Source of the DNA: Halorhabdus tiamatea SARL4B
Lineage (GTDB): Archaea > Halobacteriota > Halobacteria > Halobacteriales > Haloarculaceae
DNA length: 64,000 nucleotides
Reading direction: 5' to 3'
Assembly: GCF_000470655.1 (NCBI RefSeq)
Contig: NC_021921.1
Location: forward strand, 2,480,001-2,544,000
Part shown: in pieces, positions 1-64,000 of the stretch
Numbering within the stretch: position 1 is the first letter of the stretch
How the letters are laid out: each line of letters begins with the position of its first letter
Program-made: the position numbers and the translations under genes
The notes under the pieces: generated by a model
The model's input: only the letters and a program-made list of their open reading frames with translations
What the model was told of the DNA's origin: nothing
Database searches by the model: none

Positions 1-2
1 AC

Positions 3-608
3 GTCCCTATCGAGTACGGCGAGATCGTCAGCCACGACGTCGAGCGCGCGATCGCGAACGTCGCCGACGTCCACGGCTACGACCTGGTCGTCGTCGACGA
101 GTCCGGCCCCACGTTCACCGAGGGGCTCTCCGACGTGATCATGGGTCCGAACCGGTCCTTCGACGTGCTCGGGGTCGACGCCGGGCGTCTGGACGACAGC
201 GACCGTCTCGCCCTGGTCGACGACGGCGGACCGTTCGACCCGCTGAAGGTCCGAATCGCGAACGCCCTGGCGATCGACCGTGACGCTACCGTCGAATTCG
301 TCCACGGGATCGCACCGGACGCGACTGACGAACGCCAGACGTCCATCGAGGAATACCACGCCGAACTCGCGGACCTCTGTGCCGTCCCGACCGAGTCGGT
401 CATCGTCGAGAGCGACGACGACGCGGCGGCACTGAGTCGCGTAGCGCGGGACGCCGATCTGACCGTGGTCGCGGACGCCGGCGGTGCGATCCTCCGTGAC
501 GGTCCCGGCGACGAGATCGCAAAGCAGGGTGGCGCGCTCGTGTTGCATCCCGGCGGCAACGGAGAACCCGGGCTGTTGGGTCGAGTCCTCGAGCGGTTCG
601 TCTACTGA
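3..608 (+). CDS. C-terminal part of a UspA-domain protein (5' end outside window)
   Basis: The frame is open from the first bases, so the gene begins upstream. The visible 201 residues look like the end of one universal-stress (UspA-like) domain followed by a second one. The first ends with a stretch like 'HDVERAIANVADVHGYDLVV'. The second ends with an 'ADLTVVADAGG...' strand and a short tail. In haloarchaea such paired Usp domains are often the cytoplasmic tail of APC-type amino-acid permeases, but no membrane segment is visible here, so that is inference. The nucleotide-binding glycine motif of classic UspA is degenerate. The gene converges on topA with a 31-base gap. Confidence 0.6.
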   Translation, partial: VPIEYGEIVSHDVERAIANVADVHGYDLVVVDESGPTFTEGLSDVIMGPNRSFDVLGVDAGRLDDSDRLALVDDGGPFDPLKVRIANALAIDRDATVEFVHGIAPDATDERQTSIEEYHAELADLCAVPTESVIVESDDDAAALSRVARDADLTVVADAGGAILRDGPGDEIAKQGGALVLHPGGNGEPGLLGRVLERFVY

Positions 609-639
609 TCGCGACCGCTCTTGCTCCCGTCGAGGGACG

Positions 640-3174
640 TCAGGCAGCGATCTCCTCTTGCCACTCGCGGATTCGATCAGCACTGACCCCCTGTACCTCA
701 CCCGCGACCGCGTCCGGGTCGACGTCCCTGAGGTCGCCGGGGGCCCCAACACCCGCGTCCTGCAGTTTCTCGGCGGTCGCTGGACCGACCCCGTCGAGAT
801 CTTCCAAGTCCTCGACAGCGTTGCGCGCCTGGAACTCCTCGTAGTTGCAGATCGGACAGCCCAGCTCCCAGGGCTCGTCGTCCCCGTCGTCGTGGATCTC
901 GATGTGTGGCAGATCGTGCTCCTCACACCGCTGGTCGGTCACGACGATCTCGCCGCGGCGGGGCAGCGGCAGCGAGTAGTCACACTCGGGATAGCGCGTA
1001 CAGCCGACCAGCCGCGAGCCCGATCGGAGGTGTTTGATCGCGAGTTCGCCGCCTCCCCCTTCGGCGGCTTCGCCGCCTTCGTTTCGCTGCCCCTCCGGCG
1101 CAGCGCTGTCGCCACATTCAGGACAGTCACCGATCACTCGGTCCTCGCTCTCGTCGGCCTCCTCGGCTTTGCAGCGCGGACACCCGTGGACGAACGTGTC
1201 TCTCCCGGCGAGCATCTTGACTTCTCGAAGGTCGTGGTCCTCGCAGGTGTCGTCCATCACCTGTGGCTCGCCGGTGCTCGGCAGCGGGAGTGTAAACCGA
1301 CACTCGGGAAAGCCGTCACAGCCGACGAAGTACGAGCCCTGTCGACTCCGGCGGATCAACAGGTCCTCGCCACACTCCGGGCAGGGACCGAGCGTCCGAT
1401 CGGCTTTCAGGGACTTCTGGAGGAACTCGCCGATCTCCTCGCGCGATTCGCGCAGTTCCTCGAAGATCTCGCCGAGCATCTCCCGGGATTCCGCGGTCAC
1501 CTCCTCCAGAGTCGCCTCGCCCTCGGCGATGGCCGTCATGTCGGCCTCCAGTTGGGCGGTCATTTCCTCGCTGACGACGTGATCGGCGTACTCCTCGGCG
1601 GCCGTGACGACGGCCTCGGCGAGTTTCGTGGGCCGGGGCGGGTCGTCCTCGACGTAGCCCCGATCGTAGAGTTTCTCGACGATGTTGTGTCGCGTGGCCT
1701 TCGTCCCGATGCCCATCTGCTCCATGTGCTGGATGAGCCGTGACTGGCCGTACCGGCGTGGTGGCTGGGTCTGCTTGGCCTCGAGTTCGACGTCGTCGAT
1801 CGACAGCTCCTCTCCTTCCTCGACAGCGGGAACGACAGTTTCGCCGGCCGAAGAGTAGGGGTAGACCGCGTGGTATCCCTCCTCCAGCAAGCGTTTGCCG
1901 TTGGCCTTCAGCGACCGCCCCGCCGCCTCGGCGACGACCCGCAGGTGAGCCCAGGTCGCCGGCTCGGCCACCGTCGCGAAGAACCGACGCACCACGAGCT
2001 CGTAGATCTCCCAGGCGTCCGCGCCGATCTCGTCGCGATCCGGCAGCTCGCCGGTGGGATGGATCGGTGGGTGGTCAGTCGACTCGTTATCGCCGCGCGT
2101 CGGCTCGATCTCCTCCTGGGCGAGCAAGGACTCGGCGTCGTCGCCGAACTCGTAACTGCCTTCGAAGGCACCGAGCAGTTCCGCGGGGTCGAGATCCTCG
2201 GGATAGACGGTGTTGTCCGTCCGCGGGTATGTCAGGTAGCCGTCGGTGTACAGTTCCTCGGCCAGCGACATCGCGCGCTGGGCGGAGTAGCCGAGCGAAC
2301 TCGCCGCGGAGATGAACGCAGTCGTGTTGAACGGCGCGGGCGGGTCGTCGGTCCGCGTTCGCCGCCGAACTTCGGTGACGGTGGCCGTCCCGGATTCGGC
2401 GAGGTCCGCGTAGGCAGCCTCGGCGGCTGACTCTTCCCAGACCCGCTCGGCCTCACTGCCGTCGTCGTCGTAGAAGTACTGGGCCTCGAAGCCCTGGCCG
2501 TCCTTCGCGAGGTCGGCCACGATCTCCCAGTAGTCCTCCGGGTCGAACGCCTGGATCTCGCGTTCGCGGTCGACGATCAGCTTCAGTGTCGGGCTCTGGA
2601 CCCGGCCGACGGAGATAAAGTCGTTACCGAGCTGTTTGGCGGAAAGCGAGAGGAAGCGGGTCAGCGCCGCGCCCCAGATCAGATCGACGATCTGGCGTGC
2701 TTCACCCGCGGCGGCGAGGTCGAAGTCGATCTCGTCGGGGTTCTCGAAGGCCTTCTGCACTTCTCGGTCGGTGATCGAGGAGAACCGGACGCGTTCGACC
2801 GGCGCGTCGGTCTCCTCGCGGATCAACTCGTAGGCCTCCTTGCCGATGAGTTCGCCCTCGCGGTCGTAGTCTGTCGCAATCACGACCTCGTCGGCTTTGC
2901 GGGCGAGGCTGTGCAGTGTCGCGACGATGTTCTCCCGCGTGGGTTGGGTGACCACGTCGGCGTCGATCAACTCGATGGGTTCGACGTCGCGCCACTCGGA
3001 GTATTCCGGCGGGAAGTCCAGACCGACGACGTGCCCCGAGAGGCCGACGACCCGCTGGCCACCCCACCGGTAGACGTTGACGCCGTTCCGTCGCTCCGCG
3101 CTCGCCGAATCGCCGCTCAATATCTCGGCGATCCGCCGGGCGGCGTTGTCCTTCTCGGTGACGATCAGGCGCAT
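640..3174 (-). CDS. topA: DNA topoisomerase I (type IA)
   Basis: This 844-residue enzyme relaxes negative supercoils by passing a strand through a transient single-strand break. The N-terminal Toprim domain begins MRLIVTEKDNAARRIAEIL and carries the acidic triad DYDREGE (D102, D104, E106). The active-site tyrosine is Y316 in GYLTYPRTD. The C-terminal half holds several four-cysteine zinc ribbons (CPECGEDLL, CPRCKAEE, CPECGDSA, CPICNYEE). It ends in a helix-hairpin-helix-like segment (LDGVGPATAEKLQDAGV) like those used for DNA binding. Length and order match archaeal TopA. The ATG at 3174 is kept because the Toprim strand starts immediately. Confidence 0.96.
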   Translation of the reverse strand: MRLIVTEKDNAARRIAEILSGDSASAERRNGVNVYRWGGQRVVGLSGHVVGLDFPPEYSEWRDVEPIELIDADVVTQPTRENIVATLHSLARKADEVVIATDYDREGELIGKEAYELIREETDAPVERVRFSSITDREVQKAFENPDEIDFDLAAAGEARQIVDLIWGAALTRFLSLSAKQLGNDFISVGRVQSPTLKLIVDREREIQAFDPEDYWEIVADLAKDGQGFEAQYFYDDDGSEAERVWEESAAEAAYADLAESGTATVTEVRRRTRTDDPPAPFNTTAFISAASSLGYSAQRAMSLAEELYTDGYLTYPRTDNTVYPEDLDPAELLGAFEGSYEFGDDAESLLAQEEIEPTRGDNESTDHPPIHPTGELPDRDEIGADAWEIYELVVRRFFATVAEPATWAHLRVVAEAAGRSLKANGKRLLEEGYHAVYPYSSAGETVVPAVEEGEELSIDDVELEAKQTQPPRRYGQSRLIQHMEQMGIGTKATRHNIVEKLYDRGYVEDDPPRPTKLAEAVVTAAEEYADHVVSEEMTAQLEADMTAIAEGEATLEEVTAESREMLGEIFEELRESREEIGEFLQKSLKADRTLGPCPECGEDLLIRRSRQGSYFVGCDGFPECRFTLPLPSTGEPQVMDDTCEDHDLREVKMLAGRDTFVHGCPRCKAEEADESEDRVIGDCPECGDSAAPEGQRNEGGEAAEGGGGELAIKHLRSGSRLVGCTRYPECDYSLPLPRRGEIVVTDQRCEEHDLPHIEIHDDGDDEPWELGCPICNYEEFQARNAVEDLEDLDGVGPATAEKLQDAGVGAPGDLRDVDPDAVAGEVQGVSADRIREWQEEIAA

Positions 3175-3353
3175 ACCCGATCACCACCGACGGATTGGGA
3201 ACTCATTGTCCCCTGCTACGCGGAGAGCGTCTCATATGTCTTTCGGCGCGAAAATCGCAAGACGGAAGCGGGGCAAGACGCGCACGCGTCGCCCGTACGT
3301 GCTCGTGTCGTAGACGCGTCGGCAGCAGTCGTTGAATCGCATGGCCCGTCGCA

Positions 3354-3521
3354 TCACTCCCCGATATCGTCCGCACTCATCCCTCGCCGAATGGCGTTTC
3401 TGTGTTTCCTGGCGATCGGCACGGCATCCTCATCGAGTGAGACGGTTCTCTCACGTCCGGGACTCGTGTTTGCGACGAGCCTGTCCATCCGCTCGATGAT
3501 CTCGTCAGGTACGGTTGTCAT
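3354..3521 (-). CDS. Small acidic/basic hypothetical protein (55 aa)
   Basis: A 55-codon frame starts MTTVPDEIIERMDRLVANTS and ends RRGMSADDIGE-stop. It lies in the 430-base gap between topA and the next gene. Third positions are mostly G or C, as in nearby genes, and the product is helical with balanced charge. No domain is recognised. It could be a small regulator or the remnant of a larger gene. The rest of the gap (3175-3353 and 3522-3607) shows no other convincing feature; AT-rich sequence around 3540-3590 may be the promoter of one or both flanking genes. Confidence 0.4.
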   Translation of the reverse strand: MTTVPDEIIERMDRLVANTSPGRERTVSLDEDAVPIARKHRNAIRRGMSADDIGE

Positions 3522-3607
3522 TTCCTCTCGCTTCTATCGCATGTCTATTCAATCTGACGTAATATTCGAGCAATAAGTCTATCCGCCTGGGGATCCAACA
3601 GTTAGGA

Positions 3608-4207
3608 ATGGCAGACGACAAACGAGGCCGGGACAAACAGGCCCACGACGAGGAGCGACGACAGCGCGAGCGCGACCTCGAAACGGCACTGGAACGTGGT
3701 GACGAAGCCGAACCGCCGATCCCCGCGACCGAACTCGGTGAACTGGAGGACGAACTCGAAACGCTGTCGTTCCCGACGACCGCGGCCGACGTGGTCGAGA
3801 CGGTCGGCGACCGCGAGATCGAATCGCCGGACGGTACATATCGGCTCGAAGAACTGCTGCCCGAGACGGATGCCGAGATATTCGACTCTCCGGCGGCGGT
3901 CAGCGTCCAGGTCCAGCGGCCGACCGTCGCCGCCGCGATGAAGCGCATCATCGAAGCGAGTGACGTACTCCAGGACGCCGATTTCGGTGGCTCTCGCCGC
4001 GATGCGTATAAAAAGACCCTCGAGGCACTCGCGGCGATCGAGGCGGACGACGACGACGAAGGGATCGACGTCATCACCGATTGGATCGTCGAGCGAATCG
4101 ACGAGAAAGGTAAACTCCCTGGCTCCCGGGCGGTTCGCCGGGAAGCCGCGAAGTTCTGTCGATCCAACGGCTACGAGGTCCGCGTCGACGAGTGGCTCGG
4201 GATCTGA
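3608..4207 (+). CDS. Conserved haloarchaeal hypothetical protein (DUF5789-like)
   Basis: The product has 199 residues. It starts with a highly charged helix (MADDKRGRDKQAHDEERRQR). A central segment (ELEDELETLSFPTTAADVVE, then GDREIESPDGTYRLEELLP) resembles the haloarchaeal DUF5789 family. The second half has a helical region ending in a basic segment (GSRAVRREAAKFCRSNGYEV). There is no signal peptide or membrane helix, so it should be cytoplasmic. The function is unknown. It converges on gatB with only 9 bases between stop codons. The family assignment is from memory of the sequence pattern. Confidence 0.75.
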   Translation: MADDKRGRDKQAHDEERRQRERDLETALERGDEAEPPIPATELGELEDELETLSFPTTAADVVETVGDREIESPDGTYRLEELLPETDAEIFDSPAAVSVQVQRPTVAAAMKRIIEASDVLQDADFGGSRRDAYKKTLEALAAIEADDDDEGIDVITDWIVERIDEKGKLPGSRAVRREAAKFCRSNGYEVRVDEWLGI

Positions 4208-4216
4208 TCCGCAATT

Positions 4217-5704
4217 CTACTCCTCTAGCTCGGCCCGCAGCAACTGATTGACGTCACCGGGATCGGCCGATCCACCCGTCTTCTGCATTACCTGGCCGAC
4301 GAGGAAGTTGATCGCGCCGCCTTCGCCCTCGTGGTAATCGTCGACGGCGTCGGGGTTCTCCTCGATGGCTTCCTCGACAGCACTCTGGAGTTCGTCGCCG
4401 CCGGTCTTGCCCAGCCCTTCGCGCTCGACGACCGTGTCCGGGTCCGTCCCGTCGTCGAGCATCCCGCGGAGGACCGTCTCGCGGGCGTTCTTGGCCGTGA
4501 TCTCTTCAGTCGCGACGAGTTCGACGAGGCGTTCGATCTCGTCGAACCGGTCGGTCACGTCGGTGATCGCCATGTCGCGGTAGTTGAGTTCCCCCAGGAG
4601 CTCGTCTGCGACCCACGTCGCCACGAGGTCGGGGTCGAACTCGGCAGCCAGGTCTTCATAGAAGTCCGCCACTTGCTTGGTGGTGGTGAGCTTCGAAGCG
4701 GCCTCCTCGTCGAGCCCGTACTCCTCACCGAAGCGCTCCCGGCGGGCGTCCGGGAGTTCCGGGATCGACAGTTCCGCTTTCCAGTGGCTAACCTCCAGCG
4801 GCGGGAGATCGGCCTCCCGGAAGTACCGGTAGTCCTTCTCCTCTTCCTTCGAGCGCATCGAAACGGTGATCCCCCTCGACTCGTCCCAGTGTCGGGTCTC
4901 CTGTTCGACCTCGCGGCCGCGCTCGACGGCGTTTTTCTGTCGCTGGGCCTCGTAGGCGAGGGCCTTCTCTGCGCCCTTGTGACTGGAGATGTTCTTGACC
5001 TCCGTGCGGTTGGCGTCGGCCAGGACGGCGTCGTCGATCTCTCCGCGGTCGCCGACCTCGCTTGCGTCGACCAGCGAGAGGTTGGCGTCGATCCGGAGCG
5101 AGCCGTCCCGCGTCGCGTCGAAGACGCCCAGGTATTCCAGGACCTCTTCGAGTTTGGCGAGGAAGGCCCGGACCTCGCTCGCGTCCCGGAAGTCCGGTTC
5201 GGTGACGACCTCCATCAGCGGGACGCCGGCGCGGTTGTAGTCCACCAGGGTGTAGTCGGCGGTGTCGATGTTCCCGCCGGCGTGCTGGAGGCTGCCCGGG
5301 TCCTCTTCGAGGTGAGCGCGCTCGATCCCGACCGTCCGGCGCTCGCCTTCGACACTGAATTCCAGCTCGCCGTCCTGACAGATCGGCGCGTCGTACTGGC
5401 TGATCTGGAAGTTCTTCGGCAGGTCGGGGTAGTAGTAGTTCTTCCGGTGAAAGCGGGTTTGCTCGGGAATGTCGGCGTCGATGGCCTTCCCAACCCTGAC
5501 GGCGGCCTCGACGGCCCCCTCGTTAAGTACCGGCAACGATCCGGGGAGGCCGAGACACACCGGGCAGGTGTGCGTGTTCGGCTCGGCGTCTTCGAGATCA
5601 GTCGAACAGCCACAGAAGATCTTCGTCGCGGTTTCGAGCTGGACGTGGACTTCCAGCCCGATCACGACGGCGAGATCGCGCTCTTGGATGGCTTGAGCGG
5701 TCAT
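4217..5704 (-). CDS. gatB: Asp-tRNA(Asn)/Glu-tRNA(Gln) amidotransferase subunit B
   Basis: This 495-residue subunit of GatCAB binds mischarged Glu-tRNA(Gln) or Asp-tRNA(Asn) and carries the kinase and transamidation steps with GatA. The N-terminal catalytic cradle begins VVIGLEVHVQLETATKIFCG and has the cysteines CGCS and CPVCLGLPG. The motif HRKNYYYPDLPKNFQISQYD is typical. The C-terminal GatB/YqeY tRNA-binding domain runs from about residue 345 to the end (FLVGQVMQKTGG). The start MTAQAIQERD at 5704 was chosen because the open frame upstream encodes unrelated, non-conserved sequence and overlaps divergent genes. gatA and gatC are not adjacent. Confidence 0.96.
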   Translation of the reverse strand: MTAQAIQERDLAVVIGLEVHVQLETATKIFCGCSTDLEDAEPNTHTCPVCLGLPGSLPVLNEGAVEAAVRVGKAIDADIPEQTRFHRKNYYYPDLPKNFQISQYDAPICQDGELEFSVEGERRTVGIERAHLEEDPGSLQHAGGNIDTADYTLVDYNRAGVPLMEVVTEPDFRDASEVRAFLAKLEEVLEYLGVFDATRDGSLRIDANLSLVDASEVGDRGEIDDAVLADANRTEVKNISSHKGAEKALAYEAQRQKNAVERGREVEQETRHWDESRGITVSMRSKEEEKDYRYFREADLPPLEVSHWKAELSIPELPDARRERFGEEYGLDEEAASKLTTTKQVADFYEDLAAEFDPDLVATWVADELLGELNYRDMAITDVTDRFDEIERLVELVATEEITAKNARETVLRGMLDDGTDPDTVVEREGLGKTGGDELQSAVEEAIEENPDAVDDYHEGEGGAINFLVGQVMQKTGGSADPGDVNQLLRAELEE

Positions 5705-5848
5705 TATCCGAGTATCCGGCGCGCCGCGATTAAATCCCTCGGTCGCACTCGGATCGCGCTGTCGCGGCCGTCCCCAACCGGGAGACGTATCAGACAGAAT
5801 GTGAATGTCTGACGTAGGTTTAAGCAGGGCGAGACTGGCTTTGGAGGT

Positions 5849-6118
5849 ATGAGCGACAATCGCGTGGAGGAACTCGAAGCGAAAGTCCGCGATCTGGAAG
5901 CGACCGTCGAAGGCCTCACGGACGAACTCGTCGAGTCGAAAGTCCGGCTGCGCGAACTCGAGAACGCCGTCGACGACGAGCTCGGCTTCGAGAAACCGGT
6001 CACGATCGAGACTGACGTCGAAGACGAGACGGCATCGGCCTCGGCCGAAGCCACTAAATCCCAGGAGGTCGAGGACACGGACGACACGGAGACCGAATCG
6101 GACATCATCATCGCCTGA
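5849..6118 (+). CDS. Short coiled-coil protein upstream of smc
   Basis: The product has 89 residues. Its first half is a heptad-type coiled coil (NRVEELEAKVRDLEATVEG, then LTDELVESKVRLRELENAV). Its second half is acidic and low in complexity. There is no signal peptide. It lies 54 bases upstream of smc on the same strand, so co-transcription is likely. This neighbourhood suggests a chromosome-maintenance or regulatory role, but that is inference. The upstream sequence (around 5810-5825, gtaggtttaagca) could supply a TATA element for the smc operon. Confidence 0.8.
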   Translation: MSDNRVEELEAKVRDLEATVEGLTDELVESKVRLRELENAVDDELGFEKPVTIETDVEDETASASAEATKSQEVEDTDDTETESDIIIA

Positions 6119-6172
6119 CGGCCACCGGGTGCCCACGACCGTCGAGGCGAAACAGCCGTCGAACCCCACCAC

Positions 6173-9100
6173 ATGTACATCACAGAGGTCGTCCTCGACA
6201 ACTTCAAGAGCTTCGGACGAAAGACGCGCATCCCCTTCTACGAGGACTTCACGACGATCAGCGGCCCGAATGGCTCGGGCAAGTCCAACATCGTCGATGC
6301 GATCCTCTTCGCGCTCGGGCTCGCCCGCACCTCGGGGATCCGCGCCGAGAAGTTGACTGACCTCATCTACAATCCCGGCCATCAGGACGGCGAGTCGCCG
6401 GATCGTGAACGCGAGGCGAGCGTCGAGGTCGTGCTGGACAACGCTGATCGCACCCTTTCGCGGTCTCAGGTCGTCAGTGCTGCCGGTAGCGAGAACGTCG
6501 GCGACGTCGAGGAGATCACGATCAAACGTCGGGTCAAGGAGACCGACGACAACTACTACTCCTATTACTACATCAACGGTCGCTCGGTCAACCTCGGGGA
6601 CATCCAGGATCTGCTCGCCCAGGCCGGCGTCACGCCCGAGGGCTACAACGTCGTCATGCAGGGCGACGTCACCGAGATCATCAACATGACCGCGGGCGCT
6701 CGCCGGGAGATCATCGACGAGATCGCGGGCGTCGCGGAGTTCGATCAGAAGAAGGCCCAGGCCTTCGAGGAACTCGAGGTCGTCGAGGACCGGATCGAGG
6801 AGGCTGAACTCCGGATCGAGGAGAAGGAGACCCGCCTCGAACAGCTCGAAGACGAGCGCGAGACGGCCCTGGAGTACCAGAAACTCAGAGACGAGAAAGA
6901 GGAGTACGAGGCCTACCAGAAGGCCGCCGAACTCGAGGACAAGCGCGACGATCTCGACGCGGTCCGGGAAGAGATCGCCGATCTAGAGGAGACCCTCGAG
7001 CAGCGACGACGTGAACTCGACGAGCGTGAGGGCAAAGTCGTCAGATTGGAGGACGAACTTGCCGAGTTGAACGCCGAGATCGAACGCAAGGGCGAGGACG
7101 AGCAGCTCGCGCTCAAACGCGACATCGAGGAGATCAAAGGCGAGATCGCCAGGCTCGAGGACGCTATCGAGAGCGCCGAGGAGAAACGCGACGAGGCCGA
7201 AGCCAGGCGGCGCGAGGCGTTCGTCGAGATCGACCGCAAGCAGGAGACCATCGACGATCTGGCGGCCGACATTCGCGAGACAAAGGTCGAGAAGTCCTCC
7301 GTGAAAGCCGAGATCGACGACCTCGAGGTCGATCTCGCGGCCGTCGAGGAGGAGATCGAGGAAGTCGGCGCGGAATACGAGGAAGTCCGGGCGGAACTCG
7401 AAGACCAAAAGTCGAGCCTCGAAGAGGCCAAAGAGCGACGGAACGACCTGCAACGCGAGCAGGATCGCCTCCTCGACGAGGCGCGCCGTCGCTCGAACCA
7501 GCAACGTGACCTCGAATCGACCATCGAAGACCTCGAGGACTCGATCCCCGAACTCGACGCCGAGATCGACGACTTACAGGAGGAGCGCCGGAAAGCCGAG
7601 GCGAACCGTGAGACGATCACGGACGTCATCGACGACCTCGCGGCGGAGAAGCGCGATCTGCAGGCCGAAATCGAGGCGATCGACGACGATCTGGAGGCCG
7701 CCCGACAGGAGTACGCTGAACTCGAAGCCAGGGCCGCGGAGTCCGGCGACGCCTCCTACGGCCGGGCAGTCACGACAGTGCTGGACGGCGATCTCGACGG
7801 CGTGCACGGCACGGTCGGGCAACTCGGCGGCGTCGATCCGACCTACGCGACGGCGTGTGAGACCGCGGCCGGCGGACGACTCGCGAACGTCGTCGTCGAC
7901 GACGACGGCGTCGGCCAGCGGTGTATCGAGTATCTCAAGAACCGCAACGCCGGGCGGGCGACGTTCCTTCCGCTGACGGAAATGGACAATCGGTCACTGC
8001 CCTCGCTCCCCAGCCACGACGGCGTCGTCGACTTCGCGTACAATCTCGTGGACTTCGAGGCGGCGTATTCAGGCGTGTTCAGTTACGTCCTCGGAGACAC
8101 GCTTGTCGTCGAGGACATGGCCACGGCCCGTGAGCTGATGGGTCGGTATCGCTTGGTCACGCTCGACGGTGAACTCGTCGAGAAGAGCGGCGCGATGACG
8201 GGCGGTTCCTCCAGCGGCTCGCGCTATTCCTTCTCCGACAGCGAGGGCCAACTCCAGCGCGTCGCCGAACGCATCACCGAACTCGAAGACGAGCGCCAGG
8301 CGTACCGCGAGGAACTCGGCGACGTCGAGGAGCGACTCGAAGACGCCCGCGATCGCAAGTCCGAGGCCGCCGATCAGGTCCGGGAGATCCAGGCCGAGAT
8401 CGAGCGCCGCGAGCGCGAACGTGAGGAGACCGAGGAGCGTATCGAACAGCGTCGCGAGGAACTCGACGAGATCGAAGACGAACGCGAGGCCGTCTCCGCG
8501 GAGATGGACGAGATCGAGGCTGACATCGAGTCGGTCGAGAGCGAGATCGACGATCTGGAGGCGGAAATTGCTGGGTTGGAAGCCGAAATCGAGGATTCCC
8601 GGCTCCCGGAGTTGACCGACGAGGCCGAGTCGCTGGAGAGCGAGATCGACGAGCGCGAGGACGAACTCGACGATCTGGACGCGGCGCTGAACGAGCTCCA
8701 GCTCGAAAAACAGTACGCCGAGGACGCGATTGAGGATCTCCACGACGAGATCGAGACGGCACAGAACCGCAAGGCCGAACAGGCCGAGCGCATCGAGGAA
8801 CTCAACGAGCGCGTCGCCGAGGAGGAGTCGAAACTCGCCGACAAACAGGACGCCGTCGCCGAACTCGAAGCCGAACTCGCCGATCTCAAAGGGGATCGCG
8901 AGGACCTCCGGGCGGAACTCCAGGCTGCTCAGCAGGAACGCGACGAGCAGAAGGAGCGAGTCAACGAGATCGAGTCGAACGTCGACGGGAAACGCGAGAC
9001 CGAGTCCCGCCTGGAGTGGGAGATCGACGAACTCGAAGACGCCGTCGGCGAGTACGATCCCGAGGAGATCCCCAATCACCACACGGTCCAGACCCGGATC

Positions 9101-9739
9101 GGCCAACTCGAGGCGGAGATGGAACGACTCGAGCCGGTCAACATGCTCGCGATCGAGGAGTACGACGAGGTCGAGGCCGACCTCGCGGATCTAGAAGACA
9201 AGCGCGGGACACTCGTCGAGGAAGCGGAGGGGATCCGTGACCGGATCGACTCCTACGAGGCCAGAAAGAAGGAGACGTTCATGGAGGCCTTCGAGTCCAT
9301 CGACGCCCAGTTCCGGGACATCTTCGAGCGACTCTCCAACGGGACTGGTCGCCTCCACCTCGAAAACGAGGCCGATCCTTTCGAGGGTGGGCTGACGATG
9401 AAGGCCCAGCCCGGCGACAAGCCGATCCAGCGACTCGCGGCGATGAGCGGCGGCGAGAAGTCCCTGACGGCGCTCGCGTTCATCTTCGCGATCCAGCGAC
9501 ACAACCCGGCCCCGTTCTACGCGCTGGACGAGGTCGACGCGTTTCTCGACGCGGCCAACGCCGACCTCGTCGGCGAGATGGTCGACGAACTCGCGGGCGA
9601 GGCCCAGTTCGTCGTCGTCTCCCACCGCTCGGCGATGCTCGAGCGCTCAGAGCGCGCCATCGGCGTCACGATGCAGGGCGACAACGTGAGTAGCGTGACG
9701 GGGATCGATCTGACCGAGGAGGTGCCCGCGGATGACTGA
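6173..9739 (+). CDS. smc: Chromosome segregation protein SMC
   Basis: This 1188-residue structural maintenance of chromosomes ATPase folds back on a long antiparallel coiled coil and, as a dimer with kleisin, organises the chromosome. Walker A is GPNGSGKSN near residues 31-39. Two long coiled coils flank a hinge at about residues 520-680 (including GRATFLPLTEMDNRSL). The ABC signature LAAMSGGEKSLTALAF lies near residue 1090, followed by Walker B (FYALDEVDAFLD). Length is normal. scpA overlaps its stop codon by 8 bases, showing translational coupling with the kleisin partner. Confidence 0.97.
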   Translation: MYITEVVLDNFKSFGRKTRIPFYEDFTTISGPNGSGKSNIVDAILFALGLARTSGIRAEKLTDLIYNPGHQDGESPDREREASVEVVLDNADRTLSRSQVVSAAGSENVGDVEEITIKRRVKETDDNYYSYYYINGRSVNLGDIQDLLAQAGVTPEGYNVVMQGDVTEIINMTAGARREIIDEIAGVAEFDQKKAQAFEELEVVEDRIEEAELRIEEKETRLEQLEDERETALEYQKLRDEKEEYEAYQKAAELEDKRDDLDAVREEIADLEETLEQRRRELDEREGKVVRLEDELAELNAEIERKGEDEQLALKRDIEEIKGEIARLEDAIESAEEKRDEAEARRREAFVEIDRKQETIDDLAADIRETKVEKSSVKAEIDDLEVDLAAVEEEIEEVGAEYEEVRAELEDQKSSLEEAKERRNDLQREQDRLLDEARRRSNQQRDLESTIEDLEDSIPELDAEIDDLQEERRKAEANRETITDVIDDLAAEKRDLQAEIEAIDDDLEAARQEYAELEARAAESGDASYGRAVTTVLDGDLDGVHGTVGQLGGVDPTYATACETAAGGRLANVVVDDDGVGQRCIEYLKNRNAGRATFLPLTEMDNRSLPSLPSHDGVVDFAYNLVDFEAAYSGVFSYVLGDTLVVEDMATARELMGRYRLVTLDGELVEKSGAMTGGSSSGSRYSFSDSEGQLQRVAERITELEDERQAYREELGDVEERLEDARDRKSEAADQVREIQAEIERREREREETEERIEQRREELDEIEDEREAVSAEMDEIEADIESVESEIDDLEAEIAGLEAEIEDSRLPELTDEAESLESEIDEREDELDDLDAALNELQLEKQYAEDAIEDLHDEIETAQNRKAEQAERIEELNERVAEEESKLADKQDAVAELEAELADLKGDREDLRAELQAAQQERDEQKERVNEIESNVDGKRETESRLEWEIDELEDAVGEYDPEEIPNHHTVQTRIGQLEAEMERLEPVNMLAIEEYDEVEADLADLEDKRGTLVEEAEGIRDRIDSYEARKKETFMEAFESIDAQFRDIFERLSNGTGRLHLENEADPFEGGLTMKAQPGDKPIQRLAAMSGGEKSLTALAFIFAIQRHNPAPFYALDEVDAFLDAANADLVGEMVDELAGEAQFVVVSHRSAMLERSERAIGVTMQGDNVSSVTGIDLTEEVPADD

Positions 9740-10628
9740 TGGAGACTCCATGGTGAACGAACAGGAAACCGAACCCGAACAGCAGCGAACACGGCCGGAC
9801 GGCGGGACAGACGTGCTGACGCAGTCCGGCGGTCCCACCGAGCCATCACTCGACGACGACGGCGAGGTCGAACCAGTCGAGGTGCTGGTCGGCCTGGCGG
9901 CGGACGACGAGATCGACCCGTGGGACATCGACGTGGTGCGAGTGACCGACAAGTTCCTCGAACGCCTCGACGAGGCCGACCTCCGGACGTCCGGGCGGGC
10001 GTTGTTCTACGCCAGTGTCCTGTTGCGGATGAAAAGCGACGCGCTGCTGGCGGACGACGAGCCCGACGACGAACCTGGGGCAGCGGACGAACCGACTGAT
10101 CCGTGGGCCGACGATCTTCCGGCGGGTGAGGACGATCCATTCGACGCGCTGGAAGACGAGATGGATCGACGACTCGACCGCAAGCGTGCCCGCGGGACGC
10201 CCGACACGCTCGAAGACCTCGTCCGGGAACTCCGGGAGGCCGAACGCTCGGCCGACTGGAAGGAGTCCAGGGAGTACGACACCAGCGACTCCCCGCGTGG
10301 ATTCCGTCGGGGGACCCAGGAACTCGACTACCGGATGGACGACGACATGCGCGACGATTCGGAGCCGACCGTCGAAGACGTGACCGGGACGGCCCACGCT
10401 GAGAACGTCGACGAACTCGTCGAGGCCGTCGCCACGGAGGTCGAGCGGCACTTCGACGCCGGGCGCGACGCGGTGTTGTTCGCCGAGGTCGACGATTCCG
10501 CCGGCTCCCGTATCGAGACGTTCCTCGGCCTGCTCTTTCTGTCCAACCAGGGCCGGATCGTTCTCGACCAGGACGAGTACTTCGGTGATCTCTGGATTCA
10601 ACCGCCGGACGCGACCTCGGCCGCGTGA
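9732..10628 (+). CDS. scpA: Segregation and condensation protein A (kleisin)
   Basis: ScpA bridges the SMC heads. The N-terminal part EPVEVLVGLAADDEIDPWDI, followed by VVRVTDKFLERL and the helix SGRALFYASVLLRMKSDALL, is the classic ScpA N-terminal helical bundle. A long acidic linker follows. The C-terminal segment (VEAVATEVERHFDAGRDAVL, then FLGLLFLSNQGRIVLDQDEY) is the winged-helix part that binds the SMC cap. The protein has 298 residues. The ATG at 9732 overlaps the smc stop; an internal ATG at 9750 is a possible alternative. No scpB gene follows, which is common in haloarchaea. Confidence 0.93.
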   Translation: MTDGDSMVNEQETEPEQQRTRPDGGTDVLTQSGGPTEPSLDDDGEVEPVEVLVGLAADDEIDPWDIDVVRVTDKFLERLDEADLRTSGRALFYASVLLRMKSDALLADDEPDDEPGAADEPTDPWADDLPAGEDDPFDALEDEMDRRLDRKRARGTPDTLEDLVRELREAERSADWKESREYDTSDSPRGFRRGTQELDYRMDDDMRDDSEPTVEDVTGTAHAENVDELVEAVATEVERHFDAGRDAVLFAEVDDSAGSRIETFLGLLFLSNQGRIVLDQDEYFGDLWIQPPDATSAA

Positions 10629-10731
10629 GGGCCTCCCTCTGGTTTCCGTACCTGTCTGCCAGTAGCGACCACCGTCGACCGCCATTCTAAAATGATAAAC
10701 CATTATGGTAGTGCGGCACAAACCTTCACAT

Positions 10732-10848
10732 ATGACGCCGGAGCGAATCAGCGAGCGCATCGCCGCGAGTGAGGACCGGTTCGATCGGGACCGGTACTAC
10801 ACGGCGTTGCAGTACGTCCACGACGACGGCAGGAAGCGACGTCGCTGA
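10732..10848 (+). CDS. Very small basic protein (38 aa)
   Basis: This short frame reads MTPERISERIAASEDRFDRD, then RYYTALQYVHDDGRKRRR and stop. It is preceded by an AT-rich patch (about 10685-10730, with aaaatgataaacc) that could be an archaeal promoter. It ends 9 bases before the stop of the convergent transporter gene. The reading frame has haloarchaeal codon use and a plausible helical fold with a basic tail. No family is recognised. It may be a genuine small protein. Confidence 0.5.
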   Translation: MTPERISERIAASEDRFDRDRYYTALQYVHDDGRKRRR

Positions 10849-10857
10849 CCGACCCAC

Positions 10858-11826
10858 TCAGATCACGACGCCCGCCTTGAGGAGTGCGATCAGGACCGTC
10901 AACATCGGGATACTCAGGAGTGTCGACGTCAGGATGGCGGTACTCGCGAATTCTGCCGGGCCGATCGGCCCGTCGCCACGCTCGCTGAATTCACCGAGTA
11001 GAATGATCGGCGTGACCGCGGCGGGGCCGGCGGATTCGAGGACGAACACGCGCGCTACTGTCTGATTTTCGAACCCGAGGACGAGCGCGACCCCGACGGC
11101 GACGACCGGCGCGACCGCGAGTTTGAGCAGGTTCGAGAGCCCGACCTGGCCGATGGCTGCGCCGTAATCCGTCCCCGAGAGTTGGATCCCCAGGATGAGC
11201 AGCATCACCGGGATCGAGGAGTCGCCGACGAGCTGGAGGGTCTCCATAGCCGCCGAGCCGGTCGGCGGGGCGAGCCCGAGCCAGCGGACACCCAGCGCGA
11301 CGATGACCGCGTACACCAGCGGGATCCGGGCCGCGCGACGGACACCCGCCAGCGCTCCGCCGCTGCCGCGTGCTGCGACATAGGTGCCGAGGGTGTACAG
11401 AAGGACGCCCTGGACCGCCGCATAGAGGACGGCCGTGCTCCGACCGGTCGCGCCGAAGGCGAACTCCGAGAGTGGAATGCCGAAGTTCCCGGAGTTGGCG
11501 AAAGCAGCCGTCAGGAGGAACGCGCCGAGTAAGGGTTCGGTCCGGCCGGCGAGTCGCCCGACTCCGCCGGCGATGGCGAGCATGACCACCGTCACCGCGA
11601 GGACGCCGACCGCCACGAGAACGACGGTCTCGCCGCTCATGGGCGTCGTCACCAGCGTATGAAAGACCAGGGCCGGTACCAGCACGTAGACCGTGATCGT
11701 GTTCAGCGGCCCGGCGTCGACGTCTTTGGCCCGCCCGAGCGCGAACCCGGCGGCGGCGATCGCGATAATCGGGAGGATGGCCGTTCCGAAGATACCCACG
11801 AGCGACGACAGTTCGAGCGCGGACAC
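10858..11826 (-). CDS. AEC-family transporter (auxin-efflux-carrier type)
   Basis: This 322-residue integral membrane protein has about ten hydrophobic helices in two inverted halves, typical of the AEC (Mem_trans) family. It starts MSALELSSLVGIFGTAILPI with a membrane helix immediately. Family features include NTITVYVLVPALVFHTLV, the AFANSGNFGIPLSEFAFG segment in the fifth helix, and a mirrored second half. Such carriers export or import organic anions such as malate; the substrate here cannot be told. The gene is monocistronic on the minus strand. Confidence 0.9.
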   Translation of the reverse strand: MSALELSSLVGIFGTAILPIIAIAAAGFALGRAKDVDAGPLNTITVYVLVPALVFHTLVTTPMSGETVVLVAVGVLAVTVVMLAIAGGVGRLAGRTEPLLGAFLLTAAFANSGNFGIPLSEFAFGATGRSTAVLYAAVQGVLLYTLGTYVAARGSGGALAGVRRAARIPLVYAVIVALGVRWLGLAPPTGSAAMETLQLVGDSSIPVMLLILGIQLSGTDYGAAIGQVGLSNLLKLAVAPVVAVGVALVLGFENQTVARVFVLESAGPAAVTPIILLGEFSERGDGPIGPAEFASTAILTSTLLSIPMLTVLIALLKAGVVI

Positions 11827-11903
11827 GATCAGGCGCTTGGCCGGGGTGGGTCACAATCCCTTCGGAATCCGATTCTTCCAGGAGAAGACGTTCCCATCAG
11901 TCG

Positions 11904-12380
11904 TCACCGGAACAACCCGATCGTCAGCTGGTCGTCGATCGACTGGTCGGTCCAGTCGGCCACGCGGGCGGCCGTGTAGCCGCCGACGAGAAACAGGAAC
12001 GGGGCGACCACCGCGAACACCGGCCCCTCGAGCGCCACGACCAGGAAGATAACGTCCAGGCGATGCGCGATCGGAACGCCGTCAAGCAGGGCTGCTTTGA
12101 CCACAGACCACCCGAGGATACCGATGGCCGTCCCGCCGGCAGCAGCGAAACCCCCCTCGATCAGGTGGCGGTCGTAACTGCCGCTCCAGACGCCGACGAC
12201 CACGCCGGCAGGCACGGCCGCGATGCCGACTGCCATCACGAGCGTGTTCGTCGTCGCGGCGGTGATGGTGCCGGTGCTGGTCGAGACGTGGACGAACGAG
12301 ATCGCCGCAGCCAGCAACGCGGCGATCCCGACCGCTCGACGATCGACGTCTCGGAGGGCCACTTTCCCGATAAATAACAC
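11904..12380 (-). CDS. Four-helix membrane protein, unknown function
   Basis: The product is about 158 residues and has four hydrophobic segments: VGIAALLAAAISFVHV, TLVMAVGIAAVPAGVVVGVW, GGTAIGILGWSVV, and GPVFAVVAPFLFLVGGYTAA. It resembles short haloarchaeal membrane proteins of unassigned function. The start is a GTG at 12380; because a TATA-like stretch (ttatttat) overlaps this position, the true start could be downstream (GTG at 12362). The phosphoribosyltransferase gene lies upstream on the same strand with only 16 bases between, so the two may be co-transcribed. Confidence 0.7.
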   Translation of the reverse strand: MLFIGKVALRDVDRRAVGIAALLAAAISFVHVSTSTGTITAATTNTLVMAVGIAAVPAGVVVGVWSGSYDRHLIEGGFAAAGGTAIGILGWSVVKAALLDGVPIAHRLDVIFLVVALEGPVFAVVAPFLFLVGGYTAARVADWTDQSIDDQLTIGLFR

Positions 12381-12396
12381 GACGGACTATTAAGTT

Positions 12397-13092
12397 TTAC
12401 TCGGCAAGCGTCCAGGAATCGTCGCCGGCGTACTCGATGACGCCGCGGCGTTCCATCTCCGTGAGTACTTCGTCCATTCGGTCGGGTTGGGCGATCTCCA
12501 TCTCGATCGGGTCGATCTCGTGGTAGGAACGCAATAGCGATCGGACCTCACCTTCGCTGAACGTTTCGTCGTCGGCTTTCGCCATGACGTCGCTGATCAG
12601 GTCGACCATGTCCTCGATGAAGTTCCAGGGGTAGACGACCCACGTCCACTCCTCTAGGCGTTCGCCGACGAAGTCGGGCTCGAACTCGCTGGTCTGGAGC
12701 AACTGCAGCGTGGCGGTCCGGACGGCGTTGGGATCGCGTTCCTGGACGTATTCGTAGGCGTGTTCGAGTGACTGACCGGTGTCGGCGATGTCGTCGACGA
12801 TCAGGACGTCCTTGCCTTCGACCGACCCCTCTGGCATGGGGTAGCGAACTTCTGGTTGCTGACTCTTGGCTGCGGTCCCGACGTAGTGTTCGATCTTGAG
12901 GCTCGTGAGGTCGTCGAGGCCGAGAAAGTCACACAGGGTTCGGCCGGCGAACCAGCCGCCACGGGCCAGCGAGACGACGACGTCCGGCTCGAAGTCGTCG
13001 GCCTTGACGTCGTCGCTGACGTCCCGGCAGAGGCCGTAGATGTACTCCCAGTTCGTGACGGTACAGGGAAACTCCTCGGGCAGATCGGCCAT
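12397..13092 (-). CDS. Phosphoribosyltransferase with C-terminal extension
   Basis: The product has 231 residues. Residues 1-150 form a type I phosphoribosyltransferase fold with the PRPP loop VLIVDDIADTGQS and the start motif VVSLARGGWFAGRTLCDFLG. It should transfer phosphoribose to a purine-type base in salvage, or act as a regulator of that kind; the exact base is unclear. After the core comes about 80 residues (SEGEVRSLLRSYHEIDPIEM, and MDEVLTEMERRGVIEYA) that look like a small winged-helix domain. That hints at a regulatory or RNA/DNA-binding extra function, which is inference. The gene probably leads an operon with the downstream membrane protein. Confidence 0.88.
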   Translation of the reverse strand: MADLPEEFPCTVTNWEYIYGLCRDVSDDVKADDFEPDVVVSLARGGWFAGRTLCDFLGLDDLTSLKIEHYVGTAAKSQQPEVRYPMPEGSVEGKDVLIVDDIADTGQSLEHAYEYVQERDPNAVRTATLQLLQTSEFEPDFVGERLEEWTWVVYPWNFIEDMVDLISDVMAKADDETFSEGEVRSLLRSYHEIDPIEMEIAQPDRMDEVLTEMERRGVIEYAGDDSWTLAE

Positions 13093-13208
13093 TCAGGTGG
13101 TCACCGGACGAAGCCAGGGGACGGCGACAATTAGGGTTTTACATGCGCGTCGACCGCCCTTCTCGGGCCGGGAGTGCGCTTTTGGTGGCTGGTGCCGATA
13201 TGGTCCGT

Positions 13209-14381
13209 ATGCGAACCCGCCGACGCTTCCTCCAGGCAGCCCTCACGCTCTCGATCGGCGCGCTCGCCGGCTGTTCAGACGACGAGGGGACGACGGCCGC
13301 CGATAGACCGACCGGAACCCCGTCGCCGACGGCGACGCCGGGCCTCACGACGACCGAAACCCCGCCCCGTCCGGAAACGACGACTGCGACTTCACCGGAG
13401 ACGCCGACAACCACGCCGCCTGAGACCACGACACCGAAACCGGGGTACAAACCACCCGAATACGTCGATCTCGCCTCGTACTCGGAGCAGACACTCTCGC
13501 TGTCTGCGACCGACAGCTGTGAGCTGGGCGCGACGCTATCGCTCCCTGAGGAAGGGAACGATCTGCCGGGAGTCGTCATCGTCCACGGCTCGGGCGGCCA
13601 CGATCGCAACGGTACGTACGGCCAGGTACAACCCTATCGCGACCTGGCTCTCGGACTCGCGAGCGAGGGGGTCGCCGTCCTCCGGTACGAGAAGCGCACG
13701 TACGCGTGTTCACTCTCGGTCGACGCCGCGTCGCTGACGATCGACGACGAGGTGACGGCGGACGCGCTGACGGCAGTCGATCGGCTGCGGGAGCAAGACT
13801 GTGTCAACGCCGGGAACGTGGTCGTCGCCGGTCACAGCCTCGGCGGCATGCTGGCCCCACGCATCGCCGAGCAGGACGGGGACCTGGCCGGGATCGCCAT
13901 GCTCGCGGCACCCGCCCGGTCGCTCCCGGAGATCATCGTCTATCAGACCCGCTATCAGTTCGAGCGCGACGGCGACCTGTCCGAGGAGGAACGTGCCCGA
14001 CTCGAACGGATTCGGACGATCGCCGACCGAGTCCGGGCCGGCGAGGTCGGAGAAGACGAACTCGTCTGGGGCGGTGGGCGGGCGTACTGGCGGAGCCTCG
14101 CCGCGTACGATCAGATCTCGACGGCGAAAGCGCTGGACCGTCCGATCCTCCTCCAGCAGGGGCAGCGCGACGACCAGGTTCCACCCGAGACCGAACTCAC
14201 TCGGTGGCGTGAGGCGCTGGGCGGCAGCGAGTCGGTGGCGATCCGCACCTACGGCGGGCTGAACCACTTCTTCGTCGACGGTCCCGGCCCGATCGCGACG
14301 GGCGAGTTACCGGGGCCAGGACACGTCGCGGAACCTGTCGTCACCGATCTCGCCGACTGGATCTCTGGAGTCACGAACTGA
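13209..14381 (+). CDS. Secreted lipoprotein alpha/beta hydrolase
   Basis: A twin-arginine signal (MRTRRRFLQAALTLSIGALA) ends in a lipobox cysteine (LAGC), so the protein is predicted to be exported folded and lipid-anchored. A Thr/Pro-rich linker of about 80 residues, likely O-glycosylated, follows. The hydrolase core has the oxyanion strand GVVIVHGSGGHDRNG, the nucleophile elbow GHSLGGM, and a late histidine in GGLNHFF. It probably cleaves an ester or peptide at the cell surface. The ATG at 13209 is preferred because a TATA-like ctttt lies about 28 bases upstream. The ATGs at 13200 and 13143 are alternatives. Confidence 0.88.
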   Translation: MRTRRRFLQAALTLSIGALAGCSDDEGTTAADRPTGTPSPTATPGLTTTETPPRPETTTATSPETPTTTPPETTTPKPGYKPPEYVDLASYSEQTLSLSATDSCELGATLSLPEEGNDLPGVVIVHGSGGHDRNGTYGQVQPYRDLALGLASEGVAVLRYEKRTYACSLSVDAASLTIDDEVTADALTAVDRLREQDCVNAGNVVVAGHSLGGMLAPRIAEQDGDLAGIAMLAAPARSLPEIIVYQTRYQFERDGDLSEEERARLERIRTIADRVRAGEVGEDELVWGGGRAYWRSLAAYDQISTAKALDRPILLQQGQRDDQVPPETELTRWREALGGSESVAIRTYGGLNHFFVDGPGPIATGELPGPGHVAEPVVTDLADWISGVTN

Positions 14382-14539
14382 CGACATCGCCGACTGGCCC
14401 GCCGAGGTCACGGACTGACCCTTCTCGAACCGCCACCGTCACGGACTGGCGACGGCTCTCGACGGACGCGTCCGACCTGTCGGTGGGACGCTTACCGTCG
14501 GTCGGTAGGCATATTCGGCTGGTCCACCCAGGGTGTGGT

Positions 14540-15442
14540 ATGACCGACCACGAGCGACGCGAGGTCCACCTCGTCGACGCGTTCACGACGGACTCGTTTT
14601 CCGGAAATCCGGCCGGTGTGGTTCCCGACGGCGACGACCTGACCGACGACCAGATGCAGGCCATCGCGGCGGAACTCGGCGCGAGCGAGACGGCTTTCGT
14701 CCGGGAGAGCGACGAGAGCGACCGTCGACTCCGGTATTTCACGCCCGAAGACGAAGTCGATCTATGTGGGCACGCCACGATCGCCGCCCACGCCCACCTC
14801 TTCGAGCAGGACGTCATCGCGGCCGGCGAGCACACCCTCTCGACGAACGTCGGGACGCTCGCCATCGAGATCGAACCCGACGGCACGGTCTGGATGGAAG
14901 GCGACGAGCCCGCAGTGGCGGTGGCCGACGTCGGCTACGACCGACTCGCAGAGGTCCTCGGACTGACCGAAACGGCATTCGCAGGTGTGGGCGTGGATCT
15001 CCCGGTCGCGCGGGCCTCCACGGGCATGCCGTTCCTGATTGTCCCCGTCAACTACTTCGAGCAACTGGGCGACGTGAGGCCCGACCTGGGCGCGATCGAG
15101 CGGCTCTGTGACGACCACGACGCCGCCGGCCTGTACGCGTTTACCTTCGACACCCTCGACCGGGAGTCGACGGTTCACGGTCGCCTGTTCGCGCCGGGCG
15201 TCGGTGTCGACGAGGATCCGGTGACGGGGACCGCAAGCGGCGCGGTCGGCGCGTATCTCGATCGGTTCGGCGAGATCGACACCAGTACACTCCGGTGTGA
15301 ACAGGGTGACTTCCTCGACCGACCCGGTCGTGTTCAGGTTCGCGTCGAAGACGGCGTCTTCGTCGGTGGAGAAGCCGTGACGACCGTGACTGGCGATATT
15401 GCCGTGCCGGACGTCGAGAGCGGAGACATCATCGAGGTTTGA
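14540..15442 (+). CDS. PhzF-family isomerase/epimerase
   Basis: This 300-residue protein has the duplicated hot-dog-like diaminopimelate-epimerase fold of the PhzF family. Diagnostic parts are VHLVDAFTTDSFSGNPAGVV, the catalytic glutamate E50 in LGASETAFV, DLCGHATIAAHAHLF, and the C-terminal DPVTGTASGAVGAYL. PhzF enzymes isomerise small metabolites without a cofactor; outside phenazine producers the substrate is unknown. There are no phenazine genes here. The start at 14540 (MTDHERREVH) fits the family; an open frame upstream to 14483 is not conserved-looking. Confidence 0.93.
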   Translation: MTDHERREVHLVDAFTTDSFSGNPAGVVPDGDDLTDDQMQAIAAELGASETAFVRESDESDRRLRYFTPEDEVDLCGHATIAAHAHLFEQDVIAAGEHTLSTNVGTLAIEIEPDGTVWMEGDEPAVAVADVGYDRLAEVLGLTETAFAGVGVDLPVARASTGMPFLIVPVNYFEQLGDVRPDLGAIERLCDDHDAAGLYAFTFDTLDRESTVHGRLFAPGVGVDEDPVTGTASGAVGAYLDRFGEIDTSTLRCEQGDFLDRPGRVQVRVEDGVFVGGEAVTTVTGDIAVPDVESGDIIEV

Positions 15443-15523
15443 GACGACCGTCGCGATCGACGGTTCGCTGGCAGAACTGTCGCGAGCGGAACGGATAAAC
15501 CGATCCAGTCCTTCCTTTCACCC

Positions 15524-16573
15524 ATGCAGCGAGCCGAGCCGCAGGACTTCGGACGCGTTCTCTCCTCGATGTGCACCGAACCACATCCAGCGGCTCGCGA
15601 GGCGGCAGAGCGGTTCCTCGCGACGAACCCGGGCGATCCCGGGACCTACCAGACGGTCAGCAATCTCGAACGCCAGGCCGTCGAGCTCCTCGGGGAGATG
15701 ACTGGACTGGGCGACCCCGCTGGCTACGTCACCAGCGGCGGGACCGAGGCCAACATCCAGGCGGTCCGGATCGCACGAAACCGTGCCGAGACCGCGGATC
15801 CAAACGTCGTCGTGCCCGACAGCGCCCACTTCAGCTTCAGCAAGGCCGCCGAGATGCTCGACGTCGAGTTACGTCGCGTCCCGACGGTCGACTACCGGGC
15901 GGACGTCGAGGCGATGGCCGACGCGATCGACGACGACACCGTCGCGGTCGTCGGCGTCGCCGGCACGACCGAGTACGGCCACGTCGATCCGATTCCGGCA
16001 CTGGCTGACCTGGCGCAGTCTGCCGACGCGCTGATGCACGTCGACGCCGCCTTCGGCGGATTTTACCTCCCGTTTACCGACTTCGCGTGGCACTTCGGTC
16101 ACGCCGAGATCGACACCATGACGATCGACCCGCACAAGGTCGGTCAGGCAGCGGTCCCCGCCGGCGGCTTTCTCGCGCGTTCGAGCGACCTGCTGGACGA
16201 ACTCGCGATCGACACGCCGTACCTGGAATCGCGCTCACAGGTGACGCTGACCGGTACCCGTAGCGGCGCGGGCGTCGCCAGTGCCGTCGCCGCGATGGAA
16301 GCGCTGTGGCCCGATGGCTACCGACAGCAGTATCACACCTCGATGGACAACGCCGAGTGGCTCGCCGACGCGCTCGAGGATCGGGGCTATACGGTCGTCG
16401 GTCCCGAACTCCCGCTTTTGGCGGCCGATGTCTCGCTATCGTTGATCGAGCAGTTACGCGAGCGTGGCTGGCGGGTCACCAAGACCGGGGCCGGCGAGAT
16501 GCGAGTCGTGTGTATGCCCCACGTCACGCGGTCGATGCTCCGGTCGTTCGTCGCCGATCTCGACTGGTATTGA
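15524..16573 (+). CDS. mfnA: L-aspartate/L-tyrosine decarboxylase (PLP-dependent)
   Basis: This 349-residue group II PLP decarboxylase matches archaeal MfnA. It contains [35 protein letters not shown] (cofactor phosphate contacts), HVDAAFGGF with the PLP aspartate, and the Schiff-base lysine K205 in [11 protein letters not shown]. In methanogens it makes tyramine for methanofuran. In haloarchaea, which lack methanofuran, the likely job is aspartate to beta-alanine for coenzyme A; that role is inference from known archaeal metabolism. The gene stands alone on the plus strand. A tataaa-like stretch lies in aacggataaacc just upstream. Confidence 0.94.
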
Positions 16574-16633
16574 CGCGGGGAGTGCCTGACCGGAATATGA
16601 AGGTTTACGACACCCGGGCGGTAACGACACCGC

Positions 16634-17257
16634 GTGATTGCTGCCCTCCCGCTCGTGATCGTCGGTGATCTCCTCCTCGTTGTCTTCGGTTGGCTCCCGG
16701 ACGCCTTCGCGGCCAGTAGTGGTCTTTTCGCCGGATTTTACACAGTCCTCGAGGACATGGTGCGGTCAGCGACTGGTCCGCTCGGACTGGCCGTGATTGC
16801 CGTCTATTCGTTTCTGATCGCGTTCGTGTTACCGCTCCCGAGTGAGGTCGTCTTGGCTCCAGCCGGCCACATGCGACTGGGCGTGCCCGACGACGTGACG
16901 CTCGCGCTCATCATCCTCGTCAGCGGGCTCGGGAAGGCCGCCGGGAGCGTCTTCGCCTTCCACATCGGCCAGGAGGCTAAAGAGTACGGTCCGCTGGTCA
17001 GACGGATCAAGGAGTCCCGGTTCGACGTCATCGAGTGGTCCGAGCGCAAGACCGTTCAGCTCGCCAGGGAGTTCGGGTACGTCGGGCTGGCGCTTGCGCT
17101 GTCGGTCCCGTTCTTCCCCGATACGATCTCCATCTACGCGTTTACGATCCTCGAACGGGACTACGGCAAGTTCGCGCTGGCGACCTTCGTCGGCAGCGTC
17201 GGCCGACTGCTGGTGACGATCGGGCTCGTCGGCGGCGGTGCTGTCGTCTTCTTGTGA
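16634..17257 (+). CDS. VTT/DedA-type membrane protein
   Basis: This 207-residue membrane protein has about five hydrophobic helices. A core like SNARE-associated/VTT-domain (YqaA/DedA) proteins is visible: FVLPLPSEVVLAPAGHMRLG, a conserved glycine region VSGLGKAAGSVFAFHIGQ, and GLALALSVPFFPDTISIYAF. Members of this superfamily are linked to lipid scrambling and membrane homeostasis. The start is a GTG at 16634, which gives a hydrophobic N-terminus; ATG at 16759 would remove the first helix. The gene ends just before the scarred tRNA-Glu region. Confidence 0.85.
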   Translation: MIAALPLVIVGDLLLVVFGWLPDAFAASSGLFAGFYTVLEDMVRSATGPLGLAVIAVYSFLIAFVLPLPSEVVLAPAGHMRLGVPDDVTLALIILVSGLGKAAGSVFAFHIGQEAKEYGPLVRRIKESRFDVIEWSERKTVQLAREFGYVGLALALSVPFFPDTISIYAFTILERDYGKFALATFVGSVGRLLVTIGLVGGGAVVFL

Positions 17258-17314
17258 ATCGTCGCCACTGGTGCCGAAAAATATCGGGCATCTTCAGCAC
17301 TGGCCCATCGACAC

Positions 17315-17445
17315 AACGCTTCGATGATATCGACCGCCATCAAGTCCTTCAGCGGCTGGGTGTCGACGTCAGTATCCCGGGCGACGAACGTTGCGCCGGC
17401 TTCACGGACAGTTGCAGCATGCAGGAGGTCCCCGAACGGGTGTGA
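17315..17445 (-). pseudogene. Remnant of a PIN-domain (VapC-like) toxin gene
   Basis: Read on the minus strand, this stretch encodes SHPFGDLLHAATVREAGATF, then VARDTDVDTQPLKDLMAVDII. The pattern 'D-LLHAATVREAGATFVARD' resembles the third and fourth conserved motifs of PIN ribonucleases (the usual 'DALHAATA...GATFVTRD' region). No N-terminal half with the first catalytic aspartates is present in frame, and no start codon fits, so it is a fragment. It sits between a membrane gene and a duplicated tRNA 3' end, a typical place for eroded mobile DNA. The assignment rests on motif similarity only. Confidence 0.4.
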
Positions 17446-17478
17446 AACGCTCTGCTCGCGAATTTGCTCGCCGTGAAA

Positions 17479-17501
17479 TGCTCGGTCAGGGATTTGAACC
17501 C
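17479..17501 (-). repeat. Second copy of the tRNA-Glu 3' end (att-like scar)
   Basis: These 23 bases are identical to 17591-17613, the 3' end of the tRNA-Glu gene including the T-arm. The flanks on the left (17455-17478 versus 17564-17590, with the pattern ctcgcgaa-ttgctcgc) are also similar. A partial direct repeat of a tRNA 3' end is the usual footprint of integration by a tRNA-targeting tyrosine recombinase. No integrase gene remains nearby. Confidence 0.7.
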
Positions 17502-17590
17502 GATGCCAGACCTCGCTTCGCTCGGTCTGCCGTGATTCAAATCCTTCGTGTGCACAGCAGTCGCTCGCGAAGTTGCTCGCGATAGAACAG

Positions 17591-17665
<75 letters not shown>

Positions 17666-17795
17666 GTGTCCGAACTACAACCGGATCGACGGACTGCACC
17701 CTAATAAATGCCGTCAATTCGTCCCGGCGTGGGAGACAGACTCAGGAACGCACAGAGTCACAACCCCCAAGTCGCCGCCTGCCGTCGATGGTGAT

Positions 17796-18242
17796 ATGAG
17801 CTTGCTGGGCCGTCTCCGGGGCGATGGGAACGGGGGCGTCGGACTCTACGTCGACGGACCGAACGTCTTCCGGGAGGAATTCGACGTCGACCTCGACGAC
17901 CTGCGCGCGATCGCCGACGAGTACGGCCGAATCGCGGCGGCACGACTCTACCTCGACGAGCACGCGACGCCAGGGCTGATTCAGGCCAGCGAAGCCCACG
18001 GCTTCGAGGTGATCACTACCAGCGGCGACGTCGACGTCAAACTCGCCGTCGACGCGACGCGGGCCGCAAGCGAGGGCCGCATCGACACACTGGTGATCGC
18101 CTCCCGCGATACTGACTTCAAACCCGCGCTAGAAGTTGCCGCCGACCGGGGCTGTCGAACGGTCGCGATCGCGCCGGGTGAATACGGCCGCTCGGACGCA
18201 CTCTCGAATACAGCCCACGAGAGTCACTCGCTCGAAGACTGA
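17796..18242 (+). CDS. NYN-domain (PIN-like) RNase candidate
   Basis: This 148-residue protein matches the archaeal NYN family (LabA/DUF88-like, TIGR00288 type). Conserved acidic positions appear in GVGLYVDGPNVF, GDVDVKLAVDA and TLVIASRDTDFKPAL, which together form the metal site of the PIN-like fold. Members are thought to cleave RNA; the target is unknown. It lies downstream of tRNA-Glu in the opposite orientation, and TatD follows 58 bases later on the same strand. The start ATGAGCTTGCTG at 17796 follows an AT-poor leader. Confidence 0.88.
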   Translation: MSLLGRLRGDGNGGVGLYVDGPNVFREEFDVDLDDLRAIADEYGRIAAARLYLDEHATPGLIQASEAHGFEVITTSGDVDVKLAVDATRAASEGRIDTLVIASRDTDFKPALEVAADRGCRTVAIAPGEYGRSDALSNTAHESHSLED

Positions 18243-18300
18243 CGCGATCTCAGGCTGCGGAGACGAACCCCTTTTGGCTCGAACGCCACTACCTGTAGCC

Positions 18301-19143
18301 ATGACTGCCGAACTCGACACGCCGATCCTGGATAATCACCTCCATCTCGATCCCGACCACGGCCGTGGAATCGACGCCGTCGAGGACTTCGCCCGTGCCG
18401 GCGGGACGCACCTGCTGGTCGTCAACAAACCGTCCTGGATGCTCGAGGATGTCGGCGACGACGAGGCGGTCTTTCGGGCGGTCTTCGAGACGACCATCGA
18501 CGCCGTCGAGCGGGCCTCCGAGGTACTCCCCGGTCGCGCCTGGCCGGTGCTGGGCGTCCATCCCGCACTGATCTCGAAGCTGACGGGCCGCGGCTATACG
18601 CCGCCAGAGGCGCGCGATATCATGCAAGCCGGCCTCGACGTCGCGGCGGAGTACGTCGCCGACGGCCCGGCGCTCGCGCTCAAATCCGGTCGGCCCCACT
18701 ACGACGTCGGCGACCCGATCTGGGAGGCATCCAACGACGTGATGAAACACGCCTTCGAGCTGGGTGCCGAGACTGGCTCGGCCGTCCAACTCCACACCGA
18801 GAGCGGCCAAGACTTCACCGAAGTTGCCGAGTGGGCCGAAGAACGTGGCCTGCCGGCTAAACGCGTCGTCAAGCACTACTCGGAGGGGCGTCTCGACGGC
18901 CCGACGGCGAGCGTCCTCGCCGACAGGGACGAACTGGAAATAGCGGCCGAGGAAGCTGAACCGTTCCTGATGGAGACTGATTTCATCGACGACCCCGACC
19001 GTCCGGGGGCGGTGCTCGGCCCGAAGACCGTCCCCCGACGTGTCGAGTGGATGCGCGAGGAAGGATACGACGACGCGATCCGGACGGCCCACGTCGAAAC
19101 GCCCGCCGCAGTCTACGGAATCGACCTCGAAGCCACGCTGTGA
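18301..19143 (+). CDS. TatD-related metal-dependent hydrolase
   Basis: The product has 280 residues and the amidohydrolase TIM-barrel layout. Metal-binding signatures are ILDNHLHLDPDHG (HxH), PVLGVHPALI, VQLHTESG and VKHYSEG, and a late acidic site is METDFIDDPDRPG. TatD proteins are DNases or other phosphoesterases; archaeal relatives are uncharacterised. The ATG at 18301 was chosen because sequence from earlier in-frame starts is arginine-rich and overlaps the NYN gene. It is probably transcribed with the NYN-domain gene. Confidence 0.9.
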   Translation: MTAELDTPILDNHLHLDPDHGRGIDAVEDFARAGGTHLLVVNKPSWMLEDVGDDEAVFRAVFETTIDAVERASEVLPGRAWPVLGVHPALISKLTGRGYTPPEARDIMQAGLDVAAEYVADGPALALKSGRPHYDVGDPIWEASNDVMKHAFELGAETGSAVQLHTESGQDFTEVAEWAEERGLPAKRVVKHYSEGRLDGPTASVLADRDELEIAAEEAEPFLMETDFIDDPDRPGAVLGPKTVPRRVEWMREEGYDDAIRTAHVETPAAVYGIDLEATL

Positions 19144-19164
19144 GGTCGCGATGCCAGGGTTCGC

Positions 19165-19878
19165 TCAGAGTTCGAACGTCTCGTCGCCGCCGAGAGCGTG
19201 TACCTCGGCGTTACTGCCGACGGCTTTCACTTCGCGAGCGAACGCGTCGGCGTTCTGTTCGATCGGCGGGAACGTGTCGTAATGCATCGGGAACGCGTGA
19301 TCGACGTCGAGCCAGTCGACGGCGACGGCGGCCTGCTCGGGTCCCATCGTGAAGTGATCGCCGATCGGGATGGCCGCGGCGTCCGGCTCCAGGAACGGCG
19401 CGATCACGTCGCGCATCTCCGTCATCAGCCCGGTATCGCCGGCGTGGTAGAACGCCGTCGTCTCGACGTCGCTCTTCCGGGTCGGCTCGGCGTCTGAGAT
19501 CACGAACCCGGCGGGCATTCCTGCCGACCCGATCTCGTAGCCCGTGTTGATGCCGTTGGTGTGATCGGCCCGGTGCATCGTCACGAAGGCGTCGCCGACC
19601 TCGACGGTGCCGCCGAGGTTCATCCCGATCGTCTCGTTGCCGTGCTCGCTCTCGATATAGCCGGCGAGTTCCGGCGTCGCGACGACGGTCGCGTCCGGGA
19701 ACGCACCGACGTCGGCGATGTGGTCGCCGTGGCCGTGAGTGAGGAGCACGAAGTCGGGACTCTCGACGTCTTCGGCCGACAGCGACGTCTTCGGGTTGTC
19801 GAAGAACGGGTCGATCAGCAATCGGGTGTCTCCACGTTCGACGCTCCAGGTCGAGTGACCGTGCCAGGTGAGTTGCAT
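19165..19878 (-). CDS. UPF0173-type metallo-beta-lactamase-fold hydrolase
   Basis: This 237-residue protein has the metallo-beta-lactamase fold. It starts [20 protein letters not shown] and has the zinc motif [13 protein letters not shown] (HxHxDH). Later histidines occur in [17 protein letters not shown] and [13 protein letters not shown]. These features are characteristic of the UPF0173 family of uncharacterised hydrolases. It is likely cytoplasmic with two metals. It converges on the TatD gene with 21 bases between stop codons. Confidence 0.93.
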
Positions 19879-20004
19879 GCGTCCGTCCTACGTTCGAGAG
19901 ACACTTAATGCTCCGTGGCTCCGGCAGACTCTCCGTCCAGTCGTTGCCGTCCAGAGACGGACCGTCAGCCAAGCGTTTATCCACGCTAGCGACTAGATCT
20001 TCCC

Positions 20005-21123
20005 ATGCCACCGGAAGAACTGTCCCGCCGACGGTTTCTCGGCCTGCTGGGTGCCTCGACAGCACTCGGCGCGGCCGGGTGTGCGGACTCGCCGTCGGCC
20101 GAGACGGTCGATCCAGTGCCGTCTGACACCGGGACTGACGACAGTCCGGAACTGACGACAGACACCCCCGATGTGGACGCCCAGTCACGATACACGGACG
20201 TCTACCGGTCGGTCAGCGATTCGGTCGTCCAGATCAGGGTCATTACGACCCTCGGCTCCGCCGGGACCGGGAGCGGGTTCGTCTACGACGACACCCATCT
20301 GGTGACGAACGAACACGTCGTCGCGGACGCCCAGGAGCTGTACGTTCGCTACCCCTCGACCGGCTGGCGGCAGGCATCCGTCGTCGGAACCGACCTCCAC
20401 AGTGACCTCGCGGTCCTGTCCGTCGACGCCCATCCGTCGGCCGCCGATCCGCTGTCCTTCGTCGACCGTGAGCCCGCGATTGGCACCGAAGTAGTTGCCA
20501 TCGGGAATCCATACGGGCTCTCGGGTTCCGTCTCGGCGGGCATCGTCAGCGGCGTCGACCGGACGCTGGCGGGGCCCAACAACTTCTCGATCCCCGACAC
20601 GATCCAGACGGACGCGGCGGTGAATCCGGGCAATAGCGGCGGCCCCCTGGTCAATCTGGGCGGCGAGGTCGTCGGCCTCATCAGCGCCGGTCGTGGCGAC
20701 AACATCGGGTTGGCGATCTCCAGCGCGTTGACTCGCAGAGTCGTCCCGAGTCTGATCGAGACCGGTTCCTACGAGCATCCGTATCTCGGGATCGGACTCC
20801 GGGACGTCACGCCCGCCGTGGCCAGAGCCAACGACCTCCCGGAGATCTCCGGCGTCTACGTCACGCAGGTCCTCGAGGGCAGCCCGTCGGACGGGGTTCT
20901 CCAGGGGGCGACCGGCGAGACGACCGTCGATGGCCGCCCGGTCCCGGTCGGCGGTGACGTGATCACTCACATCGAAGGTGAGCCGACGCCGATCAGCCAG
21001 CAGCTGGCGAGCGTCCTCGCCCTCCAGACCGAGGTCGGCCAACCGGCCACGATCCGTGTCTGGCGCGACGGGACCGCCGAAGACCTGCAAGTCACGATCG
21101 GGTCCAGAGACGACGCGAACTGA
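20005..21123 (+). CDS. Exported HtrA/DegP-like serine protease with PDZ domain
   Basis: The 372-residue precursor has a Tat signal (LSRRRFLGLLGASTALGAAG) and lipobox cysteine C26, predicting a lipoprotein on the outer face. The trypsin-like domain has the triad H104 (TNEHVV), D134 (HSDLAVL) and S211 (NPGNSGGPL). A PDZ domain occupies about residues 255-365 (YLGIGLRDVTP, and GGDVITHIEGEP). HtrA proteins degrade or refold damaged exported proteins. The gene is single; the ATG at 20005 is preceded by tttatccacgct, a possible TATA region. Confidence 0.94.
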   Translation: MPPEELSRRRFLGLLGASTALGAAGCADSPSAETVDPVPSDTGTDDSPELTTDTPDVDAQSRYTDVYRSVSDSVVQIRVITTLGSAGTGSGFVYDDTHLVTNEHVVADAQELYVRYPSTGWRQASVVGTDLHSDLAVLSVDAHPSAADPLSFVDREPAIGTEVVAIGNPYGLSGSVSAGIVSGVDRTLAGPNNFSIPDTIQTDAAVNPGNSGGPLVNLGGEVVGLISAGRGDNIGLAISSALTRRVVPSLIETGSYEHPYLGIGLRDVTPAVARANDLPEISGVYVTQVLEGSPSDGVLQGATGETTVDGRPVPVGGDVITHIEGEPTPISQQLASVLALQTEVGQPATIRVWRDGTAEDLQVTIGSRDDAN

Positions 21124-21188
21124 GACGGCAGGCGACCTCCGGTGGTTCGGTGTCTCTTGAAAATTGCTGCATGGACAGCCACAGCGAC

Positions 21189-22124
21189 CTACTGCAGCGA
21201 CTCCGCAACGCCGCGCTCGAGAAGCGGTTCGGCGTTGGTCGCCGGCAGGGTTACGACGTCTTCGGCCACGAGATCGTACGTCCGGTCGTCGACGCCGAGG
21301 ATCTCCCCGACGTCGCTGGTGATTCGAACGGTCGTCCGTTCGACGTCGTCGCCTCCTGACGAGACCGTGTCTGCTTCGACCACTGCCGAGCCGGGTGGCC
21401 CGCCGTCACGCCGCGTCGCCGGCTCGGATCCGTCGTCGGTCGCCCCGGCTGCTGGCGCTTTCCCGTTTTCAGTCGCCGCCGACGGGCCCCCTCGGTCCGG
21501 GCCCGTTGGACGCTCCTCGGCCGCTGAGTCACTGCCCATGAGATCCGCCGCGGGCACCTCCTCAGCGTCGGGCGAGACGGCGTCTGCGTCGGGTTCGGCG
21601 GGTGGCACGGGCGGCTCCGAGTCGGCCCCGGCTGTCTCGGGTTCGGCGGCGTGGTCGGTGTCTCTCCTGTCAGTCGCATCCGTCGGGACGCCCTCGCCCG
21701 AGGAGGCGGCTTCGGTAGTGCCGGCGACGGCCATGGACTCGCCGTCGAGGACGTCGAAGACGCGCTGGCGATTCGATTCGATCGAACTCACGAGGTCGTC
21801 GAAGAGGTCCCGTTCCTCGGTCGTCAGCCCCTCCTCTTCGGTCGGCATGTCCGCCGCCGCGAGTGACGCCATCTTGACGACCTTGCCGACGCGGCGCTCG
21901 TAGATCGCCTCCAGGGTCTGCTCGGCGGTGTCGATGTCGTCGCTGAGCCGGGTGACCTTCGGCGAGTCGAACGGGTCCTCGGCGGCCTCGGCCGCGCGCT
22001 CGCGCTCGGCCCGCAGCGAGCGGACGAACTGGCCGGCCTCCTCGTAGAACGAGTCGCGAAGCTGCTGGAGGCTGTCGGTCTGGCGCTCGCGACTCTGTAC
22101 CGATTGGATCTCGTCTAGGTCCAT
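21189..22124 (-). CDS. Archaeal GINS complex subunit (Gins51-type)
   Basis: The product has 311 residues. The N-terminal helical A-domain (QQLRDSFYEEAGQFVRSLRA, and VGKVVKMASLAAADMPTEEE) matches archaeal GINS. The C-terminal B-domain begins TVRITSDVGEILGVDDRTYD. Between them lies a disordered Asp/Pro/Ala-rich linker at about residues 130-260, longer than in most archaea. GINS joins MCM and the Cas6-like... Cdc45/RecJ partner to form the replicative helicase. It lies 19 bases downstream of priS, a classic archaeal gene pair that couples helicase and primase. Confidence 0.9.
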   Translation of the reverse strand: MDLDEIQSVQSRERQTDSLQQLRDSFYEEAGQFVRSLRAERERAAEAAEDPFDSPKVTRLSDDIDTAEQTLEAIYERRVGKVVKMASLAAADMPTEEEGLTTEERDLFDDLVSSIESNRQRVFDVLDGESMAVAGTTEAASSGEGVPTDATDRRDTDHAAEPETAGADSEPPVPPAEPDADAVSPDAEEVPAADLMGSDSAAEERPTGPDRGGPSAATENGKAPAAGATDDGSEPATRRDGGPPGSAVVEADTVSSGGDDVERTTVRITSDVGEILGVDDRTYDLVAEDVVTLPATNAEPLLERGVAESLQ

Positions 22125-22143
22125 GGTTGTCGGCCTTTCCGGC

Positions 22144-23304
22144 TCACTCCTGGCCCTTCTCGGCGCGCCCGCGACTCATGAGGAACACGCCGAGGTACTC
22201 CGGAACGGAAGTAACTCCCTCCGGGAGTGTAAAGCTATCGCCACCGAGGGAAACCTCACCGGGATCTGTCACTTCGACGGTGATGTCGTGACCGACAAAC
22301 GTCTCCGGGACGGCGTCGACCAGTGGGTCGAAGTCAGCGAGTTCCTCGCGTGTGAGTTTCCTGACAGCGAGCCCGCTCCCGCCGTGGAGGCTGCCCGGAA
22401 GTCGGATGAGTCGGTTCGTATCGGTCGTGACCGGTTCGTCGATTGGGGCGTTCTGCTCGTCGACGACGTCGCCCGTGATCGCCTCGACGAGTTTGCGAAT
22501 CCCTGGCCCACCCGCCTCCATGTTTCCGTCTTCGATCGCCGCGCGATTGGCCTCGATCGCGCCGTAGATCGTCTTCGCCCGCCCCTCGCCGATCCCCTCG
22601 AGTTCCTGTAGTCGCGCCATCGCCTGGTCTTCGGGTAGCGACTCGACGTCGTCGACGAACGCGAGCAGTTCGTCGTGGACGCGCTTGCCCCAGCCCCCCT
22701 CTGTCCGGAGCGTTCGAGCCGTCACGTTCCCGCGCATCTCGGTGGTGACGAGGCCGTCCAGGTCGAGGCCGATCCCGCGGACGTAATCGACGATTTCCCG
22801 TCTGGCCTCGCGCTCTAGGTGTTGAATCCCGTCGTCGCGAACGTGGACGTGATAGCCACGACCGCCCGAGAACACGATCGTCAGGTCATCGAATCCGAAG
22901 TCGTCCTCGAGGAAGTCAAGCAGCCGAACGAGTGCGTCCTTGCAGGCGGCGAGCATCTCGGCGTAGGTGGCTGCGGTGGGATCGACCGACGGCAAGTGAT
23001 CGGCGTCGAGATCGAAGACGACGTCAGAGCCCCGCCAGTCCTTTGCGCCCATCGACCCGGCTCCCGGGTCGGTGTATCGGCCAGCCGAGAAGTAGACGTG
23101 GCGGGGTCGCTCCCTGGCGAGGAACGATTCGAGGTCGCCCAGATCCAGCAGCGACTGGTGGCGAACCATCGTCTCGCCGGGGCTGTCCGTCCACGGGATG
23201 TACCCCCACTCGCGTTCGTGGGCGTCCGGCGGCGGCAGTGGATCGGTCCGTCGATAGTGGTCACCGAACCGGCCGCGGAGATACGCGCGGGTTCGCTCCT
23301 CCAT
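22144..23304 (-). CDS. priS: DNA primase small (catalytic) subunit
   Basis: This 386-residue archaeo-eukaryotic primase catalytic subunit has the metal-binding aspartates in DVVFDLDADHLPS. The motif VYFSAGRYTDPGA marks the substrate pocket, and SGGRGYHVHVRD is the conserved histidine strand. It makes RNA or DNA primers with the large subunit PriL, which is not in the window. The N-terminus MEERTRAYLRGRFGDHY matches haloarchaeal homologues. It heads a two-gene operon with the GINS gene. Confidence 0.96.
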   Translation of the reverse strand: MEERTRAYLRGRFGDHYRRTDPLPPPDAHEREWGYIPWTDSPGETMVRHQSLLDLGDLESFLARERPRHVYFSAGRYTDPGAGSMGAKDWRGSDVVFDLDADHLPSVDPTAATYAEMLAACKDALVRLLDFLEDDFGFDDLTIVFSGGRGYHVHVRDDGIQHLEREARREIVDYVRGIGLDLDGLVTTEMRGNVTARTLRTEGGWGKRVHDELLAFVDDVESLPEDQAMARLQELEGIGEGRAKTIYGAIEANRAAIEDGNMEAGGPGIRKLVEAITGDVVDEQNAPIDEPVTTDTNRLIRLPGSLHGGSGLAVRKLTREELADFDPLVDAVPETFVGHDITVEVTDPGEVSLGGDSFTLPEGVTSVPEYLGVFLMSRGRAEKGQE

Positions 23305-23372
23305 CGCTCCCGGATTCGCGGAGCGAAGGAAAAGGATTGTCGGTCGGGAGCCTGGGAGTCGAGTGCCAGGAG

Positions 23373-23858
23373 CTATCGCGAGAGCAGCCCCTGCAGCCGG
23401 TCGATGATGCCGTCGTCGTCACCGAGCGAGAGGTAGTAGGCGTCGCCGCCGTCCTCGTAATAGTTGTCGATGCGCCGCTGGACCTCGAAGCCGATGTGGC
23501 GATAGAACTGCATGGCGGACTGGTTGGTCGTCCGCGCGTGACAGGAGACGGACTCGTAGTTCTCGACGGCTCTGGCGATGAGACGCTTGCCGAATCCCTT
23601 GTTTCGATAGGCCGAATCGACCGCGAGAAAGAGCATGTACCCGTCACGTCGAACTGCCGCGAACCCGATGAGGTTCGGGTCGTGTCCTCGGTTGTAATAG
23701 ACGTAGACCGTCGAGCGACGATAGGCGTCTTCGAAGAAGCGTCGTCGCTGGCGCAAAATCCCTTCCTCTGCTCTGATGTCTTCTTTGAGCTTCCAGGCGG
23801 CGTCGACGAACTCGTCGTCGCCGCGTTCGACCCGTGTCGCTTCGACGGTGACGCTCAC
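23373..23858 (-). CDS. GNAT-family N-acetyltransferase
   Basis: The product has 161 residues. The acetyl-CoA loop is YRNKGFGKRLIARAVE, preceded by the strand GYMLFLAVDSA, and the last motif is NQSAMQFYRHIGFEVQRRI, which is the usual GNAT arrangement. The substrate is unknown; the form resembles archaeal protein N-terminal or small-molecule acetylases. A strong TATA-like sequence lies about 30 bases upstream of the ATG (see the promoter at 23884-23896). The gene lies 68 bases upstream of priS on the same strand. Confidence 0.92.
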   Translation of the reverse strand: MSVTVEATRVERGDDEFVDAAWKLKEDIRAEEGILRQRRRFFEDAYRRSTVYVYYNRGHDPNLIGFAAVRRDGYMLFLAVDSAYRNKGFGKRLIARAVENYESVSCHARTTNQSAMQFYRHIGFEVQRRIDNYYEDGGDAYYLSLGDDDGIIDRLQGLLSR

Positions 23859-23883
23859 TGCATCGACGTATGCCCTTGACCCA

Positions 23884-23896
23884 TTTAACTTTTAAG
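23884..23896 (-). promoter_or_regulatory. Probable TATA box of the acetyltransferase gene
   Basis: On the minus strand the sequence ttaaaagttaaat lies 26-38 bases before the ATG at 23858. It is the only AT-rich stretch in a GC-rich gap, and its spacing suits a leaderless archaeal transcript. The remainder of the gap up to 24058 holds no recognisable gene. Confidence 0.55.
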
Positions 23897-24058
23897 GCGC
23901 TTCACGAATCGGTCCGGACCGCGCCGCCGGCGAACAATCGCCGGTGTCGAGACCAGGATGCACGCTTCGAGGCGGCCCATCGACGTCTTTTCCAGGCAGG
24001 GATACTCGATCGGATCGAGGCCACAACGCTTTCAGTCAGTGCAGTTGATTTGTCCTGT

Positions 24059-24867
24059 ATGCCTGGACGAATACAGCCGCCTCATCGGGGGGACATCCAC
24101 GACCGGTTGAAACAGGCACTGGTCACCGGACTGACGCTGACTGTTCCGCTTTTGATCACCGTCGTCGTGGTGAGTTTCATCTGGGGGTTCATTTTCGGGA
24201 CGCTCCAGCCATTGACCGGGACACTCCAGCGCGTCCTCGGTATCAGTGGCGATACCCCGGAGATCCTGCTCCAGATCGTCTCTTTGCTCGTCGTGGTTGT
24301 ACTCGTCGTAATCATCGGCTTCCTCGCGGACTCGTACTCCGGCGCGAAAGCCGCCGAACAACGCTTCGACCGGGCGATGGGGGCCATCCCGGGTATCGGC
24401 AGCGTCTATCAGACGTTCAACGAGATGAGCGAATTAGTGTTCGACGCCGACACCGAGAGCTTTCAGGAGATCAAACTCGTCGAGTTCCCCACTGAAGGAT
24501 CGTACGCGACCGGGTTCGTGACGGCCGAAACTCCCGAAGACATCCAACGCCAGACCGGCCACGAGGACATGTTGACGATCTACGTTCCGCTGGCTCCGAA
24601 TCCACTCATGGGTGGCTACGTGCTTCACGTTTCTCCAGACCGGTGTATCGACGTGGACATGAGCGTCGAAGAAGGGCTCAAGACGATCATGACCAGCGGC
24701 GTCGCCATCGGCGATACGGACACGGTCGAGGCGGCCCCGCTGGAGTATTCCGATAGCCTGCCCGACGGGATCGTCCAAGCCGGGTGGTTCTCCAGTGGTG
24801 ACAGGGATGACGAAGAACCGTCTGGAGATGCTACGTCATCGGCCGAGGACAGACAGGGTGAGGGGTC

Positions 24868-24871
<4 letters not shown>
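24059..24871 (+). CDS. DUF502 membrane protein
   Basis: The product has 270 residues. Two membrane helices (VTGLTLTVPLLITVVVVSFI, and LLQIVSLLVVVVLVVIIGFL) frame an extracytoplasmic loop. A conserved soluble domain follows with MGAIPGIGSVYQTFNEMSEL and VPLAPNPLMGGYVLHVS, typical of the DUF502 family, whose function is unknown. The ATG at 24059 gives the family's usual short N-terminus; the upstream frame is arginine-rich and non-conserved. The stop overlaps the archease GTG start by four bases (GTGA), so the two are translationally coupled. Confidence 0.9.
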
Positions 24872-27604
<2,733 letters not shown>

Positions 27605-27673
27605 ATCGCGACCCCCTCCAGTGACGTCCCGCAGTTCGAACCTTACTTTGTCTCCGGGTGCGAATTAGCGCGT

Positions 27674-29134
27674 ATGACTACCTACGACGCCGGCGAGTTC
27701 ACCTTACAGAAGGTTCGGGAGTACGTCTGGGAAATCCCTCAGGAAGACGAGATGCGCGTCCCGGCCCGCGTCCTCGCCAGCGAGGAACTCCTCGACGAAA
27801 TCAGCGAGGATCTCTCCTTGCAGCAACTCAAGAACACGACCCACCTCCCGGGGATCCAGAAGTACGCCCTCGCGATGCCCGACGCCCACCAGGGCTATGG
27901 GTTCCCGGTCGGCGGCGTCGCCGGGATCGACACCGAGAACGGCGTCATCTCGCCCGGTGCGGTTGGTTACGACATTAATTGTGGGGTGAGGATGATGAAA
28001 ACAAACCTCACGTACAGTGATATCCAGGGGCGCGAGCAAGAACTCGTCGACGCGCTGTTCGAGGCGATCCCGAGCGGGCTCGGCGGCGGTGGCGTCGTCC
28101 AGACGGACGTCGACACCTTAGCGGAGATTTTAGAGCGTGGTGTCGAGTGGGCACTCGAGGAGGGATACGCCGTCGAAGACGATCTCACCCACTGCGAGGA
28201 CGAGGGTGTCCGGCCGGGGGCCGACGCCGACGCGGTCTCGAAGAAGGCCAAAGACAGGGGTCGCCAGCAACTCGGGAGTCTCGGGAGCGGGAATCACTTC
28301 CTGGAAGTCCAGCGTGTCACGGACGTCTACCGCGAGGACGTCGCCGAGCGCTTCGGTCTCGAGGAAGACCAGATCGTGGTTCTGATTCACTGTGGCTCGC
28401 GCGGGCTGGGCCACCAGGTCTGTACCGACTACCTTCGGGAGATCGAAAAGACTCATGAGGGACTGCTCGAGCAACTCCCGGACAAGGAACTCGCGGCCGC
28501 GCCCGCAGGCAGTCACCTCGCCGAGGAGTACTACGCCGCGATGAACGCGGCGATCAACTTCGCGTGGGTCAACCGCCAGCTCATCATGCACCGAACCCGC
28601 GAGGTCTTCGCCGACGTCTTCGATCGTGACTGGCGCGACATGGAGATGGAGTTGCTCTACGACGTCGCCCACAACATCGCCAAGAAGGAGACCCATACCA
28701 TTGGGGACGAGGATCGCGAACTCTTCGTCCACCGGAAGGGCGCGACGCGGGCGTTCCCGGCCGGCCACCCCGAAGTCCCGGCGGCCTACCGCGACGTCGG
28801 CCAGCCGATCATCATCCCCGGGAGCATGGGCGCGGGGAGTTACGTCCTCCGCGGTGGCGAGAACTCCTTGGCGGAGACGTTCGGCTCGACGGCCCACGGC
28901 GCGGGCCGGCTCATGTCCCGGACGGAAGCCAAGAACACCTACTGGGGCGAGGACGTCCAGGACGACCTCCGGGAGACTCAGGAAATCTACGTCAAAGCTC
29001 AGAGCGGCGCGACTGTCGCCGAGGAGGCCCCCGGCGTCTACAAGGACATCGACGAGGTCGTTCGGATCTCGGACGAACTCGGGATCGGCGACCGGGTCGC
29101 CCGGACGTTCCCGGTCTGCAATATCAAAGGCTAG
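27674..29134 (+). CDS. rtcB: tRNA-splicing ligase RtcB
   Basis: This 486-residue RNA ligase joins 2',3'-cyclic phosphate and 5'-hydroxyl ends using GTP and manganese. Key motifs are AMPDAHQGYGFPVGG, VGYDINCGVRMM (C103), LGSGNHFLEVQ, IHCGSRGLGHQ, and the guanylylated histidine region GSTAHGAGRLMSR. No intein is inserted, unlike in several other archaea. It acts with archease on tRNA exons, and the window also carries an intron-bearing tRNA-Trp. The gene lies 69 bases after katG. Confidence 0.97.
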   Translation: MTTYDAGEFTLQKVREYVWEIPQEDEMRVPARVLASEELLDEISEDLSLQQLKNTTHLPGIQKYALAMPDAHQGYGFPVGGVAGIDTENGVISPGAVGYDINCGVRMMKTNLTYSDIQGREQELVDALFEAIPSGLGGGGVVQTDVDTLAEILERGVEWALEEGYAVEDDLTHCEDEGVRPGADADAVSKKAKDRGRQQLGSLGSGNHFLEVQRVTDVYREDVAERFGLEEDQIVVLIHCGSRGLGHQVCTDYLREIEKTHEGLLEQLPDKELAAAPAGSHLAEEYYAAMNAAINFAWVNRQLIMHRTREVFADVFDRDWRDMEMELLYDVAHNIAKKETHTIGDEDRELFVHRKGATRAFPAGHPEVPAAYRDVGQPIIIPGSMGAGSYVLRGGENSLAETFGSTAHGAGRLMSRTEAKNTYWGEDVQDDLRETQEIYVKAQSGATVAEEAPGVYKDIDEVVRISDELGIGDRVARTFPVCNIKG

Positions 29135-29146
29135 TCGAGCGGGCGT

Positions 29147-29599
29147 TCAGATGCCTGTGTCGCCGTTCCATCGCGAAATCACGGCTGATTGGTTCAGCGA
29201 CGCGTTGTGGAAGACGAGTTCGAGGCGACTACTCGAGCGGACTGGCTCGCCGAAAGCGCTTTGCTCGCTGACCTGGACGGCGTCGCCCGGCGTGACGAGT
29301 GCTGATTCGTTCGATCCGGCCAGGGCGGCCCAGGTAACGTTGCTGTCGGATCCGCTGACGTAGAGGTCTCCGCTGGGAATCTCGTCACCTCTGTCGTGGG
29401 TGATGAGGAGTGCGCTGGTCTGGTCGATGTACTCGTAGGTGAAGTTGGCCTGTGGCGGGCCGGTATCGCCCTCCGAAAACATGATCGCGCTGATCCCGAC
29501 GCCGGCCACGAGGACGAACGCGATGGCGACGAGTGTCACGACGGCCGTCATCTCAGAGACGCCGCGGTCGTCGCTGTCTCCGGGGGTGGCCGGATCCAT
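29147..29599 (-). CDS. Type IV pilin-like secreted protein
   Basis: This 150-residue protein has an archaeal class III (prepilin) signal: a short charged leader with DDRG, then VSEMTAVVTLVAIAFVLVAG. The presumed cut is after RG, leaving the hydrophobic helix as the assembly scaffold. The rest is a Ser/Asn-rich beta domain with several N-glycosylation sequons (NFT, NVT, NES, NAS, NQS). It would be processed by PibD and form or decorate a pilus. No pilus assembly genes are adjacent. Confidence 0.85.
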   Translation of the reverse strand: MDPATPGDSDDRGVSEMTAVVTLVAIAFVLVAGVGISAIMFSEGDTGPPQANFTYEYIDQTSALLITHDRGDEIPSGDLYVSGSDSNVTWAALAGSNESALVTPGDAVQVSEQSAFGEPVRSSSRLELVFHNASLNQSAVISRWNGDTGI

Positions 29600-29733
29600 T
29601 GCTCGTCGGTAATTATGCCCGGAGCGATAAAAGAGTGGTCGCTTCGAAATTCGCGCCTCGGGATCGGCCAGTTGTCGGTTACAGCGCAGGGCTCAACACA
29701 ACCCTTTTGAGCGGTCCGGGTGTCGATTTGCGC

Positions 29734-30102
29734 ATGCAACCGCTGGCGGTCGGGTGGATCGACGTGGTCGGGGCCACGACCACCGAGGCCGCGAATCCGA
29801 TTCAGGCGGCGGGATGGATTCCCACGTGGATCCCTGACTGGTCCCTCGATATCTTCGCTGTCGTCGTCGTGCTGGGGCTTGCCTGGGTCGCCAGCCGGTT
29901 GCTCGTGAGTCTGCTCGGCCGACGGATCGCCCGCCAGTTCAGCCGCCCCAGCTTGACCCGAGCGTTCATCCGTGGGCTTCGCGTCGGCGTGTTCGTCCTC
30001 GCGTTGCTCGTCATCCTCCGGATCTTCGGCCTCCAACTGGGCGACATTGCTCTCTCGGTGACGGTTTTCACCGCCGTGGTCGGTGTCGTCCTCGCACCGA
30101 TT
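29734..30102 (+). pseudogene. 5' fragment of mscS, interrupted by an IS
   Basis: These 123 codons encode the start of a small-conductance mechanosensitive channel: a periplasmic N-terminus, then helices WSLDIFAVVVVLGLAWVASR, GLRVGVFVLALLVILRIFGL and the start of the pore helix (VFTAVVGVVLAPI). The frame then runs into the insertion sequence and stops at 30135. If the IS and one copy of the 8-bp duplication are removed, the frame continues exactly as VLAPIVGSVISGVFLLADQ. So the interruption is clean and the two parts are one broken gene. Confidence 0.93.
30095..30102 (+). repeat. Target-site duplication, left copy (caccgatt)
   Basis: The eight bases caccgatt directly before the IS left end are repeated directly after its right end at 31549-31556. 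An 8-bp duplication is the size made by ISH6-type elements. Both copies are identical, which points to a recent insertion. Confidence 0.95.
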
Positions 30103-30139
30103 GGTCGTGTCGCAAAGTCCTCTAGAGTTCAGTAACTGA

Positions 30140-30188
30140 CTCCCCTGAGGAAGGGGACGCCTCTGGTGTCCACTCCGAGAGGTGCCCC
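30140..30188 (+). promoter_or_regulatory. Subterminal hairpins masking the transposase ribosome-binding site
   Basis: Two short hairpins lie between the left inverted repeat and the transposase ATG. The first is tcccc-tgaggaa-gggga at 30141-30157. The second pairs cctct at 30160-30164 with agagg at 30178-30182. The second 3' arm covers the likely Shine-Dalgarno gaggtg before the ATG at 30189. A transcript reading in from mscS would form these hairpins and limit translation of the transposase. The regulatory role is inferred from structure. Confidence 0.45.
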
Positions 30189-31529
30189 ATGCACGCCACA
30201 ATCGACGTGCGGTTGACCGTTAGCATCGACGACGACAAAACGATACCGCTGGCCACGCTTGCCGAGTTCATCACCGATCAGAACATCGAATCAGTTCTTC
30301 TCGAAGGACTCGTCGAGAGCCTCGACGCGGCTCGCGTCGAGGCGCTCTGTGGTGAAAAACACGCCCACGGCAACGGTGACCAGCGCTACCAACGCGCCGG
30401 TACCGATACCCGCACGGCCGTCACAACCGCCGGTGAGCACGAATTCGACCTTCACTACGTCGAAGATACCGCCGCTGACCACGACGAACCCAGCTACTTC
30501 CGCCCCGTCGAAGATGTTCTTAGCTTCGACGGAGAAAACCGTTATCAGCAGGACATTGCGGCCAAGAGCGTCGATCTCGCTACCTCGCTCAGCTATCGTG
30601 ACGCCGCTGACCACGGCGACGGCATCCTCTCGGAGATGCCGTCGCCGACCACGATCAACCGCCGCGCCAGAGAATACGGCAGCAAGCTCAAACAGTTCCT
30701 TCCAGACTGTGTCGCTGACACAGACGCTGATGCGGTTATTCCTGACGCCACGAAGTGTCACAGTCAAGACGACGACCGCTCGTACCACTCCGTCCAAGCC
30801 ACGCTCGGCAAAGATACTGCCGAGGAGTCCCGCTCCCTGCTGGATCTCTCGGTCAACGCTGACTGGGACGAGACAGCCGCCGACCTCGACGACATCGACG
30901 CAGTCACTGACGACGCGACGGTCGTCAGTGACGCTGAGGAGGGTATGGTCACGGCCTTTACCGACGAAAATCGCAATCACCAACTTGATCTCGTCCACGT
31001 CGGCCGAACACTGGACTACAACCTCTGGGACGACGGCGTGTTCTCCTTGGATCGACGAAACGAGATCGTCTCGGAGGTGATCGACGAGGTGTTCCATCTG
31101 AAGAATTCGGTCGCCAAGCACCGGCCGGAAGAGGAGTTCGCGGCGATCCGCGAGCGGATCGCGCGAACGACCGAGCGTATCGAGAAGACAGCGTGGCAGT
31201 TGGATCAGTACGGGTCAGAGAAGGCTGCGGGGTATCTTCGGCGGTGGGTGCCGTCGATCGTGACGTTTGCCGAGCAGGCTGTCGAGGGGTTCGAGGTGCC
31301 GTGGACCTCGAACCCCGTCGAACGGCTGATGGGCGAAGTCAGCAAGCGATGCAAGAACCAGTGGATGCGCTGGACAACGGAGGGATTAGAGGCGATACTC
31401 CAGCTTCGGCTGGTGAAGTACGCTGATCCAGAGCACTACCAGGCGTTCCTTGATGAACTGCTCCAGCGATCGACCAAAACAGCAATGAGCTGTGACCTCT
31501 CAATTGAGAGTACCAGAGGCAAACTCTAG
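30189..31529 (+). CDS. ISH6-family transposase
   Basis: The 446-residue transposase begins MHATIDVRLTVSIDDDKTIP and contains GEKHAHGNGDQRYQRAGTDT, a strongly conserved block in ISH6 transposases. Further conserved parts are QDIAAKSVDLATSLSYRDAA, PSPTTINRRAREYGSKLKQF, and the C-terminal PWTSNPVERLMGEVSKRCKN, then QWMRWTTEGLEAI. Its stop codon lies inside the right inverted repeat. The frame is intact, so the enzyme is predicted to be active. It transposes the element described at 30103-31548. Confidence 0.95.
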   Translation: MHATIDVRLTVSIDDDKTIPLATLAEFITDQNIESVLLEGLVESLDAARVEALCGEKHAHGNGDQRYQRAGTDTRTAVTTAGEHEFDLHYVEDTAADHDEPSYFRPVEDVLSFDGENRYQQDIAAKSVDLATSLSYRDAADHGDGILSEMPSPTTINRRAREYGSKLKQFLPDCVADTDADAVIPDATKCHSQDDDRSYHSVQATLGKDTAEESRSLLDLSVNADWDETAADLDDIDAVTDDATVVSDAEEGMVTAFTDENRNHQLDLVHVGRTLDYNLWDDGVFSLDRRNEIVSEVIDEVFHLKNSVAKHRPEEEFAAIRERIARTTERIEKTAWQLDQYGSEKAAGYLRRWVPSIVTFAEQAVEGFEVPWTSNPVERLMGEVSKRCKNQWMRWTTEGLEAILQLRLVKYADPEHYQAFLDELLQRSTKTAMSCDLSIESTRGKL

Positions 31530-31548
31530 ACCGCTTTGCGACACGACC

Positions 31549-32219
31549 CACCGATTGTCGGTAGCGTCATCAGCGGGGTCTTCCTGCTGGCCGACCAGCC
31601 CTACGAGATCGGCGACATGGTCGAGCTGGCTGATACTGGTCAGCGTGGATTTGTCGAAGATATCACACTGCGATACACCAAGATATTCACGCTCGACAAT
31701 ACGTTCCTGGTGATCCCGAACGGAACCATCAGGGAACGCGACGTCATCAACTACTCCGCGGAGGACACACGCGTCCGGGAATCGATCGAGGTCGTCGTCA
31801 CCTACGAAGGGGATCTCACGACGGCTCGCGAGCGCTTCGTCGGGGCTGCACGGTCAGTCGATGGCGTCATCGGCGGCGGACCGGACATCAGAGTCGGCGC
31901 CGCTCGCTACCCTGCGGGGCCAGTATGCCATGTCGCCGAGTTCGGGGACCACGGTATCGAGTTGACGCTTCGCTACTGGATCAATGAGCCGTACAAGATG
32001 CAGGCAAAGCGGTCCCAGATCCAGACGGCGATCTGGGACGCAATCGAGGATCTGGACGTCGAGATCGCCTACCCGCATTCCCAGCTGGTTTTCGACGACA
32101 CGAGCGGCCAGTTGCGCGTCAGTTCCGGCGAGCAGACGCCTGATTCGGTCGAGCGACCATCCTCCGAGGGGGGCACTGTCGACGGCGAACGATCAGGGGC
32201 GGACAACATCTCCAAGTGA
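31549..32219 (+). pseudogene. 3' fragment of mscS, after the IS
   Basis: Starting with the right copy of the duplicated target, the frame continues as VGSVISGVFLLADQPYEIGD, the end of the MscS pore helix and start of the beta domain. Then come MVELADTGQRGFVEDITLRY and the conserved VIPNGTIRERDVINYS. The cytoplasmic C-terminal domain follows and ends in an acidic tail. There is no start codon suitable for independent expression of a channel. Together with 29734-30102 it would encode an MscS-type channel of about 344 residues that vents ions during hypo-osmotic shock. Confidence 0.93.
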
Positions 32220-32463
32220 GGTCGCCGTCCGTTTCGGCGAGTATCGTCGTGTGAGGGGCGCTTCTTATGGACTCTTTTTGGTTGTGGGGACGCCTGAACG
32301 TTTCATCACGGACACGCCCCGAGTTTGGTGATCCTGTCCACTCGGATCGTCTTCGGCGGACAAGGCGCTGGGTAAGTATTAGGGGCCATGGATCCGTCGT
32401 CCATCTTACGGGAACGCTCCATGGCCGTCGTGAACGTTCTCGCAATACGGGCCGACAACTACG

Positions 32464-32664
32464 ATGGTATTCAAAAAAGTGACCCTCGTCGGAACCAGCC
32501 CCGACGGGTTCGACGCGGCCGTCGACGACGCGATCGACCGGGCGAACGAGACACTCGACGGCGTTCAGTGGATCGAGGTCGACGAACTGGGCGTCGAGGT
32601 GGCGTCCGTCGCGGACCGCGAGTATCAGGCAGAAGTCACCGTGGCGTTCGAACTCCAGGACTGA
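32464..32664 (+). CDS. Dodecin (flavin-binding)
   Basis: This 66-residue protein starts [20 protein letters not shown], the dodecin signature, and has the flavin-stacking tryptophan W36 ([14 protein letters not shown]). Archaeal dodecins form hollow dodecamers that store riboflavin or lumichrome and protect the cell from photo-oxidation. The region 32220-32463 before it holds a T-rich stop for the mscS transcript (ctctttttgg near 32270) and a TATA-like taagtatta near 32374-32382, but no gene. Confidence 0.96.
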
Positions 32665-32749
32665 GCGACGCCCAGTCCAGGCCGCCACGGTCATCCGGTG
32701 TCGTGATCGGTAGCGAAAGCCATATCCCCCGAGACACGAACGGGGAGGT

Positions 32750-33331
32750 ATGAGCACTCCGCCGGGGGAATACTACACAGCAGAACGGTGGCAAAACTGG
32801 ATCGAACGGATCGAATCAGAAGACATCGATCCCGAGCAGGAAGACTCGGCTCGTCTCCTGTTGAACCTCCAGGACGATACGGCGATCGCGGTCGCGAAGA
32901 TCGTCACTGACTACGACGACGGCGAACTCGAAGCCGAGCGCGCCCTCGAAGAGCTCGAGGGCGTCCGTGAGATCGTCCTCGACGACGTCGCCATCGACGA
33001 CGAGGAGAAGCTGATGGTCGTCGACGGCGTCCAGACGTCACTGGTCTGTGTCTTTTACGCCGCCGAGGAGTACGTCGCCGGCGGTGTCGCCGAGGCGCCG
33101 ATCGCGGACCTCATCGAGGCGGCGAGCGAGGCCGAGGCCGAGGAGAACATGGACGCCGCGCTGGGGTACTGTGCCCAGGCCGGGACGCGGATCATCGCCG
33201 ACGAGGCGGAACTCCCGAGAGACGTCGTCGACGACCTGGAGTTCGGGCTGGTCGCCGAGTGGGTCAACGGGTTAGACAGCCTGCAAACGGCGATGAGCGA
33301 TCCCGAGGTCGTCGAAGAAGACGAGGAGTAG
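32750..33331 (+). CDS. DUF2150 protein
   Basis: This 193-residue acidic protein begins MSTPPGEYYTAERWQNWIER and matches the archaeal DUF2150 family. Conserved helices include DSARLLLNLQDDTAIAVAKI, and a cysteine pair occurs in TSLVCVFYAAEEY and ALGYCAQAG. It has no signal or membrane helix. Its function is unknown. It sits between dodecin and a surface protein gene, all on the plus strand. Confidence 0.88.
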   Translation: MSTPPGEYYTAERWQNWIERIESEDIDPEQEDSARLLLNLQDDTAIAVAKIVTDYDDGELEAERALEELEGVREIVLDDVAIDDEEKLMVVDGVQTSLVCVFYAAEEYVAGGVAEAPIADLIEAASEAEAEENMDAALGYCAQAGTRIIADEAELPRDVVDDLEFGLVAEWVNGLDSLQTAMSDPEVVEEDEE

Positions 33332-33376
33332 CGCCGACACACAGACTTTTACCCCCGGACGCCGGAAGGACGGGTA

Positions 33377-35296
33377 ATGGAGTTTCGGGCCGACGAGCGC
33401 GCGCAGGCGATCCAGATCGGCGCAGTGTTGCTGTTCGCCGTGCTCGTGATCGCGTTCTCGCTGTATCAGGCGTTCGTCGTCCCGAACCAGAACGAACAGA
33501 TCGAGATGGATCACAGCGTCGAGGTCCAACAACAGCTCCAGGACCTCCGGAATGCGATCGTTTCGATGCCGGGACGCACGTCGGGCACAGGGACGACTAT
33601 TTCGCTCGGAACGTCGTATCCAGCCCGCATCATCGCCCTCAACCCGGCTCCGCCATCGGGCCGATTATCGACGGACGGCACGGCTGATCCACGGGTGAAC
33701 CTGACGATCACGAACGCGACCGCTGTCGGCGAGACTGGCGACGTCTGGAACGGATCGACGCGGTCGTACAACACCGGCGGAATCGTCTACGAGCCGAACT
33801 ACAACCGCTATCGCGATCCGCCGACGACGATCTACGAGAATTCACTGCTGTACAACAGCTTCGACAACGCGGATCTGACGCTCGCCGGTCAGTCGTTGCT
33901 TTCGGGCAATCGCATCTCGCTGGTCACGCTCAACGGGTCGCTCAGTCGGTCGAGTAGTGCCTCGACGACCGTCGATACGCGGCCGATCACTAGCTCTGAT
34001 CGGACGGTACTGGTTGCAGGGAACGCCACGTCGCCGATCACGCTCAATCTGACGACCCGGCTCTCGGCCAGTCGGTGGACGACGCTACTGGAGGACGAGG
34101 CAAGCGTCGATACCGTCACGCCTGCGCCGAATGCCGACGCCGTTCCCGGGCCGTTTACGCGCGTTCAGGTTACTCTTGATCCGGGCCAGTATCGCCTGCA
34201 GATGGCGAAAGTCGGTGTCGGGACGGGGGCAACGCAGGAGTCGGCGAGCTATTTGACGGATGTTTCACTCAGTGACGAGACGATTACGTGGGGTGAGAAC
34301 GCGACCGTTGTATTGGAAGTCCGAGATGCGTACAACAACCCGCAGTCCGGGATCACCGTCAACGGGAGTGCTAATCAAGGTTCGATTCATCCGTCCTTGA
34401 TGACTTCCGATTCCGACGGACGGGTGGCGTTCACCTACAATTCGACTGGCGCGAATGGATCGACGGACCTTAACTTCAGTCTTGACGCGACCGGTTCAGG
34501 ATTCGATGCCTCGACCCCAGAGAACGGTTCTGTGACTGTCGAAGTTACGTCTCCGCTTCAGTCTGGTGGCGGTGGTGGCGGACCGTTCGATCTTGAGTGG
34601 ACTGATCCAGGTACGGCAGATTACACGTACGAATTCAATCTCACTGAAAGCCCGAACGCCAACGAACGGACATTCACTGTCCAGACGTTGCTTGAAAACG
34701 AGTTGGCGAATATCCGAGATTTGGAGGTGGACTTTGTGGTCGATGATCCCGATGTCGATATTTCGCCGTCCGACACCTTCACCGACGAAGGCGGTGAAGC
34801 GACGGTCGATTTCAGCGCGGACAGGAACAAGACTGTCAAACTGTGGGCGATCGGTGGAGGTGGGTCCGATCTCGTGAATGTGACAATAATCAATACTACT
34901 AGTGAGGGATTCGCTGGGGACACGACACCACCATCGATTATGAATTGGACAGGAGTAGGTGCTTATGATCGGGGAGATACTAACCAGAATAGTGCAGATG
35001 TAGCTGAATTTGATGTCGGCGTTAGTGATGATGCCTCGCTTGACAGACTTGAACTGACCGTCACTGATGGGGGGAACACAATTGGACAAGACACGGTCAA
35101 TTTGTCAGGTAGCTCTGACCAGATCAATGCTTATGAAATATCGCTCAATCCCGCGCCAAATTTATCGGGAAATAATCAAATAGAAGTGACTATTACTGCA
35201 GTGGACGCTTCTGGGAATAGCATGACTTGCACAGGAATAATTGACACTATAAATTCAAATATCACGAAGGGAGATGGCGACTTCCAGTGTAGTTGA
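33377..35296 (+). CDS. Large surface protein with pilin-like N-terminus and Ig-like domains
   Basis: The 639-residue protein has an N-terminal anchor, DERAQAIQIGAVLLFAVLVI, of the type seen in haloarchaeal DUF7289-like secreted proteins. Residues about 50-290 are Thr/Ser-rich beta structure with many N-glycosylation sequons. From about residue 295 there is an invasin-type bacterial Ig-like domain (TVVLEVRDAYNNPQSGITVN, then DSDGRVAFTYNSTG). A second region follows a Gly linker (SGGGGGGPF). The last third, from about 34600, is clearly AT-richer than the first. It is predicted to face the outside of the cell. Confidence 0.8.
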   Translation: MEFRADERAQAIQIGAVLLFAVLVIAFSLYQAFVVPNQNEQIEMDHSVEVQQQLQDLRNAIVSMPGRTSGTGTTISLGTSYPARIIALNPAPPSGRLSTDGTADPRVNLTITNATAVGETGDVWNGSTRSYNTGGIVYEPNYNRYRDPPTTIYENSLLYNSFDNADLTLAGQSLLSGNRISLVTLNGSLSRSSSASTTVDTRPITSSDRTVLVAGNATSPITLNLTTRLSASRWTTLLEDEASVDTVTPAPNADAVPGPFTRVQVTLDPGQYRLQMAKVGVGTGATQESASYLTDVSLSDETITWGENATVVLEVRDAYNNPQSGITVNGSANQGSIHPSLMTSDSDGRVAFTYNSTGANGSTDLNFSLDATGSGFDASTPENGSVTVEVTSPLQSGGGGGGPFDLEWTDPGTADYTYEFNLTESPNANERTFTVQTLLENELANIRDLEVDFVVDDPDVDISPSDTFTDEGGEATVDFSADRNKTVKLWAIGGGGSDLVNVTIINTTSEGFAGDTTPPSIMNWTGVGAYDRGDTNQNSADVAEFDVGVSDDASLDRLELTVTDGGNTIGQDTVNLSGSSDQINAYEISLNPAPNLSGNNQIEVTITAVDASGNSMTCTGIIDTINSNITKGDGDFQCS

Positions 35297-35314
35297 AATA
35301 ATTAATATTTATGG

Positions 35315-37426
35315 ATGAATGAAGTCAAAGATGGCGTTCATGCCCAATCTGAAGTAACCGGCGTAGTCCTCTTGACTGCTGTCGTCGTCATTCTCTCGGT
35401 CATCGTAGGCGGGGCAATTCTCACAAACATTGATACGCAGGACGAACCCGTAGCAAATCTCGAAGCGACTGTCGACGCGACGAACGTCACGATCAGTCAT
35501 CAGGGCGGAACCCAACTGTCCACTGACGAGGTCACCGTCTACTTTCGATCCGGGAATACGGAACGCCACTCGCTGAGCACTATCGAGGAACTACAAGGGA
35601 ATTTCGATCCCGGAGAAACCGTTCGTCACACCCACAACGCAACAGGGGTCGTCACCGTCTTCGTCGTCCACGAACCGTCGAATACCCTGCTTTACGACCG
35701 TGATTTCGATGTCCCTCTACCACTACAGGACACTACAGCCCCAATCGCAAACCTATCTATAACTCCGACAGTTCCGACAGTCGGCGAAGCAGTGACTCTT
35801 GACGCGAGCGATTCCGTTGCTTCGAACGATTCGATCATCGGCTATGCATGGGATCTCGACGGCGATTGGAACTACGAACAGTCCGGCAATGCGACGATCA
35901 CGAAACAGTTCACTGATCCAGGAAATCAAACGATAAGAGTACGAGTGGCTGATAGTAAGGGGGGTACAAATACGACCTCCCAGCAAGTTCGTATCAATGC
36001 CCCCCCTGTGGCCGCGTTTACCTCCAACCCGCGGCCGGCTATCGTCAACAAGACAGTTTTGTTCACTGCGTCGAATTCAATAGATCCCGACGGTTCGATC
36101 ACCAGCTACGATTGGGATTTCAACAACGATAGCAACTTCGAAGCGAGTGGTACCACATCCACGCAGACGTTCGATGCTAGTGGTGTCTATCCGGTAACAC
36201 TTCGGGTAACTGACGCCGATAACGAGACAAACACGACGTCGACAACGATCACAGTCACGGACGAACCGCTCGCTCGCTTCACCTACAGCCCAAATGCGCC
36301 TGGAACTGGCGAAGGAATATCCTTCGACGCAAGTGCTTCGAACGATCCCGATGGTTCGATTCTCAGCTACGACTGGGACTTCGATGGCGACGGCACGGTC
36401 GACGGAAGTGGCGAGTCTGTCACCCATACCTACTATGCGCCGTATCGGTACAACGTGACGCTGAACGTGACGGACGATTCAGGGGCGAGCAACGTGACGA
36501 CGCAAACAGTACTGGCCAATAGCCCACCGGACGCTAACTTTACGTCGAACTGCGAAGGAAGTGAGTGTGGGTTCGATGCGTCGACGTCAACCGACGACGG
36601 CACGATTGCAAACTACACGTGGACGTTCGACGACGGCAATACGACGACCACGAACGACCCCGTTCTTAATCACACCTACGCCCAGAGTGGTACTTACAAC
36701 GTCACGCTCACGGGGACTGACGGCTTCGGGGCGACGAACGCAACCTCACAAACTATTTCCGTAGACACGGAACCGCCAACAATTGAGAACGCAACGCTGC
36801 AAGATGGCGACGGCAACGCATTCGTCACCAATGGTGATACCGTTTCGATCTCAGCGACCGTCTCTGATTCATTCTCGGGCATTTCGACGGCAACAGCCGA
36901 CGCATCGTCACTGGACGCTGGGACGGTCACGCTCACTGATCCTGACGGTGATGGAATCTACAACGCGACTATCTCGGTTGGGGCCTCGCCCACAGAGGGG
37001 TCACAGTCAGTGACAATTACCGCGGTCGACAATGCCTCGAACACGGCGAGTGCGATGACCAACACGTTGACCGTGGACATAACGCCACCGAGCATTACGA
37101 ACTTCTCGGTCGTAGACGAGAGTGAATTCAATTTTATCGTCATCTATTGGGAGTTTATAGAGTCGTTCGGGGTCGAGTGGGAAACAACGGACGACCACCT
37201 CGTCCAAACAACGGTTTACGTCAATCGGTCCGGAACGCTTCAAGACACGTATCCCGGCCAGTCGGGGGATGAAACGTATGAAAATACGCGAATGTACGAA
37301 ACGTCCGGACGCGAGCACACCGTCACTATAGTTGCCGTCGATGAGGCTGGAAACGAGGCCTGTCGGACTGTGACGGACACTGCCGACGGAAGTGATCCAC
37401 CCGATTCGGCGTATAAATCATGTTGA
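35315..37426 (+). CDS. Surface protein with four PKD domains
   Basis: The 703-residue protein has an N-terminal helix VHAQSEVTGVVLLTAVVVIL resembling archaeal pilin-type anchors. After a beta domain come about four PKD domains, each with a core such as YAWDLDGDWNYEQSG, YDWDFNNDSNFEASG, YDWDFDGDGTVDGSG and YTWTFDDGNTTTTND. Two further beta domains begin DTEPPTIENATL and DITPPSITNFSV. A final pair of cysteines may form a disulfide. PKD repeats serve adhesion or spacing at the cell surface. The gene follows the previous surface gene by 18 bases and shares its AT-rich beginning. Confidence 0.85.
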   Translation: MNEVKDGVHAQSEVTGVVLLTAVVVILSVIVGGAILTNIDTQDEPVANLEATVDATNVTISHQGGTQLSTDEVTVYFRSGNTERHSLSTIEELQGNFDPGETVRHTHNATGVVTVFVVHEPSNTLLYDRDFDVPLPLQDTTAPIANLSITPTVPTVGEAVTLDASDSVASNDSIIGYAWDLDGDWNYEQSGNATITKQFTDPGNQTIRVRVADSKGGTNTTSQQVRINAPPVAAFTSNPRPAIVNKTVLFTASNSIDPDGSITSYDWDFNNDSNFEASGTTSTQTFDASGVYPVTLRVTDADNETNTTSTTITVTDEPLARFTYSPNAPGTGEGISFDASASNDPDGSILSYDWDFDGDGTVDGSGESVTHTYYAPYRYNVTLNVTDDSGASNVTTQTVLANSPPDANFTSNCEGSECGFDASTSTDDGTIANYTWTFDDGNTTTTNDPVLNHTYAQSGTYNVTLTGTDGFGATNATSQTISVDTEPPTIENATLQDGDGNAFVTNGDTVSISATVSDSFSGISTATADASSLDAGTVTLTDPDGDGIYNATISVGASPTEGSQSVTITAVDNASNTASAMTNTLTVDITPPSITNFSVVDESEFNFIVIYWEFIESFGVEWETTDDHLVQTTVYVNRSGTLQDTYPGQSGDETYENTRMYETSGREHTVTIVAVDEAGNEACRTVTDTADGSDPPDSAYKSC

Positions 37427-37502
37427 GGGGGTCGATTTCGACAGTCGACGAATTCACAGTCGACAAAATCATAAGGCACCTCCACGTCACCACGGACGAA
37501 TC

Positions 37503-38837
37503 ATGACTACAGTGGGCATCGACGCTGTCGAGATCCGCACTGGCAACCTCAAACTCGATCTGCCGGAGACGTTCGCTCCCGAGAAGGGCGAAGACCCCGA
37601 GAAATATACAAAAGGGCTCGGCCTCCACGCGAGTTCGTTCCCGGACGTCTACGAGGACATCGTCACGATGGGTGCGAACGCGGCCAAGCGCCTGATGGAC
37701 CGAAAGGGGCTGGAACCCGACGATATCGGCCGGATCGACGTCGCGACCGAGAGCGCGTTCGACCACTCCAAGCCGGCCTCGACGTACATCGCCGGGTGTC
37801 TCGAAGACGTCTACGAGGGGGACTTCCATCACGCCAACAAGGGCGAGCGGAAGTTCGCCTGCGTCGCGGGCACGCAGGCCGTCGACGACGCGGTCAACTG
37901 GATCCAGGCCGGGAAGAATCGAGGACGGGCCGCACTCGTGATCGCTACCGACACTGCACTCTACGAGCGCGGCGACTCCGGCGAGGCGACCCAGGGTGCG
38001 GGCGCAGTCGCGATGTTGATCGACGAGGATCCGAGCCTCACGTCGGTCGATCCCGTCCAGGGCTTTGGCAGCGCCGACGAGACGGACTTCCTCAAGCCCA
38101 ACCAGCAGTTCCCGAGCGTCGACGGCAAGCGCTCGATGCAGGTGTATCTCGCCCGGATGCGCGAGGCTCTCCAGGACGTCGAGAGCCAGCGTGACCTCCA
38201 TCCCGACGACTTCGCGGTCGTCCCGTTCCACATTCCGTTCCCGGGCATGGTCCGGAAGGGTGCAGCACTCGGCTTCCGGCACATCTCGCGTGGCACGGAC
38301 GTCGAGGAGGAACTCGCCGAAGAGATCGGGATGCAGCCCCGGCGTGAGGACTTCGAAGACGACGAAGCCTTCCGTGATGCACTCACGGAGTACACCGACG
38401 ATCTGACCGGCACCGACCGGTATCGCGAGTGGTACGACCGGACGGTCGAGCCGACACTCGGCATCTCCCGACACGTCGGCAACTGGTACACTGGCTCGGT
38501 CCACCTGGCACGGGCGTCCGCGCTCAAAGAAGCCCGTGAAGGGGGCCGTGACCTCGACGACGCCGAGATGATGGTCTGCTCGTACGGCAGCGGGGCGCAG
38601 GCCGAGATCCACATCGAGACCGTCCAGCCCGGCTGGGAGGAAGAGATCGCCCAGCTCAACGTCGACGAACAGCTCCGAGCGCGCAAGGACATCACCTTCG
38701 CGGAGTACGAACAGATCCACGAGGTTCACAACTACGACGAGACGACCGACATCGACGCGTTCACCACGCCCGAAGAAGAGTTCGTCTTCGACGGCTGGGG
38801 TCGCATGGGCGAGCGCAAGTACACGTACGTCGAATAG
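37503..38837 (+). CDS. hmgS: Hydroxymethylglutaryl-CoA synthase
   Basis: This 444-residue enzyme condenses acetyl-CoA with acetoacetyl-CoA, the entry step of the mevalonate pathway for archaeal isoprenoid lipids. Catalytic residues are E83 (VATESAFDHSKP), C120 (KFACVAGTQAV) and H243 (VPFHIPFPGM). The start MTTVGIDAVEIRTGNLKLDL matches homologues and is closer to the family length than upstream starts. The preceding AT-rich sequence (aaaatcataaggc near 37466-37478) can serve as promoter. Confidence 0.96.
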   Translation: MTTVGIDAVEIRTGNLKLDLPETFAPEKGEDPEKYTKGLGLHASSFPDVYEDIVTMGANAAKRLMDRKGLEPDDIGRIDVATESAFDHSKPASTYIAGCLEDVYEGDFHHANKGERKFACVAGTQAVDDAVNWIQAGKNRGRAALVIATDTALYERGDSGEATQGAGAVAMLIDEDPSLTSVDPVQGFGSADETDFLKPNQQFPSVDGKRSMQVYLARMREALQDVESQRDLHPDDFAVVPFHIPFPGMVRKGAALGFRHISRGTDVEEELAEEIGMQPRREDFEDDEAFRDALTEYTDDLTGTDRYREWYDRTVEPTLGISRHVGNWYTGSVHLARASALKEAREGGRDLDDAEMMVCSYGSGAQAEIHIETVQPGWEEEIAQLNVDEQLRARKDITFAEYEQIHEVHNYDETTDIDAFTTPEEEFVFDGWGRMGERKYTYVE

Positions 38838-38985
38838 CCGCTCGGTCGCTACCACTCCGTAGACGGCCGTTGCGGAGCAGCATGGAGGCCGCCTCGCCGG
38901 TCCGGACCCGGACCGACAGCGGGAACGGGATGTGGCCGTGGCTGGCCCATCGTGTTCGCGGCCGCATCCCCTCGCTGTCTTTCTC

Positions 38986-39696
38986 TCAGAACTGTGTTCC
39001 GAGTCGATCGAGCATCGCGGCTAACTCCTGGGTCGTCGCTCCCAGCGCGAACCCGTCGACACGGGCCAGATCGGCCGCGCGGTCCCAGACGTCTTCCGGC
39101 TCGATCCCGTGGAGCACGACCGCGTTCGGCGTGGGGTTGACGACCCGCATCGCGACCAGCGGCGACTCCCCGCGGGTGACGTTCGTGAACACGAGCGCGC
39201 GGTTCGAACTCTGGCCGTACAGCCGATAGAACTCCTCGCTTGAGAGCCGCGTGATCGCCTCGATACTGTCGATGACGGTGTGACCGACGACGGTCTCCTG
39301 GCTCCCGGGTGCGAGTTCCGTCGCGTCGATCGCCTCGAAGTACCGTTCGATCGGCACTGCCGCCGAGAACTCCCGGAGGTCCGAGACAATGTCGTTGTCG
39401 AAACCGGCCGAGATGACCCGGGCGTGCTGGCGGATGTGTCGCCCGCCGCGGCGCTGGTCGATGGCGAGCAGCGCCGAAACCATCCGGTTGACGACCCCGA
39501 TTCCGGGATTGTCACGCCGGCCACTCTCGTAATCGGAGACGACTGACGGCGAGACGTCGAGTTCGGCTGCGAGGTCCGATTGAGCGATCTCGAAGTCCGT
39601 CCGCCACTTTCGGATGGTCTCGCCCGGTCGATCACTCGTCGCAATTTCGCCCGCGATCTGCTTCGCGAGGCGGTCGCGACCCGATCCGCTGTCCAT
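38986..39696 (-). CDS. XRE-type HTH regulator next to hmgS
   Basis: The 236-residue protein has an N-terminal Cro/C1-type helix-turn-helix: FEIAQSDLAAELDVSPSVVS, then DYESGRRDNPG. A C-terminal domain (FYRLYGQSSNRALVFTNVTR, then GESPLVAMRVVNPTPNAVVL) probably senses a ligand. The ATG at 39696 is chosen because upstream sequence is not conserved-looking and a TATA/palindrome lies 22-33 bases before it. It converges on hmgS; control of lipid synthesis is possible but only inferred. An interrupted-looking GC-rich gap of 150 bases (38838-38985) separates them. Confidence 0.85.
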   Translation of the reverse strand: MDSGSGRDRLAKQIAGEIATSDRPGETIRKWRTDFEIAQSDLAAELDVSPSVVSDYESGRRDNPGIGVVNRMVSALLAIDQRRGGRHIRQHARVISAGFDNDIVSDLREFSAAVPIERYFEAIDATELAPGSQETVVGHTVIDSIEAITRLSSEEFYRLYGQSSNRALVFTNVTRGESPLVAMRVVNPTPNAVVLHGIEPEDVWDRAADLARVDGFALGATTQELAAMLDRLGTQF

Positions 39697-39717
39697 ACGT
39701 GTCCATGTAGATACGCA

Positions 39718-39729
39718 GGGATAAATCCC
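39718..39729 (-). promoter_or_regulatory. Palindrome overlapping the TATA region of the HTH gene
   Basis: The sequence gggataaatccc has 5-bp inverted arms (gggat/atccc) around two bases. It contains the only TATA-like string at the correct distance from the ATG at 39696. Such a layout is what an autorepressor site would look like. Binding by the adjacent HTH protein is inference. Confidence 0.45.
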
Positions 39730-39824
39730 GTCGAAGTCCGATTCGACAAAAGACGAATTTCGGTGTCTGGAGACCGCGCTGGAACCGACACAACCCATAT
39801 TTTCGTCCGGCCCCATTCAGCTGT

Positions 39825-40487
39825 ATGCCCTCGACGGTGGTACATCTGGCTCTCGCGGGGCTGATCGCGGCGGCGTTGCTCGGGCGAGCGTTCGACTGGC
39901 GTGCACTCGCCGTCGTGCTCGGGCTAGTGGTGGTCCCCGACCTCGATGCCTTTGCCGGCCTCGTCATTCCAGGCGGACACCGGGCACTCCTGCATACGCT
40001 GTTGTTCCCGGCCGCACTCGCCGTTCTGATTTACTACGACACCCGGATCCGTTCGACGTCCTGGCTTGCGGCCCGATTCGACGGGTACGGCCCCCGAGTC
40101 GCGTGGGTCGGAGTCCTGGCGATCGTCTTCGCGGGGATCGCCCCGGATCTGGTCGGGGCCGGCGCGAACATCCTCTACCCGATCCACGATCAGTTCTACG
40201 CGTTCAACGGGAAGCTCGAACTTTCGACCCAGCGCGGACTCGTCCAGACGTTCGTGGATCTCTCGCCGACAGCGACTGACGGTGGTGGGGCTGCGGTCGG
40301 ATCGACTGCTGACGTTCACGTCAGTTCGGGTGTCGACCCGACTCGTGGACCGGAATCCGCAGACGTCGACCGGGTTTTCCCGGTTGCCCGGTCGGGCACC
40401 CAACTCCTGCTCGTGGTCACCAGTCTCGTCGTCGTCGGCGTCCGGCTGGTCGAGTCTCGGCTGTCGGGGCGTCGGCCAGCCGAGTGA
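39825..40487 (+). CDS. Membrane-bound metal-dependent hydrolase (YdjM/DUF457-like)
   Basis: This 220-residue protein begins MPSTVVHLALAGLIAAALLG and has the histidine/aspartate pattern VVPDLDAFAGLVIPGGHRAL, then LHTLLFPA, typical of the YdjM/DUF457 inner-membrane hydrolase family. Four to five membrane helices are visible, with a soluble variable segment of about 60 residues before the last helix. The natural substrate is unknown. It is transcribed divergently from the HTH regulator. Confidence 0.85.
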   Translation: MPSTVVHLALAGLIAAALLGRAFDWRALAVVLGLVVVPDLDAFAGLVIPGGHRALLHTLLFPAALAVLIYYDTRIRSTSWLAARFDGYGPRVAWVGVLAIVFAGIAPDLVGAGANILYPIHDQFYAFNGKLELSTQRGLVQTFVDLSPTATDGGGAAVGSTADVHVSSGVDPTRGPESADVDRVFPVARSGTQLLLVVTSLVVVGVRLVESRLSGRRPAE

Positions 40488-40489
40488 CC

Positions 40490-41737
40490 TCACCCGCCGA
40501 AGTCACGCCAGCGCGTCAGTCGGACCGCAAGCGCTACGAAGACGACAGCCATCCCGCCAAGCATCGCGAACGCCGGCCACACTCCGTCAGTCGTGCCGAC
40601 GATCATGAGTCGGCGGAGTCCCCGGTGGAACTGATAGAGCGGCATGAGTCGGCCGATCGTCTGCAGCGTCTCGGGCATGATGTCGATCTCCCAGAACACG
40701 CCCGAGAGGAACATCATCGGGAATGCGATCGAGCCGCCGAGGCTGCTCGCCGCGTCTGGATTCGGCAGCAGACTCCCCAGGGTCATTCCAAGCGCGGAAA
40801 AGGCGATCGCCCCGAGCAAAACGAGCGCGATCGAAAGCGGGCCGGGAATCACGGTCACGCCGAACAGGACGGCCGCGACGACGAGCATCACCCCCGAAAG
40901 CAAGAGCGCGAGCAGCGACTGCTGGAGGACGTTCGCGACGATCCAGTCGCGCTTTCGCAGGGGCGTCGCCACGAGTCGCTTGAGTGTGCCGTCCTGATGG
41001 AACCCGGCGATGACGCCGGGCACGGTCATCACGCCGTTGATCAACACCAGCGTCGCGATGAACGCGGGGAGGTAGTAGTCCGTCGACGTCAGCCCCGCCG
41101 ACCCGATCGTTCCCGACTCGAGACTGACGGGCGGTTCCTCGACGCCGATCGACCGCTGGTTGAACTCGGCGACGACGGTCGAGAGGATGCCACGAACGAC
41201 GGCCGCAGACTGGTCGTCCGGCGGGGCGTAGAACTGTAGCCTCGCGCCGGTTGCGTTCGCGGGCACTTCCTGCTGGTCGGCCTGATCCAGCCCCGACTGG
41301 ACGGTGGCCCGCTCGCTTTCGTTCAGGTCGTCCTGAACACGCCTAACGGTGTCTCGGATGATGGCTATGCGAACTCGACCGCTCTGGGCGCGGACATCTT
41401 CGGCGAACCCTTCGGGGAGGACCAGCACGCGAGATCCGTCTCCGTCGCCCTCCTGACTCCACTCCGTCAGATTTCGATCGGCATCCAGGTGCCGGACGTT
41501 CAGCGGGTCGATCCCCTCCAGGTTCTCGACGAACGTCGCCGAGAGGTTCGTCGCCTCGCCGTCGGTCCCGACGTCCTGATTCTGGACGACGAGGCCGAAC
41601 GACGGCGCACTCGCCGCAAAGACCGTACTGAATATCATCAGCAGGATGATCGGGAACAGCACGACGAAAAAGACCGTCTCCCGCGAGCGCGACCAGTCGC
41701 GCAACAGCGCGCCAAGCAGGGCGGCGATCCGTCTCAT
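40490..41737 (-). CDS. ABC-2 type transporter permease
   Basis: The 415-residue permease has an N-terminal helix (VFFVVLFPIILLMIFSTVF), a large extracytoplasmic domain of about 170 residues, then five helices of the ABC-2 membrane core (TDYYLPAFIATLVLINGVMT, and AFSALGMTLGSLLPNPDAAS). It works with the ATPase encoded directly upstream; the genes overlap by four bases (ATGA at 41734-41737). The pair is of the drug- or lipid-export class; substrate unknown. It converges on the DUF457 gene with 2 bases between. Confidence 0.92.
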   Translation of the reverse strand: MRRIAALLGALLRDWSRSRETVFFVVLFPIILLMIFSTVFAASAPSFGLVVQNQDVGTDGEATNLSATFVENLEGIDPLNVRHLDADRNLTEWSQEGDGDGSRVLVLPEGFAEDVRAQSGRVRIAIIRDTVRRVQDDLNESERATVQSGLDQADQQEVPANATGARLQFYAPPDDQSAAVVRGILSTVVAEFNQRSIGVEEPPVSLESGTIGSAGLTSTDYYLPAFIATLVLINGVMTVPGVIAGFHQDGTLKRLVATPLRKRDWIVANVLQQSLLALLLSGVMLVVAAVLFGVTVIPGPLSIALVLLGAIAFSALGMTLGSLLPNPDAASSLGGSIAFPMMFLSGVFWEIDIMPETLQTIGRLMPLYQFHRGLRRLMIVGTTDGVWPAFAMLGGMAVVFVALAVRLTRWRDFGG

Positions 41738-42705
41738 TGTAGATCTCCCCGAGCGTCCGGTGTCCCACCGGCCAGTCGCAGGAACACGTCTTCCATCCCG
41801 GCGCTAATCAGGTCGATCGCCCGACCGTTCCCCTCCTGGTGGAGTCGGCTGTAGGTCTCCTGGGCGCGGTCGCGGTCCTCGAACAGCCCGACGAGATCGC
41901 CACTCTCGGTGTGATAGACCTCCGTTGCGGCGTCCTCGAGGATCGGTCTGACCGATTCGTCTGTCTCTGGCTCACTGTCAGTACCGCCTCGCCTGACGAC
42001 GACCTTGATCGCCCCGCCGTAGCGCTCGATCAGGTTCGGGACGGTGTCGATAGCCTCGATCCGCCCGTCGAGAAGAAGTGCGGCCCGGTCGGCGAGGCGT
42101 TCGACCTCTTCCATGTAGTGGGTCGTGAGGACGACTGTTGTCCCGTGATCCGCGAGCCCCTCGATCTGCTCCCAGGTCCTGCGGCGGGCGTCGGGATCGA
42201 GGCCGGTCGTCGGCTCGTCCAGAAAGAGCACCGTGGGATCGCTGACGAGCGCCATCGCCATCCCGGTTCGGCGCTTGAGTCCGCCCGACAGGGAGTCAAA
42301 CGGTGTTCCCGCCCATTCGGTGAGATCGAGTTCTTCGAGGATCGCGTCGACGGCGTGTCCCTCGTCGTACAGCCGCCGAACGAGCGCGACGTTCTCCCGG
42401 ACTGTGAGGCGATCGAACGTGTGAAACGACTGCGGGACGACGCCGATGTCGGCCTTTATGGCACGCGAGTCGGTGCGTAGATCTCGTCCCAGGACGGTCG
42501 CCGACCCCGCTGTCGGGGTCCGGAGACACTCGAGCATCTCGACCGTCGTGGTCTTGCCCGCGCCGTTAGGCCCGACCAGCGCGAAGACCTCCTCGGCCCG
42601 GATGTCGAAACTCACACCGTCGACGGCGACCGTCTCGCCGTAGGTCTTCCGAAGATCGGAGACCCGAACGACTCCCTCGTCTGCGTCCGATGGTGGGGAA
42701 CTCAT
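41734..42705 (-). CDS. ABC transporter ATP-binding protein
   Basis: The 323-residue ATPase has Walker A GPNGAGKTTT, signature LSGGLKRRTGMAMAL, Walker B VLFLDEPTTGLDPDARRR and the switch histidine in VLTTHYMEEVERL. A C-terminal regulatory extension follows. It powers the permease encoded downstream. The ATG at 42705 was chosen over 42732 because two tandem TATA-like strings lie just upstream, so a transcript would start inside the longer frame. Confidence 0.94.
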   Translation of the reverse strand: MSSPPSDADEGVVRVSDLRKTYGETVAVDGVSFDIRAEEVFALVGPNGAGKTTTVEMLECLRTPTAGSATVLGRDLRTDSRAIKADIGVVPQSFHTFDRLTVRENVALVRRLYDEGHAVDAILEELDLTEWAGTPFDSLSGGLKRRTGMAMALVSDPTVLFLDEPTTGLDPDARRRTWEQIEGLADHGTTVVLTTHYMEEVERLADRAALLLDGRIEAIDTVPNLIERYGGAIKVVVRRGGTDSEPETDESVRPILEDAATEVYHTESGDLVGLFEDRDRAQETYSRLHQEGNGRAIDLISAGMEDVFLRLAGGTPDARGDLQ

Positions 42706-42733
42706 TGATGGATATGCGACCTTCTGGCCCATG

Positions 42734-42759
42734 TTTAATAAAAGTGCATTTTAATAAAA
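42734..42759 (-). promoter_or_regulatory. Two tandem TATA-like boxes of the ABC exporter operon
   Basis: On the minus strand the strings tttattaaa (42734-42742) and ttttattaaa (42750-42759) are repeated with a 16-base period. The nearer one is about 33 bases upstream of the ATG at 42705. Duplicated boxes could give two start sites or be a regulator's direct repeat. The rest of this 300-base gap up to 43005 contains no gene that I can support. Confidence 0.5.
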
Positions 42760-42974
42760 GTATAGCAGAAATGAAGTTATCGCGTTCGAATCTCGGTGGT
42801 CACGCGGTGGGTCGAAGTGCCTTGGCTCGGTCCGATCGATATCGAGTCGTTGGTCTCGACGATTCACGACCTCCCTGTCGTCTCCGGGCGGTCGTAGTTC
42901 CCGCTCTTGCAGTCGGTATCGGCGGCTGCTTTTCCGACTGTCCAGCCGATCCAATCGGCGTCATCCACCGCCGC

Positions 42975-42983
42975 ATTTAATAC
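42975..42983 (+). promoter_or_regulatory. TATA box of the winged-helix regulator gene
   Basis: The string atttaatac is centred 27 bases before the ATG at 43006, the spacing expected for a leaderless archaeal transcript. Surrounding sequence is GC-rich, so the element stands out. Confidence 0.6.
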
Positions 42984-43005
42984 AGGCTATCACGAAAAAT
43001 AACTC

Positions 43006-43539
43006 ATGTCATCGATCGAACTCACGCCGAGTCAGCAAAACATCTTGCAGGAACTCGTCAACCTCTATCGCGATTCGGAAAGTGCGGTAAAGGGCGAGGA
43101 GATCGCGGAGCGAGTCAACCGTAACCCGGGCACGATTCGCAACCAGATGCAGAGTCTGAAAGCCCTCCAGCTCGTCGAGGGGGTTCCCGGACCAAAAGGT
43201 GGGTACAAACCGACGGCGAACGCCTACGACGCCCTCCAGATCCAGGACATGGATCACGCCGCGGAGGTCCCGCTGTTTCACAACGGCGAGGAGATCGAGG
43301 AGGCCAACGTCGCCGAGATCAACCTCGCGAGCGTCCATCACCCGCAGAACTGTCGTGCGGAGGTCACGCTCCAGGGCTCGCTCGCCGACTACGACGAGGG
43401 CGACAGCGTCACGGTCGGCCCGACGCCGCTGTCGAAACTTCAGATTGTCGGCACGCTCGACGGCAAGGACGACACCTCGAACAAACTCATTCTGACGATC
43501 GACGACATGGTCGCGCCGGCCGAAGCGCCCGAACACTGA
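43006..43539 (+). CDS. Winged-helix transcriptional regulator with C-terminal sensor
   Basis: The 177-residue protein starts with a winged helix-turn-helix: LTPSQQNILQELVNLYRDSE, then GEEIAERVNRNPGTIRNQMQ and SLKALQLVEGVPGPKGGYKP. The C-terminal 90 residues form a beta-rich domain (RAEVTLQGSLADYDEGDSVT, then VGPTPLSKLQIVG) that is conserved in archaeal regulators annotated as Rrf2- or TrmB-like. No cysteine cluster for an Fe-S centre is present. The target genes are unknown. Confidence 0.82.
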   Translation: MSSIELTPSQQNILQELVNLYRDSESAVKGEEIAERVNRNPGTIRNQMQSLKALQLVEGVPGPKGGYKPTANAYDALQIQDMDHAAEVPLFHNGEEIEEANVAEINLASVHHPQNCRAEVTLQGSLADYDEGDSVTVGPTPLSKLQIVGTLDGKDDTSNKLILTIDDMVAPAEAPEH

Positions 43540-43662
43540 CGCCGTTTTCTGCGTTCCCTGTCGTTGGCCTCGCTGTCGACGTGAACCGTGTGCTACGGTC
43601 CCATGCACCGCCGATCGGGTGATTTCAAAGGGTTTGTAACCGGGCCTCGCTGACGAGCGAGT

Positions 43663-44826
43663 ATGACTGAGTCGGTGGTCGTTCTCGGTTCCGGGTACGC
43701 CGGCGTGGGCGCGATTCAGCGCCTCGAGTCGGCGCTCGGAGACCGGGCCGACCTCACGTGGGTGTCCGATCGACCGTATCACCTCGTCCTCCACGAAGTT
43801 CATCGCTGTATTCGCGAACCCACCGTCGAGGAGCACGTCACGATTCCGATCGAGGAACTCAAATCGCCGTCTACCACGTTCGTCGAAGGCCACGTCGAAA
43901 CGATCGACGTCGACGATCGGTCCGTCGAACTCGCCGACAGCGAGCCGATCGAGTACGATTATCTGCTGGTAGCCATCGGCAGTCGAACGGCGTTCTTCCG
44001 CATCGACGGCCTCGAAGCACACGCGCTGACACTCAAGGGCCTGGATGACGCGCTCGCGATCCACGACGCGGTCGAATCGGCTGCCGAGACCGCATCCACA
44101 GCTGATCCGGCGCGGGTTGTCGTCGGCGGGGCCGGCCAGACCGGCGTCCAGGTCGCCGGTGAGGTGGCCGCCTATCGCGAGGAGACGTCCTCGCCGATCG
44201 AAGTCGTGCTGGTCGAGGGACTCGAGTCGGTCCTGCCGGGGGAAAACCGGTCGTTCCAGTCGGTGATCCGCGAGCGCCTCGAGGAGCGTTCGATCGATCT
44301 CCGGACGGGCAACTTCGTGAGCAAAGTCGACGACGAACGGGTCTACTTCGACGACGGTGACGACCTCGCTTACGACGTCCTCGTCTGGACCGGCGGGATC
44401 ACCGGACAGAGCGCGATGGCCGACGTTCGAGTCGGGAAGGACCACAGGAGCAACCGGCTCAAAACCGCGACGACGTTCCAGACGGACGACGAGCGGGTCT
44501 TCGCGCTGGGGGACGCGGCCTTGGTCGACCAGCCGGGCGAGGAGCCGGCACCACCCAACGCACAGGCTGCCTGGCAGGCGGCCGACGTCGCCGCCGAAAA
44601 CATCGCCCGGTCGATCCGCGGGCAACCACTCTCGGAGTGGCGCTACGAGAACAAGGGAACAGTCGTCTCCGTCGGTGACGAAGCGGTCGCCACCGACGTG
44701 ATGTACAGTCCCGTCGAGACGTTCAACGGGATGGCAGCCGAACTCCTGAAGAAAGTGATCGCAACCCGCTGGATTGCCGACGTGTCCTCGATTTCCCGGG
44801 CCGTTTCGGCCTGGTCCGAGATGTAA
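43663..44826 (+). CDS. NADH dehydrogenase-like FAD oxidoreductase
   Basis: The 387-residue flavoprotein has the FAD dinucleotide fold VVVLGSGYAGVGAIQRLESA, the second nucleotide fold VVVGGAGQTGVQVAGEVAAY, and the flavin-contact motif VFALGDAALVDQPGEEPAPP, then NAQAAWQAAD. This is the arrangement of type 2 NADH dehydrogenases and sulfide:quinone reductase relatives. Catalytic cysteines of sulfide:quinone reductases are absent. It is likely a membrane-associated NAD(P)H:quinone oxidoreductase. A small membrane protein gene converges on it. Confidence 0.9.
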   Translation: MTESVVVLGSGYAGVGAIQRLESALGDRADLTWVSDRPYHLVLHEVHRCIREPTVEEHVTIPIEELKSPSTTFVEGHVETIDVDDRSVELADSEPIEYDYLLVAIGSRTAFFRIDGLEAHALTLKGLDDALAIHDAVESAAETASTADPARVVVGGAGQTGVQVAGEVAAYREETSSPIEVVLVEGLESVLPGENRSFQSVIRERLEERSIDLRTGNFVSKVDDERVYFDDGDDLAYDVLVWTGGITGQSAMADVRVGKDHRSNRLKTATTFQTDDERVFALGDAALVDQPGEEPAPPNAQAAWQAADVAAENIARSIRGQPLSEWRYENKGTVVSVGDEAVATDVMYSPVETFNGMAAELLKKVIATRWIADVSSISRAVSAWSEM

Positions 44827-44895
44827 TTCTGGCGTGGCCGTCCCGTACGAATCAGTCTCCGTCGGAGTAATCAGCCATTTCGATACGTCTCGGCG

Positions 44896-45069
44896 TTAGG
44901 CTTCGGTCGTCCGATCGTAGGCGTCTTTCAGCGATCCCAGGAACCGGTGGTACGGGAACCCGACGCCGATCCGACGGGCGACGAGCGCGACTGGCAACAG
45001 CATGATCCCGACGAGCAGCGTCACCTGGTACACCACGGCCAGGCCGACTCGTTGCAGGTGCGTTTCCAT
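44896..45069 (-). CDS. Small membrane protein (57 aa)
   Basis: The frame encodes METHLQRVGLAVVYQVTLLV, then GIMLLPVALVARRIGVGFPY and HRFLGSLKDAYDRTTEA. One hydrophobic helix of about 25 residues is followed by a positively charged amphipathic tail. Codon use is typical, and a promoter (45101-45108) lies in the right place, so it is likely real. Similar tiny membrane proteins with an unknown-function (DUF7535-like) label occur in haloarchaea. It may associate with the neighbouring flavoprotein; that is inference. Confidence 0.8.
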   Translation of the reverse strand: METHLQRVGLAVVYQVTLLVGIMLLPVALVARRIGVGFPYHRFLGSLKDAYDRTTEA

Positions 45070-45100
45070 TGGTCCTCATCTGAGCCTCGCCCGTGACAAG

Positions 45101-45108
45101 TATATAAG
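45101..45108 (-). promoter_or_regulatory. TATA box of the small membrane protein gene
   Basis: The minus strand reads cttatata about 35 bases before the ATG at 45069, which would give a transcript with a leader of about 9 bases. The remaining 45110-45370 gap is AT-richer than average and has one weak hairpin (cgcca-ttat-tggcg near 45270), but no convincing gene. Confidence 0.55.
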
Positions 45109-45370
45109 TGTTATTGATATGTGGATTATGAATGGGTAGATTATTATAATTCGATACGCTCCTGTCGGGCGGTTCAACCTGGGTTGTACTATACTCAACG
45201 AGACAGGATATTGGCGGGCCCGAAACATACGAGGCTCGTTGGGTCGAGGCGACGTAGCCATAAGTTATCGCCATTATTGGCGTGACGTGCGCAGGTGGCT
45301 GTCTCAATTTCGAGCGGAGCGACATCGGGAAATCAAAACACACGAGTAGGCCCGCGGGTAGAGTGCAACT

Positions 45371-45745
45371 ATGAACTACCTCGTGGCGATGGAAGCAGCC
45401 TGGCTGGTTCGTGACGTAGAGAACATCGACGATGCGATCGGCGTCGCCGTTAGCGAGGCTGGCAAGCGCCTCAACGACCAGGACATGGACTACGTCGAGG
45501 TCGAAGTCGGTGCCACGACCTGTCCCGCGTGCGGTGAACCGTTCGACTCGGCCTTCATCGCAGCCGACACCGCACTGGTGGGTCTCGTCCTGGAGATGAA
45601 GGTGTTCAACGCAGAGAGCGTCGAACACGCCCAGCGGATCGCGAAAAGTGAGATCGGCGGCGCGCTGCGGGACGTCCCGCTGAAGATCGTCGAGACGATC
45701 GAGTACGCCGAGGACGAGGAGCCGCCGACCGAACCCAGCGAGTGA
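45371..45745 (+). CDS. DUF555 (UPF0212) protein
   Basis: This 124-residue protein has the UPF0212/DUF555 pattern: [20 protein letters not shown], the zinc-like pair [12 protein letters not shown], and the C-terminal [20 protein letters not shown]. The family is archaeal and uncharacterised. It lies upstream of an HTH-CBS regulator on the same strand. Confidence 0.92.
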
Positions 45746-45804
45746 CGTCCGTCGGGTGAGTTCCGGATTCGGGTCGTGGCCAGTTGACCTCGAGAGCCGG
45801 TGGC

Positions 45805-45815
45805 TTTTTGTATTA
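45805..45815 (+). promoter_or_regulatory. TATA box of the HTH-CBS gene
   Basis: The string tttttgtatta lies 20-30 bases before the ATG at 45835 in otherwise GC-rich sequence, the expected position for a leaderless archaeal message. Confidence 0.6.
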
Positions 45816-45834
45816 CCTATGGTTATCGCGTCGT

Positions 45835-46377
45835 ATGGAACTGCCGACTCCAGCGGACTTACGCGAGCGCCGGACGGGCCTCGGACTCACCCAGAGCGAA
45901 CTCGCCGATCGCGCGGACGTCTCCCAGCCGCTGATCGCCAGAATCGAGGGTGGCGACGTCGATCCGCGACTCTCGACGCTCCGACGGATCGTCAACGCGC
46001 TTCAGGAGGCCGAAGGTGGGATCCTCCGGGCGGCGGACCTGATGAACAGCCCGATCGTCAGCGTCGCGCCCGACGACAGCGTCCGGGAAGCCAAACAGCT
46101 GATGGACCGTGAGGGCTACTCGCAGGTTCCGGTCATCCGCAACGGGCGGCCGGACGGTCTCATCGGGAACTCGGACATCCGCCAGCGCCAGGGGGACAAC
46201 GTCGGGGAACTCCCCGTCGCCGAGGTGATGCACGAGTCGATCACGACCGTCGAACCGGACGCGACCTTAGAGGAGATCGACGCGTACCTCGATCACCACG
46301 ACGCCGTCCTCGTGGTCGAAGGCGGCGAGACCGTCGGCATCATCACCGACGCCGACATCGCTGCCAACGTGAGCTAA
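45835..46377 (+). CDS. XRE-HTH plus CBS-pair regulator
   Basis: The 180-residue protein joins a Cro/C1 helix-turn-helix (GLGLTQSELADRADVSQPLI, then ARIEGGDVDPRLSTLRRIV) to a tandem CBS pair (MNSPIVSVAPDDSVREAKQL, and VMHESITTVEPDATLEEIDA). CBS pairs usually bind adenosine nucleotides, so this is probably an energy- or nucleotide-sensing transcription regulator, as known for related archaeal proteins. The ATG at 45835 fits the promoter; upstream in-frame sequence includes the TATA box. Confidence 0.93.
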   Translation: MELPTPADLRERRTGLGLTQSELADRADVSQPLIARIEGGDVDPRLSTLRRIVNALQEAEGGILRAADLMNSPIVSVAPDDSVREAKQLMDREGYSQVPVIRNGRPDGLIGNSDIRQRQGDNVGELPVAEVMHESITTVEPDATLEEIDAYLDHHDAVLVVEGGETVGIITDADIAANVS

Positions 46378-46494
46378 TCTGTGTCGGTTTGAGCCAGTTG
46401 TCGACTCCCCTCGGGTTGGTTTTCGGGTTTCCTTGCTGAGTCTGGCCGCTTCCAGAGAAAGCGTTAAGTATTACCATGTCTTTTGTTAGCGTGG

Positions 46495-46603
46495 AACCGC
46501 GCCGGGTGGTTCCCGACGGGAACGACCGTCGTGAACGTCCGGGAGACGCACCGTGCGCAAACGACGATTGCCTCCGCCGATTATTCGGCGGAGTTTCCGT
46601 TTT
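46495..46603 (+). ncRNA. Candidate structured RNA ending in a terminator-like hairpin
   Basis: A TATA-like ttaagtatta (46464-46473) would start a transcript near 46495. The next 110 bases contain several short stems: gttccc-gac-gggaac at 46509-46523 (extended by ggt/acc), cgtcgt/acgacg at 46527-46532 and 46561-46566 enclosing cgtc/gacg and cgca/tgcg, and a perfect 9-bp stem ctccgccga/tcggcggag at 46572-46593 followed by tttccgtttt. No coding frame fits. It could be a small RNA or an attenuator for the downstream dinB. No known RNA family is recognised. Confidence 0.4.
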
Positions 46604-46653
46604 CACTCACTCAACAGTCTCGACTGTCGATCTGCCGGTGTGAGAACGTTCGT

Positions 46654-47910
46654 ATGGCTCCGGGACCAACCGTGGGTATGGCCAGGCCCGGCCGGTTGCC
46701 GGTCGAGTCCACTGGAGAGGACCGACTCGTCCTCCACGTCGACATGGACTGTTTCTATGCGGCCTGCGAGCGACGCCGCGAACCCGAGCTCCGGGGCGAA
46801 CCGGTGATCGTTGGGATGGGATACGAGCCGGGGGAGACGTCGGGCGCAGTGGCGACCGCGAGCTACGAGGCACGCGCACACGGCGTCGAGAGTGCTCAAT
46901 CGATCGAGCGGGCGCTCGAACTCCTGGCCCGACGCGAGACTGCAGACCCTGACGCCGAGCCGACCGCCTACTACCGCCCCGTCGATATGTCCTACTACGA
47001 GGACGTCAGCGAACAGGTCCGGTCCGTCCTCTCGGCATACGCAGATGTCGTGCGCGCTGTCAGCATCGACGAAGCGTACCTCGACGTAACCGAACGGACC
47101 GATTGGGAGTCGGTCGAAAACTTCGCTGCCGATCTGAAAGACGAGATCGCTGAAACAGTTGGCGTCGAGGCGAGCGTCGGCGTCGCGCCGACGATGAGCG
47201 CCGCGAAGATCGCGAGCGACCACGACAAGCCTGACGGACTCACGGTCATTGAACCAGGTAACGTCCGGTCGTTTCTGGCCCCCCTCGACGTCGAGGATAT
47301 CCACGAAGTCGGTCCGAAGACGGCCGCAGAACTCGCCGAGATGGGGATCGAGACGGCGAGCGATCTCGCGGCGGCCGATCCGGCGGCGCTCACCGATCGC
47401 TTCGGCGAACGCGGCCGGTCGATCTACCGGTACGCTCGCGGCGAGGACGACCGCGAGGTGACGCCGGTCGGAAAGCCCAAGAGTCTCTCCCGGGAGACCT
47501 CGTTGCCGGCTGCCCAAGGGGATAGGGAGACCGTCCGCGAGCAGGTGCGCACGCTCGCCGAAGCGGTGGCCGATAGAGCGAATCGTCGCGACGCGCTCTA
47601 TCGGACGATCGGGATCAAGGTCGTCACCCCGCCCTTCGATATCCACACCCGCGAACGATCGCTGTCTGGCCCGGTCGACCGACCCGCCCTCGTTCGCTCC
47701 GTCGCGCTCGATCTCCTCACGGAGTTCGCCGACTGCGAGGTTCGGAAGGTCGGCGTGTTCGTCTCCGGGCTCTCCTTTTCGGCGGGCGATCAGGCCAGTC
47801 TCGGTGAGTGGGACGACGGAGGCGACGGTACGGGGGCGCGGTCGGACTCTCGACCGCCCGCCGACAGCCCCCGACTGTCCGGCCAGACGACGCTTGCGGA
47901 CTTCCAGTGA
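46654..47910 (+). CDS. dinB: DNA polymerase IV (Y-family)
   Basis: This translesion polymerase has about 418 residues. Catalytic motifs are VLHVDMDCFYAACERRREPE and AVSIDEAYLDVT. The thumb with DIHEVGPKTAAELAEMGIET and the little-finger domain follow. The C-terminus ends QTTLADFQ, a PCNA-binding (PIP-like) motif that recruits it to the clamp. The start could be ATG at 46654 or 46678 (MARPGRLPVE); upstream in-frame sequence to 46483 covers a candidate RNA and is unlikely to be coding. Confidence 0.94.
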   Translation: MAPGPTVGMARPGRLPVESTGEDRLVLHVDMDCFYAACERRREPELRGEPVIVGMGYEPGETSGAVATASYEARAHGVESAQSIERALELLARRETADPDAEPTAYYRPVDMSYYEDVSEQVRSVLSAYADVVRAVSIDEAYLDVTERTDWESVENFAADLKDEIAETVGVEASVGVAPTMSAAKIASDHDKPDGLTVIEPGNVRSFLAPLDVEDIHEVGPKTAAELAEMGIETASDLAAADPAALTDRFGERGRSIYRYARGEDDREVTPVGKPKSLSRETSLPAAQGDRETVREQVRTLAEAVADRANRRDALYRTIGIKVVTPPFDIHTRERSLSGPVDRPALVRSVALDLLTEFADCEVRKVGVFVSGLSFSAGDQASLGEWDDGGDGTGARSDSRPPADSPRLSGQTTLADFQ

Positions 47911-47917
47911 GTCGGGC

Positions 47918-48271
47918 TCACTCCAGGCCGCTGTCGAGGTTCTCCAGCAGTTTCCCGGCGAACAACCCGAGCCGTGGCGAAATGGCGTCGGGATCGTCCG
48001 AGGGAGCCTCGACAGGATGGGTCGCGAGCGCGCGGACGAACTGCTCGCCGTGGGTCATCGCGGCCATCATGTCGACGACGTCGACGGTCAGTCCCTCGTC
48101 GGAGGTGTCCATCTCCGGGTGGCGCTCTTTTTCCTCGGGCGTGTAGGCGATGGTCCAGGACGGCCCGCCGACCAGATCGAGGACGGCATCGACGCCGCCG
48201 ACTTCGACGCGATCGCCGTCGCTGGCGACGTAGACGGTCCCGTTCTCGACGATCGTCTCGTACCGGGCCAT
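47918..48271 (-). CDS. Conserved haloarchaeal hypothetical protein
   Basis: The 117-residue product begins MARYETIVENGTVYVASDGD and has an acidic middle (GPSWTIAYTPEEKERHPEMD). Its C-terminal part is helical (VDMMAAMTHGEQFVRALATH). No domain is recognised. It converges on dinB, with 7 bases between the stop codons, and is divergent from the HerA-like gene. The ATG is preceded by a weakly AT-rich stretch (tatataccc near 48309-48318), where a promoter is likely. Confidence 0.7.
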   Translation of the reverse strand: MARYETIVENGTVYVASDGDRVEVGGVDAVLDLVGGPSWTIAYTPEEKERHPEMDTSDEGLTVDVVDMMAAMTHGEQFVRALATHPVEAPSDDPDAISPRLGLFAGKLLENLDSGLE

Positions 48272-48421
48272 TGCTGGCGGTCTTCTCCCTGAAATGAGGG
48301 CCTACTCGGATATATACCCTCACGTCCAGTCCCGCAGAAATACTTTCGCGCGGCGCTCGCGTCGGACCCGCGTCTGACGATGAATTATGGGTGTCGAGGT
48401 CATCGATTAGAAAAGAAACGT

Positions 48422-50161
48422 ATGGCTGACAGCGACCAGCGGACGATCACCGTCGCAGAACGCAGCGGCGGGCACGGCGGGACTGGTGACGTGGGTCGGC
48501 CGGTTTCGCTGCCAGTCGTCGAATTGCTCACCGGACGCGGGTTTATCACCGGCAAATCCGGGAGTGGGAAGAGCAACTCCGCGTCGGTCGTCGCCGAGAA
48601 GTTGCTCGACAACGGGTTCGGGCTACTCATCGTCGACATCGACGGCGAGTATTACGGCCTCAAGGAGGAGTACGAAATCCTCCACGCCGGGGCCGACGAC
48701 GAGTGTGACATCCAGGTCACGACCGACCACGCCGAGAAACTCGCCGCCCTCGCCTTAGAACAGAACGTCCCGATCATTCTGGACGTCTCGAGTTACCTCG
48801 ACGAGGAGAAGGCCCGGGAGGTGCTGACAGCCGTCGCCCGACAGCTGTTCGCGAAGGCCAAGAAGTTCAAACAGCCGTTCCTCCTGCTGGTCGAGGAGAT
48901 CCACGAGTACATCCCTGAGAAAGGCGGCGTCGACGAGTGCGGGAAGATGCTGATCAAGATCGGCAAGCGGGGGCGCAAACACGGCCTTGGCATCGTCGGG
49001 ATCAGCCAGCGACCCGCCGACGTCAAGAAGGACTTCATCACCCAGTGTGACTGGCTGGTCTGGCATCGCCTCACCTGGAACAACGACACCAAGGTCGTCA
49101 GTCGCATCCTCGACGGCCAGTACGCCGACGCCGTCGAGGACTTAGCCGACGGCGAGGCGTTCCTGATGACCGATTGGGCCGAAGCAGTCGAACGCGTGCA
49201 GTTCTACCGCAAGCAGACCTTCGACGCCGGCGCGACGCCCGGTCTCGACGACTTCGAGCGCCCGGATCTGAAGTCGGTCAGCGACGACCTGGTCTCCGAA
49301 CTCCAGTCGATCACCGACGAACGCCAGGAGACCGAAGACCGGATCGCGGAACTCCGGGAGGAACTCGACCGCAAGAACTCCCGGATCGCGGAACTCGAAC
49401 GCGAACTTCAGGACGCCCGGGACATGAGTCGGATGGCCGACCAGTTCGTCGACGCGCTGGTCGAGCACGTCGACGGGGCGAACCCGGGACGGACCGAGCA
49501 GGCGAAACTCCGAGAGAGTCACGCCCGAACGCAGGACCAGACCGCCAGTGACACTGACGACGGCCAGGCCACATTCGGCCCCGACGTCGCGACGGCAGAC
49601 GGCTCAGGGACGGCCGCGTCGGACGCCGCTGGCGGAAACGGTACGGAGGAGGCGGTCGCCGAGGCCTTCGAGTCCTTCGGGGATTTCGTCCCCGCGGAAG
49701 CCTCGGTCGAATCCACTCCCATCGCCGATGCAACCGACACTGTCTTGGAGAACGGCGATTCCGCTGGCGACGACCAAGCAGACGCCAACGAGGGGGACAC
49801 GCCGGCGAACCCGGAAGTCTCCATCGACGAAGTGCCCGACTTCGTGGGGCGACTCCGCGCAGAAGTTCGGTCGCTCGAACCCAAGACTCAGAAGATGCTG
49901 TCCTATTACCGCGAGCAGGGGCCGGCATCGCCGCTCGACGCCCACTTCGTCGCCGGTGGCTCGGGCGACCGCACCCACGCCTACGCCCGCAACCGGTCGC
50001 TCCGGACGGCCGAACTCATCGAACACGTCGGCCAGGGAGCCTACGATTACCGCCTGCCCGACCTCCTCGAAGAACGCGCCGAGCGCGCCCCCGAAGACGT
50101 CGACGACGAGGGCCTCGACGCCTACGTCGACGTCATCGAAGCGACTGTCGACGAGTTCTGA
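48422..50161 (+). CDS. HerA-like hexameric ATPase with coiled-coil tail
   Basis: The 579-residue protein has a HerA/DUF87 ATPase domain: Walker A GKSGSGKS at residues 44-51, VDIDGEYYGLKEEYE, Walker B LLLVEEIHEYIPEKGGVDEC, and the sensor GIVGISQRPADVKKDFITQC. A 70-residue coiled coil (DERQETEDRIAELREELDRK, then NSRIAELERELQ) follows, then a long acidic linker, and a C-terminal helical domain. HerA pumps DNA with NurA in end resection; no nurA is adjacent, so the partner may differ. The start MADSDQRTIT at 48422 is favoured. Confidence 0.9.
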   Translation: MADSDQRTITVAERSGGHGGTGDVGRPVSLPVVELLTGRGFITGKSGSGKSNSASVVAEKLLDNGFGLLIVDIDGEYYGLKEEYEILHAGADDECDIQVTTDHAEKLAALALEQNVPIILDVSSYLDEEKAREVLTAVARQLFAKAKKFKQPFLLLVEEIHEYIPEKGGVDECGKMLIKIGKRGRKHGLGIVGISQRPADVKKDFITQCDWLVWHRLTWNNDTKVVSRILDGQYADAVEDLADGEAFLMTDWAEAVERVQFYRKQTFDAGATPGLDDFERPDLKSVSDDLVSELQSITDERQETEDRIAELREELDRKNSRIAELERELQDARDMSRMADQFVDALVEHVDGANPGRTEQAKLRESHARTQDQTASDTDDGQATFGPDVATADGSGTAASDAAGGNGTEEAVAEAFESFGDFVPAEASVESTPIADATDTVLENGDSAGDDQADANEGDTPANPEVSIDEVPDFVGRLRAEVRSLEPKTQKMLSYYREQGPASPLDAHFVAGGSGDRTHAYARNRSLRTAELIEHVGQGAYDYRLPDLLEERAERAPEDVDDEGLDAYVDVIEATVDEF

Positions 50162-50186
50162 ACAGCAAAAAACGGCGATTTCGACG

Positions 50187-50654
50187 TTAGTTCTCCCAGG
50201 TCGTCAGCGGCTGGGTCTGGGTGGACGTCGAGGACTCCCAGATGAGTCGGACTTCTTTGACATCATTGATACTTTCACCGGTAGAAATAGATGGTGGGCC
50301 CGATGAGCCTGTAAAGTAGATCGTAAACGAGTCCGTGGCGGTGATCTTGTCACCGGCACTGTACCCACCGTCCGTGAATGTGATGCGGTCGTTACTGATA
50401 CTGGTGCCTGTATAGCTCACCACCGCGACGAGTTCCTCTGCACTCGCTGATTCGCCCCCATCGTGCTCGATGATCACGGCATCGGTCCCTTCCGAAATGT
50501 CCCAGCTCGCGCTGGGCGGCTGATTCTCCGGCATGTCCATATTCATCACGAACGTGCCGACGACGGCCGCAAGCAACACTGTGACCGCGACCATCAGAAT
50601 CACCCCGATCACTGGCGATACCCCCCGATCTATTCTTCCCCTATGCGCTCGCAT
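50187..50654 (-). CDS. Type IV pilin-like protein
   Basis: The 155-residue prepilin starts MRAHRGRIDRGVSPVIGVIL, a textbook archaeal class III signal: charged leader, RG cut site, then VSPVIGVILMVAVTVLLAAV. The remainder is a small beta domain rich in Ser/Thr/Gly. It should be cut by the prepilin peptidase and built into an adhesion pilus. It is separate from the other pilin gene at 29147-29599. A TATA element lies 24-32 bases upstream, so the message is probably leaderless. Confidence 0.93.
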   Translation of the reverse strand: MRAHRGRIDRGVSPVIGVILMVAVTVLLAAVVGTFVMNMDMPENQPPSASWDISEGTDAVIIEHDGGESASAEELVAVVSYTGTSISNDRITFTDGGYSAGDKITATDSFTIYFTGSSGPPSISTGESINDVKEVRLIWESSTSTQTQPLTTWEN

Positions 50655-50677
50655 GGCAATTGTTATGTTCAACGTAC

Positions 50678-50686
50678 TAATACAAA
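50678..50686 (-). promoter_or_regulatory. TATA box of the pilin gene
   Basis: The minus-strand string tttgtatta is centred about 28 bases before the ATG at 50654, within a strongly AT-rich stretch (50650-50720) that stands out from the surrounding DNA. Confidence 0.6.
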
Positions 50687-50852
50687 TACGTTTATGTTTA
50701 TTTATGTATATTCTGGTTAGATAACTATCTCGATGGCACGGCAGACCGATTCGTCGCCTGGACTCGACGACGATACGTCGTGATCTCTCGATCGGGCCTC
50801 CCCTTCGGTAACTGCCCGCACTTTGCATACCAGATTTCGTCCGGCCGACGTT

Positions 50853-51698
50853 TCACTCCCAGCAGTAGCGGTTCAGTGGGGCGTCGGGATCCTGAGTCCA
50901 TTCCTGGGCAGCCCCGTTGTAGACCCGGGCATTCTCGTAGCCGAGGACTTCTTGCATCACGTACCGCCAGGACTTCGAGAACGGCGAAGCCCCGCAGTAG
51001 AGGATCATCTCCTGGGATCGGTCCGCACCGACGAGTCCCTCGACGAGCGCTTCGAACTCGTCGGGTGACTTGAACGTTCCCTCGTCTGTCCAGATCCATG
51101 CAGCCGGCAGGCAGGACGCGCCGGGGATGTGTCCGGGCCGGTCGGTGAAGTCCTCTTGCATGGCCCCGAAGTAGGCCTCGGGTGAGCGAGTGTCGAGCAA
51201 CGTGACGTCCGCCAGGCGCGAGGTGACCTCGTCTTTCATCACGAACATGCTCTGGTCGAGTTCGCCAGCATACTCCGTGGCTGTCGGTACGACTGCCCCT
51301 TCCTCGGTGGGGCGATCCTCCCCAACCCACTTCGTGTGCCCGCCGTCGAGAATAGCGACATCGTCCAGACCCGCGTAAATCAATGTGTCGGCGGCGTTGG
51401 CGGCGTCAGCGAGGTCGAACGTGTCGCCGGTGCTCCCGACAACCACTACCCGGGAGTCCGGAGCGATTCCAAGCGACCCAAGCGTCTCGAAGAGGTCATC
51501 GGCGTCCGGGAGCGTGAGCAGCAGGTCGGCCTCGGCGTCCATCCACGTCCACTTCGGCGCGTTGACCGCACCGGGGATGTGCCCGTTCTCGTAGGCCGTC
51601 GGACCACGGGCGTCGACGACGACGAGGTCTTCCTCGCTTCGGTGGTCAGCTACCCACGCTGTCGAAACAATCGGTTCAATCGATCTTGCGTCGGTCAT
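50853..51698 (-). CDS. Sulfurtransferase with two rhodanese domains
   Basis: The 281-residue protein has an N-terminal rhodanese-like domain (LVVVDARGPTAYENGHIPGA) in which the active-site position reads VVVVGSTGDT with no cysteine. The C-terminal domain (VTLLDTRSPEAYFGAMQEDF) carries the catalytic loop MILYCGASPFSKSW. This is the normal arrangement for thiosulfate:cyanide sulfurtransferase. The ATG at 51698 (MTDARSIEPI) is preferred to 51737. An AT-rich region (51720-51770) lies upstream. Confidence 0.93.
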   Translation of the reverse strand: MTDARSIEPIVSTAWVADHRSEEDLVVVDARGPTAYENGHIPGAVNAPKWTWMDAEADLLLTLPDADDLFETLGSLGIAPDSRVVVVGSTGDTFDLADAANAADTLIYAGLDDVAILDGGHTKWVGEDRPTEEGAVVPTATEYAGELDQSMFVMKDEVTSRLADVTLLDTRSPEAYFGAMQEDFTDRPGHIPGASCLPAAWIWTDEGTFKSPDEFEALVEGLVGADRSQEMILYCGASPFSKSWRYVMQEVLGYENARVYNGAAQEWTQDPDAPLNRYCWE

Positions 51699-51861
51699 TT
51701 CAAATCTGCTCCACAGACATATACTGTCGGAATACATATAAATAGACCCCTAAGACACGACAAATTAACTGCCCTGAAGCGCTGTTCCAGTCAGCTACGT
51801 TTGCGAGTGCGAACGGTTTCAACACATCCATGTGAGTGCGCCGCGACCGGTAATCCGACAT

Positions 51862-52878
51862 ATGGAATTCGACCAGTATCCGTCGGTTTCGCTACATAAC
51901 GTCGCGGAGATCGAACCCGCCGAGTGGGATGCAGACGGCGACCGCCTGCATCGTATTCCGTCGTCGGTCGGTGCAGAGCTAAACGAGATGGCCCAGGATC
52001 GAGTTCGCCATCCCACCGCCAGCGAAGTCCGCTTCGTCCCCACTGAAGAAGATGCCGAGATCGAAGTGACGCTCTCTGCGGCCGAGGAGACGGAGTTTCG
52101 GGCCTTCTGGGGCGTCCACCAGCCCTGGGAGCCGACAGAGGTCGGCCCGACACCGGAGACGTACACCTTCAGCGTGCCCGAACGACTCCGCGAGATCACC
52201 GGAACCGACGAGACCGGTCGATTCGACCCGCAAGTCTGTCGGCTCCGCTTCGAACGCCGGACCGCTATCGCCATCCACGACGTCTCCGGCGATTGTCGAC
52301 CACCTCGGGATTCGGAACTGCCCGACCAGCGTTATCTCACCTACGGGACCTCGATCACGGAAGGCGCGGCCGCCTCGGCACTGCACATGGACTACGTGAC
52401 CCACGTTGCCCGGGAGAGAGGGTACGACCTATTGAACTTTGGCACCTCCGGGTCTGCCTATGCCGAGGCAGCAATGGCCGAGTACATCGCAAGCCGCGAG
52501 GATTGGGACGTCGCGACGCTCGAACTCTCGGTGAACATGGCCAACGCCGAGTTCACCCCTGTGGAGTTCCGTGATCGCGTTGAGTTCTTCCTGAACACTA
52601 TCGCGGACGCACATCCGGACAAACCCATCGCCTGTCTGACGCTGTTCCCGTACTTCGACGATCTCACGGAATCCGGTGACAGAGCGCACGCCAAGGCATT
52701 CCGCGATGCAGTGCGCGACATCGTGGCCGAATCGCCACACGAAAACCTCCACGTCGTCGAGGGGGCTGACCTCAACGACATCACCGGGTTAACGGCTGAC
52801 CTCCTCCATCCAGGGGACGCCGGTATGGAACGGATCGGAAACGGCCTGGCGAGCCATCTCGCGGAGATCATCGACTGA
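51862..52878 (+). CDS. SGNH/GDSL-type hydrolase
   Basis: The 338-residue protein has an N-terminal beta domain of about 140 residues, similar to the carbohydrate-binding part of SsfX3-type esterases, then a SGNH core. Motifs are LTYGTSITEGAA (nucleophile serine), LNFGTSGSAYAEAA, LSVNMANAEF, and DLLHPGDAGMERIG with the catalytic D and H. It has no signal peptide, so it should act in the cytoplasm. It probably removes acyl groups from a small or carbohydrate-linked ester. It converges on the permease pair. Confidence 0.88.
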   Translation: MEFDQYPSVSLHNVAEIEPAEWDADGDRLHRIPSSVGAELNEMAQDRVRHPTASEVRFVPTEEDAEIEVTLSAAEETEFRAFWGVHQPWEPTEVGPTPETYTFSVPERLREITGTDETGRFDPQVCRLRFERRTAIAIHDVSGDCRPPRDSELPDQRYLTYGTSITEGAAASALHMDYVTHVARERGYDLLNFGTSGSAYAEAAMAEYIASREDWDVATLELSVNMANAEFTPVEFRDRVEFFLNTIADAHPDKPIACLTLFPYFDDLTESGDRAHAKAFRDAVRDIVAESPHENLHVVEGADLNDITGLTADLLHPGDAGMERIGNGLASHLAEIID

Positions 52879-52903
52879 AAGAGTATAGCGAAGGGGCGGC
52901 GCT

Positions 52904-53488
52904 CTAGTCCTCGAACGAAAGTACTCGGCCACCGATGTCGGTTTGGGCGACCGCATAGACGAGCAGCGAGAGTACCACCGTCGCCCCGACTGCGATCACG
53001 AGTCGGGCGACGACGATTTCGATCCCGAAGAACGCGAGTCCGAAGGGCACACGACCGAGGCCGATCAGGCTGTACCCGATCAGCATCATCAGCATGGCGG
53101 GATAGCTCGCGCCACGATCGGCGACGCCCCGAATGATCGGGTACGTGGCGTAGGGGCCGCCCGGGAGAAGCCCACCGATCAGCCCGGACAGCACCACGCC
53201 ACGCGCTCCTGCGGCGTCACCGATCCACCCGGCGAGTGCATCCCGGGGGAGGAGCGTCTCTATCGCACTGGCGATGAGGAGCGACGCGAGGATGAGCGTG
53301 AACATCTGCACGAAGGTCTCGACCCCCGAGACGGCGCTCGCCCGTGCGGTGGCAGGATCGCGAAGGGAGAGCCAGGCGTAGACGACGATCGCACCGATCA
53401 CGACGACCCGTTGACCCCATTGCCGGCCGAAGAGGAGACCAATTACGTCAGAGAGTTCCGTGCCGTCAATCGTTTCGCGAAGACTCAT
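52904..53488 (-). CDS. Half-size DUF318 (ArsP-like) permease, paralogue 1
   Basis: The 194-residue membrane protein has about five helices. The core MFTLILASLLIASAIETLLP, then GVVLSGLIGGLLPGGPYATY and PIIRGVADRGASYPAMLMML, corresponds to one half of COG0701/DUF318 permeases. The usual cysteine-containing loop (PVCSCG) is replaced by PGGPYATYP. Its ATG overlaps the upstream paralogue's stop by four bases. The two genes together would make up a full-length permease, presumably as a heterodimer. Substrate unknown. Confidence 0.75.
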   Translation of the reverse strand: MSLRETIDGTELSDVIGLLFGRQWGQRVVVIGAIVVYAWLSLRDPATARASAVSGVETFVQMFTLILASLLIASAIETLLPRDALAGWIGDAAGARGVVLSGLIGGLLPGGPYATYPIIRGVADRGASYPAMLMMLIGYSLIGLGRVPFGLAFFGIEIVVARLVIAVGATVVLSLLVYAVAQTDIGGRVLSFED

Positions 53489-53997
53489 ACGGTCAGATAC
53501 ACCCCCGCGGCGATCGTCATAGTGGTCGGCACGGCGATTGCGAGTCTGAGCGCGATCGTCTTCGTGTCGAAGAAGACGAGACCGTACGGGACTCGTCCGA
53601 CCCCGATCATCCCGTAGCCGATCAACAGTGCGAGGACGGCGGCGATCCCGGCACCCGCCGCCTGGACGCCGCTGACGATCGGGTAGACTGCGTAGGGGCC
53701 ACCCGGGAGACCACCGCCCATCACGCCAGCGACAATCGTCCCGCCAATACCCGCCGTGTCACCGAGGAGCTGTTGGATCGTCGCGGCCGGGATCAGCGCG
53801 CCGATCGCCGACGCGAGCAACAGGGCGGCGAGTATGAGTGTGAACATCCGAGCGAACAGCTTCAGTCCGTTCTTGACGGCTTCGATCGCATCGGTCGGGC
53901 GTTTCACGAACAAATAGAGGTACATGACAACTGCACCGAGGACGACCACGCGCTGTCCGGGGCCGCTACCGATCAAGAGATCCAGTGCTGACGCCAT
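53485..53997 (-). CDS. Half-size DUF318 (ArsP-like) permease, paralogue 2
   Basis: The 170-residue membrane protein is a paralogue of the downstream gene; both share MFTLILA-LL-ASAI, the G-G-LPGGPYA-YPI loop and the LLIGY-MIG-GRVP-GL-FF segment. It has about five membrane helices. It precedes its partner by a four-base overlap (ATGA), so the two are translated together in a likely 1:1 ratio. Neighbours are a rhodanese, an SGNH hydrolase and an AhpD-like protein. A sulfur-linked role is speculative. Confidence 0.75.
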   Translation of the reverse strand: MASALDLLIGSGPGQRVVVLGAVVMYLYLFVKRPTDAIEAVKNGLKLFARMFTLILAALLLASAIGALIPAATIQQLLGDTAGIGGTIVAGVMGGGLPGGPYAVYPIVSGVQAAGAGIAAVLALLIGYGMIGVGRVPYGLVFFDTKTIALRLAIAVPTTMTIAAGVYLTV

Positions 53998-54207
53998 CCT
54001 CGTGTCGTACGAACAGTGGCGGGTAAAACGACGCGATATGCTGATCGGTCCGCCCTCGTAGGCAGGAGACGCGACGCTGCTAGCGAACGTCCGGACTTGC
54101 CAGTTGAGTCTGGTGTTCGAAGATATCTGCCAACTGGAGCGCCCAGTTTTTCAGAGATACACAAAAGGGGAAAGATATTTTCATCACATACCCATCAAAC
54201 CGTCCTG

Positions 54208-54507
54208 ATGTCTGACGAAGCGCCAGAATTTCTCGAACAGTTGATCGAAGCTGATCCGGAATTCGGTGAACCAATTGGCGAGGCCTTCGAACAGGCCCTC
54301 ACTAACGGTGAACTCCCTCCCAAAATGAAGCTCCTGATCATGATGGCCCTCGACGCGGCGGCAGGTCACGAGGAAGGCGTCGAGAATCTCGCGGAGCGAG
54401 CGCGGTCGGCAGGTGCTTCTGATACAGAGATTCTGGAAACGATCGAGGTCGTGACGATGACGAGTGGGTTCCAGGGACTCGCGACCGGTAGTGCGGCCTT
54501 GAAGTAA
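54208..54507 (+). CDS. AhpD/CMD-like small protein lacking cysteines
   Basis: The 99-residue helical protein matches the carboxymuconolactone decarboxylase (CMD/AhpD) fold: LPPKMKLLIMMALDAAAGHE, then EGVENLAERARSAGASDTEI and LETIEVVTMTSGFQGLATGS. The CxxC pair of AhpD-type peroxidase reductases is absent (replaced by the AAAGHE region), so redox function by that site is unlikely. It is divergent from the permease pair. A TATA-like aagatattttc lies about 30 bases upstream. Confidence 0.82.
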   Translation: MSDEAPEFLEQLIEADPEFGEPIGEAFEQALTNGELPPKMKLLIMMALDAAAGHEEGVENLAERARSAGASDTEILETIEVVTMTSGFQGLATGSAALK

Positions 54508-54575
54508 TCGACACCTATCGGAGTCATAGAACCCTTCGGATAGTCTGTTTATCCACGCTTTGTCACGGCTCGCGT

Positions 54576-54705
54576 GGTAGTGTTCAGATACGGATCCGAG
54601 ACGATGGGAACCACTCTGAAAGCCTTCGCCCTTTCATTCCGCCAGGATTCAGCTGATCAGCAGGGAGAAGCAGGCTTCTTTTTCAGTGCTTATCTGAACA
54701 CCGCC
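54576..54705. repeat. Inverted-repeat-bounded 130-bp segment (possible MITE)
   Basis: An 11-base arm gtgttcagata at 54580-54590 has an exact inverse complement tatctgaacac at 54691-54701; a few outer bases also match (ggyrg). The enclosed 100 bases have no gene. No clear target duplication was found around it. It lies in the gap between the AhpD-like gene and tRNA-Trp. A small non-autonomous element or a chance inverted repeat are both possible. Confidence 0.35.
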
Positions 54706-54736
54706 AGCAAAAGGTGGAAAAGGTTAATAATCCCAA

Positions 54737-54911
54737 TGGGGTCGGAGGGATTTGAACCCCCGATCGACTGATATCTCCGGTAGCGCCTCGGAACTCCAGA
54801 GGGTCATCAGTGCGACGGTGATCAGCCGGTCGCTCAGTATATCAGTCTGGAGTGTCGTCCCGGGCGCGTGCCTCTGGAGTCAGTCGCCATGCCGGACTTG
54901 GCCACGACCCC
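54737..54911 (-). tRNA. tRNA-Trp (CCA) with a 101-base intron
   Basis: The mature tRNA has two exons. Exon 1 (54911-54874) starts GGGGTCGTGGCCAAG and ends in the anticodon loop CTCCAG, with anticodon CCA. Exon 2 (54772-54737) is ATCAGTCGATCGGGGG onward, closing the acceptor with CGACCCC and discriminator A. The 101-base intron sits after base 37, where archaeal tRNA-Trp introns are known. It contains a TGATGA box-C string and CTGA box-D strings, as in the haloarchaeal intron that guides methylation of its own tRNA. The tRNA endonuclease and RtcB/archease are expected to process it. Confidence 0.95.
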
Positions 54912-54952
54912 GCGGATATTCGTTAGGATATTTGCCCTAAAGGGATTTCGAT

Positions 54953-55180
54953 TCACTCTCTGTCGGTCGTCGCCCACTCACAGTCCTGGCACTTCATCCC
55001 AGTCACGAACTCGGTAATCGAGGGCATATACCCGACTTCGAGGACGTCGCCACCACATTCGGGACAGTCCCGGTCGGCGTCTACGATCGACTCGGCATCC
55101 ATGACGTCTTCGCCTTCGATGAGTTCTGCGAGGCTAACGGCGGTGACCATCCGTCCCTCGACGACCCGGTTTTCGGCCAT
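54953..55180 (-). CDS. Small zinc-ribbon protein (DUF5795-like)
   Basis: This 75-residue protein begins MAENRVVEGRMVTAVSLAEL and ends in a zinc ribbon: DCPECGGDVLEVGYMPSITE, then FVTGMKCQDCEWATTDRE. Four cysteines in CPECG and CQDC would bind one zinc. The pattern agrees with a small haloarchaeal family that I recall as DUF5795; the function is unknown. It lies upstream of tRNA-Trp on the same strand. Confidence 0.85.
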   Translation of the reverse strand: MAENRVVEGRMVTAVSLAELIEGEDVMDAESIVDADRDCPECGGDVLEVGYMPSITEFVTGMKCQDCEWATTDRE

Positions 55181-55294
55181 GTCCGTGCCAGGGCATCGAT
55201 ACGCCTAAGCCTTCCCGTCGTGGCGAACGTCGCCCGAAATTACGTCCTACCTGTAACAGCGCGAGAATCCCGCCCTTCCCGTGAGCGACGAGTG

Positions 55295-55433
55295 TTCCGA
55301 CACTTGGTCGGAATCGAGAACCGAACAGGGGCATGGCAAGACCTTCGGTCTGGCTGTCGTTCGAGAGACGAAGTCTCTCGTGATGACGAGACGCGTAGCG
55401 TCTCGAACCACAACCGAAAATCTTCGATTTTCG
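55295..55433. repeat. Array of short palindromic hairpins
   Basis: Five hairpins occur in 139 bases: ttccgac/gtcggaa at 55295-55313, agacc/ggtct at 55339-55351, cgagagac/gtctctcg at 55362-55380, cgagacgc/gcgtctcg at 55387-55405, and cgaaaatc/gattttcg at 55415-55433. The last three have the same shape: 19 bases, 8-bp perfect stem, 3-base loop, starting cga and ending tcg. No gene crosses the region convincingly. It adjoins the ribbon-helix-helix gene and may be the left part of the tnpB element. Confidence 0.7.
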
Positions 55434-55477
55434 AGGACGGGCGTGAAGCGCGTAAGATCAGGTAAGAAACCGCCGCG

Positions 55478-55621
55478 TTACTGCTGGTCCTGTGTCTCCA
55501 ATGCATCCAGACCTGCCTCTAAAACCGCTGTATAGGCTTCCGAGAGGTCCAAATCGTTCGCTTCCGCGTAGTCTTTGACTCGCCCGCCGAGCGTGTGTGA
55601 AATATCGATGTTAGGCCTCAT
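55478..55621 (-). CDS. Ribbon-helix-helix-like small protein beside tnpB
   Basis: The 47-residue frame reads MRPNIDISHTLGGRVKDYAE, ANDLDLSEAYTAVLEAGLDA, LETQDQQ. An N-terminal beta strand (PNIDIS) followed by two helices (LGGRVKDYAE and LSEAYTAVLEAGLDAL) is the ribbon-helix-helix fold of MetJ/Arc-type DNA-binding proteins. It is divergent from the tnpB remnant across a 42-base gap that contains a perfect palindrome. It is intact while tnpB is broken. Control of tnpB by this protein is inference. Confidence 0.7.
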   Translation of the reverse strand: MRPNIDISHTLGGRVKDYAEANDLDLSEAYTAVLEAGLDALETQDQQ

Positions 55622-55631
55622 GACGAATGGA

Positions 55632-55646
55632 CTTTAAGACTTAAAG
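55632..55646. promoter_or_regulatory. Palindromic operator candidate between RHH gene and tnpB
   Basis: The sequence ctttaagacttaaag has perfect 7-bp arms around one central base. It lies midway between the divergent start codons at 55621 and 55664 and doubles as TATA-like sequence for both directions. This is the expected layout for a ribbon-helix-helix repressor that silences its own gene and tnpB. Confidence 0.6.
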
Positions 55647-55663
55647 TATAACAACCTGTCGTC

Positions 55664-56100
55664 GTGAAGCGGACCAACACGCTCGCCGTGCGACCGCTCT
55701 CCGATGCCGGAGAGCAACTGCTCCGGGACTTGTTGGACGCTTCCGCCGCTCTCTGGAACGAAGTCAATTACCAGCGCCTCATGCGGTACAACAACGAGGA
55801 CGGTTTCGAGGGCGAAGACGTGTGGGACGCCGATACCGGCGCTCTCGAAGGTCGATACAAAGACGTTCTCGGTGCGTCCACCGCCTAACAAGTCATTCGC
55901 AACACGTCGGACACCGTCGAATGGGGCGAGCGGTCCCGGCTTGAGATACTGGTCGGGCGCGAGTTGAAAGACCGATACGACCACACCGGGCGACTCCGGC
56001 TGGAAATCGCTGGCGACCCGAATTGGCCTGACTACCAGAAACAGGGCCGGTTAGAATCGTCGTCAGTTTGTGTCAACCGCTGTCGAGACCTCGCACGATT
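55664..56100 (+). pseudogene. Broken tnpB (IS605/IS1341-type) gene
   Basis: The GTG-started frame encodes MKRTNTLAVRPLSDAGEQLL, then RDLLDASAALWNEVNYQRLM, the typical N-terminus of haloarchaeal TnpB. It stops at 55888 after GRYKDVLGASTA. Homologous sequence continues in frame after the stop ([20 protein letters not shown], then [20 protein letters not shown]) and fades near 56060, with the segment normally between these blocks missing. The RuvC catalytic half and zinc finger are absent. So this is a remnant with an internal deletion, premature stop and 3' truncation; it cannot be an active nuclease. Confidence 0.85.
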
Positions 56101-56157
56101 TGGTCGCATATGCCGGACAATGCCACAATCGTAGGTAATACTTTTGATTGACTATTC

Positions 56158-56166
56158 AATAAATAT
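56158..56166 (+). promoter_or_regulatory. TATA box of the DrrAB-type exporter operon
   Basis: The string aataaatat lies in an AT-rich island (56140-56175) at the end of the tnpB remnant, 34-42 bases before the ATG at 56200. Its position fits a short-leader archaeal transcript. The island may derive from the degraded mobile element. Confidence 0.5.
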
Positions 56167-56199
56167 GTTTATGTACGTCACGACGTTCCCCAGAGATAG

Positions 56200-57282
56200 A
56201 TGAGATCGAACCAGGTTGACCGATCTGTCGAACAACCACCGGACGGTCGTCGGTACGCGATCGAGGCCGAAGACCTCGAACTCACCTACGCCGACGGTAC
56301 AGAGGCTGTTTCCGGCGTCTCGATGGCTGTCCCGGAGGGAGAGTTCTTCGGGTTTCTCGGGCCGAACGGCGCGGGGAAGACGACGACGATCAAGGTGCTG
56401 GCCACGCTGTTGAATCCGACGGCTGGAACGGTCCACGTCAACGGCTTCGACGTCAAGACCGACCAGCAGGCGATCCGCGAGTCGATCGGATACATGGCCC
56501 AGGAGACGAGCGTCATCACGGAGATGACGGCCCGTGAGAACCTCCGGTTCGCCTGTGACGCCTACGGCGTGCCAAGGGGTGATCGCGCCGACCGGATCGA
56601 GGAGTTGCTCGACCTCGTGGATCTGGCTGACGTCGCCGACAAGCAAGCTGAGGGGTTCTCGGGCGGGATGAAAAAACGGCTGGACGCCGCGATGGCGCTG
56701 GTCCACCGGCCGCCGCTGGTGTTTCTCGACGAGCCGACGACGGGTCTGGATCCGAAAGCACGGAATCGGCTCTGGGACTACTTCGAGGAGATCAACGACC
56801 GCGGGACGACGATCTTCCTCACGACGCAGTATCTGGAGGAGGCCGACCACCTCTGTGATCGACTCTCGGTCATTCTCGACGGCGAGATCGTCGCGGAGGG
56901 GGCTCCCGAAACGCTCAAACGTGAGGTCGGCGGTGAGATCCTCGACGTCGAACTCGAGGACGGTCCCGCCGCTCGCGAGCAAGCCGCCGGGATCGTCAGG
57001 GAGGACCATATTTTCGAGGACGACCCGACCGTCGACGTCACCGACGACGGGATCACGGTCACCTCGCGGGAGTCCAGAAAGCGCGGCCCCGACCTCCTGG
57101 TCGCGCTTCGGGACGCCGGCATCACCGTGACGGGATTCAACGTCCGCTCGCCCACGCTCGATGACGTCTTCCTCGCGATCACCGGTGAACACCTCGACGA
57201 CGAGGGTTCGGCGGCGTCGAACGGCGAGGCGGTCGAGTCAGCTGTCGAGCGGCCGGCCGCCGCTGACGGAGGTGACCCATGA
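56200..57282 (+). CDS. DrrA-type ABC exporter ATPase
   Basis: The 360-residue ATPase has Walker A GPNGAGKTTTIKVLATLLNP, signature FSGGMKKRLDAAMALVHRPP, Walker B LVFLDEPTTGLDPKARNRLW, and the H-loop FLTTQYLEEADHL, where glutamine replaces the usual histidine, as in DrrA-type daunorubicin-resistance ATPases. A C-terminal extension of about 110 residues follows. It energises the permease encoded next, with which it overlaps by four bases. The native substrate is unknown; export of a lipid or toxic compound is likely. Confidence 0.93.
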   Translation: MRSNQVDRSVEQPPDGRRYAIEAEDLELTYADGTEAVSGVSMAVPEGEFFGFLGPNGAGKTTTIKVLATLLNPTAGTVHVNGFDVKTDQQAIRESIGYMAQETSVITEMTARENLRFACDAYGVPRGDRADRIEELLDLVDLADVADKQAEGFSGGMKKRLDAAMALVHRPPLVFLDEPTTGLDPKARNRLWDYFEEINDRGTTIFLTTQYLEEADHLCDRLSVILDGEIVAEGAPETLKREVGGEILDVELEDGPAAREQAAGIVREDHIFEDDPTVDVTDDGITVTSRESRKRGPDLLVALRDAGITVTGFNVRSPTLDDVFLAITGEHLDDEGSAASNGEAVESAVERPAAADGGDP

Positions 57283-58139
57283 GTACCGAGACGAGGCCGG
57301 ACCGCGAGGTCTCACGCACATCGAACTCGTTTCTGGGCGACGTCTGGACGAACTTCATGCGCTGGAACATCAACGCGATCCGCAACCCCTTCGTGGTGGT
57401 CTCCTCGCTCCTCCAGCCGATCATCTTCCTCGTCCTTTTCACCCAGGTGTTCGGGAACATTGCCGGTGGGGCTCTCCAGACTGGCGTCAGTTACGAGACG
57501 TATCTCCTGCCGGCGATCGCGGTCCAGATCGCACTGATCGTCGCCTCCTCTTCCGGCATCGGACTCGTCGACGACATCGAGAGCGGCGTCTTCCAGAAGA
57601 CGCTCGTCACGCCCATGAACCGCGCCGCCGTCTTCCTGGGCAAGACCCTCTCGGAGTTGGTCCGGATCGTCGTCCAGGTAACGATCATTCTCGTCCTCGG
57701 CGTCGTTCTCGGGGCGGAGGTCGCCACCGGCGTGCCCGGTGCGCTGGCGATTATCGGGATCGCGATCCTCTTTTCGCTCTGGTTTCTGGCGTTCTCGAAT
57801 ACGGTCGCGCTCATCACCCGCGATCAGGAGTCGACGATCATCGCGGCCAACATGCTTCAGTTACCGCTGCTGTTCGTCTCGAGTGCGTTCCTGCCAGTCT
57901 CGCAGATGCAGCCCTGGATCCAGACGGTCGCGACCTACAACCCGATCACGTACGGTGTCGACGCCGCGCGGGCGATCATGCTCAACAAAGACGTCATGGA
58001 AGTGCTCGACGTGACTGCCTTCGGCGGGATCTGGAACACACTCGTCCCGTCGCTTGCGATCCTGATCGTCCTCGACGTGATCCTGGGTGCGGTCGCCATC
58101 TACATGATCAATCGCGCCTCGAGCGCCAGTGTGCAGTGA
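57279..58139 (+). CDS. DrrB-type ABC exporter permease
   Basis: The 286-residue permease has six helices of the ABC-2 fold. The first follows an amphipathic segment (FMRWNINAIRNPFVVVSSLL), and the conserved loop ESGVFQKTLVTPMNRAAVFL lies between helices two and three. Its ATG overlaps the ATPase stop (ATGA at 57279-57282), so the two are translated together. It converges on the sensor kinase gene with 9 bases between. Confidence 0.93.
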   Translation: MSTETRPDREVSRTSNSFLGDVWTNFMRWNINAIRNPFVVVSSLLQPIIFLVLFTQVFGNIAGGALQTGVSYETYLLPAIAVQIALIVASSSGIGLVDDIESGVFQKTLVTPMNRAAVFLGKTLSELVRIVVQVTIILVLGVVLGAEVATGVPGALAIIGIAILFSLWFLAFSNTVALITRDQESTIIAANMLQLPLLFVSSAFLPVSQMQPWIQTVATYNPITYGVDAARAIMLNKDVMEVLDVTAFGGIWNTLVPSLAILIVLDVILGAVAIYMINRASSASVQ

Positions 58140-58148
58140 TCGGGGGGC

Positions 58149-60851
58149 TCAATCCAGTTCGACGCCGGTGAACTCGAAGCGCGCGCCTCCCTCACGACTC
58201 TCGGTCACTGAGACCTCCCAGTCGTGGGCTTCGGCGATCCGCTCGACGATCGTGAGTCCGAGCCCCGTCCCCGGCGTCGTCGTCGTGTAGCCCGGCTCGA
58301 AGACGTCCGCGCGTTCGTCTGCGGGGATCCCCGCCCCGTCGTCGGCCACGTAGAACCCACGACCGTCGAACTGGTCGATACGGACGGTAACGTCACCTTC
58401 GGCCGCCGACGCCTCCCCCGCCGCGTGATCGACAGCGTTCGAAAGCAGGTTCTCGAAGAGGTGTTTGATCCGGTCAGGGTCGCCTCGAATCCGGAACTCC
58501 CCGCTGACTTCGACTGTAGCAGTCTCGGCGTCGATCATCTTCGCACACTCCTCGACAATCGAGTCGACGGGAACCGGTTCGGTCTCACCGACAGCCTCTC
58601 CCTGGCGCGCCAGCGTCAGCGTGTTGCCGACGATGTCTTCCATGCGACCGAGCGCGTCTACCAGCGGCTCGATATGGGCGCTCTCACACTCGTCGGCGAG
58701 GAGTTCCGCCCGGCCGAAGGCGACGTTCAGCGGGTTCCGAAGGTCATGAGAGATGACTTCGGCGAACTCGTCGAGGCGTTCGTTCTGGCGTTCGAGTCGA
58801 CGCTCGTACTCCGTGAGTTCGGTCACGTCGGTCACCGTCCCGACGACCCGGGGTGAGTCGCCTTCCGTGAGTACATCGGCCTGTTCACGGACCCAGATTC
58901 GCTCCTCGTTGGGCTCGACCGGATACGTGATATCGTAGCCTGTCCCGGCGTCGATCGCCTCCTGAATGGTGGCCTTGACTCGGTCGGTGTGCTCCGGAGG
59001 AACGATCTCGAAGAAGGCGTCAAAGACCGGCTTGACCGCCGCCGAGTCGATACCGAAGACGTCCTCGAAGGTCGGGTATCGCTGGATGTCGCTCTCCACT
59101 GGCCGCCAGTCGAAGGTGTAGGCGTTTGTCGTTTCGAGAGCGAGTTCGAGTTGCTCACGGATCGTTTCGAGCTGGTCGTTCATCGCTTCGAGGTCCCGCT
59201 CGTGCTCGCGGCGGTCGGTCACGTCCCAGTACAGCCAGAGGTTGCCCTCGCCGTCGGGCAGCGAGAACGGCACGAAACTCCGCGAGAGCGTGCGGCCGTC
59301 AGCCATCTCGAGTTCCTCCGCGAAAACAGGTTCGCGTCGGCCGAGAATCTCCTCGATCCGGTCGAGGAACCCCTGGGGATCGGCGAACTGTTCGGCGACG
59401 TTCTCGGCCGTCGTTGCACAGTCCGATCCAAGCAGCTCCTCACAGCTTCTCTCGACGTCGAAGACCGCACAGAACGCCGGGTTCGCGGCCGTTATCTTGC
59501 GGTCTGACCCTTCGACGAGGACGCCGAAGGGCAGGTTCTCGAGTAGCGCCGACAGCAACGTGTTGGTCTCGGCCAGTTCCTGCTCGTGTTCGCGCTGTTC
59601 GGTTACGTCGAAGAAGGTCGTGACGAAGCGCCCCTCGCCCAGCGGGAACGCTGTGATCGAATAGCGCCGGCCGAGGGACGCGGCGTGGTGTTCGAACGCT
59701 GTCGGCTCGCCTTCCAAGGCGACCTCGCCGTAGGTCTCGACGAACGTCGGGTCGAGGTCCGCCAGCACGTCGGTCGCGCGCTCGCCGACGATTGTCTCAC
59801 GGTCGAGGCCGGTCGCCGCCTCGAAGGCCTCGTTGGCGTCCAGAAAGACGTAATCGACCGGGTCGCCGTCCTCGTCGGTCAGGATCTCGTGGACGGCTAT
59901 CGCGTTGATCGACTCCTCGAAGAGCTGTCTGTACTGTCGCTCCTGTTCGAGACGGTGGAACGCGTGGCCGAGGTCGCCGCCGAGTTCCCGGAGCAGGTCT
60001 TTTTCGGTCTCGTCGAAGGGCGCTACCTCGCCGCTGTAGACGTTCAACACGCCGTACTGTCGGTCCTCGAAGGAGAGCGGGACGGCAGCGCTGGCAGCAA
60101 AGCCCCGTTCGCGGGCGGCCTCGCGCCAGGGGTCGAAGTTGTCGTCCTCTTCGATCGACTGGGCGACGACGAGTTCGTTCTCCGCGAGTGCCCTGGCGGT
60201 CGGTCCACGAGCGCGCGGCCCTTCCTCGAGCGCGATCGATATGTCCGCCAGATAGCTGTCTCCGGCCCCGGCGCTCGCCCGCGGGAGGACGGTTCCCGCG
60301 TCGGGATCAGGCTCGCCGATCCAGGCGAACTCGTAGGGCGGGCCGTCCGTGATGATCTCACAGACTCGACTCTCGAGTTCGGCCTGGGATCGCGAGCGGA
60401 CCAGTTCCTGATTGACGTCCCGGACGGTACTTCTGATTCGATCGAGTGTTTCGGCCCGGCGCTCGGCCCAGTACTGTTCGACGGCATTTTCGATCCGGTT
60501 GGCGAGGACGGTGTACTGTTCGGTCCCGCCGGCCTTCTCGAGGTAGTCAGTCACGCCGGATAATATCGCGTCACTCGCGATTGACTCGGATCCACGGGCG
60601 GTATAGAGGATGAAGGGCAGATTTGGGTACGTCTCGCGGACGACCTCTAGCAGTTCGAGACCGTCCCGGCCGGGCATCTCGTAGTCGCTGACGAGACAGT
60701 CCACGTCCTCGTCGAGCCGATCGAGTGCCTCGCTCGCTGTCGTCGCCGTTTCGACGGCGAACCGGTCGCGCTCGGATTCGAGCATCGTCGCGACAAGGTC
60801 GAGGAAATCCGGCTCGTCGTCGACGTGGAGCACCCGGATAGGGTTGCCCAT
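58149..60851 (-). CDS. Hybrid sensor histidine kinase (REC-GAF-PAS-HisKA-HATPase)
   Basis: The 900-residue protein starts with a receiver domain (RVLHVDDEPDFLDLV, phospho-acceptor D56 in CLVSDYEMPGRDGL). A GAF-like domain follows at about residues 140-310, then three PAS domains to about residue 660, and the kinase core: the histidine near residue 700 in EVISHDLRNPLNVAFGRAEL, and the ATP site FENLLSNAVDHA, DDGAGIPADE and GTGLGLTIVERIA. There is no membrane helix, so it senses a cytoplasmic or redox signal. A receiver at the N-terminus is a common haloarchaeal layout. It is divergent from aroA. Confidence 0.94.
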   Translation of the reverse strand: MGNPIRVLHVDDEPDFLDLVATMLESERDRFAVETATTASEALDRLDEDVDCLVSDYEMPGRDGLELLEVVRETYPNLPFILYTARGSESIASDAILSGVTDYLEKAGGTEQYTVLANRIENAVEQYWAERRAETLDRIRSTVRDVNQELVRSRSQAELESRVCEIITDGPPYEFAWIGEPDPDAGTVLPRASAGAGDSYLADISIALEEGPRARGPTARALAENELVVAQSIEEDDNFDPWREAARERGFAASAAVPLSFEDRQYGVLNVYSGEVAPFDETEKDLLRELGGDLGHAFHRLEQERQYRQLFEESINAIAVHEILTDEDGDPVDYVFLDANEAFEAATGLDRETIVGERATDVLADLDPTFVETYGEVALEGEPTAFEHHAASLGRRYSITAFPLGEGRFVTTFFDVTEQREHEQELAETNTLLSALLENLPFGVLVEGSDRKITAANPAFCAVFDVERSCEELLGSDCATTAENVAEQFADPQGFLDRIEEILGRREPVFAEELEMADGRTLSRSFVPFSLPDGEGNLWLYWDVTDRREHERDLEAMNDQLETIREQLELALETTNAYTFDWRPVESDIQRYPTFEDVFGIDSAAVKPVFDAFFEIVPPEHTDRVKATIQEAIDAGTGYDITYPVEPNEERIWVREQADVLTEGDSPRVVGTVTDVTELTEYERRLERQNERLDEFAEVISHDLRNPLNVAFGRAELLADECESAHIEPLVDALGRMEDIVGNTLTLARQGEAVGETEPVPVDSIVEECAKMIDAETATVEVSGEFRIRGDPDRIKHLFENLLSNAVDHAAGEASAAEGDVTVRIDQFDGRGFYVADDGAGIPADERADVFEPGYTTTTPGTGLGLTIVERIAEAHDWEVSVTESREGGARFEFTGVELD

Positions 60852-60973
60852 ACTGTCGTCTCGTTCACACAGGGGATAAATGTGTGGTATGACCACTCAT
60901 TGTTGAAGTCATGGAGTCCGACCGCAACGCACACACCGGTATCCTCATGTCGTCGCCTCACAACCACACCCAC

Positions 60974-62260
60974 ATGGACGTTCACGTCTCCCCGTCGACC
61001 GTCACGGGTCAGGTCCAGGCCCCGCCGTCGAAGAGTTACACGCACCGCGCGATCCTCGCCGCCGGGTACGCCGACGGCGCGACCGTTCGCGATCCGCTGG
61101 TCAGCGCCGACACCGAGGCGACGATGGGTGCCGTCGAGGCATACGGCGGCAGCGTGGATCGTGGTGAAGACGCCATCGACGTCACCGGGTTCGACGGCCG
61201 ACCTGCCGTCCCCGACGACGTCATCGACTGTGCCAACAGCGGGACGACGATGCGCCTGGTCACGGCGACGGCCGCACTCGCCGACGGGATTACCGTGCTG
61301 ACCGGCGACGACTCCCTCCGCTCGCGACCACAGGGACCGCTGCTCGACGCCATCGAGCAACTCGACGGACGCGCAGAGAGCACGCGCGCGAACGGGCAGG
61401 CCCCGCTCGTGGTGGACGGCCCCGTCGACGGGGGCACTGTCTCGATTCCCGGTGACGTCTCCTCACAGTACATCACCGCCCTGTTGATGGCCGGTGCGAT
61501 CACCGAGGCGGGGATCGAGATCGACCTCGAAACCGAACTCAAGTCCGCGCCGTACGTCGACATCACGATCGAAGTGCTCGACGCCTTCGGCGTCGACGTC
61601 GAGTCGACGGCCGATGGTTTCGCAGTTGCCGGTGGACAGACCTACGACCCAGAGGGCGGCGAGTACGCCGTCCCAGGGGACTTCTCGTCGATGTCCTACC
61701 TGCTCGCGACCGGTGCACTCGCCGCGCCCGAGGGATTGACGGTCACCGGCGCTCGGCCCAGCGCGCAGGGCGACTCGGCGATCGTCGACGTCCTCGAACG
61801 AATGGGGGCGAACATCGAGTGGGACCGTGATGCCGGCGAGATCACCGTCAGCCAGTCCGCCCTCTCGGGCGTCGAGGTCAGCGTCGCGGACACGCCCGAC
61901 CTCCTGCCGACGATTTCGGTCCTGGGTGCAGTCGCCGACGGCGACACCCGGATCGTCGACTGCGAGCACGTCCGTTACAAGGAGACTGACCGGGTGGCCG
62001 CGATGGCCGAGGAACTCACGGCGATGGGCGCGAGCGTCACCGAGGAGCAGGGCGTGCTGACGATCCACGGCGACGATACCGACCTCTCGGGGGCGGTCGT
62101 CGACGGCCGGGCGGACCACCGTATCGTCATGTCGCTTGCTGTCGCCGGGCTGGTCGCCGACGGCGAGACCACGGTTCGGGGCGGCGAACACGTCGACGTC
62201 TCGTTTCCGGACTTCTTCGATGTCGTCGAGTCGATCGGCGCGTCCGTTCATCGGGACTGA
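60974..62260 (+). CDS. aroA: 3-phosphoshikimate 1-carboxyvinyltransferase (EPSP synthase)
   Basis: This 428-residue shikimate-pathway enzyme joins phosphoenolpyruvate to shikimate 3-phosphate. Motifs include [20 protein letters not shown] (K20), [71 protein letters not shown], and [20 protein letters not shown]. The start at 60974 gives the usual length; ATGs at 60911 and 60947 in the same frame are possible, and a TATA-like gataaatg near 60873 would fit the 60911 start. Confidence 0.95.
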
Positions 62261-62311
62261 CCCACCTGGTTCCGGGTCACGTTCATGTACGGGGCGACGG
62301 AACGTCGATCC

Positions 62312-62893
62312 ATGAGCATCTTCGACGGGCTCAACGCCGAAGAGCCGTCTAGCGAGCCCAGCGTCGCAGATCTGGTCGAGGAACTCGACGCCTTGGAGGA
62401 GACCGTCGATTCACCCGAGGAGCGTGCGAAGGTCGACGCAGTCAGGGAGACCGCGTTCTCGGTGAGCCAACAGGGGTCGTTCGGCCGCGTCATCTCGGGG
62501 TTCGATCGCGCGGACGCCTCGGAGGCACTGCTGGGGAGTGTCCTGTTCGGCATCCCGATGTTCGTCGAGGGTGGGACGAGCGAGGTCGGCGCATATCTCG
62601 CGGCACACCCGCCCTTCCTCGTCGGAACCGCCGGGTTCACGCTTGCGCTCGTCTTCGGCATCCTCTACGTCGCCGAGATTCAGGACGTCCGCGTCGTCGA
62701 TCCGTACCTCGGGTTCATCCCCCAGCGCTTCGCCGGCGTGCTGGTCATCGCGTCGGTGACGGCATTCGTCCTGATGGCGATGTGGGGGCGACTCACCTGG
62801 GGAACACCGCTGATCGCCGTCGGGGAACTCGCCGCCGCAATCTTGCCGATGTCAGTGGGCGGCGCGCTGGGTGACATCCTCCCGGGCTCGTGA
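62312..62893 (+). CDS. DUF2391-type membrane protein
   Basis: The 193-residue protein has an acidic N-terminal helix pair (SVADLVEELDALEETVDSPE) and about four membrane helices: LGSVLFGIPMFVEGGTSEVG, PFLVGTAGFTLALVFGILYV, FAGVLVIASVTAFVLMAMWG and LIAVGELAAAILPMSVGGAL. The arrangement matches DUF2391, an uncharacterised archaeal family. The ATG at 62312 is favoured. It is 52 bases after aroA and converges on mutS. Confidence 0.82.
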   Translation: MSIFDGLNAEEPSSEPSVADLVEELDALEETVDSPEERAKVDAVRETAFSVSQQGSFGRVISGFDRADASEALLGSVLFGIPMFVEGGTSEVGAYLAAHPPFLVGTAGFTLALVFGILYVAEIQDVRVVDPYLGFIPQRFAGVLVIASVTAFVLMAMWGRLTWGTPLIAVGELAAAILPMSVGGALGDILPGS

Positions 62894-62908
62894 GTGTCCA
62901 GCAGGCGG

Positions 62909-64000
62909 TCACTCCAGTCGTCGCTGCCACTCCTGGACTTCCGCGAGCAGGTCGACCGGCGACATCGTTTCGACGTCGAGATCGGCGAGCGTTTCGAGGA
63001 CGTCCGGTGCGTCCTCGCCGAAGCGGTCAACGATCGGTTTGCCGTCCGTCGTTGCATCTCCCGTCTGCCCATCGTCGCCACCCGCCTCTCGCATCTGTCC
63101 GGCGTCGAGGTCGAAGACGACCTGGCGAGTCCCGCCGCCCGTCTGTCCGTTCTGCACCTCGATCGCCTCGTCGGCCCGGAGCCTCTCGAGGACGTCCCGC
63201 GCCCGGGAGACGACGGGGTCCGGGACGCCGGCGAGTTCAGCCACGTGGACGCCGTAGGAGCGATCTGCGGGGCCGTCCCGGACGGTTCGCAGGAACGTCA
63301 CCGCGTCGTCGCTGGCGGTGCCCGCCCCGCTGCTCGTTGCGGGTTCGCCGTCGACGGCGACGTGGACGTTCTCGACGCCAGCGATGTGGTCGGCCAGCGA
63401 CGTGAGTTCGTGATAGTGCGTCGCAAAGAGCGTCTTCGGCGACGGCGAGGCCGACTGGGCCGAAGAGAGGTACTCCGTGGCCGCCCACGCGATCGAGACG
63501 CCGTCGTAGGTCGCCGTCCCGCGCCCGACCTCGTCTAAGATGACCAGTGACTCCTCGGTCGCCGAGTGGAGGATGTTCGCAAGTTCCTGCATCTCGACCA
63601 TGAACGTCGAACGGCCCTGGGCGAGTTCGTCGAGTGCGCCGACCCGGGTGTAGATGCCGTCGACGATCCCGACGGCCGCCGATCGAGCGGGCACGAACGA
63701 GCCGATCTGGGCCAGCAGGACGATCAGCGCCGCCTGACGCATGTAGGTGGACTTCCCGCTCATGTTGGGGCCGGTCACGATCAGGAACCGCCGGTCGTCG
63801 TCCATCCGGAGGTCGTTGGGCACGAACTCGGTGGTCTGCTCGACGACCGGGTGGCGACCGGCCTCGACGTCGAGCGCGCGCGTGTCCCGTAATTCGGGCC
63901 GGGTCCAGTCGTTGCGGACCGCGTGGGTCGAAAGCGCCGCCAGCACGTCGACCGCCGCGAGGGCCTGACCAACGCGCTGGAGGCGGTCGGCGTGCTCGGC
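62909..64000 (-). CDS. mutS: DNA mismatch repair protein MutS (5' end outside window)
   Basis: The visible 363 residues are the ATPase part of MutS. Walker A is LIVTGPNMSGKSTYMRQAAL, followed by TRVGALDELAQGRSTFMVEM, Walker B LVILDEVGRGTATYDGVSIA and LFATHYHELTSLADH. The C-terminal dimerisation segment ends EVQEWQRRLE. The frame is still open at base 64000, so the N-terminal mismatch-recognition and clamp domains lie beyond the window. It acts in DNA repair. Confidence 0.95.
   Translation of the reverse strand, partial: AEHADRLQRVGQALAAVDVLAALSTHAVRNDWTRPELRDTRALDVEAGRHPVVEQTTEFVPNDLRMDDDRRFLIVTGPNMSGKSTYMRQAALIVLLAQIGSFVPARSAAVGIVDGIYTRVGALDELAQGRSTFMVEMQELANILHSATEESLVILDEVGRGTATYDGVSIAWAATEYLSSAQSASPSPKTLFATHYHELTSLADHIAGVENVHVAVDGEPATSSGAGTASDDAVTFLRTVRDGPADRSYGVHVAELAGVPDPVVSRARDVLERLRADEAIEVQNGQTGGGTRQVVFDLDAGQMREAGGDDGQTGDATTDGKPIVDRFGEDAPDVLETLADLDVETMSPVDLLAEVQEWQRRLE

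Follow-up and report, generated by a model that had tools for sequence, protein, structure and literature searches.

A decayed transposon remnant with an intact candidate regulator gene

The window, a stretch of 64,000 nucleotides (G000:C2:2480001-2544000) within a 3.15-Mb haloarchaeal genome, contains a gene for a 47-residue protein of the ribbon-helix-helix (RHH) type (55478-55621, minus strand) that is intact from its ATG to its stop codon and faces, across a gap of 42 bp, the divergently oriented remnant of a tnpB gene (55664-56055, plus strand, with a GTG start at 55664). This remnant carries a nonsense codon (TAA, 55886-55888) where its relatives have a glutamine codon, an internal deletion of approximately 43-48 codons near 55892-55902, and no 3' part; the homology to tnpB ends at approximately 56055-56063, ahead of the OrfB_IS605 and TNB domains, and all of RuvC is lost. 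Between the two genes lies a perfect palindrome of 15 bp (CTTTAAGACTTAAAG, 55632-55646), which extends by one pair on each side to 17 bp (ACTTTAAGACTTAAAGT, 55631-55647); none of 300 shuffles of the 42-bp gap gave a palindrome as good, and its position over both putative core promoters fits the spacing expected of leaderless haloarchaeal genes. The initial annotation, which had described an intact RHH-type gene and a 15-base perfect palindrome beside a decayed nuclease gene, was correct on all three points.

Sequence similarity to related elements begins at approximately 55257; the conserved left-end segment (55257-55330, plus strand) is repeated in related genomes, where many copies match query positions 757/758-831, and it corresponds to the end of the mobile unit L166/L167. 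The right end is missing from the window copy. The region 55257-56063 (plus strand) is best explained as the left half, approximately 0.8 kb of an intact length of 1.6-1.75 kb, of an IS1341-type transposon (a tnpB-only member of IS200/IS605) that has decayed and that encodes a putative regulator of its own. The flanking blocks, with tRNA and zinc-ribbon genes on the left and an ABC transporter on the right (54735-56145), occur in different places in congeners, which places the dead element at a rearrangement junction. An intron-containing tRNA of 175 nt (54737-54911, minus strand) was detected by Rfam and missed by ARAGORN; a short element at 54581-54708 that ends in GTTCAGATA / TATCTGAAC, and of which a part is multi-copy in congeneric genomes, looks like a MITE.

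Conserved pairing of the RHH gene with tnpB

A scan of named genomes, in a search that favoured intact, full-length RHH copies, yielded 108 RHH relatives, of which 80 were kept; together with the four copies of the present genome these make 84 loci, and in 81 of them tnpB is directly divergent from the RHH gene, usually across a gap of 39-59 bp. The three unpaired genes are one cut off by a contig end (L062), one that still has the gap and a short stretch like the start of tnpB (L072), and one that has lost the tnpB side (L018). Of 145 genomes sampled evenly across the class, 56 gave RHH matches, and tnpB was divergent in all 29 loci fetched from this second set, with an extra small open reading frame in between in two of them; among 295 genomes sampled across the phylum, the matches listed all fall within the window's own order. 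Three further members of the RHH family are present in the genome itself, and a divergent tnpB with a long open reading frame lies 44-47 bp from each of them. The earlier proposal of a recurrent tnpB control module in haloarchaea, to be sought as an RHH gene beside intact tnpB, is strongly supported by these associations. The RHH gene adjoins approximately 28 of the 46 tnpBs closest to the partner, as counted by reading match lists, and approximately 40% stand without this regulator; RHH and TnpB distances are correlated (Mantel r 0.76).

In this genome, a 1755-bp unit that holds the RHH gene and tnpB, and leaves no space for tnpA, is shared by two copies at 95% identity; since these paralogous copies share a unit with both genes, the RHH gene and tnpB move together. 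Another unit, of 1607 bp, is 100% identical between two further copies and comprises tnpB plus a small gene of a different kind (see below). An intact tnpB relative in the same genome matches PF01385 (OrfB_IS605, 2e-31) and PF07282 (TNB, 1e-13). The full-length partner TnpBs retain D215 and D385 in 75 of 75 cases; the canonical RuvC-II glutamate is a glycine, and all have an alternative glutamate (E-x6-C) six residues ahead of the zinc finger. A rearranged catalytic glutamate has been described for Fanzors and some TnpBs (PMC10711439). The nuclease-dead TnpB repressors known as TldR (PMC13418256) likewise tie TnpB loci to the control of transcription; in contrast, the partner TnpBs keep the catalytic D, E, D residues, which rules out TldR identity, and repression is here proposed to come from a protein other than TnpB. 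The IS1341-type elements of haloarchaea, with sotRNA or omega RNA (PMC8303175, PMC12558985, PMC3119063), are also tnpB-only members of IS200/IS605 in the same hosts, whereas an RHH partner and operator go unmentioned in the available portions of this literature. The intact copies tested against the Rfam sotRNA and omega RNA models gave no match.

The intergenic gap: palindrome and tandem repeat array

The perfect palindrome was rejected as a conserved operator. It is exact in the window copy only, and relatives show at least one mismatch in the 17-bp sequence; at this site, the relatives in group A mostly read CTTTTAGTCTTAAAG, close relatives also CTTTCAGTCTTAAAG, and other groups differ. The 15-mer is unique in the 3.15-Mb genome at up to two mismatches, and the perfection of the palindrome is a one-base accident of the window copy. 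Conservation is seen instead in a tandem repeat with an 8-bp period, which overlaps the palindrome. The gaps of all groups share G(T/A)C triplets spaced every 8 bp, sometimes 9 (e.g., GTCTTAAAGTCTTTTCGTC, GTCTAAATGTCTTTTGGAC, GTCTTGTGGTCCTAAAGTC), and the gap of L077 has four such triplets in a row. In the window, the minus strand carries three GTC boxes with an 8-bp period, at 55638-55640, 55630-55632, and 55622-55624, which form the candidate operator array (55622-55640, minus strand); the palindrome spans the first of these boxes fully and the second partly.

Among 20 gaps of less than 80% identity, GTC pairs at 8 bp were seen 21 times against 0.12 expected, and the eight least related gaps (<58% identity) hold 11 G(T/A)C pairs against 0.35 in dinucleotide shuffles, with 0 of 400 shuffles reaching 11; as a caveat, the loci are related by descent, and the shuffle statistics overstate their independence. 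A G(T/A)C pair at 8 bp is present in 105 of 110 gaps with an RHH gene, and in none of the 18 upstream regions of tnpBs that lack one, 14 of which come from the closest clade. In most groups, the boxes are found at distances of approximately 25, 33, and 41 bp from the start of tnpB; the register of the array to tnpB is largely conserved, while the length of the gap varies from 39 to 50 bp, so that the distance to the RHH start shifts.

Natural variants of the element add to this picture. Fifteen close tnpBs without an RHH gene (L114-L128) share a different conserved 5' segment (AGTGAAAGTGAAACT .. GTTGGAGACTCA), in many cases ending in a relic of the RHH tail (ETQDQQ, stop); this C-terminal relic indicates that the regulator and the array were lost together. 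In L108 and L109, a zinc-ribbon-like open reading frame of 75 codons, apparently co-directional with the RHH gene, has come to lie between the RHH gene and the array, and the array stays at the tnpB promoter. Judged by spacing, G069:C1:256111 and G007:C1:692919 have the same arrangement.

The RHH protein and its relatives

An AlphaFold2 monomer model of the window protein shows two confident helices (residues 11-21 and 26-45), whereas the strand that precedes the two helices at the N-terminus of RHH superfamily proteins is not formed in it; CopG, CdbA, Rv0298, AmrZ, and PutA are among the best Foldseek matches, none of them significant by E-value. Pfam and NCBIfam searches with the window protein gave no match, a few of its relatives match TraM, MatP_C, and FitA-like RHH models weakly (E 0.003-0.14), and a PDB sequence search with the RHH profile returned nothing significant, the best hit being ArtA (E 0.08). 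The 47-residue protein probably folds as a ribbon-helix-helix dimer. The gene is easy to overlook, because it is absent from public annotation or listed as "hypothetical protein", and neither Pfam nor NCBIfam has a model for it. A search of phage records gave no match.

The RHH protein resembles the repressors CopG, Arc, and MetJ in its size class (45-50 residues), in its two-helix core, and in the location of its gene beside its own, here candidate, operator; the met boxes of MetJ are arranged in tandem with 8-bp spacing, like the array described here. It differs from them in that it has no sequence family match, and in that its putative target is the gene of a transposon-borne RNA-guided nuclease. 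By description, it can also be likened to CdrS and CdrL, small RHH transcription factors of Halobacteria (PMC7439475); CdrS, however, is chromosomal and co-transcribed with ftsZ2, whereas the genes described here are mobile and face away from tnpB in divergent orientation. In L140 and L141, the same RHH domain is fused to a protein of approximately 350-400 residues, with tnpB absent nearby; the L140 fusion protein has no Pfam match. A conserved chromosomal RHH relative of 45 residues (MRVDIAIERGSDLHERVKEYSRENGLRMDFAY..) occurs in L134 and L136-L139, with a GTACG..ACGTAC-like sequence upstream.

A second family of small genes facing tnpB

Other tnpBs, two of them in this genome, face a different protein of 45 residues (..QYERLKELK..RGLTWKGLLLEG..) across approximately 42-61 bp; the loci are L180-L188, L205-L207, and L129-L133, and the two genes in this genome lie at G000:C2:2011273-2011407 and 2471718-2471852. 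The structure model of this protein resembles CopG, Arc, PutA, and CdbA, and RHH proteins account for 12 of its 14 Foldseek hits, none significant by E-value; the family appears RHH-like and unrelated to the first. Its partners include a deeply divergent TnpB class, and it also faces TnpBs with the canonical glutamate and a TNB match (L192, L194, L196, L209). Some of its gaps contain inverted repeats such as ATAGATATgaATATCTAT, which stand out in three of ten cases only. On the TnpB tree, in which several nodes are weak, the two RHH families and copies without an RHH gene are interspersed; this pattern suggests that 5' modules may have been exchanged among tnpB elements.

Proposed function of the RHH gene

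The RHH gene is a conserved component of the transposon, and its product is most likely the element's own repressor of tnpB. Specifically, it is likely that the protein is a transposon-encoded autorepressor that would bind as tandem dimers to the 8-bp array over the core promoters, silencing both tnpB and itself. RHH dimers would sit side by side on the G(T/A)C boxes at their 8-bp spacing, covering the tnpB TATA region (approximately -25 to -43 from the start codon) together with the divergent RHH promoter, and could in this way block the access of TBP and TFB, a mechanism well documented for other repressors. Since both genes share the gap, autorepression would follow, and the number of boxes, two to four, may set the cooperativity. 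In a copy already established, repression would hold the RNA-guided nuclease at a low level, and a new copy that enters a repressor-free cell would produce a burst of tnpB expression. The analysis shows the divergent pairing, the mobile unit, the array with its register to tnpB, and the catalytic residues of the partner TnpBs; we infer that the protein forms dimers, that it binds the array, that it acts as a repressor and not as an activator, and that entry into a new cell would set off a burst. Alternatively, the RHH protein may activate tnpB.

Within the mobile unit, the RHH gene lies at the left end, the place taken by tnpA in other IS605 elements, and this would also suit a protein that acts chiefly in transposition or DNA architecture, as relaxosome RHH proteins do, binding near the left end and aiding excision by TnpA supplied in trans, with any effect on tnpB transcription being secondary; RHH proteins such as PcfF act at oriT (PMC6514445). 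Such a role is unlikely, as the array holds its register to the tnpB start and stays at tnpB when an open reading frame is inserted between the array and the RHH gene. The AT-rich composition of the array and its location approximately -25 to -43 of tnpB are compatible with a plain core promoter (TATA/BRE) serving the two divergent genes, with no role as a regulator site; this reading seems very improbable given that the array is missing from the 18 RHH-less tnpB promoters, 14 of them in the closest clade. Core promoters are not known to contain G(T/A)C triplets, two to four of them, recurring every 8 bp. Small RHH proteins are common antitoxins, and RHH antitoxins are listed by Foldseek, so that one could envisage a relationship like that of toxin and antitoxin, with the RHH protein also binding TnpB as its inhibitor; yet the genes of the paired loci are divergent and form no operon, the protein has almost no tail beyond its RHH core for binding a partner, and tnpB survives without it, which leaves very little credence for this possibility. 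The autorepressor model is the reading preferred here.

From the survival of the regulator beside a dead nuclease gene, the initial annotation had drawn the possibility of a selected role of its own. Selection could maintain the orphan RHH gene as a trans-acting repressor, for example against incoming copies or for the control of host genes: the window RHH protein is intact and lacks private amino acid changes, the same genome holds three further RHH copies paired with tnpB, and a full-length RHH gene stands beside a disrupted tnpB in 24 of 99 scorable loci, a proportion that comes from a search favouring intact RHH copies. Against this, RHH remnants and stop-bearing RHH copies exist elsewhere, the palindrome has no other copy in the genome, and the RHH gene is a target approximately 10 times shorter for mutation. 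The tnpB remnant has accumulated two synonymous and four non-synonymous private changes in 131 codons, and the RHH gene one and none, respectively, in 47; so few private substitutions in tnpB indicate that it died recently, and they are too few to tell whether the orphan RHH gene is under selection. A separate selected role is accordingly unsupported and seems doubtful.

A broader and rather speculative extension, to which we give only a small chance, is that haloarchaeal tnpB transposons as a group carry exchangeable divergent RHH repressors, drawn from two or more unrelated families that differ in their operators, and that these repressors would act as a phage-like lysogeny switch for the nuclease; repressors orphaned by the death of their tnpB would then confer immunity in trans against incoming copies.

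Implications for the control of TnpB

Among the literature searched for TnpB together with an RHH regulator, the passages available contain none that links the two. Element-encoded repressors of transposition genes are of a known kind; one dedicated to the gene of a TnpB-family RNA-guided nuclease, with a conserved tandem operator, appears to be new. TnpB is an RNA-guided nuclease related to Cas12, and how transposons restrain it is largely open beyond control at the RNA level. A conserved, element-encoded putative repressor with a readable operator would make it possible to test, in tractable haloarchaea, whether tnpB is kept silent in established copies and released on transfer.
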